A stretch of DNA of 64,000 bases, from NCBI GenBank assembly GCA_026396875.1, contig JAPLVY010000007.1:17490-81489 (forward strand), written 5' to 3'. The translations under genes were made by a program, and so were the position numbers. Positions 1 to 64,000 of the stretch are shown here, piece by piece (the first letter of the stretch is position 1; every line of letters starts with the position of its first letter). Below the pieces are notes generated by a model that was not told where the DNA came from, did no database searches, and saw nothing but the letters and a program-made list of their open reading frames with translations. The DNA is from Candidatus Falkowiibacteriota bacterium (GTDB lineage Bacteria; Patescibacteriota; Patescibacteriia; Patescibacteriales; UBA12465).

Positions 1-1
1 C

Positions 2-184
2 CTCAAGTCCCTAGAAAAACTAACGGGACATTTGATTGAATTTCACCTGACCGATTTTCAATCGGGTGATATATTCTTTAATGTTGAACCTGAAAGTCTG
101 GAATTCATAAACTCGGAACTTAACGCCCAAAAATTGGAAGGTAGTCTTCATGATCTTGGGAGATTAGCCCAACGTGAGTATTAA
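2..184 (+). CDS. C-terminal fragment of an unidentified protein (cut by window edge)
   Basis: Open frame 2 from the edge to TAA at 182-184 (LKSLEKLTGHLIEFHLTDFQSGDIFFNVEPESLEF...REY*), followed by a terminator hairpin. Confidence 0.6.
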   Translation, partial: LKSLEKLTGHLIEFHLTDFQSGDIFFNVEPESLEFINSELNAQKLEGSLHDLGRLAQREY

Positions 185-202
185 AAACTCGAACCTATAA
201 AC

Positions 203-230
203 GGGAGCGTAAAAAACGCTCTCTTTTTAT
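203..230 (+). terminator. Rho-independent terminator
   Basis: GGGAGCGT-AAAA-ACGCTCTC then TTTTTAT. Confidence 0.7.
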
Positions 231-1483
231 TTGTTTTTCAATAACAACTCCACTGCTCGATTCAATTGTGGATCCTTATCCTTATTAAAATCATCTGGAC
301 TTAACTTTACTTCAATATTTGGAGTGATCCCAATATCACTGATTGAATTTCCAGCCGGAGTGAGCCATTTTGCTACCGTGACCTTGAGTGATGACCCGTC
401 CGACAATTCACGTACCGATTGTACGCTACCTTTACCAAAGGTTTTTTCACCGATAATTGTTCCCTTCTTCAAATCAAGGAGAGCACCGGAAACAATTTCT
501 GAAGCAGAGGCACTACCGCCATTCACAAGGACTGCTGTCTTTAGGTTTTCCAGGCGACCATTGCCGTTGGAGCTATAATTTTTCAAACTGCCATCGGAAA
601 ATTTTTCTGTCACCACTCGGCCGGAAGGAATCCATTCACTGGCGATTGCGACCGCTGAATCGAGATAACCACCAGGATTATTTCTCAAATCTAGGATCAA
701 ACCCTTTGGTTTTTTCTCTTGGATTTGCTTCACAGCATCTTCAAATAAATTGAGCGTATCATCACCGAAACTAGAGATCCTTAAGACCGCCAAGCCATCT
801 TTACGAAATTCCACTTTAACACTTTTTACAATAATTATTTCTCTGGTTATTTCCAAAATTTTAGCCGCCGTAAAGCCCTCTCTCATAATAGAAATCTTAA
901 CAGTCGTTCCTTTTGGTCCACGAATCAATCTAACAGCCGCATCGGTAGTCATGCCGGCAGTGGAGGTCCCGTTTATTGCCAAAATTTTGTCGCCGGCCTT
1001 CAGTCCAGCCTTTTGAGCTGGCATGCCATCAAGTGGCGCCACAATTGTGATTTGATTGTTTTTACTAGCGATTTCCGCACCAATACCTTCAAAAGTACCA
1101 GCCATATCTGAACTGAATTCCTGAGTTTCTTTTGGGTCCATGAAAACCGTGTATGGATCGCCCATCGAAGCGGTAAGTCCCTTCAATGAGCCATAAAACA
1201 TTTCTTGGGAATTCAGTTTGTCTTTGTTAACAAAATCTTTACTCAGGAGTGCCCAAACTTGTCCATACAAAGAAAAATCGATATTTTCCGGTTTACTACT
1301 AGTAGCAAGCTCATCTGAAGATGATGCGTTATTTTTATTGCCACCATTTAGGTAAACGAAGTCTTCACTGGCAAAACAAGTGTTTTTTTCACTTCCCTTG
1401 CCTGAATAAAAACCGCTAGTAAAGGCCAGTCCGGCAATTACCAGGACTAAGGCGCCAGTGATAATCTTTTTTGGTATTTTCAT
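227..1483 (-). CDS. S41 family C-terminal processing peptidase (CtpA-like)
   Basis: Signal anchor, PDZ region (GIGAEIASKNNQITIVAPLDGMPAQKAGLKAGD), catalytic NGGSASASEIVSGAL and GEKTFGKGSVQ. Confidence 0.93.
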   Translation of the reverse strand: MKIPKKIITGALVLVIAGLAFTSGFYSGKGSEKNTCFASEDFVYLNGGNKNNASSSDELATSSKPENIDFSLYGQVWALLSKDFVNKDKLNSQEMFYGSLKGLTASMGDPYTVFMDPKETQEFSSDMAGTFEGIGAEIASKNNQITIVAPLDGMPAQKAGLKAGDKILAINGTSTAGMTTDAAVRLIRGPKGTTVKISIMREGFTAAKILEITREIIIVKSVKVEFRKDGLAVLRISSFGDDTLNLFEDAVKQIQEKKPKGLILDLRNNPGGYLDSAVAIASEWIPSGRVVTEKFSDGSLKNYSSNGNGRLENLKTAVLVNGGSASASEIVSGALLDLKKGTIIGEKTFGKGSVQSVRELSDGSSLKVTVAKWLTPAGNSISDIGITPNIEVKLSPDDFNKDKDPQLNRAVELLLKNK

Positions 1484-1491
1484 ATTATTTT

Positions 1492-2100
1492 TTATTTTCT
1501 TAAAATGACTTCCTTGTCACCACTTAGATCAACTAAGCTAGACGGCTTGATTGAGCGAGGCAGGCCACCATCGATAATCAAATCTGGCTTCACGCTTTTA
1601 TTCTTAAAAAAAATATAAGCTGCCGTCATGTCAGAAAAAGGATTCTGACCGTGAAGATTAAAACTTGTGGAGACCAGAGGAACCCCGCTTAACTTTACTA
1701 TTTTACGCAAAAAATCACTGGCTGGCAAACGAAGACTCAAAACCTCACGATTTGCTTCTAATTCCCTGGATAAGAGTTTTCTGCTTGGCAACATCACGGT
1801 TACTGGGCGACGCTTTTTACGCAAACGACTCCAGGTTTCATTTCGACGATTATTGATAAATACGTATTTTTTGGCTTGTGTCACTGACGATACCAACATC
1901 AGATAATGGCGAGCGCCGTTAAAAGGTCGATTCTTGATGGCTGCAATTTTTTTAATGGCCGCAGAGGAGGTAGCCAAACAACTAAGCCCATAAATAGTAT
2001 CGGTCGGCAAGGCCACCACCTTCCCTTTTTTTAGGAAAAGCAAAATCTCTTCCAGCACCTCTTGCTCTGGATTTTTTAAGTTTAACTTCAGATATTTCAT
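1492..2100 (-). CDS. Sua5/YciO/YrdC (TsaC) threonylcarbamoyl-AMP synthase
   Basis: VVALPTDTIYGLSC, KNRP, VPLVSTSFN motifs. Confidence 0.88.
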   Translation of the reverse strand: MKYLKLNLKNPEQEVLEEILLFLKKGKVVALPTDTIYGLSCLATSSAAIKKIAAIKNRPFNGARHYLMLVSSVTQAKKYVFINNRRNETWSRLRKKRRPVTVMLPSRKLLSRELEANREVLSLRLPASDFLRKIVKLSGVPLVSTSFNLHGQNPFSDMTAAYIFFKNKSVKPDLIIDGGLPRSIKPSSLVDLSGDKEVILRK

Positions 2101-2612
2101 AAGATGGACTGCAGTGCCTTGAGGGCCTCTGGGAGAACGGGCATCATGATGTTAACTACTTTTAGGAGAAACGGCGCCATTTTTGAGGCAATCAACTGAT
2201 TACCAAATAAAGACCCAATAATCGCATAGCGTGAAGACACAAAAATTATTAAACCAAGAAAGAGTGAGCCCTCCACGAGCCCTAAAATACCCCCTAGAAT
2301 GCGGTTGATTAATTTGGTGAAAGGAATGAAAGAAACGAGATCAAACAGCTTCTCGATGGCAATAAAGGCCCAATCCGTCAGCTTGGCCGCCACAACAAAG
2401 ATAATAATAAAAGAAGCTACCTTGCCAATATTATCATGCCCGTTCATCAGGTGCTTGCTCCAGGCAAAAAACACCAAATAAAAATGACTGGCGACAAAAG
2501 CACCGACAATCACCCCGACTAGTCGACCGAATAATCTAATTAGCCCCTTGGCCAAGCCATTAAAAACAAAACCGGCCAAAATTAATAAGAGAACGATGTC
2601 AAAAATAGACAT
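2097..2612 (-). CDS. CvpA family membrane protein
   Basis: FDIVLLLILAGFVFNGLAKGLIRLFGRLVGVIVG with several TM segments. Confidence 0.75.
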   Translation of the reverse strand: MSIFDIVLLLILAGFVFNGLAKGLIRLFGRLVGVIVGAFVASHFYLVFFAWSKHLMNGHDNIGKVASFIIIFVVAAKLTDWAFIAIEKLFDLVSFIPFTKLINRILGGILGLVEGSLFLGLIIFVSSRYAIIGSLFGNQLIASKMAPFLLKVVNIMMPVLPEALKALQSIL

Positions 2613-2628
2613 ATTTTTTATTTTAATT

Positions 2629-4062
2629 CTAACTTAAACGTGGAAAAAGAGATTCACCTTTAGTAACCTGCTCGGCACTGAACTGTTTAATTATTTTTTC
2701 GGCACTATCTGGCAAGAACGGAGCAAGCAAACAAGCGATATGCAAAATGCTTTCCGCAATCGGTCGAAGAATATTTTCAATCTCTTTTTTATCACTCATC
2801 TTCCAGGGAGCAGAGGCAGAAAGCTTTTCATTATTAGCAGCAATTAGCTGCCAAATAGCTTGCAAATTAACACCAAAACGATAAGCGTCTTTAGAATAAT
2901 CAACAAAAAAATCTTTTGCTGCCATCTCGGCCTGATGACGGTCCAGCTTGGTGGAGATATTATTCTTTTCCAGCAAATTAGAAACTCTAGCAACTAGATT
3001 ACCAAGACCATTTGCCAGATCGGCATTATACTTTTGCACCAAACGTTCTTCAGAAAAATCACCATCTTCAAACATCTGAATTTCCGTAAGTAAATAGTAA
3101 CGCACCGCATCAATGCCAAATTTTTCTGCCGTGATAAATGGATCAACAGTATTGCCGGTACTCTTACTGATTTTTTGCCCATTCAAGGAGAGAAAACCAA
3201 AAACCAGAACCTGTTTGGAAAAAGGTAGGCCAGCGGAAGCAAGCATTGCCTGCCACATCGCACTTTGTTGACGAAGATTATCTTTACCACAAACCTGAAC
3301 TGCCGGCCAAAAATCTTGAAATTGCTTTTGATCTTCCGGCCAACCGAGGGTGGAAATATAATTAGCGAGAGCATCAAACCAGACATACATTACCTGGCTT
3401 TCGTCTCCTGGAACTGGCACGCCATTGGGCATTTTACTGGCCAGACGGGAAACAGAAAAATCCTGCAAGCCACCGGCCACAAAATTTTTAATTTCTGTCA
3501 GACGGTTGCTCGGCACCACAAAATCTGGACGCTCTTCATAAAGTTTAAGCAATGCTTCTTGATATTTAGAAAAACGAAAGAAATAATTTTCTTCATCTAT
3601 TACCTCGAGATCTTTGGCTGGGTGAAGTGGGCAACGATTATTAACCAATTCAGATTCTGTTTTTTCCATTTCACAACCGACACAGTACTTTACTTGATAA
3701 TTTTTTTTATAAATATCGCCGTTCTTCTCGCATAAACGCCAAAATTCTTGTGCCGCCATCACGTGATGATCGTCGGAGGTGCGAATAAAGTTGGTGAAAC
3801 TAACATTGAGTGCTTCTCTTAAAGAATGAAATTTTTCAGCATAAGAATCGCAGTAAGCTCTCGGCTCCATTCCCGCTTCCTGCGCTTTCTGATAAATCTT
3901 TAAACCGTGCTCATCGGTACCGGTGTTAAAAACTACAACATTCCCCAAAAGACGCTCAACGCGAGCAATCACGTCGGCCTTAATTATTTCTGCCGCAAAA
4001 CCAATGTGCGGATCGGAATTGGTGTATGGCAAAGTTGTGGTAATATAAAAATTTTTAGACAT
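2629..4062 (-). CDS. metG: Methionyl-tRNA synthetase
   Basis: TTTLPYTNSDPHIGFA, CVGCE...CPLH Zn knuckle, KISKSTGN. Confidence 0.95.
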   Translation of the reverse strand: MSKNFYITTTLPYTNSDPHIGFAAEIIKADVIARVERLLGNVVVFNTGTDEHGLKIYQKAQEAGMEPRAYCDSYAEKFHSLREALNVSFTNFIRTSDDHHVMAAQEFWRLCEKNGDIYKKNYQVKYCVGCEMEKTESELVNNRCPLHPAKDLEVIDEENYFFRFSKYQEALLKLYEERPDFVVPSNRLTEIKNFVAGGLQDFSVSRLASKMPNGVPVPGDESQVMYVWFDALANYISTLGWPEDQKQFQDFWPAVQVCGKDNLRQQSAMWQAMLASAGLPFSKQVLVFGFLSLNGQKISKSTGNTVDPFITAEKFGIDAVRYYLLTEIQMFEDGDFSEERLVQKYNADLANGLGNLVARVSNLLEKNNISTKLDRHQAEMAAKDFFVDYSKDAYRFGVNLQAIWQLIAANNEKLSASAPWKMSDKKEIENILRPIAESILHIACLLAPFLPDSAEKIIKQFSAEQVTKGESLFPRLS

Positions 4063-4065
4063 AAA

Positions 4066-4761
4066 TTATTTGGTTTTTTGTTTTTTTTCTTTACCGATGA
4101 TAAGGACAAACTCTCCCTTGGTGGTTACCGCGTCTGCCTCAAAAGCAGCGAGTAGCTTTTCGGGAGATCCCCGGTAAACGCTTTCGAATTTTTTGGTTAA
4201 CTCGCGACAAATTGTTACTTGGAAATTTTCTTGAAGAGCAATTAATTCATTTAATAATTTAAAAACGCGATGTTTGGACTCATAAACTACTGCCGGATAT
4301 TCACTGGCAACTATTTGTTTTAACATTGTTTGCCTACCTTTCTTATGAGGCAAAAAACCAAGAAATAAAAAACGATCACAACCCACGCCAGCAATAGAAA
4401 TTGCCGCCGCCAAAGCACTTGGTCCGGGAACTGATTCAATTAATACTTCCTCGCCACATTCTTTGCGCACTAATTCAACCAATGCTGCGCCGGGGTCGGA
4501 AATTCCTGGCGTACCAGCATCAGAAACTAAAGCCAAGCTCTTTTCTGCCTTCAACCAAGAAATGATTTGATCAGTTCGACTAAGGCCTGAGTGTTGGTGG
4601 TAGGAAATGGTCGGCGTCTTGATTTCGTAGTGCGCCAAAAGATTACGCGTTACTCTGGTATCTTCACACAAAACATAATCCGCCTCTTTCAAAACGCGAA
4701 CCGCACGAAAACTGAGGTCTTCTAAATTTCCAATTGGCGTTCCAACAACAAATAGTGACAT
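4066..4761 (-). CDS. rsmI: 16S rRNA (cytidine1402-2'-O)-methyltransferase
   Basis: FVVGTPIGNLEDLSFRAVRVLKEADYVLCEDTR, SDAGTPGISDPG. Confidence 0.95.
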   Translation of the reverse strand: MSLFVVGTPIGNLEDLSFRAVRVLKEADYVLCEDTRVTRNLLAHYEIKTPTISYHQHSGLSRTDQIISWLKAEKSLALVSDAGTPGISDPGAALVELVRKECGEEVLIESVPGPSALAAAISIAGVGCDRFLFLGFLPHKKGRQTMLKQIVASEYPAVVYESKHRVFKLLNELIALQENFQVTICRELTKKFESVYRGSPEKLLAAFEADAVTTKGEFVLIIGKEKKQKTK

Positions 4762-4783
4762 AAATAAAAAAACTAAACGATTC

Positions 4784-4902
4784 GGCTTTTATTTTGGAAT
4801 GAAATGCAAGGAAGAAGTTGAAGTTGGAGCGAACCGTATTAAACATACGGTAAGTGAACAACTTCGGCGATCTGTCGACCCAGTTCGTCCAAAATTAAAG
4901 CT
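4784..4902. repeat. Nested palindrome; candidate MITE-like element or structured RNA
   Basis: Outer arms GGCTTTTATTTTGGA / TCCAAAATTAAAGCT, middle GAAGTTG/CAACTTC, inner CCGTAT-TAAAC-ATACGG; non-coding. Confidence 0.6.
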
Positions 4903-4907
4903 GTTAA

Positions 4908-6623
4908 TTACAACATGTTATCTTTTCTTTCCTTAACATAACGCGTCCAGTCTTCAGCAATTTCCACCAAGACTTTAAATGGAGCTTCGATAACAAAGTC
5001 GAATAGAAAAACAAAAACGTTAACCTTGGAAACATTGCTAGAAAGCCATTTACCAACAGCAATGATTGGCATGTAAAACAAATCGATGAGAAAACCGAGC
5101 AAGCTCTCCCTGCGAGCGACGATAATTAAATCTTTGACATCCTTAGTGACGATAATACTAAAGAAACTAACGAAAGCCAAAAAGAACATGAAAATCGTAA
5201 TACTCACCCAGTTAAAGTGTGCTTTGCTGAGCACCCAGATAATAAAATAAGTTGAAGCAAAAAAAGCCGCTGTATAAATGATATTAAAAAAGAAATCTAC
5301 CGCATTTTGACGCTTCTTGGGAACACGAATCATTATTGGCTGTGTTCTCTCGGAACCAGCCAGAGCAATCTCCTTCACACCGGAAATAATTTTTTCAGTA
5401 TTTTTTTTATCCGGCATGCGCGACATTATCACAATAAAGAACAGTAAAACCGCCGGAAAACAGACATTGATTGCTAGGGCTACGGGATTCAAGGGTTCAT
5501 TAAACCACTTAATTGCTGGCACTTCAATCAGGAAAACAAAAATTGATTTAGTAAGAAAAATATAGATAATACTGCGGAAAGCTTTGCGCCATAAACGATT
5601 TTTTTCGCGCTGGTACTTTGCTGCGCAAGTCTTGCTGATATTTCCCAGAAATTTATTCTCATCACGACTCAAGTCCTCATAAGCTTTAACTGGGTCACCC
5701 TGAACATTCTCCAATAAAATATTGTAGTACAAAGAATACACTTTCACGATTCGATCGAGTGGTTTTACAAGTGGGTGATCCAACTGTTCATCGATCGCCT
5801 TATGAAGGACTGGCAGTGTGTCGGCGATGCGATCAATCTCTTCGTCAGATAAATTATTTTTTTCAGCGCTACTCCAGGTGGCGTGGTAATACTTAAACAA
5901 AATCAGAGAAAGCATCGCTTTATCAAAACGCAAAAAAATTCGATTGATACTCAAATAGGTTTGGATTTCTAAATCGTCTTTATACGGCAAACTTTCCGGC
6001 AATTCCAGATTCTTGGAAAGAACAGCAAACATGTTGGAAACTATCGTCTGCTTAACTCGATTTAAATCGAAATTCTCTTCAATCTCGCAGGCAGCCAAAG
6101 AAAGGATCCAGCTAATAACTGAATTCTTCTCACCAATTAAATCTTTCGCCTTACCCAAATCAGTCTTCAAATTCAATAAGGCATTAATTTTGGCCACACT
6201 ATGATCTTTGAGGCGAATATATTTCTCCAGAAGTAAGGCAGTTTCCTTGATTTTGCTCTCTGGTAATTTATTGTTGGGTAAATAGCCGGCACGAATTAGC
6301 TCGGCGAGTAAGTGGGTAGCTATTTGTTCACTATTTGACTCCTTTAAAACGCCTTCGATAACCACCTGACGCTTTAAGATGCGGATAATCGCATTCTTGC
6401 GCAATAAATGGTCCTCTTCGTAGTCGACCGCATTACGAATCTTTTCGTAAGCGAAAGACAATTTGGAAATCATCTCTGAAACACTGATTTTCGGTGCATC
6501 ATCGTTAGACTCCCCGCCCTTCTTACGATCAGAATTTATGACTTGAAATAAGTGTTTAGCATCAAGATTGAGCTCGGCCCCACGGGCTGACTCACTACGG
6601 CGCATCAAAGTTGGACTAACCAT
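4908..6623 (-). CDS. Hypothetical membrane protein (571 aa)
   Basis: Long ORF with TM segments in the C-terminal half; no family recognised. Confidence 0.7.
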   Translation of the reverse strand: MVSPTLMRRSESARGAELNLDAKHLFQVINSDRKKGGESNDDAPKISVSEMISKLSFAYEKIRNAVDYEEDHLLRKNAIIRILKRQVVIEGVLKESNSEQIATHLLAELIRAGYLPNNKLPESKIKETALLLEKYIRLKDHSVAKINALLNLKTDLGKAKDLIGEKNSVISWILSLAACEIEENFDLNRVKQTIVSNMFAVLSKNLELPESLPYKDDLEIQTYLSINRIFLRFDKAMLSLILFKYYHATWSSAEKNNLSDEEIDRIADTLPVLHKAIDEQLDHPLVKPLDRIVKVYSLYYNILLENVQGDPVKAYEDLSRDENKFLGNISKTCAAKYQREKNRLWRKAFRSIIYIFLTKSIFVFLIEVPAIKWFNEPLNPVALAINVCFPAVLLFFIVIMSRMPDKKNTEKIISGVKEIALAGSERTQPIMIRVPKKRQNAVDFFFNIIYTAAFFASTYFIIWVLSKAHFNWVSITIFMFFLAFVSFFSIIVTKDVKDLIIVARRESLLGFLIDLFYMPIIAVGKWLSSNVSKVNVFVFLFDFVIEAPFKVLVEIAEDWTRYVKERKDNML

Positions 6624-6813
6624 AAAATAAATGTTTTAATATTTTTTATCACTCCGATTTTCACCTACGAAAAAACACGAGTGCAAAAAATATCAAAACA
6701 CGTTTAAAGCAAGATAAAAATGACCTTACCTATGTTCATTTTAGGTTGTTTAGCGGAAAAAGGCAATTTTTCCTTGACAAAAATCGATATTTTAGCAAAA
6801 CCAGCAAAAAAGC

Positions 6814-6842
6814 TTGACAAGCGCCCCTATTTTTCTTAAAAT
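6814..6842 (+). promoter_or_regulatory. Sigma70-type promoter for the secE-nusG-rplK-rplA cluster
   Basis: TTGACA - 17 nt - TAAAAT, about 70 bp upstream of secE. Confidence 0.7.
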
Positions 6843-6911
6843 ATCAATAGATTAATAAGGATAGCCGACAAGGCTGTTTTTAATTACTTTACCCAATATT
6901 TTGCAAACATT

Positions 6912-7100
6912 ATGAACAAGTTAACGACTTACATCAAGGCCTCAATCGAAGAAATGAAAAAAGTTTCTTGGCCGACAAAAAAAGAGACTACCAACTACAC
7001 GATTCTCGTTATCGTTTTTAGTTTAGCGGTTGCTGTTTTTCTCGGACTTTTGGACTACATTTTTAGTCTTGGCTTAGCAAAATTAATTACTAAATACTAA
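6912..7100 (+). CDS. secE: Preprotein translocase subunit SecE
   Basis: 62 aa, EEMKKVSWPTKKETTNYTILVIVFSL, upstream of nusG. Confidence 0.95.
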   Translation: MNKLTTYIKASIEEMKKVSWPTKKETTNYTILVIVFSLAVAVFLGLLDYIFSLGLAKLITKY

Positions 7101-7164
7101 TCGTTCTTTTTTTAACCCGGGCTAAACTAGATAAATTTATTTACTAAATTTTTCTCGCGCCCCA

Positions 7165-7716
7165 TTGACCTTTATGGCCAAACAGCTCTTAAACCAGGGC
7201 CGCAGATGGTATGTGCTTCATACTTATTCCGGCTACGAAGAAAACGTCGCCCAAAACCTCAAACAAAGGATTGAGTCTTTGGACATGGAAGACAAAATTT
7301 TTAACATTCTGATTCCCACCGAAAAGAAAATCAAAATCAAGAACGGCAAAAGAAAAGTGACTGAGGAAAAAATCTTTCCTGGTTACATTTTAGTAGAAAT
7401 GGAAGTAACCGATGAGTCTTGGTACATTGTCAGGAACACACCAAATGTCACCGGCTTTATCGGCACCGGAACCATTCCGACACCAATCAGTGAAGAAGAA
7501 GTAAAATCCCTTCAGAAAAGAATGGGTGTGGAAGATCCGAAGTTTAAGATGGACGTTGTTATCGGCGATCCAGTAACAATCAACGAGGGACCATTCAAGA
7601 ACATGGAAGGAAAAATCACCTCCATTGACGAAGCAAAAGGCAAAGTCAAAGTTTCGGTCACCATCTTTGGTCGCGAAACTCCGGTTGAATTGGACTTTCT
7701 ACAGATCAAAAAATAA
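7165..7716 (+). CDS. nusG: Transcription termination/antitermination protein NusG
   Basis: RWYVLHTYSGYEENVAQNL, FPGYILVEME, GDPVTINEGPFKNMEGKI KOW motif. Confidence 0.97.
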   Translation: MTFMAKQLLNQGRRWYVLHTYSGYEENVAQNLKQRIESLDMEDKIFNILIPTEKKIKIKNGKRKVTEEKIFPGYILVEMEVTDESWYIVRNTPNVTGFIGTGTIPTPISEEEVKSLQKRMGVEDPKFKMDVVIGDPVTINEGPFKNMEGKITSIDEAKGKVKVSVTIFGRETPVELDFLQIKK

Positions 7717-7782
7717 GAAATTTATAAATAAACTTTTCCCGTTTCGTGATACTCGATGCTTCTACGGAAAAAGTAAAAATAT

Positions 7783-8208
7783 ATGGCTAAGAAAATTAAG
7801 ACAAAAATTAAATTACAAATCACTGGTGGCCAAGCGAACCCCGCTCCTCCAGTCGGTCCAGCCTTGGGACAACATGGCTTGAATATTGCTGAATTCTGTC
7901 AAAAATTTAACGACCAAACCAGAGCTACCCGCATGGGCGATGTTGTACCAGTGGAAATCACCGTCTACGAAGACCGCACTTACGATTTTATCCTGAAAAC
8001 TGCTCCTGCTTCTGAATTGATTAAAAAGGCTGCCGGTATTAAGAAAGGCTCTGCTAAACCAAAGAGTGACAAAGTTGGCTCAATCACCAAGGATCAGCTA
8101 GAAGAAATCGCCAAAACAAAAATGTCCGACCTAAATGCCAATAGCGTAGAGGGCGCAATGAATATCATTGCCGGTACCGCTCGCAATATGGGCGTTGAAA
8201 TCAAGTAA
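7783..8208 (+). CDS. rplK: 50S ribosomal protein L11
   Basis: [26 protein letters not shown]. Confidence 0.97.
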
Positions 8209-8220
8209 TTAATAATTAAT

Positions 8221-8263
8221 GATTCGTGGGAGTTGGCTTAAACAGCTAACGCTTACCACGATC
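8221..8263 (+). promoter_or_regulatory. Candidate L1 autoregulatory mRNA hairpin
   Basis: CGTGG-GA-GTTGGC-TTAAACA-GCTAAC-GCTTA-CCACG, resembling the 23S L1 site (GUGGGAG...UACCAC), directly upstream of rplA. Confidence 0.6.
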
Positions 8264-8271
8264 AAATATTT

Positions 8272-8985
8272 ATGAAAAAAGAACAAGGAAAAAAGACGAG
8301 CGCAAACGTGGCCAAAAAAAAGGCTATGAATGCTGAATTGTTCGATCGCAACAAAGCCTACACTTTGGCGGAAGCGATTGAAATTGCCAAAAAATCAAGC
8401 ACGGTGAAATTTGACGCTTCTATTGAAGTGCATTTTCGTCTTGGTATCAACCCGAAAAAAGGAGACCAGCAGGTCAGAGGCGCAGTAAGTTTGCCTCATG
8501 GTACCGGAAAAACCGTCAAGGTTGCAGCATTTGTCACCGCCGATAAGGAGAAAGAGGTGAAAAGTGCTGGCGCCGATTATGTTGGTGGCGAGGAACTGAT
8601 TGAAGAAATCAAGAGAACGGAAAAAACCGATTTTCAAGTCGCCGTCGCTACCCCTGACATGATGAAGAGTTTGGCCTCAATCGCTAAGATTTTGGGAACA
8701 AGAGGCTTGATGCCATCTCCCAAGAACGATACCGTTACCTTGAATCCAGCAAAAGCCGTCACTGAACTCAAGAAAGGAAAAATTTCTTTCAAAAATGACG
8801 ACACTGGAAACTTGCATGCGGTTATTGGTCGAGTAAGCTTTGACAGCGCCAAGCTTGTTGAGAACTATCAGGCGCTCCTGGATACCGTGAAAAAAGCCAA
8901 ACCGGCTACGGCCAAGGGATCATATTTAAAAAATGTGGCCATCTGTTCGTCGATGGGTCCTGGCATTAAAGTAACCATCTCATAA
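8272..8985 (+). CDS. rplA: 50S ribosomal protein L1
   Basis: AKKSSTVKFDASIEVHFRLGINPKKGDQQVRGAVSLPHGTGK, GTRGLMPSPK. Confidence 0.97.
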   Translation: MKKEQGKKTSANVAKKKAMNAELFDRNKAYTLAEAIEIAKKSSTVKFDASIEVHFRLGINPKKGDQQVRGAVSLPHGTGKTVKVAAFVTADKEKEVKSAGADYVGGEELIEEIKRTEKTDFQVAVATPDMMKSLASIAKILGTRGLMPSPKNDTVTLNPAKAVTELKKGKISFKNDDTGNLHAVIGRVSFDSAKLVENYQALLDTVKKAKPATAKGSYLKNVAICSSMGPGIKVTIS

Positions 8986-9013
8986 AGCAAACCGTCACCG
9001 CTCCCATAAAGAG

Positions 9014-9059
9014 CGGCCGGTCAAGTTCATTTGTTGTGAATTTGGCCGGCCGTTTTTTT
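9014..9059 (+). terminator. Rho-independent terminator after rplA
   Basis: CGGCCGG...CCGGCCG followed by T7. Confidence 0.8.
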
Positions 9060-9066
9060 ATTATTT

Positions 9067-9095
9067 AAAAAACCGTTTGTTAAACAAACGGTTTT
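9067..9095. terminator. Bidirectional terminator
   Basis: AAAACCGTTTGTTAAACAAACGGTTTT between convergent genes. Confidence 0.75.
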
Positions 9096-9118
9096 CTTCA
9101 TTTTCGAACAAACATTCA

Positions 9119-9436
9119 TCAAACAGTTAAATGTTTTTTGATTGTATCTTCATAAATTTCTTTGCGTGAAAGTCCGACAATTTTGTCGACTGACACTCCT
9201 TCTTTCATAAAATGCACAACAGGGATGCTGCGCACTCCCATTTCCGCGGTGAACTCCTTTTGTTCATCCACATTAACTTCGAAGAATGCAATTTTTTTGC
9301 CAACACTCTCGCTGGCGATCTTCTCCAGGATTGGATGAAGCCCTCTACAAGGACCGCACCATTCAGCTGAAAAACAAATAATTACTAAAGTCCCAGCGGC
9401 CAAATTATTGGCCGCTTCTTGCTTGTATTGTTCCAT
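9119..9436 (-). CDS. Thioredoxin
   Basis: FSAEWCGPCRGLHPIL active site, GVRSIPVVHF cis-Pro. Confidence 0.92.
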   Translation of the reverse strand: MEQYKQEAANNLAAGTLVIICFSAEWCGPCRGLHPILEKIASESVGKKIAFFEVNVDEQKEFTAEMGVRSIPVVHFMKEGVSVDKIVGLSRKEIYEDTIKKHLTV

Positions 9437-9527
9437 TGTGTACTTTTTAAATAACGTGCTTGAACATTATCATAAAAATACATTAAAGTCAATACTAAAA
9501 AAGTGCCAATTTTAGGGCTTTTTATCA

Positions 9528-10361
9528 CTAAGCAGCTACCGTAGACCAGCTAGACAATTCTGATATTCTTTCGTCAATAGCCTTCAGGCCTGCTAAGTAC
9601 TGTCTTTTAACTGGGCCATCAACTTCAATTGAGCCCCTGGAACAATTATACCAATCGGTGAGATATGGTTGATGATTATCAGCATCAATCATGATTGTGG
9701 TGCCGGTAGTATCAAGCCCAACATACCCCCTCTTAGCTGCCTCAATATAAACATTCTTGATTTTCTCCCAGATAGTTGCAAGCTCTAACGAGTCGGAAAT
9801 TTCATGACTCATCATTGCTTCCTGCAGGTCAGAGCCGACAATAAATTCTTCCAATAATGAACCCTTTTCCCCTTGGTATACGGCGCCATAAGTTTCAGGA
9901 ACGCCAGTTAATTCTTGCAAATCATCAAGAACTGCCGCCTCATCATAAAGATGATCGACAATGATCGCATCGTTATCAGATTCTTTTTGCAAATTTTTAT
10001 AAGTTTTTCCACTATCTGTACTTACCACCATTGAATCCTCTCTTTTGCCATCTTCCTCATCCCCTGAAATTGGGTTAAGGCTCTCATACCGGTTTCTGAC
10101 AAAAGTTCTCTCGGACACATACTTGTCCTCTCCAGTTCTCAAATCATGCACCTTCATGCGAAATAAGGGGCCGAAAACGCCGCGACTCAGTGCTTCCCTT
10201 TCTCCAATCAATTCTAAGCCGCTTTTAATTAACTGGGCTTTCACTAACTCTATATCAGGAGCATTTTCTGCAAAATTTTTCTTTTCTCCCTCCTTAGAGT
10301 TAATTACTTTAAGCTCCTCAGGAGAATCAATAAGCTCGTTTTCTTGTTTTTCGATAGTCAT
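9528..10361 (-). CDS. Hypothetical protein, possibly a divergent protein-kinase-like fold
   Basis: GSLLEEFIVGSDLQEAM (hinge-like), GLDTTGTTIMID and YLTDWYN (degenerate catalytic and DFG-like). Confidence 0.4.
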   Translation of the reverse strand: MTIEKQENELIDSPEELKVINSKEGEKKNFAENAPDIELVKAQLIKSGLELIGEREALSRGVFGPLFRMKVHDLRTGEDKYVSERTFVRNRYESLNPISGDEEDGKREDSMVVSTDSGKTYKNLQKESDNDAIIVDHLYDEAAVLDDLQELTGVPETYGAVYQGEKGSLLEEFIVGSDLQEAMMSHEISDSLELATIWEKIKNVYIEAAKRGYVGLDTTGTTIMIDADNHQPYLTDWYNCSRGSIEVDGPVKRQYLAGLKAIDERISELSSWSTVAA

Positions 10362-10484
10362 ATCTTTATCTATTTTAAAACTCTTATCTAATATTATAAT
10401 ACATCCAAAACAAAGATGCCAATGAAATATTTTGGGTATTTATTCTAATATTTTAGCAAACTCGCCATAGTGGCAATAAACATA

Positions 10485-10513
10485 TTGACTAAATCAAACA
10501 ATCATGATATTTT
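10485..10513 (+). promoter_or_regulatory. Sigma70-type promoter
   Basis: TTGACT - 17 nt - TATTTT. Confidence 0.5.
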
Positions 10514-10595
10514 AAGAAACGAGCGGAAATCCACCTCGTAGTGAAAACTGCTCGATTCAGACCTTTAACAATATTCATTAATATCATAATCAAAA

Positions 10596-11234
10596 ATGAA
10601 AAAAGCAATTATTATTTTTATTTCTTTGCTCGTTTGTGCTGGAGCAGCTGAACTTGCCCTTAAATCCTCCAATAAAAAAATTCAAGGAGAAATCATTAGT
10701 GGAAAAACACTGGAAGACCTGTATTCCCTGCACCAAAAAAAAGACAGCATATATGTTATTGGCGAAGTCCGCCTGCGGGAGTTAAAAAAAGAAATATTGC
10801 AAAAATATTTCCCCGATGAAGATTCTCTGCAATTCAAAGTACTCAAAGAAACCACTCAAATTGGTGGCCGTATCGCTGGCTCAGTTTTTCGAGAAGGAGT
10901 TGAAAAACTCTTTGTGATTTCACCAGAAAAAGGAATTGGGTACCTGATGGATAACGACAAGGAGCAGATTATTAAACTTCACGTCGGATTCATTTCTAAT
11001 AAAATTTACGAGAAAATTGGTGAGACCGCCGAAGAAAACTTCAAAAATTTTGGACAAGCTCAGATTTGGCTCAGCACAGATGCCAAGAAAATTTTCATCT
11101 TTTCTGGCGAAAAAGGAGAAACCAAAGAAATAAACCCCGGAAGCGGAGAAGTTAGTAATTTGGGACCATTCTACAAACCAAACGGCAAAATATTGCTAGA
11201 AAGAGCAAAAAAACAATTTGTTCCATTATTATGA
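10596..11234 (+). CDS. Hypothetical exported protein
   Basis: N-terminal signal peptide/anchor, no recognised domain. Confidence 0.65.
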   Translation: MKKAIIIFISLLVCAGAAELALKSSNKKIQGEIISGKTLEDLYSLHQKKDSIYVIGEVRLRELKKEILQKYFPDEDSLQFKVLKETTQIGGRIAGSVFREGVEKLFVISPEKGIGYLMDNDKEQIIKLHVGFISNKIYEKIGETAEENFKNFGQAQIWLSTDAKKIFIFSGEKGETKEINPGSGEVSNLGPFYKPNGKILLERAKKQFVPLL

Positions 11235-11242
11235 ACTACCAG

Positions 11243-11274
11243 AAACCGCCCATCTAATTAAATGGGCGGTTTTT
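11243..11274 (+). terminator. Rho-independent terminator
   Basis: AAACCGCCCAT...ATGGGCGGTTTTT. Confidence 0.8.
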
Positions 11275-11333
11275 AATTACACCGACTTAAACAGGCTAAA
11301 AAATTAGATATTTCCAATTGTTCAGAAGTAATG

Positions 11334-11362
11334 TTGACTAGATTTCCTGAAATTGCTAATAT
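11334..11362 (+). promoter_or_regulatory. Sigma70-type promoter for RRM protein gene
   Basis: TTGACT - 17 nt - TAATAT. Confidence 0.65.
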
Positions 11363-11432
11363 TCCCCTTGTAAGGCCAGAAAGGTCGTTCTTACGCTAAA
11401 AACTAACCGCTCACGCGAAAATACAAAATAAG

Positions 11433-11687
11433 ATGAAGAAATTATTCGTTGGTGGACTTGCCTTCAAAACTACTGAAGACGGTCTGCGCAGTTTGTTCGC
11501 TCAGGCTGGTGAAATCGAGTCGGCAGTGGTCATTATGGACCGCATGACCAATCGCTCCAAGGGCTTCGGCTTTGTGGAAATGGTTACCGAGGAAGATGCT
11601 CAAAAAGCAATCTCGATGTTCAACGGCATGGAATTTGAGGGTCGCCGCATCGTTGTCAACGAGGCTCGCCCACTTGAAAGACGCTAA
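11433..11687 (+). CDS. RRM-domain RNA-binding protein
   Basis: RNP2 LFVGGL and RNP1 KGFGFVEM. Confidence 0.95.
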   Translation: MKKLFVGGLAFKTTEDGLRSLFAQAGEIESAVVIMDRMTNRSKGFGFVEMVTEEDAQKAISMFNGMEFEGRRIVVNEARPLERR

Positions 11688-11719
11688 GTGACACAGCTCA
11701 ATTTATAGAAAAAATAAAA

Positions 11720-11746
11720 AACACTCCGGTTTCGGGGTGTTTTTTA
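11720..11746 (+). terminator. Rho-independent terminator
   Basis: AACACTCCG-GTTT-CGGGGTGTTTTTT. Confidence 0.75.
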
Positions 11747-11765
11747 TTATCTTAACCAAACAAAA

Positions 11766-12209
11766 TTACTTCTTCTCGACCACAATTTTCTTCGCCTTTT
11801 TTACTTCTTCCCTTACCTCTTTCTTCAGTTTTTCATCAATATGTTTTTCGTAGTCCTTAATCGCTTTCTGTAAGCCTTCGACGGCCATGATTGAGCAATG
11901 AATCTTTTGTTGAGGCAAACCACCCAGATCTTCAACGATTTCCTTCCATTTAAAGTTTTTTGCGTCTTCAACCTTCATTCCTTTGATTTTTTCGGTCATG
12001 ATCGATGCAGTCGCAATATTGGAAGCACAACCAAAAGACAAAAACTTCACATCTTTGATTTTTCCTTTATCTACTTTGAGGTAGAAATTTAACTGATCAC
12101 CACAAACCATGTTGCCAATTTCTGCAAAACCGTCCGGTCTATCCATTTTGCCAATATTCTTCGGATGAAGAAAATGATCAATTGTTTTCTTAGTATATTT
12201 TAGAGCCAT
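11766..12209 (-). CDS. iscU: Fe-S cluster scaffold protein, IscU/NifU N-terminal type
   Basis: NPKNIGKM-like HPKNIGKMDRPDG, GNMVCGDQ, SFGCASNIATASI, KIHCSIMAVEGL. Confidence 0.9.
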   Translation of the reverse strand: MALKYTKKTIDHFLHPKNIGKMDRPDGFAEIGNMVCGDQLNFYLKVDKGKIKDVKFLSFGCASNIATASIMTEKIKGMKVEDAKNFKWKEIVEDLGGLPQQKIHCSIMAVEGLQKAIKDYEKHIDEKLKKEVREEVKKAKKIVVEKK

Positions 12210-12284
12210 ATATTTAATTATTCATTTAGTTTTTAGCTACAAAAAAACACGAGCTCAAAAATTAAATGAATAATACTAATTTAA

Positions 12285-13442
12285 TTATAATTTGGACACT
12301 GGGGAAAATTCTCTGAGTCTGCCCACGGTTTCTGTTACCATTTTAATCGTATAATCTATCTCTTTTTCGGTCGTCTCTTTTCCAAGAGAAAAGCGGATAT
12401 TGCTATTTAGGAAGTGTTTGCTAAGACCAATGGCCGCTAAAACACTGGAAGCCTTGAGATTGGTCGCCGAACAGGCCGAGCCAGTAGAAACAAAAATTCC
12501 CTTGTAAGATAAGTCGATCAGAATTGCTTCCCCTTCGACATAACCAAACATCACGTTCAAATTTGCTGGTACTCTTTCCTTGATGCTGCCATTAACCTGA
12601 ATATCCGGCAAGTTCTTTTTTAATCCATCCCACAGACGATCACGCAATTTTTTAACGCGCTTCACATATTCTGAGCGTTCTTTGTACGCTATCTCTAGGG
12701 CGCTAGTCATGCCAACGATCCCTGGCAAGTTATAAGTGCCCGCTCTCTTTCCTTCTTCTTGCCCGCCACCGATAATTAGAGGTTCAGCATAAACCGCCGG
12801 ATTCAGATAGGCCAGTCCAACTCCCTTGGGGCCACCAAATTTATGAGCCGAAAGACTTAGGGCGTCAACGCCTAATTCTTTGATATCAATCTTCAGATAC
12901 GGCACTGCCTGCACTGCGTCCGTGTGGAAATAAGTTCCATATTTTTTTGCTAATTTCACGAGCTCGGAAATATTCTGAATCGTACCAATCTCGTTATTAA
13001 CCATCATCACGGAAACAAGAACTGTTTTTTTATCAATTAGCTTTTCTAGTTCAGAAATTTCAACTAGCCCTTCATAATTAACTGGAACAATAGAAACTCG
13101 AAATCCTTCTTTCTCTAATTGGCGTGCCGATTCACGAACGCAAGGATGTTCAATCGCTGAAATAATTACATGATCTCCTTTCTTGCGATTAGCACGAGCA
13201 ATTCCCTTGATCAAATAATTATTTGCCTCCGTAGCACTGCTAGTAAAAATTATACCGCGTGAATCGGCACCAAGAATCTTGGCAACTTTCTCGCGACAAT
13301 CGGTTAAGACATTGAAGTTCTCTTGGCCCATGGTGTGAATAGAAGAAGCATTACCGTAATTAACTGAAAAATATGGCAACATCACTTTTAAAACACGAGG
13401 ATCGACTTTGGTGGTAGCGGCATTATCAAGATAAACTTTCAT
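12285..13442 (-). CDS. iscS: Cysteine desulfurase (NifS/IscS)
   Basis: YLDNAATTKVDPRV, HTDAVQAV, SLSAHKFGGPKGVG, STGSACSA. Confidence 0.95.
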   Translation of the reverse strand: MKVYLDNAATTKVDPRVLKVMLPYFSVNYGNASSIHTMGQENFNVLTDCREKVAKILGADSRGIIFTSSATEANNYLIKGIARANRKKGDHVIISAIEHPCVRESARQLEKEGFRVSIVPVNYEGLVEISELEKLIDKKTVLVSVMMVNNEIGTIQNISELVKLAKKYGTYFHTDAVQAVPYLKIDIKELGVDALSLSAHKFGGPKGVGLAYLNPAVYAEPLIIGGGQEEGKRAGTYNLPGIVGMTSALEIAYKERSEYVKRVKKLRDRLWDGLKKNLPDIQVNGSIKERVPANLNVMFGYVEGEAILIDLSYKGIFVSTGSACSATNLKASSVLAAIGLSKHFLNSNIRFSLGKETTEKEIDYTIKMVTETVGRLREFSPVSKL

Positions 13443-13445
13443 AAT

Positions 13446-14246
13446 TTATTTCAAGACAATACTATTAATCACGATCGGTGTTATTGGGCGATTGGCATCA
13501 CCGGTTGCTGCCTTGGAAATAGCATCAACCACATCCATACCTTCGGTTACCTCACCAAACACCGCATGCTTGCCATCTAAATAGGTGTTGTCAGCAACGT
13601 TAACAAAGAATTGAGAACCACCAGTATTAACTCCTGCATTAGCCATAGAAATTGTACCACGGACATTGGAAAGGCCAGGACCAAATTCATCTTTAATTGC
13701 ATAGCCAGGACCACCAGTACCCCAGCTACTCTGTAGGGAGTCGTCTTTGGTCAATTGGTCTCCGCCCTGAATCATAAAATCAGGAATTACACGATGGAAT
13801 TTTACGCCATTATAGTAACCGATATTGGCCAGGTTCATAAAATTCATTACTGTCTGGGGTGCCTTGTCGCTATAAAACTTCAGGGTAAAATTACCCATAT
13901 TAGTGCTGAAAATGGCCTGACTATATTTAGCGGCCAGATTTTCAAATTTACTTGGATCAACTGTCATCATATCAATTTTTTTAACTTCTCCGGCTGGCTG
14001 AGTGACTTGACTGTCAGCTCCAGGAATACCGGCAAGTTCTTGTTTAATTTTATCTTTATCAACACTATTATCTCCTCCTGTTTGACTATTAGCACTAGCG
14101 GCAGCACTAGAACTAGCTGACGCGGCAGCGTCTTCGTTTAGGATGTCTGCGGCACTAGACTTTTTTGGAGTGGAAGTGTCGGCACCACAAGCAGAAAGCG
14201 TTAAAGCGCTAATTACCAAAAGAGAAAATAAAAAATACTTTTTCAT
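13446..14246 (-). CDS. Peptidyl-prolyl cis-trans isomerase (cyclophilin), lipoprotein
   Basis: Lipobox LTLSACG; FHRVIPDFMIQGGDQ, GSQFFVN, LDGKHAVFGEV. Confidence 0.95.
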   Translation of the reverse strand: MKKYFLFSLLVISALTLSACGADTSTPKKSSAADILNEDAAASASSSAAASANSQTGGDNSVDKDKIKQELAGIPGADSQVTQPAGEVKKIDMMTVDPSKFENLAAKYSQAIFSTNMGNFTLKFYSDKAPQTVMNFMNLANIGYYNGVKFHRVIPDFMIQGGDQLTKDDSLQSSWGTGGPGYAIKDEFGPGLSNVRGTISMANAGVNTGGSQFFVNVADNTYLDGKHAVFGEVTEGMDVVDAISKAATGDANRPITPIVINSIVLK

Positions 14247-14268
14247 ATTATTTTACATTTAGCTTTCC

Positions 14269-15774
14269 TTAGACGTGAAAGCTTTTTTTTAAATCATTAT
14301 CATCTTCCTCGCGACGGCTATCGATTTTCTCTCTGGCTTGCTCTCGAAGCTCAGCCAAGTTAAAACTTTCTAGTTGTCGCGCTTTTTCTAATAAATAATC
14401 TTTTTTGTTTAGTTCAGGATCTTCAATTACCTCCGAAAGCAAGACGTCAAGAATTGCTCCAATTTTGGGACCAGGTTCAAGTTTTAGTTCGCTCATGAGA
14501 CTATAGCCGTTAACGGCTAGCATTTTCACAGAAATTGGATCATTTTGAACCTTTTCCAGCATGTACTCCAAATGCCTTAATTTATAAGGCATGCCCTTCG
14601 GGGTGCCAGAACCGAGGCGATCGGCAATGCGCAAGTCAATTAAATCTTTTAGATTTTCTCGACCAACTTTTACAATCAGGCGTCTGACCGAAGCTGCGGT
14701 CACCTCTCCTACATTATAGTAGAACATGTGATTTTTCACTAGGTTAACCACTCGCAAAGAATCATCGGTGGAAAATTTCAAACGTTTCATGATTCTTTCA
14801 ACCTGTCTGGCGCCAACGTATTCATGGTTATAGAAAGTGGCCGCACCATCGATAAACTTTCTGGTTTTTGGTTTACCAATATCATGAAAAAGCCCGGCTA
14901 GACGTACCTGCCAGTCAGCACTAGGACAATGCTTCAAGGTATTAACATTATGATCAAACACTTGATAGATATGATGATGATTCTGATCCATCGCCACCCC
15001 CTCTTCTAACTCCGGAATAATATACTGAAGTAACTTACAATCATGCATCAAACGTATTCCTGCCGCTGGACGACCTGACTTGATAATTTTGACCAGCTCA
15101 TCACGAACTCTCTCTTTGGAAACAAATTTCACGGCCCCAGCTAACTTTAAAATTGCCCGCTGCGTCTTGGCTTCGATTTCAAATCCCAATTGAGAAGAAA
15201 AACGAATTGCTCTCATCATACGCAAAGCGTCCTCCTTAAAACGTTCAGTCGGCTCACCAACTGCACGAATTATTTTGTCCTTCAAGTCACGACGGCCACG
15301 GAATAAGTCTACCAGTTCGTAAGACTTGTCATCGATTTCAAGTAATTCGCGATGGGCTTTCAATTCCTGGCCCTTAACGGCCAATCTTAAAGCCAGAGCG
15401 TTAATCGTAAAATCACGGCGCTCCAAATCTTTGTCAATTTCCGTCTCAAAAAGCACTTCGTCTGGATGGCGTCTGTCGGAATATCCTTGTTCACTGCGAT
15501 AAGTAGTAATTTCAATGACGTCTATTAATTCGCCCTTACCGGAATTATCGGGGAGCTTGCGCAGAGGTAGCAAAACAGTGCCAAATTGATTCTCGTATTT
15601 TCCCTCAGGAAAAACCGCCAGAATCTCTTCTGGCGTGGCATTAGTCGTTAAATCCCAATCTTGAGGTTCTCGACCAAGCAAAAAATCACGGACACAGCCG
15701 CCGACAATATAGGCTTCAAAGCCTTTTTTCTCTAATTTTTGCAACAATTCTAGAATGTAAACCGGAATAACCAT
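14269..15774 (-). CDS. CCA tRNA nucleotidyltransferase / poly(A) polymerase with HD domain
   Basis: AYIVGGCVRDFLLGREPQDWDLTT, RRDFTINALA, LAGLFHDIGK. Confidence 0.95.
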   Translation of the reverse strand: MVIPVYILELLQKLEKKGFEAYIVGGCVRDFLLGREPQDWDLTTNATPEEILAVFPEGKYENQFGTVLLPLRKLPDNSGKGELIDVIEITTYRSEQGYSDRRHPDEVLFETEIDKDLERRDFTINALALRLAVKGQELKAHRELLEIDDKSYELVDLFRGRRDLKDKIIRAVGEPTERFKEDALRMMRAIRFSSQLGFEIEAKTQRAILKLAGAVKFVSKERVRDELVKIIKSGRPAAGIRLMHDCKLLQYIIPELEEGVAMDQNHHHIYQVFDHNVNTLKHCPSADWQVRLAGLFHDIGKPKTRKFIDGAATFYNHEYVGARQVERIMKRLKFSTDDSLRVVNLVKNHMFYYNVGEVTAASVRRLIVKVGRENLKDLIDLRIADRLGSGTPKGMPYKLRHLEYMLEKVQNDPISVKMLAVNGYSLMSELKLEPGPKIGAILDVLLSEVIEDPELNKKDYLLEKARQLESFNLAELREQAREKIDSRREEDDNDLKKSFHV

Positions 15775-15952
15775 AAATTTTCACTAAAATGCCTATCAAT
15801 TATATATCATAATTTCTTATTTGACAAATAAATTACTTTGTATTGGTTTTGTTTAAATAACAGAAAATAGTGGCTCAAAATATCAAACTAATAACACCAA
15901 CATCCCTTTACGTGCTATAATGTTATTAGAAAATAATTAATTTCTAAAACTT

Positions 15953-16693
15953 ATGAAAAAATCTCAAGTATTTTTAGCAGTGCTGCTGATTCTAGCAGTC
16001 ACCGCCATCGTTATCTGCGCTCTAAGATTTAACGGCCAACAAAAAAACGAAGATCGTTTCTCCGTTTCTGGCTCGGGAATAATTTATGCGAAGGCGGACA
16101 TTGCCAATATTCAGTTGGGCTTCAAAACTGAAACCAAAAAAACTGCCGCTGAAGCCACTATCGAAAGCAGCGCCAAGATGGGCGACATCATTAAGGCCAT
16201 TAAAGCTTTAGGTGTTGATGAAAAAGACATTCAGACCAATAGCTACAATCTCAATCCGGTCTACAACTACACCAACATCAAGGGGCAGGAACTGGCCGGC
16301 TATGAAGTCTACCAGAACCTTAGCATCAAGGTGCGCGACCTAACCAAAATTGGTGAAATCATTGCGAAGGGTACTGAAAAAGGCGCCAATCAAATTGGCG
16401 GAATCAGCTTCACCATTGACGATGAATTTGCCTTGAAAAATCAGGCTCGCGAGTTAGCAATCGGAAAAGCCAAGGAAAAAGCGGCCTTGATTGCCAAGCA
16501 ATCTGGGATGAAACTCGGCGAAGTAAAGAGTGTTTCGGAAAATTCCAATGAAGGAGGCATTATCCCAATGTACGCTAACGCCAAAATGGATTTGGCTATC
16601 GGCTCCGGCGCCACACCAATTGCTAGTCCAGAAATTGCTACCGGACAAAATGAAATTAAAGTTGACGTCACTCTCACCTACGAAGTAAAATAA
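15953..16693 (+). CDS. SIMPL (DUF541) domain protein
   Basis: FSVSGSGIIYAKADIANIQLGF, DIQTNSYNLNPVYNY, GYEVYQNLSIKVRDL. Confidence 0.88.
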   Translation: MKKSQVFLAVLLILAVTAIVICALRFNGQQKNEDRFSVSGSGIIYAKADIANIQLGFKTETKKTAAEATIESSAKMGDIIKAIKALGVDEKDIQTNSYNLNPVYNYTNIKGQELAGYEVYQNLSIKVRDLTKIGEIIAKGTEKGANQIGGISFTIDDEFALKNQARELAIGKAKEKAALIAKQSGMKLGEVKSVSENSNEGGIIPMYANAKMDLAIGSGATPIASPEIATGQNEIKVDVTLTYEVK

Positions 16694-16715
16694 TTAAAAC
16701 AACTCCAAAAAAAGG

Positions 16716-16750
16716 AAAAAGGCTACATCTTTTGAATGTAGCCTTTTTTT
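16716..16750 (+). terminator. Rho-independent terminator
   Basis: AAAAAGGCTACAT...ATGTAGCCTTTTTTT. Confidence 0.8.
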
Positions 16751-16767
16751 GTAAAATACCTTTGTCC

Positions 16768-17208
16768 CTATTTTTTTTCGGGAGTAAGTAATATTTTTTT
16801 ATCGTAGAACATCTGATAGTAGAAGTGATACGAATTGTTTTCATGCCTGTTTAAGAAAAGCAGCAGAGGTGAATTGGTGTAAATTGGCGTTGATAATTTT
16901 AAGTTTTCGTCCAATCTTTTCTTGATTGATTCAATAACCAACTTTGAAATAGAACTGGTATTATAACCGTTGAAATCGTGTCTGAGGTGAAGGCCAAGGT
17001 TACCCAGTTCAATTCCTCCTTGGTTACTGATAATACTCACTAATGAGTTTGTGTAGTTAATCAATGCAACGATTAAATCTTGCTTCTTCTGCTTTTGTTG
17101 ACTAATTTTGTACAATGCGAATATCAAGCTCGCAATCAATCCGCCGATGATTAACACTGTTAGCACGGCATTTTCTCCGATAAAACGTTTAAATTCTTCC
17201 ATTTTCAA
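16768..17208 (-). CDS. Hypothetical protein with N-terminal TM helix
   Basis: 146-aa ORF, TM at residues ~13-33. Confidence 0.55.
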   Translation of the reverse strand: MKMEEFKRFIGENAVLTVLIIGGLIASLIFALYKISQQKQKKQDLIVALINYTNSLVSIISNQGGIELGNLGLHLRHDFNGYNTSSISKLVIESIKKRLDENLKLSTPIYTNSPLLLFLNRHENNSYHFYYQMFYDKKILLTPEKK

Positions 17209-17292
17209 GTTTTGTTTTTTTGTTAATAATATAATTTATAAAAGTGATAATTGTTTACTTGTTTTTTCACGCATCATCAGAATAAAAAGCTG

Positions 17293-17379
17293 ATGAGTAA
17301 AAAAACAAGTAAAACTTCACTAAAATCTTGGCTGGAAGGATTAATTGTCAAAGAACTGGCTTCAAACTTACAAGAGTAA
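17293..17379 (+). CDS. Possible 28-aa small protein
   Basis: ATG..TAA MSKKTSKTSLKSWLEGLIVKELASNLQE; start codon lies in a strong inverted repeat (17254-17313). Confidence 0.25.
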   Translation: MSKKTSKTSLKSWLEGLIVKELASNLQE

Positions 17380-17495
17380 TTATAACATATTTTATAAATA
17401 TTGTCAATAAAAAGGTTTTAAATCAAACATGTTGTGCTAATAATAAACAAAAAAACCACCAAATAAAGGTGGCTTTTTGAAGGCAAGAATAGGGA

Positions 17496-19193
17496 TTAAA
17501 CCCTTTTTTTGAACTTCGTATGCAATAATTCGTGAGCGCGCTTATTTGTCTTGGCCCATTCCATGTACTCCAAAACTGGACGATTGTCGTGTGCAGAACG
17601 CATTGGTAGTTTGTCATCTAACTGATAAAGTGCGGCTGTTCTTGACGCTCTTTCTTTGGCAGTGGTTGGTATTGGCTGTCCTCCACCACCAAGGCATCCA
17701 CCCGGACAAGACATAACTTCGATATAGTCGTACTTACTCAAATTTTTAATCACCGGTTCAATGTTACCGATACCGTTTACAACCGCGACCCTCAAAGTGC
17801 GCCCAAAAATATTTACCTTCGCTTCCTTAAGACCGGAGGCGCCACGAACCGTTTTGAAGGCAATTTTTTTGGAGCGCTGGCCGTCAAGTAAAAACTTGGC
17901 TGATCGCAAGGCGGCCTCCATGACGCCACCAGAAGCACCATAGATAGCACCAGCGCCAGAACCATTATTCAGACAGAGGTCGTGAGCAACCGGCTTAAGC
18001 GCCGCGAAATCAATACCTGCTTTTTTAATCATAAAAGCAAATTCGCGAGTGGTGATTACTCTGTCTACTGGCATCACGCCACTCTTTAGTCGGAATTCCG
18101 GGCGAACGATTTCAAATTTTTTGGCCGTACAAGGCATGACCGAAACAATTTCTATTCTCTTGGGATTAATCTTTTGCTCTTTGGCCCACCAAGATTTTAT
18201 CAAACTACCCAAATGCATGTGCGGTGAACGAGCGCTAGTCAAGTGAGGAATAATTTCTGGGTGATAGTGTTCAACATAACGTACCCAGGCCGGACAACAA
18301 GAAGTAGTCATTGGTAAAACCGCTTTTTTGTCCTTTAATTTCTCCACCAATTCTTCCGCCTCTGTCATGGTCGTGATATCGGCGCCCAAATCAACATCAA
18401 AGACATAATCAAAGCCTAACATTTTTAAAGCGCTAGCAATTCTTCCTGGCATCTTGTCATCAAAAGGCAAGCCGAATTCTTCACCGATTGCCGCACGAAT
18501 GGAAGGGGCAAACTGAGCGATCATGATCTTCTTTTTATTCTTTAGGGCTTTATTCAATTCAGTAACAGAAAAGTTTTCCTGAATGGCGGAAACTGGGCAG
18601 CGCAAAGCGCATTGACCGCAAGAAATACAAGCAGAATCTTTTTTTGTCGCTTTGATAATTTTATTAATTCCCTGTCCCTCGGAACGAAAGAAATTAATTT
18701 TCTGCAGATCAGCACAGGCGTCCACACAGTTATTACAGTCAATACATTGCTGATGGTTAAATTCCAGAGCCCCGCCGCCAAAAATTTCAATCTTACGGCG
18801 CATCTTTCTCTCCGGAAAGGTATTGGCCACTATTTTGTATTCTCTGGCCAGACGCAAAAGGTCGCAATCAAATAAACGAGGGCAATCTGCACAATACTCG
18901 GCGTGAGTTGCAAAAAGTAATTTCAAGTTTTCTTGACGACTTTTGGTGGCCTTAGGACTATCAGTAAAAATCTCCATTCCGGAAACCGCTGACGCCTGGC
19001 AAGAGGCGACCAGTTTTTCCCTGCCCCTAACTTCAACAGCACAAACCCGGCAATTCGCCTTAACCTTTAAATCGGGGTGGTGGCAAAGAGATGGAATTAG
19101 CACTCCAGCATTTTCTGCTGCCATCAAAATAGTTTCACCAGACTCACAGGTGACCTTTTTACCGTTTAATTTGAAGTTTACTTTTTTGGTCAT
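17496..19193 (-). CDS. [FeFe]-hydrogenase catalytic subunit (HydA, CpI-like modular architecture)
   Basis: 2Fe-2S N-domain; HAEYCADCPRLFDC; CIDCNNCVDAC and CISCGQCALRCP; H-cluster motifs TSCCPAW, MPCTAKKFE, EVMSCPGGCLGGGGQP. Confidence 0.96.
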   Translation of the reverse strand: MTKKVNFKLNGKKVTCESGETILMAAENAGVLIPSLCHHPDLKVKANCRVCAVEVRGREKLVASCQASAVSGMEIFTDSPKATKSRQENLKLLFATHAEYCADCPRLFDCDLLRLAREYKIVANTFPERKMRRKIEIFGGGALEFNHQQCIDCNNCVDACADLQKINFFRSEGQGINKIIKATKKDSACISCGQCALRCPVSAIQENFSVTELNKALKNKKKIMIAQFAPSIRAAIGEEFGLPFDDKMPGRIASALKMLGFDYVFDVDLGADITTMTEAEELVEKLKDKKAVLPMTTSCCPAWVRYVEHYHPEIIPHLTSARSPHMHLGSLIKSWWAKEQKINPKRIEIVSVMPCTAKKFEIVRPEFRLKSGVMPVDRVITTREFAFMIKKAGIDFAALKPVAHDLCLNNGSGAGAIYGASGGVMEAALRSAKFLLDGQRSKKIAFKTVRGASGLKEAKVNIFGRTLRVAVVNGIGNIEPVIKNLSKYDYIEVMSCPGGCLGGGGQPIPTTAKERASRTAALYQLDDKLPMRSAHDNRPVLEYMEWAKTNKRAHELLHTKFKKRV

Positions 19194-19203
19194 GAGAAAT
19201 TAA

Positions 19204-19977
19204 TTATTTCTTTACTTCTTTTAAATTCTTATAAAGGAGAACCGTGAAGACATAAAGGAATGGTGACACGATAAACATAATAATCGAGTCGATAATATTC
19301 CAGGAAGTAACAAACACGGAGTTTCCTTGAAATGCTGCGCCAGGTAAACCGACAATCAGACTGAAGAGGTACAAAGCAAAACCGAGGAAAACAAGGCGAC
19401 CAAAGGTGGCCCACCAATAACCTTTTACTAGCTCTTTGCTGGCTTTAATAGCGCTCATGCCTTTTTTCCCCTCAAAGATAAAAATAATGACGGCAAAGCT
19501 ATAGAAAACCGCAAAAATGATTCCAGGGATAATTAGTAAAATACTCCACAGAAGTACTAGCACTAAGACCAAAAGACTTAACAGGAAAAACGGGGTAAAC
19601 AGTCCCTTGCTCTCCTCCCAGGAAGATTTCACGGAAGAGAAACCGTTTTTAATTAAAAGGTAGGTAGCAGCTTTGGCTCTAGTACTATACCAGATGGCTA
19701 ATGCCAAAGTGGCCAAGGCAATAATAACAATTAAAACCTTAATGACGACTGAGAGCACCATGGAATCCTGGCCCTTCATTAAAAATAAAGTGGCCAAGCC
19801 AGCAATCAAGGCAACTCCGGCGAAAATTGCCAGAATAGCCAAGAGACCGTAGAGAGATATGGTTACTAAATTCTTAAAATTGCTCCAATACATTTTCCAA
19901 GAGTTTTCAAATAAATCGAAAACTGGAATTAATTTTTTCTTAGCCGCCTTGGCAACTAACTTTTTTTCTGTTTCCAT
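19204..19977 (-). CDS. Multi-pass integral membrane protein
   Basis: About six hydrophobic segments; FENSWKMYWSNFKNLVTISLYGL and SKELVKGYWWATFGRLVFLG. Confidence 0.7.
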   Translation of the reverse strand: METEKKLVAKAAKKKLIPVFDLFENSWKMYWSNFKNLVTISLYGLLAILAIFAGVALIAGLATLFLMKGQDSMVLSVVIKVLIVIIALATLALAIWYSTRAKAATYLLIKNGFSSVKSSWEESKGLFTPFFLLSLLVLVLVLLWSILLIIPGIIFAVFYSFAVIIFIFEGKKGMSAIKASKELVKGYWWATFGRLVFLGFALYLFSLIVGLPGAAFQGNSVFVTSWNIIDSIIMFIVSPFLYVFTVLLYKNLKEVKK

Positions 19978-20000
19978 AAATTTTTTTTTAATAATTTTTT

Positions 20001-21047
20001 CTATTTTTTTATTTTTATTTTTAAAATATTTTCAGCATAACTATTTAGGGGTATGGGCAGGCTGGCACCAAGAGCACAGAAGCTGGAAGCTGAAAGGTTG
20101 TCCAGCAAATCCCTAACCTCGCCTTTAAAATTCAAGAAGTTCTTTGGGTCGGCTTTGAATAGTTCCAGCAAGCGATAAGTTCCCTCTCGACAAGGAGTAC
20201 AATGGCCGCAAGTCTCGGCAACATAAAATTCTAGCCATTCTTTAACCAAGCGACGAGGATCAGTACCTGCCAAAACCACTTTAATTGATCCTGCCCCACC
20301 AACCGGGCGCTTGAGTTGCTTTTGGTTCAAGACTTCACCACTCATATCTCCGCCCACAACTACAAAAAAATCTCTTTTTGGTGTATTGCCAGTTTCCTCT
20401 AGGATTTCTGAGATGCTGGCACTTTCGGAATAGGCATAAACTCCTGGATTTTTAAGATCACCAGTAAGCGAATAGAATCTCTCTTGTTTAAACCTTCCCA
20501 AAACTAGCAGTCCAATATTATAGAAAGTTTCAAGATTATTAATTAAAGTTGGGCAACCAAATAAACCTTTTTCTGCCGGATATGGTGGCTTGAGGCGTGG
20601 CTCAGCCAAAGAAAATTCAATAACATTGAGCATAGCACTTTCTTCTCCACTGATATAGGAGTGGCCGTTTTTAAACTCATTTCGCCAGAGTTTTCGAACA
20701 ATCAAATTTTCTTTCTTCGCCAACTCTTGATCCAGGGAAGGCATGAATTCTTTACCGTAGTCAGCACTGGTAAAAAAATATATTTGAGAAATATTCTCTG
20801 GGCCAAAAAAGCTAATTGCCGCTCGTAAACCGGCAAAAAACTCAAGTAAATGATTATCTAAAATGTGAGCATCTTTAAAAACTCCCGGTTCACCTTCAGA
20901 ACAATTAACCACGATAATACCCTTTTTGCCACTCTTTTTTATGGAATCAAAAACACTTTGCCATTTTGAGGCAACAGGAAAGCTGGCGCCACCACGGCCG
21001 CAAAGGTTAGCTTTTTTGATTAAATTCAGAATTTTCTGATCAGGCAT
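20001..21047 (-). CDS. NuoF/HydB-like NADH-binding flavoprotein subunit
   Basis: GRGGASFPVASKW, EGEPGVFKD, SYISGEESAML, KPPYPAEKGLFGCPTLINNLET, ETCGHCTPCREG, SSFCALG. Confidence 0.93.
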   Translation of the reverse strand: MPDQKILNLIKKANLCGRGGASFPVASKWQSVFDSIKKSGKKGIIVVNCSEGEPGVFKDAHILDNHLLEFFAGLRAAISFFGPENISQIYFFTSADYGKEFMPSLDQELAKKENLIVRKLWRNEFKNGHSYISGEESAMLNVIEFSLAEPRLKPPYPAEKGLFGCPTLINNLETFYNIGLLVLGRFKQERFYSLTGDLKNPGVYAYSESASISEILEETGNTPKRDFFVVVGGDMSGEVLNQKQLKRPVGGAGSIKVVLAGTDPRRLVKEWLEFYVAETCGHCTPCREGTYRLLELFKADPKNFLNFKGEVRDLLDNLSASSFCALGASLPIPLNSYAENILKIKIKK

Positions 21048-21056
21048 GCAGGACTT

Positions 21057-22073
21057 TTATTTTAAATATTTTTTAAGCAGATAGGACAGTTCGACCAAAC
21101 GATGCGAATAACCCCATTCGTTGTCATACCAAGCAACCACCTTGAGCAGGTCGCCGCCGACAAGCATGGTCGACTTCAAGTCAACAATTGAGCTGTTGGC
21201 GTTACCGATAATGTCGGAGGAAACTAGTTCTTCGTTGGAGGCTTCGATAATTCCCTTCATTTTCCCCCTGGACGCAATAACAAAAGCTTTATTGACTGCT
21301 TCAACAGTGGTTTTTTTACCAAGAACAAAAACTGTATCACAAAGAGAACCGACAGGAGTTGGAACTCGTACCGCCAAACCATCAAAACTATTTTTCAAGG
21401 AAGGAATAGTTTCAGTTACCGCAGTAGCCGCGCCAGTAGTGGTCGGCACAATATTCATCGCTGCCGCTCGTGCTCGACGCAAATCTTTGTGTGGTCCGTC
21501 AACCAAATTTTGATCAGCGGTATAGGAATGAATAGTAGTCATTAAAGCTTTTTTGATGCCGAAATGACTCTTAATAACCGAGGTAACGGGGGCTAGACAA
21601 TTAGTGGTACAGGAAGCACAAGAAACCACGTTGTCAGTCTTGGAGATTTTATCTTCATTTACTCCGATTACAATAGTTTTCACTTTGCCCTTTGCGGGAG
21701 CACTAATAATCACCTTCTGTGCGCCGGCATCGAGATGAGCCTGAACTTCTTCAGCGCTACGAAACTTCCCGGTACACTCGAGAACAATGTCAACTTTTAA
21801 TTTTTTCCAAGGCAACAAATTAGGATCTTTCTGAGAAAAAACTGGATATTTTTGATTATCGACCACCAGGGAATCTTTGGTGCTGCTAATTTTTCTTTGA
21901 TAACGACCGTAGCAAGTATCATATTCCAGAAGATGCGCGAGAGTGGCCGTATCAGTTAAGTCGTTAACTGCTACGATATTCAATTTTGGGTGTTCATCCA
22001 AAATAATCTTAAAGGCCGCCCGACCAATGCGACCGAAGCCGTTAATTGCAATATTAATCTTGCGATTGAACAT
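21057..22073 (-). CDS. gap: Glyceraldehyde-3-phosphate dehydrogenase, type I
   Basis: AINGFGRIGRAAFK, SCASCTTNCLAP, ATAVTETIPSL, WYDNEWGYS. Confidence 0.97.
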   Translation of the reverse strand: MFNRKINIAINGFGRIGRAAFKIILDEHPKLNIVAVNDLTDTATLAHLLEYDTCYGRYQRKISSTKDSLVVDNQKYPVFSQKDPNLLPWKKLKVDIVLECTGKFRSAEEVQAHLDAGAQKVIISAPAKGKVKTIVIGVNEDKISKTDNVVSCASCTTNCLAPVTSVIKSHFGIKKALMTTIHSYTADQNLVDGPHKDLRRARAAAMNIVPTTTGAATAVTETIPSLKNSFDGLAVRVPTPVGSLCDTVFVLGKKTTVEAVNKAFVIASRGKMKGIIEASNEELVSSDIIGNANSSIVDLKSTMLVGGDLLKVVAWYDNEWGYSHRLVELSYLLKKYLK

Positions 22074-22202
22074 ATAAAAATTGTTTAAATAAATTTTATT
22101 AGTTAATTAAATTATAGCATAAGCGTCAAAAAAAATAAAAAAAGAGTATTACTTGCCATGCAATGACAAGTAACACTCTTTAAACCTTGGTGGCGCCCTT
22201 GA

Positions 22203-22442
22203 TTATCCAAAGAAACTAAGAGCCTGAAACATCTCCGAAAAAGAATCTAGGGCCTCTTCTCTCCTTTTTAATAGAATAGAGAAAGAGATAATGGCAAGAA
22301 GGGAAAAAATTCCCAAAGCAATCGGCCAACCTTCCTCTGAAGGCACGTTGATTTTCACAAGCGAGCCAACAAGTCCGATAATCACATAGATGAAAGCAAA
22401 AATTAGCACATCTATGTCAAGTGAATTGATAATTTTCTTCAT
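22203..22442 (-). CDS. Small hypothetical membrane protein
   Basis: 79 aa with two hydrophobic segments. Confidence 0.45.
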   Translation of the reverse strand: MKKIINSLDIDVLIFAFIYVIIGLVGSLVKINVPSEEGWPIALGIFSLLAIISFSILLKRREEALDSFSEMFQALSFFG

Positions 22443-22560
22443 GGATTAAAATTTTAATGATCAACCTAATAATATCACGATATTAGACAATTGTCAATAA
22501 TAGGGACATATAAAAACACCCGCGATTAGCGAGTGTTTTTTATATTTATTCAAATATTCC

Positions 22561-23367
22561 CTATTTCTTCTTGTTTTTTCGGTTTAAATCAACCTCCATC
22601 ACTGCGTCTCTTTCCCCGCTCTTTTCGGCTGGGAAACGAACATCGACTGATTGTTTTAAGACGTGATGACCAACAACAATCCCTCGACGACCGTCAACGT
22701 TAACCTTTGCGCCATAAGCTGGCATCTTGCCGCGAAGCTCTTTATAGCCTTCGTATTCGTAGGCCAGGCAACACATTAGGCGTCCGCACATCCCGGAAAT
22801 ACGATCACTGCCTCGATGAACAACCTGCTGAACCTCTGCCATCTCCGAGGTAACGGAAGAAAATTCCTTTACCGAACCACGACAACATAACTTTTTACCA
22901 CAACCGCCGCAATCGCCAGTGAGGCGCGCTTCATCGCGAGCGCCAATCTGAGTTAGACGAATATTGGCATTGAAGTGAGCGGTCAGTTCTTTTACCAATT
23001 CACGAAAATCAACTCGACCATCAGCAATAAAAGCAAAGTTAAGGCGGTTACCCTCAAAGGAGAAGTGCACGTCCACGAGCTTCATATCAAGATTTTGACG
23101 ATTGGCAATCTCCCGACAAACCTCCAGGGACTCACGCTTCTTCTCTTCGCTAGGCAGACGATTTAATTCTGATTTCTCGGCACGGCGGATAATCTCTTTG
23201 AGTTCTTCGCCCTTACCAGTTTCTTTGACAAAGCCGACAATCTTGCCGATTTCCCGCCCCAGTTCGGTGGCAACCAAAACCTGATCACCAACCTTAAAAG
23301 AATCTTCTTCGGTAGAAAAATTATAAATTTTGTCCCAGGAAACGAATTGAACTTCGGCAATTCTCAT
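22561..23367 (-). CDS. PSP1 domain protein (RicT-like)
   Basis: LTGDCGGCGKKLCCRGSVKEF, ISGMCGRLMCCLAYEYEGY. Confidence 0.92.
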   Translation of the reverse strand: MRIAEVQFVSWDKIYNFSTEEDSFKVGDQVLVATELGREIGKIVGFVKETGKGEELKEIIRRAEKSELNRLPSEEKKRESLEVCREIANRQNLDMKLVDVHFSFEGNRLNFAFIADGRVDFRELVKELTAHFNANIRLTQIGARDEARLTGDCGGCGKKLCCRGSVKEFSSVTSEMAEVQQVVHRGSDRISGMCGRLMCCLAYEYEGYKELRGKMPAYGAKVNVDGRRGIVVGHHVLKQSVDVRFPAEKSGERDAVMEVDLNRKNKKK

Positions 23368-23369
23368 AC

Positions 23370-24164
23370 TTAAAGGCTGAAACGGACAAAGGCAGACACC
23401 GTAGCGCCACCAAGAATATCCTTCACCTTTTTCTTGTCGTCTTTAATAAACTCTTGTTCCATCAAACAAACTTCGGAATAATATTTGGCCATCTTACCTT
23501 CTAGAATTTTTTCCACCATTGCTTCTGGCTTGCCTTCTTTAATCAACTGTTCGCGGTAAATATCTTTTTCCTTATCCATTTCGTCAGTAGAAACTTCGGC
23601 GGGTACTAAATATTTTGGGTTAGCAGCGGCAACTTGCATAGCAACATCAACTGCCTCTTCATTTTTGCCAGAAGCATCGATAGCAACCAAAACACCAATA
23701 CGACCACCGAGATGAGAGTAAGCAGCAACTGTACCGCCATTTAATACGGCCAAGCGTTTAACTGCTAATTTTTCGCCAATCACACCACTGAGGGTATCGA
23801 GAGTATCTTTTACACTCAGACCATTCATATCCAAAGCTAATAGGGCTTCGACACTGGCCGGCTTGGCAGTCTTTACTAATTCTAAAGCGCCAGCAACAAA
23901 TTCTTGGAATTTATCACTGCGAGCCACAAAATCAGTCTCCGAATCAACCTCAATAGCATAACCTTCAGTTGCATCAGCGTTTACAGCCACAGAAACAATG
24001 CCTTCGCTTGTTTCGCGGTCAGCTCTCTTGGCAGACTTGGCAATACCTTTTTTGCGCAAAATTTCAACGGCTGCGTTCAGGTCACCACCAGCCTCATCAA
24101 GAGCTTTTTTGCAGTCGACCATGCCAGCGCCGGTCATTTCGCGTAACTGTTTTAACAATTCCAT
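23370..24164 (-). CDS. tsf: Elongation factor Ts
   Basis: LREMTGAGMVDCKKALDEAGGDLNAAVEILRKKG, SETDFVARSDKF. Confidence 0.97.
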   Translation of the reverse strand: MELLKQLREMTGAGMVDCKKALDEAGGDLNAAVEILRKKGIAKSAKRADRETSEGIVSVAVNADATEGYAIEVDSETDFVARSDKFQEFVAGALELVKTAKPASVEALLALDMNGLSVKDTLDTLSGVIGEKLAVKRLAVLNGGTVAAYSHLGGRIGVLVAIDASGKNEEAVDVAMQVAAANPKYLVPAEVSTDEMDKEKDIYREQLIKEGKPEAMVEKILEGKMAKYYSEVCLMEQEFIKDDKKKVKDILGGATVSAFVRFSL

Positions 24165-24197
24165 ATAATTAGGAAATTAAAAGAAGATTAATAATTT

Positions 24198-24881
24198 TTA
24201 TTTACGAGCGTCAAGGATAGCTTCTTTGACGGTTTCTAAAATCAATTTAATTGTTTTAGTGGAGTCGTCGTTGGCAGGAATTGGATAGTTAACCAATTCT
24301 GGATTAACGTTAGTGTCGCAGACAGCAATAATCGGGATGTTCTTTTTGATTGCTTCGGCAACTGCAGTTTCTTCTTCCTTGATATCCCAAATGAACAAAG
24401 CATCAGGGAGTTTATTGAGATTAACCAAACCGGAAACGCGAGCTTCTAATTTTTTGATTTCGCGATCAAAGTCCAATTGTTCTTTTTTTGTATATTTTTC
24501 TAATTTTCCAGCCTTCTTTTTTTCAATCAAATCAACATATTTTTTAACGGATTTTTTGACAACCACAAAGTTGGTCAGATAACCGCCTAGCCACTTACCA
24601 ACGATATATGGCATAGAAGCGACTTCCGCCATTTTCTTCATTGGTTCTTTGACTTGGTTCTTAGTGCCAACAAAAAGCACACTCTTTTCCTCTTTGACAA
24701 GGGTCTGGATAAATTCCAAGGCTTCCTTCAGTTTTTCTTGACTCTTGGAGAGGTCAATAATATAAATTCCGTTTTTTTCACCAAAAATGAATTGCTTCAT
24801 TTTTGGGTGCCAACGATTTGTACGATGACCGAAGTGCATACCGGCTTTCAGCATGTCTTCCATTTTTGGAATCTTTACCAT
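24198..24881 (-). CDS. rpsB: 30S ribosomal protein S2
   Basis: MLKAGMHFGHRTNRWHPKMKQFIFGEKNGIYIIDL, FVGTKNQV. Confidence 0.97.
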   Translation of the reverse strand: MVKIPKMEDMLKAGMHFGHRTNRWHPKMKQFIFGEKNGIYIIDLSKSQEKLKEALEFIQTLVKEEKSVLFVGTKNQVKEPMKKMAEVASMPYIVGKWLGGYLTNFVVVKKSVKKYVDLIEKKKAGKLEKYTKKEQLDFDREIKKLEARVSGLVNLNKLPDALFIWDIKEEETAVAEAIKKNIPIIAVCDTNVNPELVNYPIPANDDSTKTIKLILETVKEAILDARK

Positions 24882-25038
24882 AATTTTTTCTTTTTACCCT
24901 GGCGCCTTTTGGCGCTCAAGCTTCTGCCTCCTTACCGACACAAAAAATGGCCGGCAAGAAAATTTTGAGGCATGATAATTAATTAAATATTAGCTTAAAA
25001 TATTAAAAGGCTTAGCATTAACTAGGCTCTTTTCTTAT

Positions 25039-25067
25039 ATAATACGGGAAAAATTGGCTGATGTCAA
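25039..25067 (-). promoter_or_regulatory. Sigma70-type promoter of rpsB-tsf-PSP1 with overlapping inverted repeat
   Basis: TTGACA - 17 nt - TATTAT on minus strand; -35 lies inside ATGTCAA...TTGACAT. Confidence 0.75.
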
Positions 25068-25112
25068 CATTGATATTGACATAAATTACTAGTAAGAGGC
25101 TAGTTTATAAAA

Positions 25113-25143
25113 CAAAACCCCGCAGAAGATGCGGGGCTTTTTA
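25113..25143. terminator. Terminator hairpin
   Basis: AAAACCCCGCAGAAGATGCGGGGCTTTTT. Confidence 0.75.
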
Positions 25144-25159
25144 TTTATCCAAATACTGC

Positions 25160-25775
25160 CTACTGCTTAGCAGAAAAATTGAGGCTCGAAACCAATTTGT
25201 CTATCAACTCCAGGCCCTCCTTATCGCTTTCCGGATAATTGCCTCGATAAAGATTGTCAATAAGCTTGTCGTCCTGCTTCAGGTACTCCCCAGAGAAACG
25301 ATAGACGACCGCGCTATAATGATTGGCGAAAGGAAAAACAATTCTCTTTTCCATGACATTAGCGCCAGCTCCTTCACAATTAGCGATACAGGGGCCAAAA
25401 TAATATTCAACAAACCCCTTAACACCATCAACCTCAATCGGATGAGCAACTGGTTTGTTTTCTGAAATGTTCACAAAATCTTTTGGCAAAGCATACCGCT
25501 CTTGCTGAGTTCCGATGGAAAAATTGTAGGTGGAATATTCAAAAAAACCCCTACCCCAACCTGGGCCAGCTAGATTAGCAAAACTAATTACTATTTTCAG
25601 TTTTCGTGAGGCCGTCTAGTTGGTTTTTCGTCAATACTCTCCCAGAGTGACAATAAGCATCGTTTATGGCGGCTTGATCTATTGGCTTTTCTTCAACCGA
25701 AGCTGGCGGACTAGACTTTACACCGCAACCAGTCAGCGCGAGACCCAACAGTGAAACTAATAATATTTTTTTCAT
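25160..25775 (-). pseudogene. Hypothetical lipoprotein gene, apparently frameshifted near 25590-25617
   Basis: ORF 25584-25775 has lipobox LALTGCG and ends ..GLTKTENSN*; the frame of ORF 25160-25489 stays open upstream (ASRKLKIVISFANLAGPGWGRGFFEYSTYNFSIGTQQERYA...) with no ATG. Confidence 0.5.
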
Positions 25776-25800
25776 AAATTAAGGCTTAGTTGATAAAAAA

Positions 25801-26472
25801 TTAATCTTTAAGAGTAACGAACAGATCCTCTTGTGGTGCCTCTTTGAGATGATCAACACTATTAATAAAATTTATTTTTACAACACCATCTTTATCAATT
25901 ACTAATTTACTGATAGATGACTGAAAGACCTCTAGCGACAAAAAACCAATAATATCAGCGTCTAAAATCCCCGTCAGAACCGCTTTAATTAGATTGCCGT
26001 GAGAAAAAACGGCTACCGTCTTTCCTCTGTTCTTTTTAAAAATATCGGTTAACGCCAAGCGAGCGGTTATTTGGATTTCGTCTAACTGCTTATCCATCTT
26101 CTGATAACCCTTCAAATGTTTGTGGCGATTTTTTTCAGCAATGTGAAAAAATTTTACTCGATGCCATTCCAACCAATCAATTTCGTTAAAACGGGCATCA
26201 ACAATAATTCTCTTTCCCAACTGTTTGGCAAATAAAGCGGCAGTTTCTTTGGATCTTTTTAACTCGCTAGAATATACTCGGTCAATCTCTAAGGTTAAGA
26301 GTTTCTTGGTTAAGGATTTTCGCTGCTTTAGCCCCGCAACAGAAAGAGGCATATTCTCTGAACCGACAAGTCCCTCCAAGCTGTAATCTGGATTACAGTG
26401 GCGAATTAGATAGATTGTTGTATAGGGCTGCCTTTCCTTTGGGGTCAGTTGAGATTTGAACTGAAAGATCAT
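25801..26472 (-). CDS. Histidine phosphatase family protein
   Basis: IYLIRHCNPDY, VYSSELKRSKETAALFA, VAVFSHGNLIKAVL. Confidence 0.9.
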   Translation of the reverse strand: MIFQFKSQLTPKERQPYTTIYLIRHCNPDYSLEGLVGSENMPLSVAGLKQRKSLTKKLLTLEIDRVYSSELKRSKETAALFAKQLGKRIIVDARFNEIDWLEWHRVKFFHIAEKNRHKHLKGYQKMDKQLDEIQITARLALTDIFKKNRGKTVAVFSHGNLIKAVLTGILDADIIGFLSLEVFQSSISKLVIDKDGVVKINFINSVDHLKEAPQEDLFVTLKD

Positions 26473-26474
26473 AA

Positions 26475-27098
26475 TTAACTTCTAAAATTATTAAGAGCAA
26501 AATCCCAGTTTAGTAAATTATCAATCAAAGCAAGCGCGAAATCGGCGCGACGATTCTGATAATCAAGATAGTAGGCGTGCTCCCAAACATCAATTACTAG
26601 AAGCGGCTTAACGCCATGCAAAAAAGCGGAGTCAGCATTGGCGGTTTTTAAGAAAGCTAATTTTTCACCGTCCTTAACCAACCACGCCCAACCGCTACCA
26701 AACTGCGTTAGGGCACAATTTTTAAATTCTTCGCGAAAATTATCCCAACCACCGAAAGAAGCGTTAACTAGAGACGAAAAGTCTTCTGAGATTTCTTTTT
26801 TTTCATTTACCGCCCGCAGACTAGACCAAAAGAAGTCGTGGTTATAAATCTGAGCCGCATTATTAAAAACCGATGATTGCTCTGGCTGGCCAGCAGTTTT
26901 TTTAATTATTTCTAGAACAGAAAGGTTCTCCAGGTCGGTTCCGGCTATTAATTTATTGAGATTATCGACATAAGTTTGGTGATGCTTACCGTAATGAAAT
27001 TCCAAAGTTTTTTCGGAAATAAAAGGTTCCAGAGCGGGTTTCTCGAATGGTAAGTTGCTTAAATTAAACATATATTTATGATTATAAAAATTTATCAA
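26475..27098 (-). CDS. Superoxide dismutase (Fe/Mn)
   Basis: LEFHYGKHHQTYVDNLNKLI, IYNHDFFWSSL, DVWEHAYYLDYQNRRADF. Confidence 0.95.
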   Translation of the reverse strand: MINFYNHKYMFNLSNLPFEKPALEPFISEKTLEFHYGKHHQTYVDNLNKLIAGTDLENLSVLEIIKKTAGQPEQSSVFNNAAQIYNHDFFWSSLRAVNEKKEISEDFSSLVNASFGGWDNFREEFKNCALTQFGSGWAWLVKDGEKLAFLKTANADSAFLHGVKPLLVIDVWEHAYYLDYQNRRADFALALIDNLLNWDFALNNFRS

Positions 27099-27113
27099 TC
27101 GTTCATTAATATT

Positions 27114-28124
27114 TTAGCGCTTTTTTCGTTTTCCCGCCAATTGCCCGCAAGCAGCATCAATCTCTTGTCCTAAGCTACGCCTGGCAGTTACTGACAAGCC
27201 AGCCCTCTCGAGGAGATCTTTAAATCTAGCGGTCCTAGCGGGCGTACTTGGCTGAAAACGTCCAGTTGGGTTGTAAGGGATCAAATTCGTTAGATACAAT
27301 GGTTTATTTAACAACTTGGCAAGCATGATTGCATCTTCATCGCGATCATTCACTTCTTTGATTAATAGATATTCAAACATTACCCTTCTGCCAGTCTTAG
27401 CAATATAGTTATCTACTGCCTCTAGAAGTTTTTTTAAGGGCGTCTTCCCGGCAAGGGGCATAATATTTGAACGCAAGGCATCGCTTGGCGCATGAAGAGA
27501 GATAGCGAGATTGACCTGTAATTTTTCACCAGCCAAACGTTTGATGCCGTTTAATACACCAGAGGTAGAAATGGATATTCGGCGAGCACCGAAATTAAAG
27601 TTCTCTGGATCATTTAAAATTTTTATTGCCTTCATTACTTCTTCGTAGTTCAAGAAAGGTTCTCCTTGACCCATAAAAACTGCATTATCGATGCGACCGT
27701 AGTTTTCCTTCTTCAAGTAGCGAGCCCAAAATAAAAACTGTTCCACGATCTCTTCGGCGCGCAAATTGCGCGTAAACCCGTTCATGCCAGTAGCACAAAA
27801 AACGCAAGCCAAAGGACAGCCAACCTGTGAAGAAAGGCAAACTGCAAAGCGACCGTCGGCCTGAGGGATTAATACTGTTTCTATCTGCTCGCCGTCATTT
27901 AGGGTAATCAACGCCTTGGCAACACCTTTCTTTCCGGAGCCACCGGTAACTTCTGCCTTGATCTCCAGGGGGCACTCGGAATTCAATTTTTCCCTCAGAG
28001 CGATAGGAAAAGTGGTGGCCTGAGACCAGTCGTCAATTAAATCAACAAAAACCGCTTTTTCCGCCTGGGTATGCCGAAACTTCTTTTCTTCCTTTAAGGC
28101 TCCATGCAATAATGAAATGTCCAT
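27114..28124 (-). CDS. rlmN: 23S rRNA (A2503-C2)/tRNA (A37) methyltransferase RlmN-type radical SAM
   Basis: CPLACVFCATGMNGFTRNL, FMGQGEPFLNYEEV, ISTSGV, YNPTGRFQPS. Confidence 0.95.
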   Translation of the reverse strand: MDISLLHGALKEEKKFRHTQAEKAVFVDLIDDWSQATTFPIALREKLNSECPLEIKAEVTGGSGKKGVAKALITLNDGEQIETVLIPQADGRFAVCLSSQVGCPLACVFCATGMNGFTRNLRAEEIVEQFLFWARYLKKENYGRIDNAVFMGQGEPFLNYEEVMKAIKILNDPENFNFGARRISISTSGVLNGIKRLAGEKLQVNLAISLHAPSDALRSNIMPLAGKTPLKKLLEAVDNYIAKTGRRVMFEYLLIKEVNDRDEDAIMLAKLLNKPLYLTNLIPYNPTGRFQPSTPARTARFKDLLERAGLSVTARRSLGQEIDAACGQLAGKRKKR

Positions 28125-28160
28125 ATTTTTATTAAAAGCCCGTGAAAACGGGCTAGAATA

Positions 28161-29291
28161 TTATTTTCTAAGGAGAGTAATAACCACAATTTCGCTACGG
28201 CTTAGAGTTCTTAGCGGTGGGCCCCAGGTGCCAACCCCCGTAGAGATAATGCCGGTCATTTGCTTAAATTTCCTTACTCCACGCGAATAGCCCTGATAAG
28301 CTAAATTGGAAATAAAATTAAAGGGAAACATCTGACCATAATGCGTGTGACCGGCCAAATAAAGATCTACTCCTATTTCTGCAACACTAGAAAATTGAAT
28401 CGGCTCATGAAACATTAGAATACTAGGTTTCTTGGAATTAAAACCAGAAAGAGACTTGATCTTTTCAGCTAGATCAAAAGTCTTGATGCCATTTAGTGGG
28501 TGGGTGACCCCCAGGATTTGTAGGCCATGAATCTCCTCAAGGCGATTGTCCAAAACTTCGATACCGCTACCAGTTAAGTGCTCAACGGGGCCAGAGTGGA
28601 TCAATCTTCCCTCATGATTACCACAGACAAAATGGACACCGGAAGGAGCATGAAGAGCGAGAAGTTCTTTGCTCGACTGCGAAAAATCTCCTTCGGTACC
28701 ATCAAATAAATCACCAGTGATAAGCACCATTTCTGGTTTTATTTTTTCTACTTCAGAGACAATTCTGGCCATAAATTTTTGCCGATAAATCGCCCCGATA
28801 TGAACATCGGACAAATGAACAATTTTTTTACCTAACCAAAAATCTGGGAGATTTTCTATCTCAACTTTCACTTCATGATTTTCCGGTGAAAAAGCATTAT
28901 AAAACCCGTAGAGAGAAAAAATCGCAGTTAAACCAATAAAGAACCAGGAAAATATCGAGAAATCAACAGGCGCAAAAAGTCCCAGAACAAACCGCAAGAT
29001 GATAATTACGAAATAAGCAAGAAATGCTTGCCAAGCGATACCAATCCAAGAAGCAATCAAGAAATAAAAGGAGGCCGTATAACCGTTATCAAATCGATTG
29101 ACCAGAAACTGAGCCAGAAAAACACTAATGAAAGAAAATGACAGTAGAATAATAAGAAAAGCGTAAGGGAAAATCGGCAGAAAAGAAAAGACATCCAATA
29201 AAACCAGATAAAACAAAAAATGACTGACGAGCAGAACCAAAACTACCGAAGATATCAGAAGCAAGATTTTTTTAGCAATTTTCTTAATCAT
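28161..29291 (-). CDS. Membrane-anchored metallophosphoesterase
   Basis: N-terminal TM segments; HLSDVHIGAIY, ITGDLFDG, CGNHEGR, LAGHTHYGQMFP. Confidence 0.93.
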   Translation of the reverse strand: MIKKIAKKILLLISSVVLVLLVSHFLFYLVLLDVFSFLPIFPYAFLIILLSFSFISVFLAQFLVNRFDNGYTASFYFLIASWIGIAWQAFLAYFVIIILRFVLGLFAPVDFSIFSWFFIGLTAIFSLYGFYNAFSPENHEVKVEIENLPDFWLGKKIVHLSDVHIGAIYRQKFMARIVSEVEKIKPEMVLITGDLFDGTEGDFSQSSKELLALHAPSGVHFVCGNHEGRLIHSGPVEHLTGSGIEVLDNRLEEIHGLQILGVTHPLNGIKTFDLAEKIKSLSGFNSKKPSILMFHEPIQFSSVAEIGVDLYLAGHTHYGQMFPFNFISNLAYQGYSRGVRKFKQMTGIISTGVGTWGPPLRTLSRSEIVVITLLRK

Positions 29292-29308
29292 TAATTTCTA
29301 ATAATTTT

Positions 29309-30598
29309 TTAGCGGACGGCAAAAGGAAAATTGGCGTAAGTGCCCAGTTCTCCCAATTCAGCTTCAATTTCTAACAGACGATTATACTTGGCTGTTCTCT
29401 CGCTTCGTGCCGGAGCGCCGGTTTTAATTTGACCGGTACCCATAGCAACCGACAAGTCTGCAATAAAAGAGTCTTCGGTTTCACCGCTGCGATGAGAAAT
29501 GACAGCTGTCATGCTATTTTCTAAGGCGAGATTAATTGCAGCTACGGTTTCCGACAAGGTGCCGATCTGATTCAACTTAATTAAAATTGAATTTGAAGTT
29601 TTTTCTTCTATCCCCCTCTTGAGCCTTGAAACATTGGTGACATAAAGATCGTCACCGACTAGCTGGACTTCATTATTGAAGGCCAAGGAAAAATCCTTAA
29701 ATCCTTGCCAATCATCTTCGGACAAAATATCTTCAAAAGAAATAATTGGATGCCTTTCGGCTAAATCCTGATAAAAACCAATCATTTGCGAAGAGGACAT
29801 AGACTTCCCTTCTTTTTTTAAATTGTATAGGCCATCAGCAAAAAATTCCGTAGCAGCGGCATCTATTCCAAAAACCACTTCTTCTCCTAAAGAGTAGCCC
29901 GCAGCCACAACCGCCTCTGTGAGTAAACGGAAAGCTTCTTCGTTAGAAGAAACTGCGGGCGCAAAACCACCTTCATCACCAACGTTAACACTATAACCCT
30001 GATCTTTTAATGTTTTCTTAAGTGCCTGGTAAATTTCCGCACACATCATAAAAAAAAAAAAAAAATGTTTGGCCCCGATTGGCAAAATCATATACTCCTG
30101 AATGTCGGTTGCCCAATTAGCATGCTTACCGCCATTTAAAACATTCATCATTGGGACGGGCAAGGAAAACTTGCCGGCAAAACGAGGATTGAACTTGCTC
30201 AAGTACTGATAGAGAGGCTGACCAAGGGAGGCGGCAGCAGCGCGAGCACAAGCAAGGGAAACTGCGAGAATTGCGTTCGCTCCTAATTTTGCTTTATTCT
30301 CTGTACCATCGAGATCGATCATCTTCTGATCCAAATGATTCTGATTCTCAATCTCCAGACCAACAAGCGCGGGAGCAATTATTTCGTTAACATTTTTTAC
30401 AGCCGCAAGAACCCCGAGCCCGTTATAACGACCCTCGTCATTATCTCTCAGTTCAACTGCTTCATAACTGCCAGTAGAGGCGCCGCTAGGGACTCCCGAC
30501 CTTCCGACAAGACCATTTTCTAAAACAACTTCTGCAGCAACGGTTGGGTTGCCACGAGAATCCAGAATCTCCCAAGCTCTGATTGATTTAATTTTCAT
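29309..30598 (-). CDS. eno: Enolase, with an anomalous internal FFFFF stretch
   Basis: EILDSRGNPTVAAEV, NVGDEGGFAP, SFEDILSEDDW, SHRSGETEDSFIADL; 16-nt homopolymer at 30050-30065. Confidence 0.96.
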   Translation of the reverse strand: MKIKSIRAWEILDSRGNPTVAAEVVLENGLVGRSGVPSGASTGSYEAVELRDNDEGRYNGLGVLAAVKNVNEIIAPALVGLEIENQNHLDQKMIDLDGTENKAKLGANAILAVSLACARAAAASLGQPLYQYLSKFNPRFAGKFSLPVPMMNVLNGGKHANWATDIQEYMILPIGAKHFFFFFMMCAEIYQALKKTLKDQGYSVNVGDEGGFAPAVSSNEEAFRLLTEAVVAAGYSLGEEVVFGIDAAATEFFADGLYNLKKEGKSMSSSQMIGFYQDLAERHPIISFEDILSEDDWQGFKDFSLAFNNEVQLVGDDLYVTNVSRLKRGIEEKTSNSILIKLNQIGTLSETVAAINLALENSMTAVISHRSGETEDSFIADLSVAMGTGQIKTGAPARSERTAKYNRLLEIEAELGELGTYANFPFAVR

Positions 30599-30624
30599 AT
30601 TGATAAACTTATTTTCCTTAAAAA

Positions 30625-31650
30625 CTATTCAGCAACGTTGCGTTTATATATGCTGCTCTCAGTGCGGTCGATAACTTTTTTAAGAATCTTCACCGCTTCC
30701 AGGGGATATGCCCCCATCGCGGTTTCATCAGAAAGCATAATCATATCAGCGCCGTCAAAAACTGCATTAGCGATATCACTAACCTCGGCTCTGGTTGGAC
30801 TGGCATGATCCATCATCGAGATCATTACCTGCGTGGCTAGAATCGCTGGCTTATTGTGCCAATGAGCATGGCGAACCAAATTCTTCTGAACAATTGGCAA
30901 TTCTTCAATCGGAATTTCAATTCCCAGATCGCCGCGCGCAATCATGATCGCATCTGAAGCAGCGATTATTTTATCGATATTTTTTAAAGCAATTCCTCTT
31001 TCAATTTTGGAAACAATCTTGGCTTTACTTTTGCCGATTAATTTTTTCAAACGCAAAACATCTTCTTCGGTTTGAACAAAAGATAAACCAACATAATCCG
31101 CACCAATTTTCAAACCATACTTCAAATCTTTAATATCTTTATCAGTCAAACCACCAGCACGCAGATTGGTGTCGGGAACATTTATTCCTTTACGAGGAAG
31201 CAGGAGGCCACCGACAGTTACCTTGGCACTGATAACCCCGTTCTTGATACCGACGACTTTTGATTCGATCCCGCCGTTACAGAGAAACAAGGGTTCTCCC
31301 TTCTTGATTTCTTTGGCTAATTCGGAGTTATCGATGGGAATTATTCCTTCGTCTTCGTATGGTTTAGTAGAATAAGTGAAGCGATAAGTTTCTCCTTTTT
31401 TTAAAACCAAGCCCGTGCTTGGCATTTTACCAACGCGGATTCTTGGGCCCTGTAGGTCCAGTAAAATTGCTACCTTGCGGTTATTTACCTTATTAAATGT
31501 GCTGATCTGATTTTTAATGGATTTGTATTGCTCTGGGGTGGCGTGCGAGAAATTAACTCTCACAACGTCAACGCCGGCCTTCATTAAGGAATTCATCATT
31601 TCTGGTGATTCGGAACGGGGGCCGATAGTGGCAACGATTTTTGTGGACAT
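30625..31650 (-). CDS. pyk: Pyruvate kinase, barrel/B-domain only (short, no C-terminal domain)
   Basis: KIVATIGPRSESPEMM, DVVRVNFSHA, ARGDLGIEIP, LSDETAMGAYPLEAV; ends at 341 aa. Confidence 0.93.
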   Translation of the reverse strand: MSTKIVATIGPRSESPEMMNSLMKAGVDVVRVNFSHATPEQYKSIKNQISTFNKVNNRKVAILLDLQGPRIRVGKMPSTGLVLKKGETYRFTYSTKPYEDEGIIPIDNSELAKEIKKGEPLFLCNGGIESKVVGIKNGVISAKVTVGGLLLPRKGINVPDTNLRAGGLTDKDIKDLKYGLKIGADYVGLSFVQTEEDVLRLKKLIGKSKAKIVSKIERGIALKNIDKIIAASDAIMIARGDLGIEIPIEELPIVQKNLVRHAHWHNKPAILATQVMISMMDHASPTRAEVSDIANAVFDGADMIMLSDETAMGAYPLEAVKILKKVIDRTESSIYKRNVAE

Positions 31651-31839
31651 AAAAATATTATAAATTATTTATTTTTCAAAATAAAAACGACATTTCCCTG
31701 ATGTCTTCAGACATTATAGATCAAAAAGGACAAAATGGAAAGAGCCTATAAACAACATAATTGGTATTTTTTAAACATTATTTGCGAATTTATTTACTCT
31801 TTGGACCGATAAAGTAAATCTTTAACACTGGAATAAGAC

Positions 31840-32994
31840 TTACTTGTTCAGCCTTATTTCGGTCAATAAATCTTGAAAAAATTCCAGATTATTAGCCGCA
31901 GCTAGTCTTTGGCCTAGCGGCTCATTGAGACGAAATAGGTGATGCAAGAAAGCCTTAGAATAAGTGCGTAGCTCAGGAATTTTGCTGTTTTTATTAATCG
32001 GAGAAAAATCTTTGGCAAAAATGGCATTACTTATATTAATTGATTGATAAAAATCTGGAGCCTTGGCGACTGGTCCGTCATTTTTTTGAGGCAGCTTGAA
32101 ACCAGAAAAATTTTTCTTGAAATAAAATAGTTTTCCATGCCTTCCTTCGCGAGTAGGAATAACACAGTCAAACATATCCCAACCCATCAGAGCGCAGCGA
32201 TAGATATCTTCCGGAGTACCAACTCCTAGGGCGAAGCGCAAGGAATTTTCGGGAATAGCTTTGGCGGTTTCAAATAAAATTTCAGCTAAAAAATTGCCAT
32301 TTTTATCTACCGGGCGAGCGCCAAAACCATAGCCATCAAAACCAATTTTCGCCAGCTCACTCGCGCAATAGCGACGCAAATCAACCTCAACGCCTCCCTG
32401 CACAACTGAAAACAACAAGGGCCGGTTCTTTTCGGTAAGTTTTCTTTTTTTGACCTGCCTCAAATATTCATCTTTACAACGCTTTGCCCATGACAAAGTT
32501 CTCTCAACAGATTTCTCCATTTGCTCACGAGAAAATTCGTTAGGCGGGCAATCGTCCAGACAGACAATCATGTCTGTACCAAGAATAAATTGAATTTGGA
32601 TTGATTTCTCGGGACTAAGCTCGTGATAAGAACCGTCGAGTGGTGACTTAAATGTTACCTTTTGATCATCGATGCGACCCATTTTCTGACTGCGATGGAT
32701 TAAAGAAAAAACCTGAAAACCGCCGCTGTCGGATAATAACGGCAAATCAGAAGACATAAAACCATGGATACCCCCAGCCTTTTTGATTAGTTCCAGGCCT
32801 GGTTGCAGATAGAGGTGAAAGGTATTCACCACCATTGCCGCAGTCTTTGTCGCTAAAACATCTTTTGTGGTTGATAATTTAACGAAGCCACGGGTGGCAT
32901 CGGGCATAAAAAAAGGCGTTTTCAAAAAACCGTGATTAGTTTTTAGTTTGCCGCGTCGCAAATTTGATTTTTTATCTTTTTGAAAAATAAACAT
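31840..32994 (-). CDS. tgt: Queuine tRNA-ribosyltransferase (TGT) family protein
   Basis: LSDSGGFQVFSL, FSVVQGGVEVDLRR, GFDGYGFG, FDCVIPTREGRHG; Zn-binding Cys absent. Confidence 0.92.
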   Translation of the reverse strand: MFIFQKDKKSNLRRGKLKTNHGFLKTPFFMPDATRGFVKLSTTKDVLATKTAAMVVNTFHLYLQPGLELIKKAGGIHGFMSSDLPLLSDSGGFQVFSLIHRSQKMGRIDDQKVTFKSPLDGSYHELSPEKSIQIQFILGTDMIVCLDDCPPNEFSREQMEKSVERTLSWAKRCKDEYLRQVKKRKLTEKNRPLLFSVVQGGVEVDLRRYCASELAKIGFDGYGFGARPVDKNGNFLAEILFETAKAIPENSLRFALGVGTPEDIYRCALMGWDMFDCVIPTREGRHGKLFYFKKNFSGFKLPQKNDGPVAKAPDFYQSINISNAIFAKDFSPINKNSKIPELRTYSKAFLHHLFRLNEPLGQRLAAANNLEFFQDLLTEIRLNK

Positions 32995-33000
32995 AGAGTA

Positions 33001-34868
33001 TTACTGTACTTTCCCTGAATTACTCAAGCTGGCAATATCGTCATCCTCTAATTTTGTCGTCTTGGGTGCACTGACAATTTTTATTTCAGAGTTATTTTCC
33101 GAATCAAGAGCAGAAACCGAGGAACCAGGAGAAACAATTAATATTTTATTGCGGTCAGTTAAAACAGGGATTAGGCTGAGATTAAACTCTCCGGTAATTT
33201 TCGGCACCGAAAGAGGGACTAAACCAAGATCCCAAACCACCTGATTTGAAGCCTGATCATAGTAAATAGCACCCGCCTGGACCTTCACTCTTCCCTCGAA
33301 GCTAGTGTTCGGTGGCAAAGCAAGACTAACCCTCGCCTTGGTCAATTCATGTAAGGTGTTGCTTAGAGACCAGTAGACCCTTAACGAAGTTTTTTCTCCT
33401 ACTTTCGGGGGCAAAGGCCCCTCGCCAACAGGAGAATTGTTGTCGTCAAAGTAAAGGATCTTCTCGGAAAAATTCAAATCGCTATTCAACTTATTGATGA
33501 TGACATTGCTGCGGTTAAGCTCTGACGCTATTGTATTACTGTTAATATTAAATTGAGCGTAGTTTTTAATTTGAAAATTATTGCCCAAATCAGCACTGGA
33601 AAATTTTCTCAAATGAACGGAAAAATTTAGATCACCGCTTTGTCCTGGTTTAATTTCCGCCAAAGCCGGCGCCTCATCTTTTGTCCAGGTGATTACGCCA
33701 TCTTTTAACTTGCCAGAAGAATCGACAAATAAATTACTCCAATCAATAAAAGGACTGTCGGCCACGGCGCTGATTGCAACATTACTGAGAGTCGCTGCAC
33801 CCTTATTGGAATAGGAAATAGTATAGTTTAAAACATCACCAAAATTTACCGCTTGGTCTCCCTGGCTACCATTTATCATCATCGTTAAATTTAGATCGTT
33901 CTTGATCACGTCCATTCCAGCTCGTTTTTCAAGAAAGACTACATTATTACCGAGATGGTCTGGCGCGGAAAGTTTACCAACAATTTCTAGACGATTTTGA
34001 TCGCATTAATTCCCTCCACCTGCCAATAGTTATCAACTTTCTTTAGAGTCCAAGACGCCGAAGAAGCAACTTCTGGATTGATAATAACAACCGACTGGGG
34101 CACCTCAAACTCAATCCTAAATTTATTAATCAGTGGAGACTCAAAATTAGAGAGTCTAAGCAAAAGACTATTCTCTGCTCCCGCCAAGCCAGCGCTTGGA
34201 TAATCTATTTCCGCACGAAAGCCAAGGCCATCAACCATCGTTGACGCGGAAACTTCTTTCTTTAAATCACTGGAAAATCCCGACTGCTGATAACTCAATT
34301 TAGCCCAAACAACATTGGCTGAATTCTCTTGATTAATGATTCTCCCCTTAACTTCAAAGGTCATTTCTGCTCCCGCCGGCAAATCTGGTAAAGTCCAGTA
34401 ATTATTGTGTGAAACTGGCGCTGCACTAGCACTAGTAAAGATGAAGTTTCCTGGATATGATAATTCTAATTTCAGTGAATTAATCGGTGCGCCAGAATTA
34501 TTGCGATAAGTAAGGTAATAAGAAAACTCTTCTCCAGCCTTCACTCGGTCTGGAGCAGAAATCAACAATTCAACCCCTGATTTCTGGGTGGGAGAAAAAA
34601 TCAAAAGTCCTGCCCAAGCGGCAAGTGCCAAAAAAACAAGACTAAACATCCAACGAAAAACCGTAATAAACGCTTTCTGTCTGGCTTTTTTTTCTAATTT
34701 ATGGACATCAACCAGATGACCACGTTCATCACGATAAATTTCCGATAAACGGCCGTTGATTTCCTCGCCACGCTCCTCGCTTCTCATCTGACGCTCAAAA
34801 CTACGAACTTCTGCGCTAGAAGGTAAGGGCTTTTCAACAAAATGCGGCTCTGTTTTCTTTGTCGACAT
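33001..34868 (-). pseudogene. Surface/membrane protein with DUF11-like repeats, interrupted by a frameshift near 33987-34010
   Basis: ORF 33987-34868 ends ..VEGINAIKIV*; the other frame reads ..DQNRLEIVGKLSAPDHLGNNVVFLEKRAGMDVIKND and runs into ORF 33001-33915. Confidence 0.7.
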
Positions 34869-34872
34869 ATTT

Positions 34873-37299
34873 TTAATTATTACTTTTGATAATCACGCCG
34901 AAGCTCTGATCCCCCTCTAATAATTGACTCTTCTCCCAGCCCAGAGGGTGGGCGTCCTCAACTTCAGGATAAACCCAAATATTATTTAGCTGCTTATTTG
35001 AATCCGGAAAAGACAATTTTCCATAGTATTCAGGGGCTTTGGCTCCGGGCTGTTTCTGGACAAGAAGTGAGTATGAAGCTAATTTTTCCTTTTCGCCAAA
35101 GACAAGTCTGCCAAGTTTTGCCTGCCAGCTTTCATTTGGCAAACTATTACTGAAGGTCATTCTAAAAGGCAGATAGTAACTAAATTCAACGCTCGCTTCA
35201 TTGCCAGGATCGACCATTAACCAATTAGCAAAAACCGTCTTGTTATTTTCTTGATAAATCATGGTTCCGTTGCGAGTCTTTAGGGCCTGTCCTTCCCCTT
35301 TTTGAATAAGTGGACGCTCTTGCCAATCATCGGCAGCTTTTTTAAATAGTGAACTACTGGGGGTGGTAAAACCCGAGGAATCGATTAACTCACTTCCTAG
35401 CGGCACATAAATTCTAAGCCAATCAACGTTTCTCATGCCAAACAACTTTTCATTTTTAATACCGCTATGATTTTTGGTAATTTTTACTCTATTGAGAATC
35501 CGACCATCCGCCTGGATTTCGGTGCTCTGTTCAATTCTCTCGGTCACTCGATAGTCGCTTTTGCCGCCACTAATATTAGAGTCAACTACCATCAAATAAT
35601 CGCCAGTAGTTTTCTCTTGCCTACCAGCCCAGGAACGACGCTCAACTTCAGCCTGCAATTTTGGATCGGAAAAATTGAACATTAATTGCTTCTGGTCAAG
35701 ACTTCTTTCGGTTAAGGTCAAGATTTTGGCGATATTTTCCCGATCAATTTTTTTGGGTAATTCCGAAAGAATTTTTGCCGTTAAGTCACCGATGATTTTC
35801 TTGGGCTTTTTCCCTTGATTGCGCTCTAAATCCTGCTTAACCAAGACAGTAGCGCTGGCAATATTGGTAGTACTAGTGGCACCTCGAAAATCGTCCACCG
35901 ACAACTGCCCGTCTTTCACTAAATTATCTTTCTCGGTTATTTGCTGAGTTATTTCGTAAAAATTGTTAGCATCAATAATGACGCCATATTCACTAGTCAG
36001 ATCAATCGGACCAGTGATCTCCAAGAGTCCATCAATAATGTCTGGAGTAAAAGCAATTACCCCGTCTACTGTCGGACCACCACTCTTTTCGTAAAACCAA
36101 CGGATATTATCAGCGGACAAAGCCCAGTCAGGGAACCAATTCGCGTCCCAAAAAAACCAACGAGCAGCAATTAGGCGCAGAGCTTCTGGAGATTTAACAA
36201 AAGCACTTAAACCGCCCTTAGTGTCATAAGTCCCCCCACCAGGTATCTCCAAATTCTTAACTTTACCGCCACTGAAATCAATCAGCGCGTAACTTCCCAT
36301 AAATCCACCACCACCACGCAACTCATTGTTGTTTTGAAAAATAAGCAAATATCTTTTGTCTCTATTAACACCAAATAATTCTCCGAGTTTACTGGCAGCC
36401 GGCACGGCTTCTGATAAAGCATCGTCTAGAACATTCACCTTTTCTTTGAGGTCTGAGAACTGCTGGCGATATTCTGACGGCAAAGATTCTGCATCTATTT
36501 CCTCCAACTTACTGGACAAGCTTTTTGCTTCTCTTAAAGCCACCGCCCCCTCCCTCTCAAAAATTGCCAAAGAATCCTTGGGATCACCCTGAGAAAATAT
36601 TCCATCTAACGCCAAGGACAGATGCTGCCCCAAAGAAGAAGCGAGGATACCCGCTGCCAGAAACTTCTGGCCATTGGCGGCTAGACGCAATTCTTTATTC
36701 CCAGACAAAGCAGCCAGACCAAGTAAATTTTGATTAATTCCTTTCAGGTCATCTTCGGCTTGCAAGAAGTGCTGCGCGGCTCCAGAAAAGTCATTGGAAG
36801 CGGATTTTAGGTCTAAGCGAGAAGCCGCTGAGGCCGCCAACATCAGATCATTAATAGCCAAATGAGAGCTAGCACTAATCTTTTGTTTTAGCGCTTGCGG
36901 GTCAAGTATTTTATAATAAGCAAGCAATTTAAGGGGGATAAAAATAGACAAAAGAACCAGCGAGAAAGCAATAGCGCGACCAAGAAAAGAACTAGCGAAA
37001 ACCTTCTTCTCAAAAGAGCTAAGACGATCGCTTATTTCCTCCGCTCTTTTGTCTAGAAGCATGCCTCCGTGGCGATGATGCGTAAGGGGTTTAAAAAAGA
37101 AAGACAGAGAAGATGAAACTCTCTTTGATTTCCAGGAATAATTATTCGATCTTTTAGTCTTCTTGTTTTGGTGTTTACCCTCATTTACTGAAGAATCATT
37201 CTTCCGTAAATCAAGAATAAAGCCGGAGCGCTTATGCTCCAACTGATCAAGGGAAATATCTAAAGAAAATTTCTTATTTTTATTTCTCAATTTAGTCAT
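34873..37299 (-). CDS. DUF4012 domain protein
   Basis: KRYLLIFQNNNELRGGGGFMGSYALIDFSGGKV, FFWDANWFPDWALSADNIRWFYEKSGGPTVDGVIAF. Confidence 0.9.
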   Translation of the reverse strand: MTKLRNKNKKFSLDISLDQLEHKRSGFILDLRKNDSSVNEGKHQNKKTKRSNNYSWKSKRVSSSLSFFFKPLTHHRHGGMLLDKRAEEISDRLSSFEKKVFASSFLGRAIAFSLVLLSIFIPLKLLAYYKILDPQALKQKISASSHLAINDLMLAASAASRLDLKSASNDFSGAAQHFLQAEDDLKGINQNLLGLAALSGNKELRLAANGQKFLAAGILASSLGQHLSLALDGIFSQGDPKDSLAIFEREGAVALREAKSLSSKLEEIDAESLPSEYRQQFSDLKEKVNVLDDALSEAVPAASKLGELFGVNRDKRYLLIFQNNNELRGGGGFMGSYALIDFSGGKVKNLEIPGGGTYDTKGGLSAFVKSPEALRLIAARWFFWDANWFPDWALSADNIRWFYEKSGGPTVDGVIAFTPDIIDGLLEITGPIDLTSEYGVIIDANNFYEITQQITEKDNLVKDGQLSVDDFRGATSTTNIASATVLVKQDLERNQGKKPKKIIGDLTAKILSELPKKIDRENIAKILTLTERSLDQKQLMFNFSDPKLQAEVERRSWAGRQEKTTGDYLMVVDSNISGGKSDYRVTERIEQSTEIQADGRILNRVKITKNHSGIKNEKLFGMRNVDWLRIYVPLGSELIDSSGFTTPSSSLFKKAADDWQERPLIQKGEGQALKTRNGTMIYQENNKTVFANWLMVDPGNEASVEFSYYLPFRMTFSNSLPNESWQAKLGRLVFGEKEKLASYSLLVQKQPGAKAPEYYGKLSFPDSNKQLNNIWVYPEVEDAHPLGWEKSQLLEGDQSFGVIIKSNN

Positions 37300-38449
37300 T
37301 TATTTTTAGGCACTTTTGATAAACCGCCAAGGTCTTTTTCGCACAATCCTGCCAACTGAAATCTTTTACTCTTTTTGTTCCTGCGTCTTTCAGATTTTCT
37401 CTTAACGTCGCATCGCTGAAAACTCGATTCATTTTACTTAAGAAATCATTGGCATCATAGGGGTCAAAATATAGTGCGGCATCGCCTAGTATCTCTGGCA
37501 GGCTTCCCTCTTTTGAGCTAACAACCGGACAACCACGAGACATTGCCTCTAGCGGTGGTAGACCGAAGCCCTCGTAAAACGAGGGGAAAATATAGGCCAG
37601 AGCGCGAGAAAACAAAAATGATAAATCATCATCAGAAACATAGCCGAGAAAATAAACCCTCTTCACTTGCAAGTCTTTGGCTAATTTTTTTATCTGTAAA
37701 TAAAAATAGTCCTCCTTCCCCACCAAAACCAAGGAGGCATTATGCTGTTTACTTTCTCCTTGGAAGGAGGAAAAAGCCTTAAGTAAACCCTCAAGATTCT
37801 TGTGAGGATAAGCGTTGCCGACATAAAGGAAAAAAGGCTGGTCAATACCTTGCTGCTGCAAAATGCGAGAATCCGTTGCCACATCCACGAGGAAATTATC
37901 AGCCACTCCTTCGTAGGTAACCTCAATTTTATTAGCCGATATTTTAAATTGTTTAATAATATCTTCAGCGGTAAATTTTGAAACTGCAATAATCTTTAAA
38001 GAATTTTTAACAGCGTAACCAATTACTTGTCGATAAGCAAAATTTTTCAGGCGATACATCCATGGTTTAAGCAGCGTGGCCTTCAGTGAAGGAAATTTTG
38101 TGAGAATTAAATCATGGATAGTAACAATAAAATTACGACGGTAGAATATCGGCACGTTAAAGTGTGTAAAATGCAATAGATCGAGATTCTCACGGTAAAA
38201 GTAGAAAGGTAAAATTACTTGTTCACGCCAAGAGTACCAGCGAATATTAATCTTAACTTTTTTATAATTTTTTCCCGGTAGCTGAAAACTATCGAAATTT
38301 TCTGGACTCAAGAAAATAACGTAGTCGGCAGTCTGATCGAAAGAAACGATCCGGTCAGTGATTTCCTGAGTATAACGACCGAGGCCCTTACCAAGAGGAC
38401 CATAAAAACGAGCGTCAATACCAATTTTTGGTTTTTTGTGATTTTCCAT
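37292..38449 (-). CDS. Glycosyltransferase family 4
   Basis: IGIDARFYGPLGKGLGRYTQEI, YVGNAYPHKNLEGLLKAF, PSFYEGFGLPPLEAMSRGCPVVSSKEGSLPEI. Confidence 0.95.
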   Translation of the reverse strand: MENHKKPKIGIDARFYGPLGKGLGRYTQEITDRIVSFDQTADYVIFLSPENFDSFQLPGKNYKKVKINIRWYSWREQVILPFYFYRENLDLLHFTHFNVPIFYRRNFIVTIHDLILTKFPSLKATLLKPWMYRLKNFAYRQVIGYAVKNSLKIIAVSKFTAEDIIKQFKISANKIEVTYEGVADNFLVDVATDSRILQQQGIDQPFFLYVGNAYPHKNLEGLLKAFSSFQGESKQHNASLVLVGKEDYFYLQIKKLAKDLQVKRVYFLGYVSDDDLSFLFSRALAYIFPSFYEGFGLPPLEAMSRGCPVVSSKEGSLPEILGDAALYFDPYDANDFLSKMNRVFSDATLRENLKDAGTKRVKDFSWQDCAKKTLAVYQKCLKIND

Positions 38450-38458
38450 TTTTATAGT

Positions 38459-39883
38459 TTAGGCAAAGGGGAGGTTCTCCGGTGGATTATCTTTTTCCAA
38501 GGCTTCTATTTTGTCATCTGGTGCTTTTGGTCCTTTCGGTTTTTCGTTAAAAATATCTTCTGGAACATATTTGTCATCCATAAACAGGGGCAAACTTGCT
38601 GGAGCTTCCGCCTTTCTGCCAGGAGCCATTTGAACCAAGGGAGCTTTGACTGAAGCTTCAATTGGAAAATGCCAAATAGTAGCTAGCTCTTCAATGGTAT
38701 AAACACCAGGAGTGCGACCAGCGCCGACTGCTCGACCGACATAATTATTCATCAAGCGATTTTTCTTAGTTATTAGTCGCGCTGTTTGGTTAAAATAAGC
38801 CGACTTGGTCATGGTAAAATCTAAGTCCGGCTTAAAGCTGTTGAGATCTAAATCGATGAATTGCTTGATATAGCCGACAAAGCCACTAAAAACTTTGGCT
38901 TTATTAATAACGTCCTTTTTGGCAAGATAAACAATTCTTAATTTGGCCTCAAAGCCTAATTGAGAAGCTTTGTTTTGGATAAATTCAATCTTCTTCTTCT
39001 GAACCGGGGTTAATTCCATCATCGATAAAGCTTTTTTCTCTTCCTTCTTTTCTGGTTGGTAGGGACCCCATAATTCAAAAAGCCCCTCACTAACTCCATG
39101 AACAATTGGCGCTAAACGATCCAATAAGTCTTCCCCAGCTTTCGGTTTCTTGCCAAGAATCTTATTTACTTCGTCATCCGCTTTTTTTGCCCAATCAAAA
39201 CCACAGGGAGTAACCAGAATCTGATACCAGAATTGTTCGCCAGTCCGCAAAGAGCTGCATAAATCCATTAGCGAAGCCATGGGGTCTTTAAACTGAGTTT
39301 CGCTTGGGCCCATTTGATGTTCAAATTCTTTATAAGTTTTTATTGGATAAATAAAATGCTTCTGCTGAATAAACTCTGAACCGGCGATATCATATTCTTC
39401 ATCAGGAAAACGTAATGGCATCCCCTCGACATAATCATCCACTTCGGTGATTTCCGCGTCTGGGTATTGAGAATAAACTGATGATTCCACTAGACTCCTG
39501 AATTGAATAGGTGTTCTGATTAAAAATTGCGTATACCCATCGATGCTAACAATCTCAAAACTAAAAGAAAGTTGATAGACTCCCAAAAACCACTTTTCAA
39601 AAAAACTAACCGAGCCGTGAGCGCCAGCCAAATAAGTAAAAAGGTTTTCGGTTGCCTTTGGAGATTGCTCATTGCCTTTGGGAATATCGATAGCCAGCAA
39701 AATAAACTTGTTTTTCATTGACCATTTAGTCTCGATGTAAATCAGCCAAAGATGCAATGAGGCTTTGACAAACATCCAGGCCAAAATTATCCAGCCAAAA
39801 TACAAAAAAAACTTCCAGAGCATGAGATCGGGCGGAAGATGTAAAAAATCTTCAATCGGGGTTAAATTGATAACAATATCCAT
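38459..39883 (-). CDS. Conserved hypothetical membrane-anchored protein
   Basis: N-terminal TM segment; 474-aa ORF with good coding character. Confidence 0.6.
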   Translation of the reverse strand: MDIVINLTPIEDFLHLPPDLMLWKFFLYFGWIILAWMFVKASLHLWLIYIETKWSMKNKFILLAIDIPKGNEQSPKATENLFTYLAGAHGSVSFFEKWFLGVYQLSFSFEIVSIDGYTQFLIRTPIQFRSLVESSVYSQYPDAEITEVDDYVEGMPLRFPDEEYDIAGSEFIQQKHFIYPIKTYKEFEHQMGPSETQFKDPMASLMDLCSSLRTGEQFWYQILVTPCGFDWAKKADDEVNKILGKKPKAGEDLLDRLAPIVHGVSEGLFELWGPYQPEKKEEKKALSMMELTPVQKKKIEFIQNKASQLGFEAKLRIVYLAKKDVINKAKVFSGFVGYIKQFIDLDLNSFKPDLDFTMTKSAYFNQTARLITKKNRLMNNYVGRAVGAGRTPGVYTIEELATIWHFPIEASVKAPLVQMAPGRKAEAPASLPLFMDDKYVPEDIFNEKPKGPKAPDDKIEALEKDNPPENLPFA

Positions 39884-39938
39884 AAGAAGGATAATTATAA
39901 AATATCTTTTATTTTACCATATAAACTAGTAAAAACAA

Positions 39939-39970
39939 AATCACCCCAGATCTATTCTGGGGTGATTTTT
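39939..39970. terminator. Terminator hairpin
   Basis: AAAATCACCCCAGATCTATTCTGGGGTGATTTTT. Confidence 0.75.
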
Positions 39971-39992
39971 GATATCGAAAAAGATTGAAAAA

Positions 39993-41024
39993 TTATTTAT
40001 TCCACTCCTTCAAACCATACATACCGCGACCGGTTAAAATGTAGCGGTTATCCAAAATTAATTCGTTGTGAACAGTGGCTGGATTTGCCACTTTTTTGTC
40101 AAAACCGACTTCATTGATCCGACGAGCAATCTCAGTAAAATGCAAAGGCTCACCAGCGTTCTTTAAAACCAAAAAGATTTTATCATTAATAGTTTTTGGC
40201 TTAACCTCCTGCCAAGAGGAAACACCCCAATGTCCAAATTTGTTTCTTTCCAGGCTCTTGATGGCTTGCATTAGAGAGTAAAGAATCTTGTTGCTGTTGA
40301 TTACTTCTGCTTTATCTGGGAAAGTTTCACTCTTTAAAATTGCTGAAATATCGACATCACCATCAAACGTTAGCTGCTCTTGGTATTTATTGTAGGAATC
40401 GAGCTCTTTTAGAAGATCGAGCAATTCTTCAGTGCTTAAAGTTTTCTTCAAGGCGTCAACCTTCTCCATCAAATCATTAGCTAATTCTTCGAGATGGTTA
40501 ATGGATGAGTCCTTTGATTTCAAAGAGGAGTTAAACTGCTCTGATTCGGATACGAAATCAAAGTTATCGGCCAAGACGCGAGAAAGAATAAAATCGAAGT
40601 TATTACGATATGAAGTCTTTTCCTGTTGACTTGACTCATTATTACCATCAATAATCTCCAGGCAAAAAACCGTTAAAATATCCAAAAGATAATCACGACG
40701 CATTAAACCGCCATGCTGTTCGAGTAGGGACTCTACGACTTCTTTTAAAACTGCTAGATCGCCTTCAAGTGTTTCCAGTTTCTTGATTTTTTTCAAACTT
40801 GAAGATTCTATTTGACGAACTCTTTCACGAGTTAACTGATGGAGCTTGCCAATTTTTTCCAGAGTTTCTTTCTTTTCCCCTTGTAAGCCAAAACGGCGCA
40901 CCAAAACATCTTTTTCGCGGTCCATAAGATCGCCAAAGAGGTTGGAAACGATTTGAACGGCGTTAAGCTTGGAGGCCTCTTCGCCGCGTTTTTCTTTAAT
41001 TAAAGTCTCTAAAATGCTTCCCAT
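39993..41024 (-). CDS. Sigma-70 region 4 HTH protein with C-terminal HARE-HTH-like domain
   Basis: LMDREKDVLVRRFGLQGEKKETLEKIGKLHQLTRERVRQIESSSLKKIKKL; C-term GEPLHFTEIARRINEVGF...NRYILTGRGMYGLKEW. Confidence 0.85.
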   Translation of the reverse strand: MGSILETLIKEKRGEEASKLNAVQIVSNLFGDLMDREKDVLVRRFGLQGEKKETLEKIGKLHQLTRERVRQIESSSLKKIKKLETLEGDLAVLKEVVESLLEQHGGLMRRDYLLDILTVFCLEIIDGNNESSQQEKTSYRNNFDFILSRVLADNFDFVSESEQFNSSLKSKDSSINHLEELANDLMEKVDALKKTLSTEELLDLLKELDSYNKYQEQLTFDGDVDISAILKSETFPDKAEVINSNKILYSLMQAIKSLERNKFGHWGVSSWQEVKPKTINDKIFLVLKNAGEPLHFTEIARRINEVGFDKKVANPATVHNELILDNRYILTGRGMYGLKEWNK

Positions 41025-41127
41025 ATTTTCAGATGGTTGGTCAAAAAAAATATAATTGACTGACCCGCTAGTTTTTTATCTATCTTGAACTCTATCACGA
41101 TAACATTTTTTAGTCAATAGTCACGAG

Positions 41128-42120
41128 TTATCTGTCCTTATTTTTATAATTTTCCTTTATATTAGTAAAAATGCTGTAATATTCCTTCATTAAAAACGGC
41201 TCTCTAAATAAAGCAAAAATGAACATGCCCAGGCTAGATTTGATAATTATTGCTTTCGAAAAAAGGTTCTGTCGGCTAAAATGCTTGCTAAAAAGCAGGT
41301 GCTGGTTAACAAAAGACCAGCGACGAACATTCTTGCTTTTATTTTTTCGATCTCGAAGAGTGGCAATAAAACCTTGTCCGGGATCCGCGGCACTACGATC
41401 ATGCCAGGCAGCGGCCTCAGAAACACAAGCTGATCTCTGCCCCGCCAAGAAGAGCCGGTAGGCTAGATCACAGTCCTCTTTATACATAAACATCCTTTCG
41501 TCGAAATATTGTTCCTCCCCGGCTTTTCCGGTGGCGATAAGTAATAGGGCTGAGAGGCGAAAAATACCTGCCGCCCCCGAAGGGCCGATAATCTCAAGAT
41601 TATCAAAAGAGCCATCATCAACTTTCCCCTGCCCCAAGTCAGAGAAACGAAGACCGGGAGACAAAACTAAGCCGCAAGTATCAATAATTTTGTGTTCAGG
41701 ATTCTTCGGAAAAGGCCAACGATAGAGCTTGGGGCAAGCGGAAGAAATTGATCCATCTCCATCCAAAAATTCGATTAGCTTTTTTATGGTATCTTTTTCT
41801 AAGAGCACATCGGGGTTAAGCATTAGAAAATAAGTGGCCCCGTCTTTTTTTGCTGAACGAATTAGAATGTTATAAGCTCTGGCAAAACCCAGGTTTTGAC
41901 TCCGGGAAAGAAACTGGAAATCGGGATAACTCGTAGCAATCAATTCCTGATTGCGATAATCTCCAGGCTCACTATTATCAAAGATTTTTACCAAAAAATT
42001 ATTATCTGGCAAAAAAGATAAAGCAGCCTGCAAAGCTGGCAAAGTCTTGGAAAAATATTTTAGCGAAGAATCGCCGTAGGCAACTAATCCGATAACTAAC
42101 TTCATAATAATTGTGACCAA
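41128..42120 (-). CDS. Glycosyltransferase family 2 (rhamnosyltransferase-like)
   Basis: VKIFDNSEPGDYRNQEL, SQNLGFARAYNILIRSA, LMLNPDVLLEKD, FDERMFMYKEDCDLAYRL. Confidence 0.9.
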   Translation of the reverse strand: MVTIIMKLVIGLVAYGDSSLKYFSKTLPALQAALSFLPDNNFLVKIFDNSEPGDYRNQELIATSYPDFQFLSRSQNLGFARAYNILIRSAKKDGATYFLMLNPDVLLEKDTIKKLIEFLDGDGSISSACPKLYRWPFPKNPEHKIIDTCGLVLSPGLRFSDLGQGKVDDGSFDNLEIIGPSGAAGIFRLSALLLIATGKAGEEQYFDERMFMYKEDCDLAYRLFLAGQRSACVSEAAAWHDRSAADPGQGFIATLRDRKNKSKNVRRWSFVNQHLLFSKHFSRQNLFSKAIIIKSSLGMFIFALFREPFLMKEYYSIFTNIKENYKNKDR

Positions 42121-42161
42121 AAATCTAAAGAAATAAAAAACGGCCGGGCAAGGCCGTTTTC

Positions 42162-42887
42162 TTAAATTACCATCTTATCTGCTAACTTTTCTTTGGCAAT
42201 TTGCTGAGCTCTTAAAAGACTATCAAAAGTGCCCGCATCAAGCCATTCCCCTTGAACCATTGCCACTTCTAATTCTCCATGATTTAAGTACCAATTGTTG
42301 AGATCAGTGATTTCTAACTCTCCCCGGTCGCTGGGTTTAAGATTTTTAGCCACCTCAACCACTCTTTTGTCATAAATATACATTCCGGTTACCGCATAAT
42401 TACTGAGATATTCTTTCGGTTTTTCAACTATTTTTTCAGCACGTTTTTGTTCGTCAAATTTTACTACACCGAAACGCTCCGGATCAGGAACTTCTTTGGC
42501 AAAAATCTTGGCGCCACCCCTAAAATTCTTTATTTCTTCGGAAAAATCATCTTCAAAAATATTATCGCCCAAAATCATCGCTACATCCTCATTATCAATA
42601 AAATTGCTGCCAATAATAAAGGCCTGAGCTAGGCCCTCTGGCTTGTCCTGAATTTCGTAGGTAAATTTAACCCCAAAATCTTTGCCGCTTCCCAGAAGAT
42701 TCAAATAGTCGCCAGCTCTCTCCGGGGAAACAATTATTAGGATCTCTTTTATTCCGGCCTTAACCAGAGTGTTAAGAGGATAATAAATCATTGGACGATG
42801 ATAAATCGGCAATAGCTGCTTGCTAGTGATTTTTGTGAGAGGGCGCAAGCGAGTACCGCTGCCACCAGAAAGAATTATTCCACGCAT
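42162..42887 (-). CDS. Nucleotidyltransferase, RmlA-like (short form)
   Basis: GIILSGGSGTRLRPLTKITSKQLLPIYHRPMIYYPL, GDNIFEDDF, EWLDAGTFDSL. Confidence 0.9.
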   Translation of the reverse strand: MRGIILSGGSGTRLRPLTKITSKQLLPIYHRPMIYYPLNTLVKAGIKEILIIVSPERAGDYLNLLGSGKDFGVKFTYEIQDKPEGLAQAFIIGSNFIDNEDVAMILGDNIFEDDFSEEIKNFRGGAKIFAKEVPDPERFGVVKFDEQKRAEKIVEKPKEYLSNYAVTGMYIYDKRVVEVAKNLKPSDRGELEITDLNNWYLNHGELEVAMVQGEWLDAGTFDSLLRAQQIAKEKLADKMVI

Positions 42888-42904
42888 AAATATAGAAATT
42901 AATT

Positions 42905-43759
42905 TTATTTTAAATAATCTGCCAGGGCTTCCTGCCAGGAACGAAGCAGAGGCCTTTTTGAATTTTCCAGAGCAGAGGCCATTGGCCTTTTGGCTGGCCG
43001 CGAAAAAGTGCTACCCAAAACTGGAACAAGCTCCGATACTATTCCTTTGAGCCTCAACGCTTCGACCGCACCTTGATACCAGGTAGCAACCCCCTCGTTA
43101 ATCAAGTGAAATATTCCGTAATCAGCGTGGTCGATAATAATATTTTTGGTTGCCAGCGCCAAATCGGGGGTGAAAGTAAAACAACTCCACTCTTCATCAA
43201 CCGCCTTCAGGGTGTTTCCATTTTGCGCCAAATTAATCATGATGTCAAAAAAATTCGGTTTAGCAAAGGGACTGGACCCTGCTGGTCCAAAAAGCTTAGA
43301 AGTGCGGATTAAATAAAATTTCAACCCAGAAGAGATAAGTTTCAGGATTCTTTGTTCACCATCAGCCTTACTTTGACCATAAAAATTGATTGGACTGGGA
43401 CTGCAATCTTCGAGAAAACGACTATTAGCACTATCTCCAGAAAAAACGTAATCCGTAGAGTAATGCACGAATAGTATGTCGCTAGACAAACAAAAATCTG
43501 CCAAAAAACCCGGGAGATCAACGTTCAATCTTCGCGCTAAAGCTTTTTCATTCTCGTCGACCTCACACTTGTCTACTACATTATAAGCAGCTGCATTAAT
43601 AATAATACTTGGACTCTCCCGCTCTAGTCTTTCTTTTAGCGCGTTGAAATCGAGAAAATCGACATCAGAGCGATCAAGCCCAACAACTGTTTGATCGGAA
43701 AATACTTTCATTAATTGAGTACCAAGGTTGCCCTGCGAACCGATGATTAAAATTTTCAT
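42905..43759 (-). CDS. rmlD: dTDP-4-dehydrorhamnose reductase (RmlD-like)
   Basis: ILIIGSQGNLGTQLMKV, IINAAAYNVVDKCE, VHYSTDYVFSGD, YGQSKADGE. Confidence 0.93.
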   Translation of the reverse strand: MKILIIGSQGNLGTQLMKVFSDQTVVGLDRSDVDFLDFNALKERLERESPSIIINAAAYNVVDKCEVDENEKALARRLNVDLPGFLADFCLSSDILFVHYSTDYVFSGDSANSRFLEDCSPSPINFYGQSKADGEQRILKLISSGLKFYLIRTSKLFGPAGSSPFAKPNFFDIMINLAQNGNTLKAVDEEWSCFTFTPDLALATKNIIIDHADYGIFHLINEGVATWYQGAVEALRLKGIVSELVPVLGSTFSRPAKRPMASALENSKRPLLRSWQEALADYLK

Positions 43760-43761
43760 AA

Positions 43762-45060
43762 TTATTTATTTTTCCACTCTTGTCCCTGACGAACCAGCAA
43801 TTCATTGGCTCTTTGCGGTTCGGCCATGACTTCTAAAATAGCCTTTTCCATCCTGGATCCCTGTGAGCCCTTAACTAAAATTAAATCTCCTGCTCCGATT
43901 CTCTGAACAGCAAATCCGCCAGCTTCGGTAGCGTGAGAAAAATAAAAAATATTTTCAGGGTTAAACCCATCTTCTTTGGCCCCCAAGGCGATGTGGTGAG
44001 CCCTTTCACCAACTAAAATTAACTGAGAAATTCCCGCAGCCACAACTTTTTTGCCAACCAAACGATGCCCTTCCTCTGTGTAAGAGCCTAGCTCCAGCAT
44101 CTCACCAAGAATGGCGATTTTGACAGAGTGCTCAGGAAGAGTCGCGCGCGACATCACTTCCAGGGCAGCCGCGGTAGAATCGGGGGAGGCGTTATAGGTA
44201 TCGTCGATAATAGAAGAATTTTTAATTCCTCGTAAAACCCTCAGGCGCCCCTTAGGAAGATAGAAGTGCTCTAGTGCAGAAGCGGTTTCGACAAGATTAA
44301 AAGAAAAGTGAGTGGCAACAACGGCGGCCGAAAGAGCAGATAAAACTGCCTTGTCACTAATCGCTTCACGCAAAAACACTGGGACGCTAGAGCCATTATA
44401 TTCCATTTTGAAAGAGAGCCCCGGTAAAAATCCTTCACCTTTTTCGTAGTTAAACCTTAAATCAACTGCTCGCAAATCAGCCTCCTTTGAAAAGCCATAG
44501 GTCAAAACCTTGGCGCGACTAGCCTCTGTCATAGAACTTACTAATTCTGAGTCGGCGTTTAAAACTGCCAGCCCTTTGCTTGGTAGCGATTCAATTAGCC
44601 CCTGTTTCTCCTTTTTTATTTTTTCCAAGCTACCAAAAAACTCCAAGTGAGAGTGACTAACCGCAGTCACTACTCCAACTTGCGGTTTGGCAATTCTCGT
44701 TAAGTATCTCATGTCTCCAGGACGATCAACTCCTAACTCTAAAATTATCATCCGCGGATAATTTTTGTTGCGCCAAAGCAGCAACTTCCAGGCATGAAAA
44801 AAAACTCCGAGCCAGCCAATCAAACTTGAACCCGGAGAGTCAGCACCGATTATCGTCAAAGGAACACCGATTTCATTGTTGTAATTCTTTAAAGGCGCTC
44901 GGACTGAAAATTTGGAAGACAGGACTGCGGCAATTGCCTCCTTGGCGGTCGTCTTGCCAACGCTACCAGTAATTCCTATAACCTCTGGCTGATATTTTTT
45001 CAAGATTAAGCCAGCCAGGATTCTTAGTTTTAATTGCAAAATCTTTTTCATATGAATCAA
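43762..45060 (-). CDS. murF: UDP-N-acetylmuramoyl-tripeptide--D-alanyl-D-alanine ligase
   Basis: GITGSVGKTTAKEAIAAVL, NNEIGVPLTI, ILELGVDRPGDM, IIDDTYNASPDSTAAAL, LGEMLELGSYTEEGHR. Confidence 0.95.
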   Translation of the reverse strand: MIHMKKILQLKLRILAGLILKKYQPEVIGITGSVGKTTAKEAIAAVLSSKFSVRAPLKNYNNEIGVPLTIIGADSPGSSLIGWLGVFFHAWKLLLWRNKNYPRMIILELGVDRPGDMRYLTRIAKPQVGVVTAVSHSHLEFFGSLEKIKKEKQGLIESLPSKGLAVLNADSELVSSMTEASRAKVLTYGFSKEADLRAVDLRFNYEKGEGFLPGLSFKMEYNGSSVPVFLREAISDKAVLSALSAAVVATHFSFNLVETASALEHFYLPKGRLRVLRGIKNSSIIDDTYNASPDSTAAALEVMSRATLPEHSVKIAILGEMLELGSYTEEGHRLVGKKVVAAGISQLILVGERAHHIALGAKEDGFNPENIFYFSHATEAGGFAVQRIGAGDLILVKGSQGSRMEKAILEVMAEPQRANELLVRQGQEWKNK

Positions 45061-45066
45061 TAAAAA

Positions 45067-47124
45067 TTATTTCCTCGTCTTTGGTACTTGATAATATTTT
45101 AAGAGATAATCGATAATCCCCTGACCCAAAGGAACCGCTGTACTCTCGGCGTATTGTAACCCCTTAGGATTATCGATCTTGGTCAAAAGAACAAACTTTG
45201 GATCTTCAATCGGCGCCACGCCAACAAAAGTATGAATAAAATCACTCTTACTATAAGAACCCTTGGAGGCAACTTGAGCGGTACCAGTTTTGCCACCAAT
45301 ATAATAACCGCTGACCGCTGCTTTCTTAGAATGCCCTTTCTCGACAACGTTTGTCAACATGGCCAAAACTGTATTAGCAGTATGTTCGGAAACTACCTGG
45401 CGAATAGGTTTTGGTTTAATTTCTATCTTTTCACCGCCGGGTTTAGAAATTTCCTTGACCAGGTAAGGCTTCATCATTAGTCCTTTATTAGCCAAAGCCA
45501 TATAAGAAACAACCATCTGCAAAGGGGTAACCGAAATTCCCTGGCCAAACGAGGCGGTGGAATAGTCAATCTCCGGAACTCTTCTTTGTAAAAGATTGGC
45601 GATAGTTCCTGGGACTTCTGACTCGAGCTCAATGCCAAACTTTTTACCAAAACCAAAATTTTTCACATAATCCAGAAAGGTCTTTGCCCCAGTTTGACGC
45701 ATCACAAAGATTGCCCCGGTATTTAGGGAGTTTTCCAAAACAAAATTCATATCCACAACTCCATGAGCACCTTTTGTTGAATAATCTGAATTACTAATCG
45801 GCTTAGGCCAACCGGTGATAAACATTTGCCCGGGATCATTATAGGTCGAGTTGGGAGAAACTTTTCCCTGATCAATTCCGGCAGCCATTGTAATTGTTTT
45901 CATCACTGAACCAGGTTCATACTGAGAAAATATCGTTGGATTGTTGAAATATTGAATATCTTCTACTGACTTATAGTCATTTGGGTCAAAAGCTGGGTAA
46001 GAACACATCGCGATAATCGCACCGGTCTTCGGATCGCCAACAATAACGCTGCCGCCGGTAGCATTATACTTCTCGATTGCCGCTTTTAATTGGTCACAAA
46101 CTGCAAATTCGACATTACGATCGATTGTTAATACCAAGTCACTGCCATCTTCCGGTTTAACATATTCCTGATCATTAACAATTAACATGTTTCTTCCTAC
46201 GCCCTTCTCGGCCCTCAGGAAACCAAAAGTACCAGTTAACTCAGAATTAAAAAACCCCTCTAAGCCATAATGGCCGACACCATCGGTGTCCACAAAGCCA
46301 GCCAGGTGAGCCGCATTATCACCTTCGGGATAATATCGATACTTAAAAAATTCATAACCTAGGCCTTTGATATCCAGAGGACGATTATTGTCGGCGGTGT
46401 TAACTATCTGTTCGTGGAGGATATCTAGGTCTTGTGCTCTGACCGAAGAAGTGGTTGAGATAAGCCCCGGAGTAGAAGTAGACTCTGAATAAATTGCTGC
46501 ATAGAGTTTGAGTAAATCTTCGGTGGACATTTTTTTCACCAACGGTTCATAAGGATCACCGGGCTTGTCTAAATGTTTCAAATAGCCAGCGATGATTTCT
46601 TCTTTCCTGGAATCAGCAGAGAAAATTGGGTCGCTAGCAATTGTGGCAATTTTGGCGGTCTTCTCCTCTGGCTTCAAAGTTTCATCGTCTTGAATATCTT
46701 GAATGGCTCTCAGTTTTTTCTTTTCATTTTCTTGAGCTAAGCGGCTATTTTCCTTTTCCATCAATGGCTTATCAAAGAAATTATACAATTTTTCCGCCAT
46801 TGCCCGAGGGTCGGCAACATCTTTTGGGACTGCATAAAGTAGGGCAAAGTTTTTATTAGTAGCTAGTGGAAATAATAAACCGTCGCTGTCTCCCGGCATT
46901 ACACTACTAAAAAATATCTGTCCCCTTTCCGGGCTCAATTTACTAAAAATCTGCTGCTGACCAGCCGCTAGTGCGGTATAATAATCGCTGTCTTTCACCT
47001 GTAACAAAAAAAGGCGGCCGATTAAAACCCCAATTAATAAAAAAACCACCACCACCACTAAGCGGAGGCGGTTGTTCGAATCTTTCTTGTCTAGACAGGC
47101 ATATTTTTCAGAATCACGCCACAT
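45067..47124 (-). CDS. ftsI: Penicillin-binding protein 2 / FtsI
   Basis: EPGSVMKTITMAAGID (SxxK), ENSLNTGAIFVM (SxN), GGKTGTAQV (KTG); N-terminal TM. Confidence 0.95.
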   Translation of the reverse strand: MWRDSEKYACLDKKDSNNRLRLVVVVVFLLIGVLIGRLFLLQVKDSDYYTALAAGQQQIFSKLSPERGQIFFSSVMPGDSDGLLFPLATNKNFALLYAVPKDVADPRAMAEKLYNFFDKPLMEKENSRLAQENEKKKLRAIQDIQDDETLKPEEKTAKIATIASDPIFSADSRKEEIIAGYLKHLDKPGDPYEPLVKKMSTEDLLKLYAAIYSESTSTPGLISTTSSVRAQDLDILHEQIVNTADNNRPLDIKGLGYEFFKYRYYPEGDNAAHLAGFVDTDGVGHYGLEGFFNSELTGTFGFLRAEKGVGRNMLIVNDQEYVKPEDGSDLVLTIDRNVEFAVCDQLKAAIEKYNATGGSVIVGDPKTGAIIAMCSYPAFDPNDYKSVEDIQYFNNPTIFSQYEPGSVMKTITMAAGIDQGKVSPNSTYNDPGQMFITGWPKPISNSDYSTKGAHGVVDMNFVLENSLNTGAIFVMRQTGAKTFLDYVKNFGFGKKFGIELESEVPGTIANLLQRRVPEIDYSTASFGQGISVTPLQMVVSYMALANKGLMMKPYLVKEISKPGGEKIEIKPKPIRQVVSEHTANTVLAMLTNVVEKGHSKKAAVSGYYIGGKTGTAQVASKGSYSKSDFIHTFVGVAPIEDPKFVLLTKIDNPKGLQYAESTAVPLGQGIIDYLLKYYQVPKTRK

Positions 47125-47155
47125 AAATTTTATTGAGAATGGATACCATTGGTCA

Positions 47156-47506
47156 TTATTTCATCGCCAGTGCCGGAGCTTTAATCGTCAAATAATCAAC
47201 ATTACCCACCGCCACCATATCCAAACTTTGAACTCTCGCCTTCAAGCTGCCGTAGGACTGGAGTGCGAGAATCTTATTTTCATAAGCCCGCTTATCTTCA
47301 TCTAAGTTTTTGGCTTGATTTTTTAAGCCCTGCATCACAACCCCCTTAACTACTAGATCATTAGCACTAATTAGATAATAAAAACCGACAAGAACGAAAA
47401 CAGAAAACAAAACAATATTCACCGAATGAAAAAAGTTGGAAGGATTGTCGCCTCTCCTGGACTGGTGATATCTCTTCTTGTCTTTATTTTTTTGCAACGA
47501 TTTCAT
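47156..47506 (-). CDS. FtsL-like division protein
   Basis: Small single-TM protein with coiled-coil-like region between rsmH and ftsI. Confidence 0.6.
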   Translation of the reverse strand: MKSLQKNKDKKRYHQSRRGDNPSNFFHSVNIVLFSVFVLVGFYYLISANDLVVKGVVMQGLKNQAKNLDEDKRAYENKILALQSYGSLKARVQSLDMVAVGNVDYLTIKAPALAMK

Positions 47507-47525
47507 AGTCGTTTAAATAGTATGG

Positions 47526-48452
47526 TTATACTCTGATTGCTGCTCTCAATTTTGAGCTACGAGCTCGTGGATTTTCTTCACTTTCTTGCTCGCTTGGTAT
47601 TAATGGTTTTTTGGTAATAATTTTCAAAGTCTTCTTGTGCCCGCAAACACAACGGAGAAAACTTGATGGGCAGATACAGTCCGTACTTTCCTGGCGAAAA
47701 TAATTCTTAACAATCCGATCCTCCCCGCTGTGAAAAGAAACGAAAATTACTCGTGCCCCTGGCTTTAAAGCTTGCGGCAAAGCCGCCAAAGCATTTTCTA
47801 AATTTTTAAATTCGCCATTAGTAGCAATCCGCAGAGCCTGGAAAATTCTCGTTGCAGGATTGGTGCGATGATGCCCCTTCAATATTGGCGCCAGAGCTTC
47901 CAACAAGTCGCCGGTGGTTTTGATAACTTTTTTCTTGCGATATTCAACAATTAACTTAGCGGCAAAATATGCTTTTGGCTCATCTCCGTAAAGACGAAAG
48001 ATGTCGGTTAGCTCGTGTAAGCTGTAGTAACGAAGAATGTTTTCAGTCTCTTCGTTTTCCGCACTATCCTGGCTGAAAGACATCGATAGTGGGCGATCAC
48101 CTTGAAAAGAAAAACCTCTGTCCTGGTCATCCAGTTGTGCCGAAGAAAGTCCGAGATCAAATACGGCGCCGTCAAATGGCCCATGTTTTTCAGCAATCTC
48201 TGCCAACTTACCAAAATTATCATGAATCAAGCTAATATTATTTACCCCCTCAATCTTGGCTCGTTCTTTGGCGTTATCTATCGCCAAAAGATCTAAGTCG
48301 GTAGAAAATACTCTTCCACTTGGACCAACCGCCTTAGCGATTGCTAATGAATAATTAGCACCGCCAAGAGTACCGTCAAAAATATTTTCACCTTTCTTTG
48401 GTTGTAAATATTTCAAAACCTCTGGCAACATTACGGGAATATGGGAATACAT
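47526..48452 (-). CDS. rsmH: 16S rRNA (cytosine1402-N4)-methyltransferase
   Basis: HIPVMLPEVLKYLQPKKGENIFDGTLGGANYSLAI, FDLGLSSAQLDDQDRGFSF, SFHSGEDRIVKNYFR. Confidence 0.96.
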   Translation of the reverse strand: MYSHIPVMLPEVLKYLQPKKGENIFDGTLGGANYSLAIAKAVGPSGRVFSTDLDLLAIDNAKERAKIEGVNNISLIHDNFGKLAEIAEKHGPFDGAVFDLGLSSAQLDDQDRGFSFQGDRPLSMSFSQDSAENEETENILRYYSLHELTDIFRLYGDEPKAYFAAKLIVEYRKKKVIKTTGDLLEALAPILKGHHRTNPATRIFQALRIATNGEFKNLENALAALPQALKPGARVIFVSFHSGEDRIVKNYFRQESTDCICPSSFLRCVCGHKKTLKIITKKPLIPSEQESEENPRARSSKLRAAIRV

Positions 48453-48455
48453 AGA

Positions 48456-48887
48456 TTAGATGCCCAAGTCACCGAGTTCTTCGGCAATGGCATTACTATT
48501 CTTTTCAGCGCTTGCTTTATAATTGTTCCACTGCCTCTCATCCCAGATTTCTAAACGGTTATACAGACCAGCGATAATCGTATTTTTCCTTAGGCCAGCG
48601 AACACTCTTAAATATTCAGGCAAATTGATTCTGCCCTGATTGTCAAAATCAACGTCCATCGCTCCGGCCAACATGTGGCGAGCAAAGGCTCGCGCCTTCG
48701 CCTGACTGATTGGCAAGCTAGCAAATTTTTGAGCAATGACCTCAAACTGTTCTTTGGAATACAAAAATAAACAGTTGTCCAAACCCTTGGTAACGACTGC
48801 TCCCTTCTTTAGGATGGCGCGGAATTTAGCCGGAATAGCTAGTCTTCCTTTGTCGTCCAGGTTGTGATTGTATTCTCCGATGAACAT
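48456..48887 (-). CDS. mraZ: Transcriptional regulator MraZ
   Basis: GEYNHNLDDKGRLAIPAKFR, DNQGRINLPEYLRVFAGL. Confidence 0.96.
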   Translation of the reverse strand: MFIGEYNHNLDDKGRLAIPAKFRAILKKGAVVTKGLDNCLFLYSKEQFEVIAQKFASLPISQAKARAFARHMLAGAMDVDFDNQGRINLPEYLRVFAGLRKNTIIAGLYNRLEIWDERQWNNYKASAEKNSNAIAEELGDLGI

Positions 48888-48901
48888 AAAAAAACTTTTA
48901 A

Positions 48902-48959
48902 TTCACCACTTATCACCACAATTCACCTTTCGAATGTAATTATACCCCACCAGCCCCCA
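48902..48959 (-). promoter_or_regulatory. MraZ-box-like operator array
   Basis: Minus strand TGGGG-GCTGG-TGGGG (48945-48959), then AGGTGA/TGGTGA/TGGTGA at 10-nt spacing (48902-48928). Confidence 0.65.
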
Positions 48960-48968
48960 AGACGTCAA
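48939..48968 (-). promoter_or_regulatory. mraZ sigma70-type promoter
   Basis: TTGACG - 18 nt - TATAAT. Confidence 0.75.
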
Positions 48969-49061
48969 CAAAAAGATACCTGTGGAAAACTATCGACGAT
49001 ACAAAAACAAAAAAACACCCCTAAAGGGGTGTAGCGGCAAAATTATATGATATTAATAATG

Positions 49062-49490
49062 CTAATTTATTTTTGTCAGGTCTCCATCCAAAATAGTTTC
49101 CACCATCGCTTTAATTTCGTCGGTGTAAGAAACTTCTTCGGGAATCGAATTAAGAAGGAAGGTCTTTTTACCGTTAACATAGGCGAAGCCAATTTCCATT
49201 AGAGTATTGCCACCGACATAATTATTAACGCCATTTTTATCAAAATTTAAAACCAGGATGGCATCACTGCGGCAAATCGCTTCGTAGTACCACTTAATAT
49301 AACCTTGAGATACTTTAGCTAAGTAATGCTCTCCGCCACTGATCTGGCTCCAAAGTTCTTTTTTCTCACCGCGGACAAAGGCCTCGTAATCGGGATGAAC
49401 AATCCCTTCGTGTCCCAGGGCAGATAGTTTGCTTCGATACTCAAGCATCTTTTCTTTAAAGGCGGAGCTACCGCAAATAACGATTTTCAT
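49062..49490 (-). CDS. Nucleoside 2-deoxyribosyltransferase-like protein (copy B)
   Basis: MKIVICGSSAFKEKM...; DAILVLNFDKNGVNNYVGGNTLMEIGFAYVNGK; start chosen at internal ATG after the upstream gene. Confidence 0.6.
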   Translation of the reverse strand: MKIVICGSSAFKEKMLEYRSKLSALGHEGIVHPDYEAFVRGEKKELWSQISGGEHYLAKVSQGYIKWYYEAICRSDAILVLNFDKNGVNNYVGGNTLMEIGFAYVNGKKTFLLNSIPEEVSYTDEIKAMVETILDGDLTKIN

Positions 49491-49494
49491 AATT

Positions 49495-49914
49495 TTAACG
49501 CTTGATTTTTTGCAAATCACCATCAAGAACAATCGGCTGCAAGGCCCTCATCTCGTCGCTATAGCTCATGTCTGGCACCTCGTGAAGAAAATAGAGATCC
49601 TTCCTTAGTACATGAGCGAAGGCGGCCTCTAAAAAAGAATTGCCACCGACATAATTATTAACGCCATTTTTGTCGTAGTTGGCAACTAAGACTGCGTCTG
49701 CCTCAAAAATCTCCTGATAATAGGCGCGAATGAGGTCGTGATTAATCTTGTTTTCTGTTGACTCGGCCCGAGACTCCTGACCCCATTCATGGCTAGCATA
49801 CTTCTCGGTGTTATGAGGCACAATCACCTGATTAAAACCGAGAGCATTGAGCTGACTCTTTAAAGTCAACATCTCGAAAGAAAATTTCATACTGCCACAA
49901 ATGACAATTTTCAT
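49495..49914 (-). CDS. Nucleoside 2-deoxyribosyltransferase-like protein (copy A)
   Basis: MKIVICGSMKFSFEM...; DAVLVANYDKNGVNNYVGGNSFLEAAFAHVLRK; paralogue of adjacent ORF. Confidence 0.6.
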   Translation of the reverse strand: MKIVICGSMKFSFEMLTLKSQLNALGFNQVIVPHNTEKYASHEWGQESRAESTENKINHDLIRAYYQEIFEADAVLVANYDKNGVNNYVGGNSFLEAAFAHVLRKDLYFLHEVPDMSYSDEMRALQPIVLDGDLQKIKR

Positions 49915-49918
49915 AAAA

Positions 49919-50464
49919 TTATAATTTTAAACCTTTAATAAAGCCAAATAAAGTCGGCGCGAAGTCCAAAATCGCCTGGATGAAGCGTGCTCTTTCCTTG
50001 TCGCTTAAATTAGTTAAACGCTCCATTGACCAAACCTCAAAACCGATTGCCTTGCCCTTCTCTACCTTTAAGTCAGCGACGTCTCCGCGATAGATATATA
50101 AGTATCGGGAAGTAAAAACATTATTTATTTTTCCAGTCACCTTGTCTTCGGCATTCTTCCTGATTTTCTTGATCAACAATAAATCACAAGGATCGATTTT
50201 AATTCCCGTTTCTTCCAGGGATTCTTTGAGTGCCGTCTCTTCATAGCTATCGCCTATCTCCACGTGGCCGCCTACGGTAGCGTCAAGTAGATCTGGGTAA
50301 GTGTCCTTATCTTTTGCGCGGTGCTGAAAAATTATTTCTCTCTTGGGGGTGACAAAATAAACGTGCGTTTCGCGATGCAACAATCCTTCTTGATGAATTT
50401 TTTCGCGAGTCTCAGCGCCGATGATTTCATCATCTTCGCTCACGATATTTAATAGTTCTTTCAT
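49919..50464 (-). CDS. NUDIX hydrolase (IDI-like)
   Basis: Nudix box GGHVEIGDSYEETALKESLEETGI. Confidence 0.92.
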   Translation of the reverse strand: MKELLNIVSEDDEIIGAETREKIHQEGLLHRETHVYFVTPKREIIFQHRAKDKDTYPDLLDATVGGHVEIGDSYEETALKESLEETGIKIDPCDLLLIKKIRKNAEDKVTGKINNVFTSRYLYIYRGDVADLKVEKGKAIGFEVWSMERLTNLSDKERARFIQAILDFAPTLFGFIKGLKL

Positions 50465-50475
50465 AAAAAATAAAA

Positions 50476-50874
50476 TTATTTTTTCTTCCCGATATTTGGT
50501 TCGGCATCATAGTGAGGGGCTACAATTGTCAAACCCTGAGCCTTTTTGATGTCTTCTGGAACAATCACCCCATCTTTATCAATCGCCACGACTGGTACTC
50601 CAAGAGAAAAAGCCAGAGCGTTAGCGGTAATTACTCCGATACGCAAACTCGTAAAAGTGCCGCCACGATTAACCACTTCAATACCAGACAACTCTTTTAA
50701 TTGGAACCAATTTTTAACCAACATTTTTTCAATTGCTGGTAATAATTTTTCTGCTTGCTTTTTTGGTGCCAAGAACTTTTTTTTGGCAAGAGTTTTTCCG
50801 CCGCTCTTTAACATCAGGATGATTTCTGATTGCGAAGCGGTATCAATCGATAAAATTAATTCTGTTTTTTTCAT
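50476..50874 (-). CDS. tsaB: TsaB-like protein, short form
   Basis: ILSIDTASQSEIILML; NRGGTFTSLRIGVITANALAFSLGVPVVAID. Confidence 0.85.
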   Translation of the reverse strand: MKKTELILSIDTASQSEIILMLKSGGKTLAKKKFLAPKKQAEKLLPAIEKMLVKNWFQLKELSGIEVVNRGGTFTSLRIGVITANALAFSLGVPVVAIDKDGVIVPEDIKKAQGLTIVAPHYDAEPNIGKKK

Positions 50875-50879
50875 ATATT

Positions 50880-51839
50880 TTATTCTTCAACCCAAGCATT
50901 GAAAATATCCTTAATTTCCTGGGATGTAAAAACTTTTACCAACTGGCTGCGCAGATGACTGGCCCCTGGTATCCCCTGGGCATACCAGCAAAGATGCCGG
51001 CGAAGTTCCACAATTGCTCCTGGTCCTTTTAATTTTTCCTCCAACTCTGCATGGCGGATGGCAATGGCAGCAATTTCCTGTTTAGATAAATTTATTTCTC
51101 GATCATTTTTTATTTCCCGAAACAACCAAGGGCGACCAAGGGACCCGCGAGCTAATCCAAGGCCATCCGCGTCGCTTTCTGACAGTATTTTCCGTGCTTG
51201 CTCCAGATTGTCGATGCCACCATTTGCTAGAATAATCCCAGAAAAGTGCTTGCGCGCCTCCTTAATTAATTCGCAATTGATTTCACCAACAAACCCCTGG
51301 GCCAAAGTTCTCCCATGAATCATCACCGCTGAAACCGGCAAATCTGCGATATTATCTAGAAAATCACTAGCAGAAACTGCACCCGCGCCAGCTCTAATCT
51401 TAACAGAAACTGGTAAGCTAGTATTTTCTATAACGGCCTTCACAACCTCTCTAGCGCGCGGCAAATCTTTCATTAAATCGGCGCCGGCACCCTGCTTAAT
51501 GACTTTGCCGACCGGGCAGCCAAAGTTGATATCAATACCATCGGGTTTAATCACTTGTTCAATTAGGCGTGCGGCGACCGCGAAGTGCTCTGGCTCTGAA
51601 CCAAAAATTTGTACAACGTAATGGGCTTTTTGCGCAGGATCAAATTTCAAGATATCAAAAGTCCTGTGCCCTAGATCTTTTTGGTGGTAAAAAATTGAGG
51701 CCACCGAAGCCATCTCACTGTAAACAACATCAGCGCCGTATTCCGAGCAAATTATCCTAAAAGGCGAGTCGCTAAAACCCGCCATCGGCGCCAAAGCTAG
51801 AATTGGCTTTTTGATCTTGTGCCAAAAATTCTCCTTCAT
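50880..51839 (-). CDS. tRNA-dihydrouridine synthase (Dus family)
   Basis: LAPMAGFSDSPFRIICSEYGADVVYSEM, INFGCPVGKVIKQGAGADLMKD, MIHGRTLAQGF. Confidence 0.95.
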   Translation of the reverse strand: MKENFWHKIKKPILALAPMAGFSDSPFRIICSEYGADVVYSEMASVASIFYHQKDLGHRTFDILKFDPAQKAHYVVQIFGSEPEHFAVAARLIEQVIKPDGIDINFGCPVGKVIKQGAGADLMKDLPRAREVVKAVIENTSLPVSVKIRAGAGAVSASDFLDNIADLPVSAVMIHGRTLAQGFVGEINCELIKEARKHFSGIILANGGIDNLEQARKILSESDADGLGLARGSLGRPWLFREIKNDREINLSKQEIAAIAIRHAELEEKLKGPGAIVELRRHLCWYAQGIPGASHLRSQLVKVFTSQEIKDIFNAWVEE

Positions 51840-51840
51840 G

Positions 51841-53247
51841 TTAAGCCTTGCTTATCTTCATACCATCCTTAGTATCTTCCACCAAATAACCGCGAGAACG
51901 GATTTCATCGCGCAGACGATCAGACTCCGACCAATCTTTGCTGTCCCTGGCAGAGTTGCGAGCGGTGAGTAATTTCTTAATATCATCCGGCAAACTACCA
52001 AGTGACAAATCGTCACGAGAGATGTGGGCCAGGCCCAAACCCAAAACAGCGTCAAAATTAAGAATAGTTTTTAGGCGATCATTTGCTTCTTCGTCAGATT
52101 TTAAAAGTTCCTGAACTAGTGCAAGTGCTTGAGGGATATTCAAATCATCAGCCAATGCGGCTCTAAAACGACTGACAAAACTGTCTATCAGCCTACCCTC
52201 CCCGGAGGTTTCGCTCTTCAGTTCTGTTATTTTTCGCCGTAAGCTTTCCAAACCGCTCAGAGCATTCAGGGCTGAATCAGGGCGCCACTCCATCGGCTTT
52301 CGATAATGCCCCTGGAGAAGTAAAAAGCGATAAGCCAAAGGGTCAATATCTTGAGAAATAAAAGTATTTTCTAGAGTTAGAAAATCTCCCGAACTTTTCG
52401 CCATTTTTTTACCTCCAGGAACAATCAAAAATGCCCCATGAAGCCAATAATTGAAAAACTTCTCACCAGTAGCTGCTTCGCTTTGAGCAATCTCGTTAGT
52501 ATGATGAATGTTTATGTGATCAACACCGCCACAATGAATATCCAGCTGTCCAGAAAGATAGCGCAGACTCATCGCCGAGCATTCAATGTGCCAGCCAGGA
52601 AAGCCAATACCCCAAGGAGAGTCCCATTCCATTTGACGATTGCTACCAACTGGTGAAAATTTCCAGAGGGCAAAATCAGTAGAATTTTTCTTCTCCAGAT
52701 TCTTCTCTACCCTTGCCCCTTCTTGTAGCTCCTCGAGAGGCAGATGGCTCAGCTTATTATAGTCTTTGATCAGTGCGGTATTAAAATAAATTCCATCACT
52801 GGTCTTGTAGGTAAATCCTTTTTCTTCCAAGCGGGCAATCAAGGCAATTTGCTCATTGATGTGATCGGTTGCTCGGCAATAGATATTGGGTTCGATAATA
52901 TTTAAATGCTGCAAGTCGGATTTAAAAGCTTCGGTGTAAAAAGAAGCGATATCCCAAGCACTGCGTCCTTCACGCAGAGCACCTGACTCCATCTTATCTT
53001 CCCCCATATCCATGTCGCCGACCAAGTGGCCGACGTCGGTAATATTCATGACGTGCTTCACTGGATAATCAAAATACGAGAGAGTACGCTTTAAGAGGTC
53101 CTCAAAAATATAGGTTCGCAAATTACCAATGTGGGCAAAATTATAGACAGTTGGGCCACAGGTGTACAAGCCAACCTCAGAAGATTCTGAGTTGAATTCT
53201 TCTTTTCTATTACTTAAAGTATTGTATAAAAAAATTTTATTATCCAT
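51841..53247 (-). CDS. cysS: Cysteinyl-tRNA synthetase
   Basis: LYTCGPTVYNFAHIGNLRTYIFEDLL, GWHIECSAMS, KMAKSSGDF. Confidence 0.97.
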   Translation of the reverse strand: MDNKIFLYNTLSNRKEEFNSESSEVGLYTCGPTVYNFAHIGNLRTYIFEDLLKRTLSYFDYPVKHVMNITDVGHLVGDMDMGEDKMESGALREGRSAWDIASFYTEAFKSDLQHLNIIEPNIYCRATDHINEQIALIARLEEKGFTYKTSDGIYFNTALIKDYNKLSHLPLEELQEGARVEKNLEKKNSTDFALWKFSPVGSNRQMEWDSPWGIGFPGWHIECSAMSLRYLSGQLDIHCGGVDHINIHHTNEIAQSEAATGEKFFNYWLHGAFLIVPGGKKMAKSSGDFLTLENTFISQDIDPLAYRFLLLQGHYRKPMEWRPDSALNALSGLESLRRKITELKSETSGEGRLIDSFVSRFRAALADDLNIPQALALVQELLKSDEEANDRLKTILNFDAVLGLGLAHISRDDLSLGSLPDDIKKLLTARNSARDSKDWSESDRLRDEIRSRGYLVEDTKDGMKISKA

Positions 53248-53250
53248 AGA

Positions 53251-54090
53251 TTAGAGACGGTTAATGATTTCTTGACTTGCTAAAAGATTTTCTCTCAATC
53301 TTGGATCTAGGTCTCCCTCCTGGCTGTTTCCGATCTGATCCTTGATGAGCGAGGTGAATTTTGTAAACATCTTTCTTTCAAAATCACCCCCAGCAGGATT
53401 TTCCAGGTTAATGTCTTCCAAGAGCAACATCAACTCTTCCCTAGATAAAGAAAGAAAAAACGTTGGCAAATTACCCATGCTTCTTCTTTCTAATTCTCCG
53501 CTCTTAACTGTCGCACCGTATTTCACGTAGGTGCCGACCCTTTTTCTTTCACTTTTTTTATCGCTCTTTGAGAGCTTCTCCTGTTTCATGGCAAGACCAC
53601 TGTCGCCAACCGCACCCAGGACTTCGTCAAAACCACAAATAACTGCTCCAGTTTTTTTATCAATAAGAATATTGTCGACACCATTTTTATAGTCATCATA
53701 ATCTGAAGCGCGAGCAACAATAAAATCTTGACCGATGAATTTGTGAAGTACGGCGGTCACTGCCATCTCGGCGATAGTGGCTGGATGTCCTTTTTTCTTA
53801 TCTTTCCAGGTGCTCAGTTCTTCTTGTCTGCCACGAGCAAAATAGGCTTCAATATCATCAACTTCTTGCTGATCTTTTTCTGCATAGGCGCCGGTCATCT
53901 TGATTTTGGCTTCAAGATCTAGGAAGTCTCCATAAGACTCGTTTACTTCGCGACTTTGGGCGGCTAAAATACTTTCTAATTTCGGTAAAAATTTCTCTGG
54001 ACGAAAAGCTGGTTTCTGTTCAGTTTTTTTCTGAAAAGCAGAGAGGTCAATTTTGCCGATAATTTTTGGACCAAAGTTTTCCATATCCAT
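53251..54090 (-). CDS. Hypothetical protein, possible PD-(D/E)XK-like fold
   Basis: EMAVTAVLHKFIGQDFIVARASDYDDYKNGVDNILIDKKTGAVICGFDEV. Confidence 0.4.
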   Translation of the reverse strand: MDMENFGPKIIGKIDLSAFQKKTEQKPAFRPEKFLPKLESILAAQSREVNESYGDFLDLEAKIKMTGAYAEKDQQEVDDIEAYFARGRQEELSTWKDKKKGHPATIAEMAVTAVLHKFIGQDFIVARASDYDDYKNGVDNILIDKKTGAVICGFDEVLGAVGDSGLAMKQEKLSKSDKKSERKRVGTYVKYGATVKSGELERRSMGNLPTFFLSLSREELMLLLEDINLENPAGGDFERKMFTKFTSLIKDQIGNSQEGDLDPRLRENLLASQEIINRL

Positions 54091-54096
54091 ATTATG

Positions 54097-54600
54097 CTAG
54101 TTAATAATAATTGGAATGCTCGTTGAGGCGTCATGCTCCGGTAGACCGCTGGGATTGTCCTTCGATAAGACCAAAAATGCTTTAGTTCCAGAAGATACGG
54201 TCTCTCCAGGAGCTAGCTCCAAAACACCAACAAAGGGGACGAAAGACTCGGTCATCCAGTCCAGCTGAGCCTGAGCCTGACCAATTGCTAGTACCTTAGC
54301 TTGTTCGTCTACTATTTTCAAGGGGAATGATCCTTCAAAAAACCAATTGCCACGAGCCTTCCCAGCCACCGCAAAAGGGGCGGATATCTGTGTTCCTGGT
54401 TGAGGCTGATCAATAACAATCTCCTGATTAGAGACTACCGGCGTGGTGGAGGCACTTTTCTCTAAAACCTTAACCACCTGAATCTTCTCTGTTTTGACCT
54501 GAGGAGCTTGAAAAAAATAATAAATCCTCATACCCGCCGCCAAAACGATCAAGGCAGCGATAAAGATGAAGGAGAATTTTTCTTTGGCACTAAAGTTCAT
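54097..54600 (-). CDS. Membrane-anchored Gmad2-like Ig-fold protein
   Basis: TM anchor; IVIDQPQPGTQISAPFAVAGKARGNWFFEGSFPLKIVDEQAKVLAIGQAQA. Confidence 0.75.
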   Translation of the reverse strand: MNFSAKEKFSFIFIAALIVLAAGMRIYYFFQAPQVKTEKIQVVKVLEKSASTTPVVSNQEIVIDQPQPGTQISAPFAVAGKARGNWFFEGSFPLKIVDEQAKVLAIGQAQAQLDWMTESFVPFVGVLELAPGETVSSGTKAFLVLSKDNPSGLPEHDASTSIPIIIN

Positions 54601-54985
54601 TTGAAGTTTTTTCTTTAAATAATAAATTACTAATCATCGAGCCAAGCCAGAGGAATAAGGATAAACTGAGAGCCGGCAAAAATCCGGCTACCGAAAAACC
54701 CTTAACAACACTGGCAACCAAAAGCACTAGTAGACTATTAATTACTAGAGTAAACAGACCAAGGGTGAGGATGTTTATTGGCAGGGTCAAAAGAATAATA
54801 ATTGGTCTAATCACCGCGTTTACTATCCCTAAAAATAAGACAACGATTAAGGCAGAGTAGAAATTAGCAACCGTGATCCCGCTCAAAACAAATGAGGCTA
54901 ATAAAACCACTAAAGCATTAAAAAGCCAACGAAGTAAAATTTTCATAAAATTTAGGTTATTTTTCTTTATTTTAACACGACGCAT
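54590..54985 (-). CDS. Phage holin family 4 (PF04020-like) membrane protein
   Basis: LLRWLFNALVVLLASFVLSGITVANFYSALIVVLFLGIVNAVIRPIIILLTLPINILTLGLF. Confidence 0.88.
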   Translation of the reverse strand: MRRVKIKKNNLNFMKILLRWLFNALVVLLASFVLSGITVANFYSALIVVLFLGIVNAVIRPIIILLTLPINILTLGLFTLVINSLLVLLVASVVKGFSVAGFLPALSLSLFLWLGSMISNLLFKEKTSNEL

Positions 54986-55035
54986 GAGATTTTAAAAGAA
55001 AAGCCTCTCCCCACCAGGGGAAAGACTTTTTTCTG

Positions 55036-55109
55036 TGGTCGCTAGTGGACTCGAACCACCGACCTCTGCGATGTGAACGCAGCGCTCTAACCAGCTGAGC
55101 TAAGCGACC
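55036..55109 (-). tRNA. tRNA-Val (anticodon CAC), CCA not encoded
   Basis: GGTCGCTTAGCTCAGCTGGTTAGAGCGCTGCGTTCACATCGCAGAGGTCGGTGGTTCGAGTCCACTAGCGACCA; cloverleaf by eye. Confidence 0.95.
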
Positions 55110-55163
55110 TTTTCTATTTTTGGAACACCAAAATTTTAACAAGAAAAATCCCGAATTTCAAGT

Positions 55164-55769
55164 TTATTGGATAATTCTAAAATAGCTTAGCACTGGCAAT
55201 CCCTTTCTATAATACAAGCCCAACTTTGCTTTCAGGGCGATATGTCCGTCTTCATAAGCAATTATCGCTGCTCGATTTGGTAACCATTTAATTTCAGTGA
55301 TGTAAAACTTGCCACCCAAAACTGGCTTTTCTTTGGATATTAGATTGATATTTTTTCTTAAATAATTTTCAAAAAGATCACGTTCCCTCCAGGTCGCGCA
55401 AAGTTTTTTGTTTTTTGCGTCACTTAAGGAGCAAACAACTTCTTGGGCAGACTTTTTTAAACACTCACCGACACTAACAACCTTAACACCATAACAATCG
55501 GCTTCTGGCTGTCCACAACCATAGGTTTTGCCATCAGTGCCACAAACAGGGTCATAACGGAAACAGTTAATCTGGCATTTCACTACCGAACATTCTCCCT
55601 TGTTAGCAATTTTTACTTCCCCGGCCATACAGGAATTGCCATAAGTTTTTCCGTCCACCCCGCAGACCGGAGCGTACTCCATGGTGCAAATTTTTGAGCT
55701 AACCATTCTAGCCGATAAAGGAAAAAGAAAAAGCATTAAACCGGCGATTATAAAAAACTTGGTTTTCAT
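55164..55769 (-). CDS. Exported protein with two Kazal-type domains
   Basis: Signal peptide; CTMEYAPVCGVDGKTYGNSCMAGEVKIANKGEC and CFRYDPVCGTDGKTYGCGQPEADCYGVKVVSVGEC. Confidence 0.88.
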   Translation of the reverse strand: MKTKFFIIAGLMLFLFPLSARMVSSKICTMEYAPVCGVDGKTYGNSCMAGEVKIANKGECSVVKCQINCFRYDPVCGTDGKTYGCGQPEADCYGVKVVSVGECLKKSAQEVVCSLSDAKNKKLCATWRERDLFENYLRKNINLISKEKPVLGGKFYITEIKWLPNRAAIIAYEDGHIALKAKLGLYYRKGLPVLSYFRIIQ

Positions 55770-55794
55770 ATTTTTAAAATTATTGAAAAAATAA

Positions 55795-57645
55795 TTATTC
55801 TAAATCCAAAACTTCCATTTGGCATTTTCGACAATCAAAATTTAGTGGATATTTTTTCCCCTCTCTTTCAAGATATAATGGCTCGCGCAAACCGCCTTTT
55901 GATTTTTCGTTTTTCGGGCAATAACCGAATTCTCTCTTTAGACAATGCTTGGTGGTCATTAGAACTTTGCCTTTTGGCTTTTTTCCGTTTCTCATCTGCA
56001 ACTCCAAGGCATCTTCCTCAACCTTGACTCCGTGGCTTTCCCAAAAATCACGAGCCAAATCGTTGGAGATATTAAAGCTATAATCCGCTTTCTTTAGGTA
56101 GTAAGTTGCATCAGTTTTTTCCATAACCGACTCTTCGCGGACATAAGATTTTTCTCTCAACAATAAAAGCTTCTCCACCAATTGGCGCCTGGCTTCGTTC
56201 AGGGAGGAACGAGAGAAGAATTTTGGCTGCTGCCATTTCAACTCTGTTTCTTCACAATAGAAGATTGTTTCTCCCAGTTTTGCTAAGGCTTCTTTGATTG
56301 CAAGTTCAGCTGCTTCTGGTTTTTCAGCTATTTCCCCAACACCCAAAGAAACGCTGGCTTTTAGCGATTGTTCATCTTGGGCGCTAATAAAAATCTCACC
56401 TTTTTTTTCTTCCACTACCAATTTCAAGCCAATTGCCCGATGTAAACCGCTGGTGGCCGATTTTTCAAAACTCAAATCCTGATTACAATAAAGTTCTGCG
56501 CCAACTGGCGCTTCTTCGTGTCGGTGCAAAAGAATACGATCTTCCTTGACGGCATTGGCGTAAGCACCAGAGAGATTGCCATTTTTATCCAAGAAACAGA
56601 TACCATCGCCATTTTTCAGTTTATGCTCACGATCCAAAACCAACCAACCACGACCACTCTTTTGAACCTTGCCAATGAATTTACCGAGAGATTTTTGACT
56701 ATCCAGCGAAGCGATTGAGCCCTTGATCTTCCCGGAAATCAGATACTCCGTAAATCCCCGATTGAAAGTCTTTGCTGGATCTGGAACAAAAGAAGGAAAC
56801 ACCCGCCCCAGTGAGGCGCGCTGATATTTTTCGCTAACATTAATAATCTTATCGAGCTCCTGGCGAAAATAAGAAACCATGTTGGCAACATAGGCGTTAT
56901 CCTTCAGCCGACCCTCTATCTTAAAAGAAGTGACGCCGCTAGAAAGCAGGTCATCAAGCTTGTTCCCCAGATTTAAATCTTTTAAAGAAAGGAGAAACTT
57001 GTCATGTGCCATGATTTGTCCTTGGGCATCGCGCAAGGTAAAAGTTTGGCGACATAATTGAGCACAAGCTCCGCGATTAGCGCTGCGATTTAAGGCGCTC
57101 TGAGAAAAATAACAATTGCCTGAATAGCTGACACATAAAGCACCAGCAACAAAAGTTTCTAGTGCTATTTTGGGGGCAGCGCTATGAATTTTTTGAATCT
57201 GCTCCAAGCTTAATTCCCTGGCCAAAATAGCCCTGGAAAATCCCAGCTCCTCAAGAAACACAACCTGTTCCGGTGTTCGATTGTTCATCTGGGTGCTCGA
57301 AAAAAGAGGTAGAGGTGGTAAGCCCGCATTCACTAAACCAAAATCCTGGACAATATAAGCATCAACGCCGGCATCATAAGCTGTTCTGGCGATTTTTTGT
57401 GCCTGAGGTATCTCCTCGTTAAACAAGATGGTGTTTAAAACCAAATACACTTTTGCGCCAAATAGATGCGCAAAATCAGCAAGTTTTTTAATGTCGTCAA
57501 GACTATTGCCTGCCGCCTGACGAGCACCAAAGTTTGGCCCAGCAATATAAACCGCGTCAGCGCCAGCTTCAATCGCCAGCTTACCAGATTCCAGATTACG
57601 CGCTGGTGCTAATAGTTCTAAATTAATTTTTTGTTGATTGTCCAT
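55795..57645 (-). CDS. U32 family protein (RlhA/YhbU-like)
   Basis: LELLAPARNLESGKLAIEAGADAVYIAG, EGRLKDNAYVANMVSYFRQELD, CVSYSGNCYFSQSALNRSANRGACAQLCR. Confidence 0.93.
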   Translation of the reverse strand: MDNQQKINLELLAPARNLESGKLAIEAGADAVYIAGPNFGARQAAGNSLDDIKKLADFAHLFGAKVYLVLNTILFNEEIPQAQKIARTAYDAGVDAYIVQDFGLVNAGLPPLPLFSSTQMNNRTPEQVVFLEELGFSRAILARELSLEQIQKIHSAAPKIALETFVAGALCVSYSGNCYFSQSALNRSANRGACAQLCRQTFTLRDAQGQIMAHDKFLLSLKDLNLGNKLDDLLSSGVTSFKIEGRLKDNAYVANMVSYFRQELDKIINVSEKYQRASLGRVFPSFVPDPAKTFNRGFTEYLISGKIKGSIASLDSQKSLGKFIGKVQKSGRGWLVLDREHKLKNGDGICFLDKNGNLSGAYANAVKEDRILLHRHEEAPVGAELYCNQDLSFEKSATSGLHRAIGLKLVVEEKKGEIFISAQDEQSLKASVSLGVGEIAEKPEAAELAIKEALAKLGETIFYCEETELKWQQPKFFSRSSLNEARRQLVEKLLLLREKSYVREESVMEKTDATYYLKKADYSFNISNDLARDFWESHGVKVEEDALELQMRNGKKPKGKVLMTTKHCLKREFGYCPKNEKSKGGLREPLYLEREGKKYPLNFDCRKCQMEVLDLE

Positions 57646-57717
57646 ATCACTAACCTAACAAAACAGGGCCGGAGCCCCAATTCGTTATCTATTTTTAACC
57701 TTTTTTGAGGTTTTTAT

Positions 57718-57804
57718 TGGTGCCCAGAGGGGGACTCGAACCCCCACTTCCTTGCGAAAACTAGCACCTGAAGCTAGCGCGTCTACCAATTCCGCCACCT
57801 GGGC
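57718..57804 (-). tRNA. tRNA-Leu (anticodon CAG), CCA encoded
   Basis: GCCCAGGTGGCGGAATTGGTAGACGCGCTAGCTTCAGGTGCTAG...GTTCGAGTCCCCCTCTGGGCACCA; long variable arm. Confidence 0.95.
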
Positions 57805-57861
57805 CCGATTGAGCAGCTATATTTTTACATATAAACCGCAAATTGTAAACATTATAAAACC

Positions 57862-58398
57862 CTAAAGGCTAATTCTTTTTAATATTCTGCGACGCTCACG
57901 ATAATCGGGCAAAACTTTCTCAACTAAAGCCCAGAATTTGGGCGAATGATTCAATTCCTTGAGGTGACAGAGTTCGTGAACTACCACATAATCCATTAAT
58001 TCGGGATTGATAAATATTAGGCGAAAATTAAAATTCAGGTTTCCCTCTTTTGAACAACTGCCCCAGCGGGTTTTTTGATCCCTAATAGCAACAGTTTTTA
58101 CTGGCAATCCCAAAATAGTAGCAAAGAAATTTACTCTCTCGCCGATAAGTCGTCGTGCATTATTTCTCGCCTCTTTTTCTTCTTTTGGAGTGATTGTCGG
58201 AAAAACGTCAGACTTTTTACTTCTTTGCTCTGCCAATTTAGCCTTTACCCAGGACTCTTTTGCTAATAGGAAATTCTTCGCCAAAAAAAGTGGTACCCGA
58301 TTTGGCACCACCAGCGTCACGCCATCGGCGCGAGAAATCTCCAGGCGCAAACTTTTGGCCAAACGGCTTTTCCTAATTTTATAAGGGAAATCAATCAT
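57862..58398 (-). CDS. YgjP-like (DUF45/M48-type) metallopeptidase
   Basis: [41 protein letters not shown]. Confidence 0.93.
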
Positions 58399-58406
58399 GC
58401 TAAGTT

Positions 58407-58745
58407 CTAAGGTTCTAGATTATGCTTATTAAATTCTTCAAAATCTTCACGGTTATTAGAGACAATAACTTTATTGCCTGTCGTACTATTTTCTATGGTG
58501 ATATAAAGTCCGCAATTATCAAGAGCTTTCATTGCCAAGATAGCAGAACTTGCTCCCTCGGGAAAATCCAATTCAGCAAAACTAAGCTCTTTTATCGCCA
58601 CCAAAAGCGCCAACCTTTCATTATCTGGCGATAAAGATATCTCTTTAATTTTCTTGACCAACTCCGCTTTCTGGGAAAATTTCAAGTTTTCAGAAGAAGC
58701 TTGCTCAATATTCATAAATAAAGGCTTATTTTTGAATAATACCAC
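58407..58745 (-). CDS. Hypothetical protein
   Basis: 112-aa ORF adjacent to YgjP-like gene. Confidence 0.5.
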   Translation of the reverse strand: MVLFKNKPLFMNIEQASSENLKFSQKAELVKKIKEISLSPDNERLALLVAIKELSFAELDFPEGASSAILAMKALDNCGLYITIENSTTGNKVIVSNNREDFEEFNKHNLEP

Positions 58746-58769
58746 GAAAATTCCAAAAAATGAATAGCA

Positions 58770-58798
58770 TTGACTAAAATTATTTATTATGTTAATAT
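58770..58798 (+). promoter_or_regulatory. Sigma70-type promoter
   Basis: TTGACT - 17 nt - TAATAT upstream of 58838 ORF. Confidence 0.65.
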
Positions 58799-58837
58799 CT
58801 CCTTGGTAACTTAATAATCAACAAAAAAAATAGAGTA

Positions 58838-59494
58838 ATGATCTACGAAGCAAAACGTTTAAATGAACTGGATTTGTCGGGAATGACAAACCGCGAAAAA
58901 ATGGAAATCCTTTGGCTAGTGGCCGGACAAAAAGGACAGTGGGACACGAAAGTTAATAACTGGTTAGAAATGGGCAGCAACAAAAATCTGGTGCCACCAA
59001 TTAGACATCTGGCAAAAGATTTTGTTACCACCAAGGCAATGGAAGAATACGGAGATGGTGACCATTCCTTAGAAGAATTTTTTGCGCGTAAAACACTGAA
59101 AGTGCTGGACACCATCCTAGAGGAAATCGCCAAAGAAACCAGGAGATGGACTGAGGTGATCAAAACTGGTATTGGTGTTCGGTCAGCTAAGGAGCGTGAC
59201 CATAAATTTCATTTCACCAAGATTACTGTTAGGAATCCGGTGATCATGGAGTCGTTGGTTGATATAATCACAACCAGGAAGGAAAACTTTTTGATTCAGT
59301 ACTCCAAAGATAAAAACATTTTTGTTGGGGGGACGGAAATAAAAAAAATCCTTTTCAGTCAAGGAACTGGCAAGGAATTCCGTTTCACTAAAAATCACCA
59401 AGATTTCTACGATGATGTGATCGACAAAATTGCCAAGGCTAATGCCGCGGGAACAATCAAAAAATCTATTGAGCAGGTAGCTCACAAAAACTAA
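58838..59494 (+). CDS. Hypothetical protein
   Basis: 218-aa ORF with own promoter and terminator. Confidence 0.65.
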   Translation: MIYEAKRLNELDLSGMTNREKMEILWLVAGQKGQWDTKVNNWLEMGSNKNLVPPIRHLAKDFVTTKAMEEYGDGDHSLEEFFARKTLKVLDTILEEIAKETRRWTEVIKTGIGVRSAKERDHKFHFTKITVRNPVIMESLVDIITTRKENFLIQYSKDKNIFVGGTEIKKILFSQGTGKEFRFTKNHQDFYDDVIDKIAKANAAGTIKKSIEQVAHKN

Positions 59495-59500
59495 AAAAAG

Positions 59501-59529
59501 AAACCCCATTTTTGAAAATGGGGTTTTTA
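59501..59529 (+). terminator. Rho-independent terminator
   Basis: AAACCCCATTTTTGAAAATGGGGTTTTT. Confidence 0.75.
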
Positions 59530-59572
59530 AATAGTCCTACCCTTTGGACTAACAAAGGAGTATAATTTAATT

Positions 59573-60196
59573 ATGCTAGATTTAATATCCGAAAAAGAAA
59601 AATTTGCCTCAGGCTACCAATTAATCGGTGGCGTGGATGAAGCTGGCCGTGGACCATTAGCTGGTTCGGTTGTGGCCGCTTGCGTGGTGATCGGGGAGGA
59701 CTTCAAAATTAAGGGTGAGCTAGAAAAAGTTATGGACTCCAAAAAACTCAGTGCCAAAAAACGTGAAGAGCTTTACAAGCTAATTCGTGAAAAAGCTTTG
59801 GCGGTAGAAATCGGCGTGGTTTCACCAAAAATTATTGATAAAATTAATATTCTCCAAGCCAGCTTATTAGCGATGAAAAAGGCTGTTGATGGTTGTAAAA
59901 TTGCCCCAGATTATCTTTTTATTGATGGCAAATTCAAGATTCCAAAAACAGATATTCCGCAAAGTGCTGTGATTGGAGGTGATGGAAAAGTTTTTTGTAT
60001 TGCGGCCGCCTCTATTATTGCCAAGGTCGCCCGCGATTGGTTAATTAGTGCTGAGGCAGAAAAATATCCTGAATACGAATTTGCCCGTCACAAAGGTTAT
60101 GGCACCGCCATCCACCTAAGCAAGCTAAAAGAATTTGGCCCCTGCCCTATTCACCGTAAAAGTTTTGGACCAGTCAAGGATTGCCTCAAAAAATAA
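59573..60196 (+). CDS. rnhB: Ribonuclease HII
   Basis: IGGVDEAGRGPLAGSVVAACVV, DSKKLSAKKRE, RHKGYGTAIH. Confidence 0.97.
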   Translation: MLDLISEKEKFASGYQLIGGVDEAGRGPLAGSVVAACVVIGEDFKIKGELEKVMDSKKLSAKKREELYKLIREKALAVEIGVVSPKIIDKINILQASLLAMKKAVDGCKIAPDYLFIDGKFKIPKTDIPQSAVIGGDGKVFCIAAASIIAKVARDWLISAEAEKYPEYEFARHKGYGTAIHLSKLKEFGPCPIHRKSFGPVKDCLKK

Positions 60197-60198
60197 AA

Positions 60199-60230
60199 AA
60201 TCTTCCAAGTTCATCTTGGAAGATATTTTT
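60199..60230. terminator. Terminator hairpin between convergent genes
   Basis: AATCTTCCAAGTTCATCTTGGAAGATATTTTT. Confidence 0.7.
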
Positions 60231-60234
60231 AAAT

Positions 60235-60936
60235 TTAAGCCTGCTTACAGGCCAGGATAAAGTCAACAGCTGAAACTGAGTCTTCAAAAAAGCGATTATC
60301 AGGTAAAGCATATCTGGGAAATTCATTTCGATTACCAACCCCAAAGAAAGTTACGGGAAACTTTTTGTGTTTCGTTGTGTCCAAATCAATTTTTGTATCC
60401 CCAATAAACAAAACCTTGCTGATGAAATTTACGCAACCCTTGTTTTGCAAATCATTCCAAACTGCTGGCGCAGGTTTCTGGTGAGGCAAATTATCTGCCG
60501 TTCCAATAAAATCAAAATTTCTTTTGATTTTAATATCTGACAGGCGAGCAGAGGTTTTAAGTGAAAAAGTTGTTCGGCCAGTCAGTATCCCCGTTCTCAG
60601 ACCCAAAGCTCTTAGCGATTCAACTCTATTCAACAAACCAGAAGGCACTTCAAAAACCGTGTTAAGTGCTGTCTCGGTGCTTTCCTCACAAATTGAGACG
60701 ATTTTCTTTTGTGACCAACGAAGCTTTTTTCCCAGAAGGGGAAACATCTCCGGCCAAGACATGCCACTAAACTCCCTAAAATCTTGTAAGCGGGGGTAGC
60801 AGCCATAACCATTGGCAATCTGCATGATAATCTTCAGGGATTCTTCTGGCGATTTTACAATAACGCCATCATAATCAAAAACGATTGTATCAACATCCGT
60901 CCTAACTAGACGGGTCAAGTAATTTAGACTGTCCAT
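60235..60936 (-). CDS. HAD family hydrolase
   Basis: VFDYDGVIVKSPE, ILTGRTTFS, KPAPAVW, VLFIGDTKIDLDT. Confidence 0.88.
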   Translation of the reverse strand: MDSLNYLTRLVRTDVDTIVFDYDGVIVKSPEESLKIIMQIANGYGCYPRLQDFREFSGMSWPEMFPLLGKKLRWSQKKIVSICEESTETALNTVFEVPSGLLNRVESLRALGLRTGILTGRTTFSLKTSARLSDIKIKRNFDFIGTADNLPHQKPAPAVWNDLQNKGCVNFISKVLFIGDTKIDLDTTKHKKFPVTFFGVGNRNEFPRYALPDNRFFEDSVSAVDFILACKQA

Positions 60937-60977
60937 TCCTTCTCCTTTTTTTATTGTTTATGAACTATTTTTTTGTT

Positions 60978-62732
60978 TTATTTTTTTAAATTTTGTTTTC
61001 TCAGACGAATGTTATGGGGAGTAACCTCTAAATATTCATCTTCGTTCATAATACTGAGTCCTCTTTCGAGGGTAATATCCCAAGGTGGAGTAAGCTGAAT
61101 CGCTTCATCGGTACCGGAGGCGCGAACGTTGGTCAGTTTTTTACCTTTAATCGGGTTAACGTCGAGATCATTTCCTTTGGCAACATTGCCCAAAACCATA
61201 CCTGTATAAACTTCAGTGTTTGGAGAAATATATAGAACGCCTCTTTCCTGGAGATTCCACAAAGAATAAGCTAGGGCCTTACCGGCAATCATCGACACCA
61301 TTGAACCGAGCTGATTTCTTTCGATTTCTCCTGCATGAGGTTTAAAGCCAATAAAATGAGAACATAAAATACCTTCGCCGCGTGTATCTACTACAAATTC
61401 ATTGCGATAACCAAGAATACCACGAGTAGGAATTTCAAATAAAATTCTGGTCTGACCATTATGAGTGCGTAAATCAGTCATCTGTCCTTTTCTCTTGGAC
61501 ATTTTTTCGATAACGATTCCTGAGATTCCTTCTGGAATATCAATAGTAATTTCTTCGAATGGCTCATATTTACCATCAGCTTCTTCACGAATAATTACCT
61601 GTGGTTGAGAGACTTGCATTTCATAACCTTCACGGCGCATATTCTCCAATAAAATAGCAACGTGGAGTTCACCGCGGCCATATACTTTATAAAAATTTGT
61701 ATCAGAAAAGTCCACTCGCAAGCCAACATTGACTTCAAGTTCTTTCTCTAGACGCTCTTTGAGCTGGCGATTGGTGACATATTTACCCTCACGTCCAGCG
61801 AAGGGAGAATTGTTGACTAAAAAATTTAGACAGATTGTTGGTTCATCAATTTTAATTGCTGGCAGTGGAGTGGCATCAGCATTGGCGGCAATGGTATCAC
61901 CGATATTAATCTGCCCTAAGCCAGCAACCATTACGATATCACCGGCCTCTGCTGATTCAACTTCCTTTCTTTCCAGACCGGAAAAAGTGAAGAGCTTGGT
62001 AATCTTGGCGGTGCGATTTGGCACATCATGACTCAAAATAGTAACGTTTTGACCGGATAGAATTTTACCTTCATAAACCCTACAGATAGAACAGCGCCCA
62101 AGAAAATTATCATAAGCTAAGTTAAATGGCTGGGCTGCCAGAGGAAGCTCCGAGGCCGAAGCCTTGGAAGCTGGCGGAACATGAGCTAGAACCGCCTCCA
62201 AAAGTGGGCTCAAATCTTTCTGCTCATCACCAATCTGGTTAATTGCAAAGCCTTGTTTGGCGGCAGCAAAGACAACTGGAAATTCTAACTGTTCGTCGTT
62301 AGCACCAAGATCTAAAAATAGTTCATAAACCATTTCTTGAACGATTGCCGGGCGAGCTGCGGGCTTATCAATTTTATTAATAACAACAATCGGCTTTAAG
62401 CCTAATTCCAAAGATTTTTTTAAAACAAACTTGGTTTGTGGCATTGGGCCTTCTTGAGCATCGACTAAAAGCAAAACGCAGTCGATGGAACGCAAGATGC
62501 GCTCTACCTCTGAACTAAAGTCTGCGTGTCCGGGAGTATCGACTAAATTAATTTTGGTATCTTTATATAATAAACTGGCATTTTTTGAATAAATAGTAAT
62601 TCCTCTTTCCTGCTCTAGGGCATTAGAATCCATGCTGGCAACAACAAAGCCGGCCTGTTGTAGCAAGGCGTCGGTTAAGGTGGTTTTCCCGTGGTCAACG
62701 TGGGCGATAATGGCGATGTTTCTAATATCCAT
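60978..62732 (-). CDS. typA: GTP-binding protein TypA/BipA
   Basis: [60 protein letters not shown]. Confidence 0.97.
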
Positions 62733-62808
62733 AGTTTTGTCTAATTAGGCCTGGCAAGATTAGGGATTGATAATTTTTCACTACCAAAAACGGTCTCACA
62801 AAAAGAAA

Positions 62809-62828
62809 TACGCGCTTCTAGTCGCGTA
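62809..62828 (-). promoter_or_regulatory. Leader hairpin in typA 5' UTR
   Basis: TACGCG-ACTAGAAG-CGCGTA followed by a T-rich tract. Confidence 0.4.
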
Positions 62829-62866
62829 ATTCTGGCTAAAATTTAGTATTTTATTATTGTGAACAA

Positions 62867-62895
62867 ATTATAACCGAAAAACTAGCTGGTGTCAA
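62867..62895 (-). promoter_or_regulatory. Consensus sigma70 promoter of typA
   Basis: TTGACA - 17 nt - TATAAT. Confidence 0.8.
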
Positions 62896-62921
62896 ATATG
62901 ACCCAGTAAATCAATCGGAAT

Positions 62922-62956
62922 TAAAAAAATAAGCTTCTTTAAAAAGAAGCTTTTTT
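62922..62956. terminator. Terminator hairpin
   Basis: AAAAAAATAAGCTTCTTTAAAAAGAAGCTTTTTTG. Confidence 0.7.
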
Positions 62957-62960
62957 GTTT

Positions 62961-63650
62961 TTAGGCGGACATCGAGCTACTACTTAATAACTTGAGCAGA
63001 TCCGGTAATTCTGCCGGACTATCAATAACCATGCTTTCCGGAACTCCCGCGGTAATAAAATCTGTCCGCGAATGAAGTATTGAGGTGACCCCCACAAAAT
63101 GAAATCGTGGTTGATGGTTTTTTACGGCCATCCAATCATAATCAATGGTATCCCCCACAAATAAAGTATTTTCGGGGACACAGCCCTGTTCCCAAAAACA
63201 ATTAAAGACTCTGGGGTCAGGCTTTGAGTAAACCAGACCCTCGGGGCGACGACGGAGAGAAAATAATCCCTCATCAATATTGGCCTCTGCCAAGCGAATT
63301 TTCATAGTCCTCTGATCACGATTACTCGCAATTCCAAGTAAATAATTATCACTTAGCCATTTTAGGGATTCTTTTAGTCCGGCTATGGGCGGATATCTTT
63401 TTTGGGCGGCAATCTCTAAATAAGTATCAATAACTAGAGAAATGCCGATTGAAGTATCCCATCCCAATTCTTCAAAACAGGCCGGGAATAATTCTGTTTC
63501 CAAAATTTTCCCCCAGTGTTTTTTTAAGAAATCTTGATTTGGCATCTGCAAACCAAGTTTTTTGGCGGTCTCAAACATACAGTCAAAACCAACCTCTGTT
63601 GATCGTATCAAAACGCCGTCAACATCGAAGATAAGAAACTTTATTTCCAT
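62961..63650 (-). CDS. HAD family hydrolase (phosphoglycolate phosphatase-like)
   Basis: FLIFDVDGVLIRSTE, GIASNRDQRT, KPDPRVFNCF, TLFVGDTIDYDW. Confidence 0.9.
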   Translation of the reverse strand: MEIKFLIFDVDGVLIRSTEVGFDCMFETAKKLGLQMPNQDFLKKHWGKILETELFPACFEELGWDTSIGISLVIDTYLEIAAQKRYPPIAGLKESLKWLSDNYLLGIASNRDQRTMKIRLAEANIDEGLFSLRRRPEGLVYSKPDPRVFNCFWEQGCVPENTLFVGDTIDYDWMAVKNHQPRFHFVGVTSILHSRTDFITAGVPESMVIDSPAELPDLLKLLSSSSMSA

Positions 63651-63736
63651 TTCTCTATTATTTTTGTTAATTAACGCAAAAGGCCACCACTTTGGCGACC
63701 TTTTATTCTAAAACAAATTATTCAAAAAGCCAATAG

Positions 63737-64000
63737 CTAAAATCCTAGCACCCCCTTAGCATCAACCTTAAGGGCAATGCCGGTCTTCACTTCAATGAGG
63801 GTTTTGTTCTTGAGGCGGGAGATGAGAGAGGCACTTGGTTTAAGCTTCTTGCCAGTAATGGGATTAATTCCCTTCTTGAGACTGTCGGCATCTTTAATCT
63901 TGTCGTTATTAGTATCTAGTTTCTGGAAGGAGGTACCAAGGGCTTTCTCAAAGGCATCAGGGAGGCCGTCACGGTCTGAATCCAGGAGCTGGGGATGAAG
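63737..64000 (-). CDS. C-terminal fragment of a protein with calcium-binding (thrombospondin type 3-like) repeats, cut by window edge
   Basis: Open frame LHPQLLDSDRDGLPDAFEKALGTSFQKLDTNNDKIKDADSLKKGINPITGKKL...GVLGF*. Confidence 0.75.
   Translation of the reverse strand, partial: LHPQLLDSDRDGLPDAFEKALGTSFQKLDTNNDKIKDADSLKKGINPITGKKLKPSASLISRLKNKTLIEVKTGIALKVDAKGVLGF

Follow-up and report, generated by a model that had tools for sequence, protein, structure and literature searches.

The array of short direct repeats at the mraZ promoter is very probably an autoregulatory operator at which bound MraZ would block RNA polymerase, as judged from the arrangement of the repeats in the window (the whole stretch of 64,000 nucleotides that was analysed) and from their conservation in related bacteria. 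All of the elements lie on the minus strand. The promoter is near-consensus, with 11 of 12 promoter positions matched, and consists of a -35 element TTGACG (48968-48963), whose TTGAC is kept in relatives, a spacer of 18 bp, and a -10 element TATAAT (48944-48939). Two boxes occupy the spacer: the degenerate box A1 (TTGGGG, 48955-48960) lies 10 bp upstream of box A2 (GTGGGG, 48945-48950), which adjoins the -10 element. Downstream follow the degenerate box B1 (AAGGTGA, 48923-48929), 21 bp from A2, and boxes B2 (GTGGTGA, 48913-48919) and B3 (GTGGTGA, 48903-48909), the last of which is located about 15 nt 5' of the mraZ start codon (ATG, 48887-48885). A preliminary description of this DNA had reported TGGGG-N5-TGGGG between the -35 and -10 elements and three GGTGA repeats at exact 10-nt spacing between the -10 element and the start codon. 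Both are present, the former as TGGGG (48959-48955), GCTGG, and TGGGG (48949-48945), and the latter at 48927-48923, 48917-48913, and 48907-48903. The same description had regarded them as a two-part array with two kinds of block. When the repeats are written in register, as TTGGGG, GTGGGG, AAGGTGA, GTGGTGA, and GTGGTGA (A1, A2, B1, B2, and B3, respectively), the TGGGG and GGTGA motifs become one; that division was therefore given up, and all five boxes are copies of a single repeat unit, GTGG(K)GA. They are direct repeats with a 10-bp period, oriented with the gene, and share one helical face, and the slot that the ladder skips, in the 21-bp gap from A2 to B1, is taken by the -10 element.

The pattern GGTGA-N5-GGTGA-N5-GGTGA has one match in the 64-kb window and none in 100 shuffles, and the B block alone exceeds chance. 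The spacer pair was rejected as significant alone, since TGGG-N6-TGGG has one match in the window against 1.28 expected by chance, and the reality of the A block therefore rests on conservation. An intrinsic terminator (ACACCCCTTTAGGGGTGT followed by a T run, 49032-49015, minus strand) ends the upstream gene, so that the mraZ promoter stands alone and insulated. Upstream of mraZ there are also two adjoining, similar small ORFs on the minus strand (49062-49487 and 49495-49914; MKIVICGS...NYDKNGVNNYVGGN...), which have no Pfam match at 1e-3 and are a tandem duplicate.

Upstream regions of mraZ from relatives at the level of genus, family, order, and class, together with those of a named collection, gave 140 sequences after duplicate removal. 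When scored with a gapless profile spanning the -35 element to B3 and trained on members of the scored set, 125 of these 140 exceeded every one of 420 dinucleotide shuffles as well as the antisense strand. A minority of relatives, such as L045 and L064, carry no recognizable array in the stretch examined. With regard to information content, GTGG at A2 and B2 is the most constant part, at least equal to the promoter hexamers, and is followed by B3 and B1. A2 is conserved as strongly as B2, its GTGG being near-invariant in 109 aligned upstreams. At the A1 slot only GGG is conserved in relatives, and TGGGG is kept in the three genomes of the genus. Conservation thus makes A2, B1, B2, and B3 solid and A1 weak, and A1 may be only a G-rich spacer. 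Further weak boxes occur in many relatives, and not in the window, at 21 bp (over the -35 element) and 31 bp upstream of A2. Upstream of mraZ in L028 and L011, the -35 hexamer itself lies inside a box (AAAGTGGTTGAC), so that the ladder runs through the whole promoter there. Variants found in relatives at matching slots include GTGGGGAA, GTGGTGAA, GTGGGGAT, and GTGGATAA; GTGGGGA and GTGGTGA are mixed at equal slots, and AAAGTGGKGAA is frequent.

The downstream offsets of GTGG from A2 cluster at 20-21, 30-31, 40-41, and 62-64, and the phase coherence at 10.5 bp is 0.93 for the order and 0.90 for the phylum against null maxima of 0.35 and 0.43, respectively. Of 65 upstreams sampled separately across the phylum, 95% have at least one 10-bp GTGG pair within the last 300 nt (1% when shuffled and 0% in antisense), and a box adjoins the -10 element in 37. 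Upstreams inside a clade are not independent, but this sample covers dozens of families. The row is kept through most of the phylum, and ordinary bacteria have it in a simpler form. The conservation upstream of orthologous mraZ genes on which the preliminary description had let its reading depend is thus seen at both depths. The distance from the array to the ATG ranges from 27 to >600 nt in relatives while the geometry of promoter and array is fixed, which indicates that the array belongs to the promoter and not to translation.

The presumed ligand of the array is encoded directly downstream of it. MraZ of the window (143 aa, 48456-48887, minus strand) is composed of two PF02381 repeats and possesses both DXXXR motifs, with R15 and R86. 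It matches solved MraZ structures over its full length and keeps D11, K13, and R15 together with R86, which are invariant in the MraZ proteins of E. coli, Bacillus, Staphylococcus, and Mesomycoplasma. The window belongs to a Candidatus Falkowbacteria-like Patescibacteria genome, and its MraZ is 97% identical to that of the nearest named relative. The gene heads a dcw-type operon on the minus strand, in which it is followed by rsmH (mraW; 47526-48452; PF01795), a 116-aa ORF (47156-47506) that is ftsL-like by position only and has no Pfam match, and an FtsI/PBP2-type transpeptidase gene (45067-47124; PF00905). In the organism's own genome (767 kb, 10 contigs), for which the genome-wide statements rest on pattern searches, the only exact two-box array and the only exact fusion of A2 with the -10 element (GTGGNGTATAAT, no mismatch) are those at mraZ. 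A wider MraZ regulon was considered and rejected, as the two-box search with one mismatch returned one further site, which was not above the reversed control; MraZ probably regulates nothing beyond its own operon in this genome.

In E. coli, the MraZ operator consists of TGGGN repeats with 5-nt spacers upstream of mraZ, where MraZ autoregulates. The K-12 sequence (AGTGGGAAATTGTGGGGCAAAGTGGGAATAAGGGGTGAGG) shares the unit, the strand, the 10-bp period, and the gene with the window. In contrast to the window, which has boxes in the spacer, all of the E. coli boxes lie downstream of the -10 element, and the window B boxes read TGGTG instead of TGGGN. As in E. coli, all boxes appear to lie downstream of the -10 element (read by eye) in Proteus, Legionella, Aeromonas, B. 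velezensis, and M. hyorhinis, the last having boxes only after its -10 element, unlike the window. The E. coli-specific form, with at least three copies of strict TGGGN, is not demanded of the wider family and does not occur here, because only A1 and A2 read TGGGG. The TGGGN identity given in the preliminary description accordingly holds for these two, whereas three of the five boxes fit an AAAGTG[G/T]-type unit better, and this broader unit is present, with GTGG in register in B2 and B3. Since relatives mix GTGGGGA and GTGGTGA and the sites of Mollicutes are AAAGTG[T/G], strict TGGGN is too narrow, and the site is not wrong.

MraZ of M. genitalium is a repressor that complements only in cis, and the AAAGTG[T/G] repeat motif is found in that organism only at the mraZ promoter (PMC8475190). 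This protein is the best parallel for the mechanism proposed in the window. The Mollicutes unit is matched well by B3 (TAAGTGGTGA), although the CPR boxes are more G-rich (GTGGGGAA, GTGGTGAA, and GTGGATAA). In Mycoplasmopsis cynos, GTGG sits on the -10 element and is followed by a box at +21, an arrangement shared with Patescibacteria. Listeria and Enterococcus likewise have a box adjoining the -10 element and the next at +21, but differ from the window in having more boxes upstream of A2, fewer downstream, and a -10 element about 2 bp closer to the box. In Nonomuraea, two boxes 10 bp apart lie between the -35 and -10 elements. These upstreams rule out a CPR-only architecture; the layout shared by Listeria, Enterococcus, and M. 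cynos is widespread and not a CPR invention, and the earlier proposal of a CPR version of the operator was consequently too narrow. Several outgroup upstreams were taken from records that carry a phage or plasmid label but are evidently chromosomal. Four phage-labelled records, MT835696, OR850213, OR847551, and OR846610 (L282, L283, L285, and L286, respectively), carry mraZ with host-like upstreams and are probably host chromosome contamination.

A probable mechanism of repression can be proposed for this arrangement. A1 and A2 lie in the spacer between the -35 and -10 elements, the -10 element occupies the next slot, and B1-B3 cover the first ~30 transcribed bases. One or more MraZ rings may contact consecutive boxes and bridge the -10 element, so that A2 and B1-B3 could be occupied together. 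MraZ on the array would then prevent the binding of RNA polymerase or the opening of the promoter and thereby limit expression of its own operon, comprising mraZ, rsmH, the ftsL-like ORF, and the transpeptidase gene. Occlusion of RNA polymerase had been attributed to one block; this block does lie in the expected footprint, but both blocks are inside it. The array with its phase, orientation, conservation, and uniqueness in the genome is observed, as are the MraZ protein and the operon; we infer from them that MraZ binds, that it represses and does not activate, and that a ring makes contact on both sides of the -10 element.

The main alternative to repression is that MraZ binds the array and activates the promoter, for example through DNA bending or recruitment of RNA polymerase, and it is considered unlikely. 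Boxes do extend upstream of the -35 element in many relatives, and overexpression of M. gallisepticum MraZ came with more FtsZ (cited in PMC8475190), so that activation is possible in some lineages. However, the window promoter is already near-consensus (TTGACG, 18 bp, and TATAAT), with boxes that cover its spacer and its start site; moreover, deletion of mraZ in M. genitalium raised dcw expression, and E. coli MraZ is called a repressor (PMC8475190). A clearly smaller probability is assigned to the reading in which GTGG before the -10 element is a core-promoter element read by sigma and only the downstream repeats form the operator. The fixed distance at which GTGG adjoins the -10 element would suit such a role, as would the GTGG-like/-10 near matches in the genome, which number 10 at ≤1 mismatch, compared with 5 in the reversed control. 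On the other hand, the exact fusion is confined to mraZ in this genome, the window promoter has no TG extended -10 element, and A2 has the unit of the B boxes, with which it keeps helical phase.

It is very improbable that the GGTGA repeats serve translation from the mRNA leader, as Shine-Dalgarno sequences or as signals of another kind. The canonical anti-SD complement does include GGTGA, and the position of B3 in the window relative to the ATG would be compatible with such a signal, but A2 is outside the transcript, and B3 lies anywhere from 10 to >600 nt from the ATG in relatives while its distance to the -10 element is fixed, for which reason a Shine-Dalgarno role was rejected. DnaA sites linking replication to division are a scarcely credible explanation of the boxes, although TTATCCACA is strongly enriched in the mraZ upstreams of relatives, 34 of the 140 containing 43 sites in total against 0.3 expected, and the window has a TTTTCCACA at 48981-48989. 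The TGTGGATAA sites downstream of A2 are in register with the boxes (coherence 0.93, n = 27), and their sequence corresponds to a common box variant (GTGGATAA). The window contains no TTATCCACA, and thus no DnaA box cluster beyond the single TTTTCCACA, and its own genome has no excess of TTATCCACA over the control. The sites downstream of A2 are therefore assigned to the MraZ-box register, which does not account for those upstream of it in relatives. The latter (TGTGGATAA/TTATCCACA, DnaA-box-like) lie ~100-170 bp before A2, e.g., in L029, L056, L068, L086, and L095; the DnaA-box-like sites upstream of mraZ in relatives are mostly in sense orientation, and some fall in terminator loops (L082, L086, and L087). 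The TTTTCCACA of the window, just upstream of the -35 element, is kept in L036 and absent in L037, the two other genomes of the genus. Just as implausible is a G-quadruplex. In S. aureus, a G4 motif with reporter effects is reported downstream of the promoter of mraZ (PMC11796246), and the S. aureus upstream read in the present analysis has repeats of a like kind. However, a canonical G4 (four runs of at least three G) is absent from the window promoter, which has two such runs only, and was found in none of the 140 upstreams at order level and in one of the 65 at phylum level.

Outside the window's own family, the array is found 180-600 nt from mraZ in several families, and the leader in between contains conserved modules. 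About a dozen sister families have a long structured mraZ leader driven by the array promoter, examples being those of L072, L021, L007, L003, and L047, and its modules comprise a hairpin around GCCAAGAYAATnnGCGC, a GCATGGGGATGC element, a long hairpin AAGGCnAAGAAGGGGTCTGAT...CTTAA, sometimes in two copies, and A-rich linkers; loops would be expected, e.g., in L072, at GCCAAGAYAAU and AAGAAGGGG. The long hairpin, TTAAGGC-AAGAAGGGGTCTGAT...ATCAGnCTYCTC...CTTAA, was aligned from 37 sequences with 17 pairs, in which 93% of cells are paired, and shows 57 double-change cells against 19 in shuffles. In the short hairpin, whose stem closes GCCAAGAYAATnnGCGC, four of six pairs have 8-13 compensatory changes. 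A covariance model of the long hairpin matched 37 of 117 relatives, and all matches with a listed mraZ on the contig lie just upstream of mraZ in the sense orientation, weaker antisense echoes aside. The covariance-model search found no long hairpin in the window's own family, and in a class-wide sample it was present in 9 of 381, all of them in the same order. Comparison with Rfam gave nothing credible at E ≤ 1. UpsM of R. sphaeroides was called the first extended dcw 5' UTR by its authors (PMC5089854) and is the sole long dcw leader found described in the literature. The leader RNA is a candidate for a new class of RNA in front of the division operon, and the natural assumption would be that it regulates this operon in cis.

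A broader scheme can be put forward tentatively, with somewhat more doubt than belief. In Patescibacteria, and in some Bacillota and some Mollicutes, the promoter of mraZ may be built into a ladder of MraZ boxes, unlike that of E. coli with its downstream boxes, with the -35 and -10 elements in slots on one helical face, such that one MraZ ring would hold both sides of the -10 element and control its opening; sister families in the order of the window may add the undescribed structured leader RNA as a second layer of control. A literature search on MraZ of Patescibacteria found no paper on its regulation and no binding or expression data, and the array provides a testable candidate site for the control of division genes in a phylum whose gene regulation has hardly been studied by experiment. 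The MraZ box is broadened from TGGGN to GTGG(K)GA, with the rule that boxes are spaced by 10 bp, or by 20-21 bp across the -10 element, on one helical face. With this spacing rule, MraZ operators can be recognized from their sequence alone, and the rule also suggests a way in which a MraZ ring could grip the promoter from both sides.
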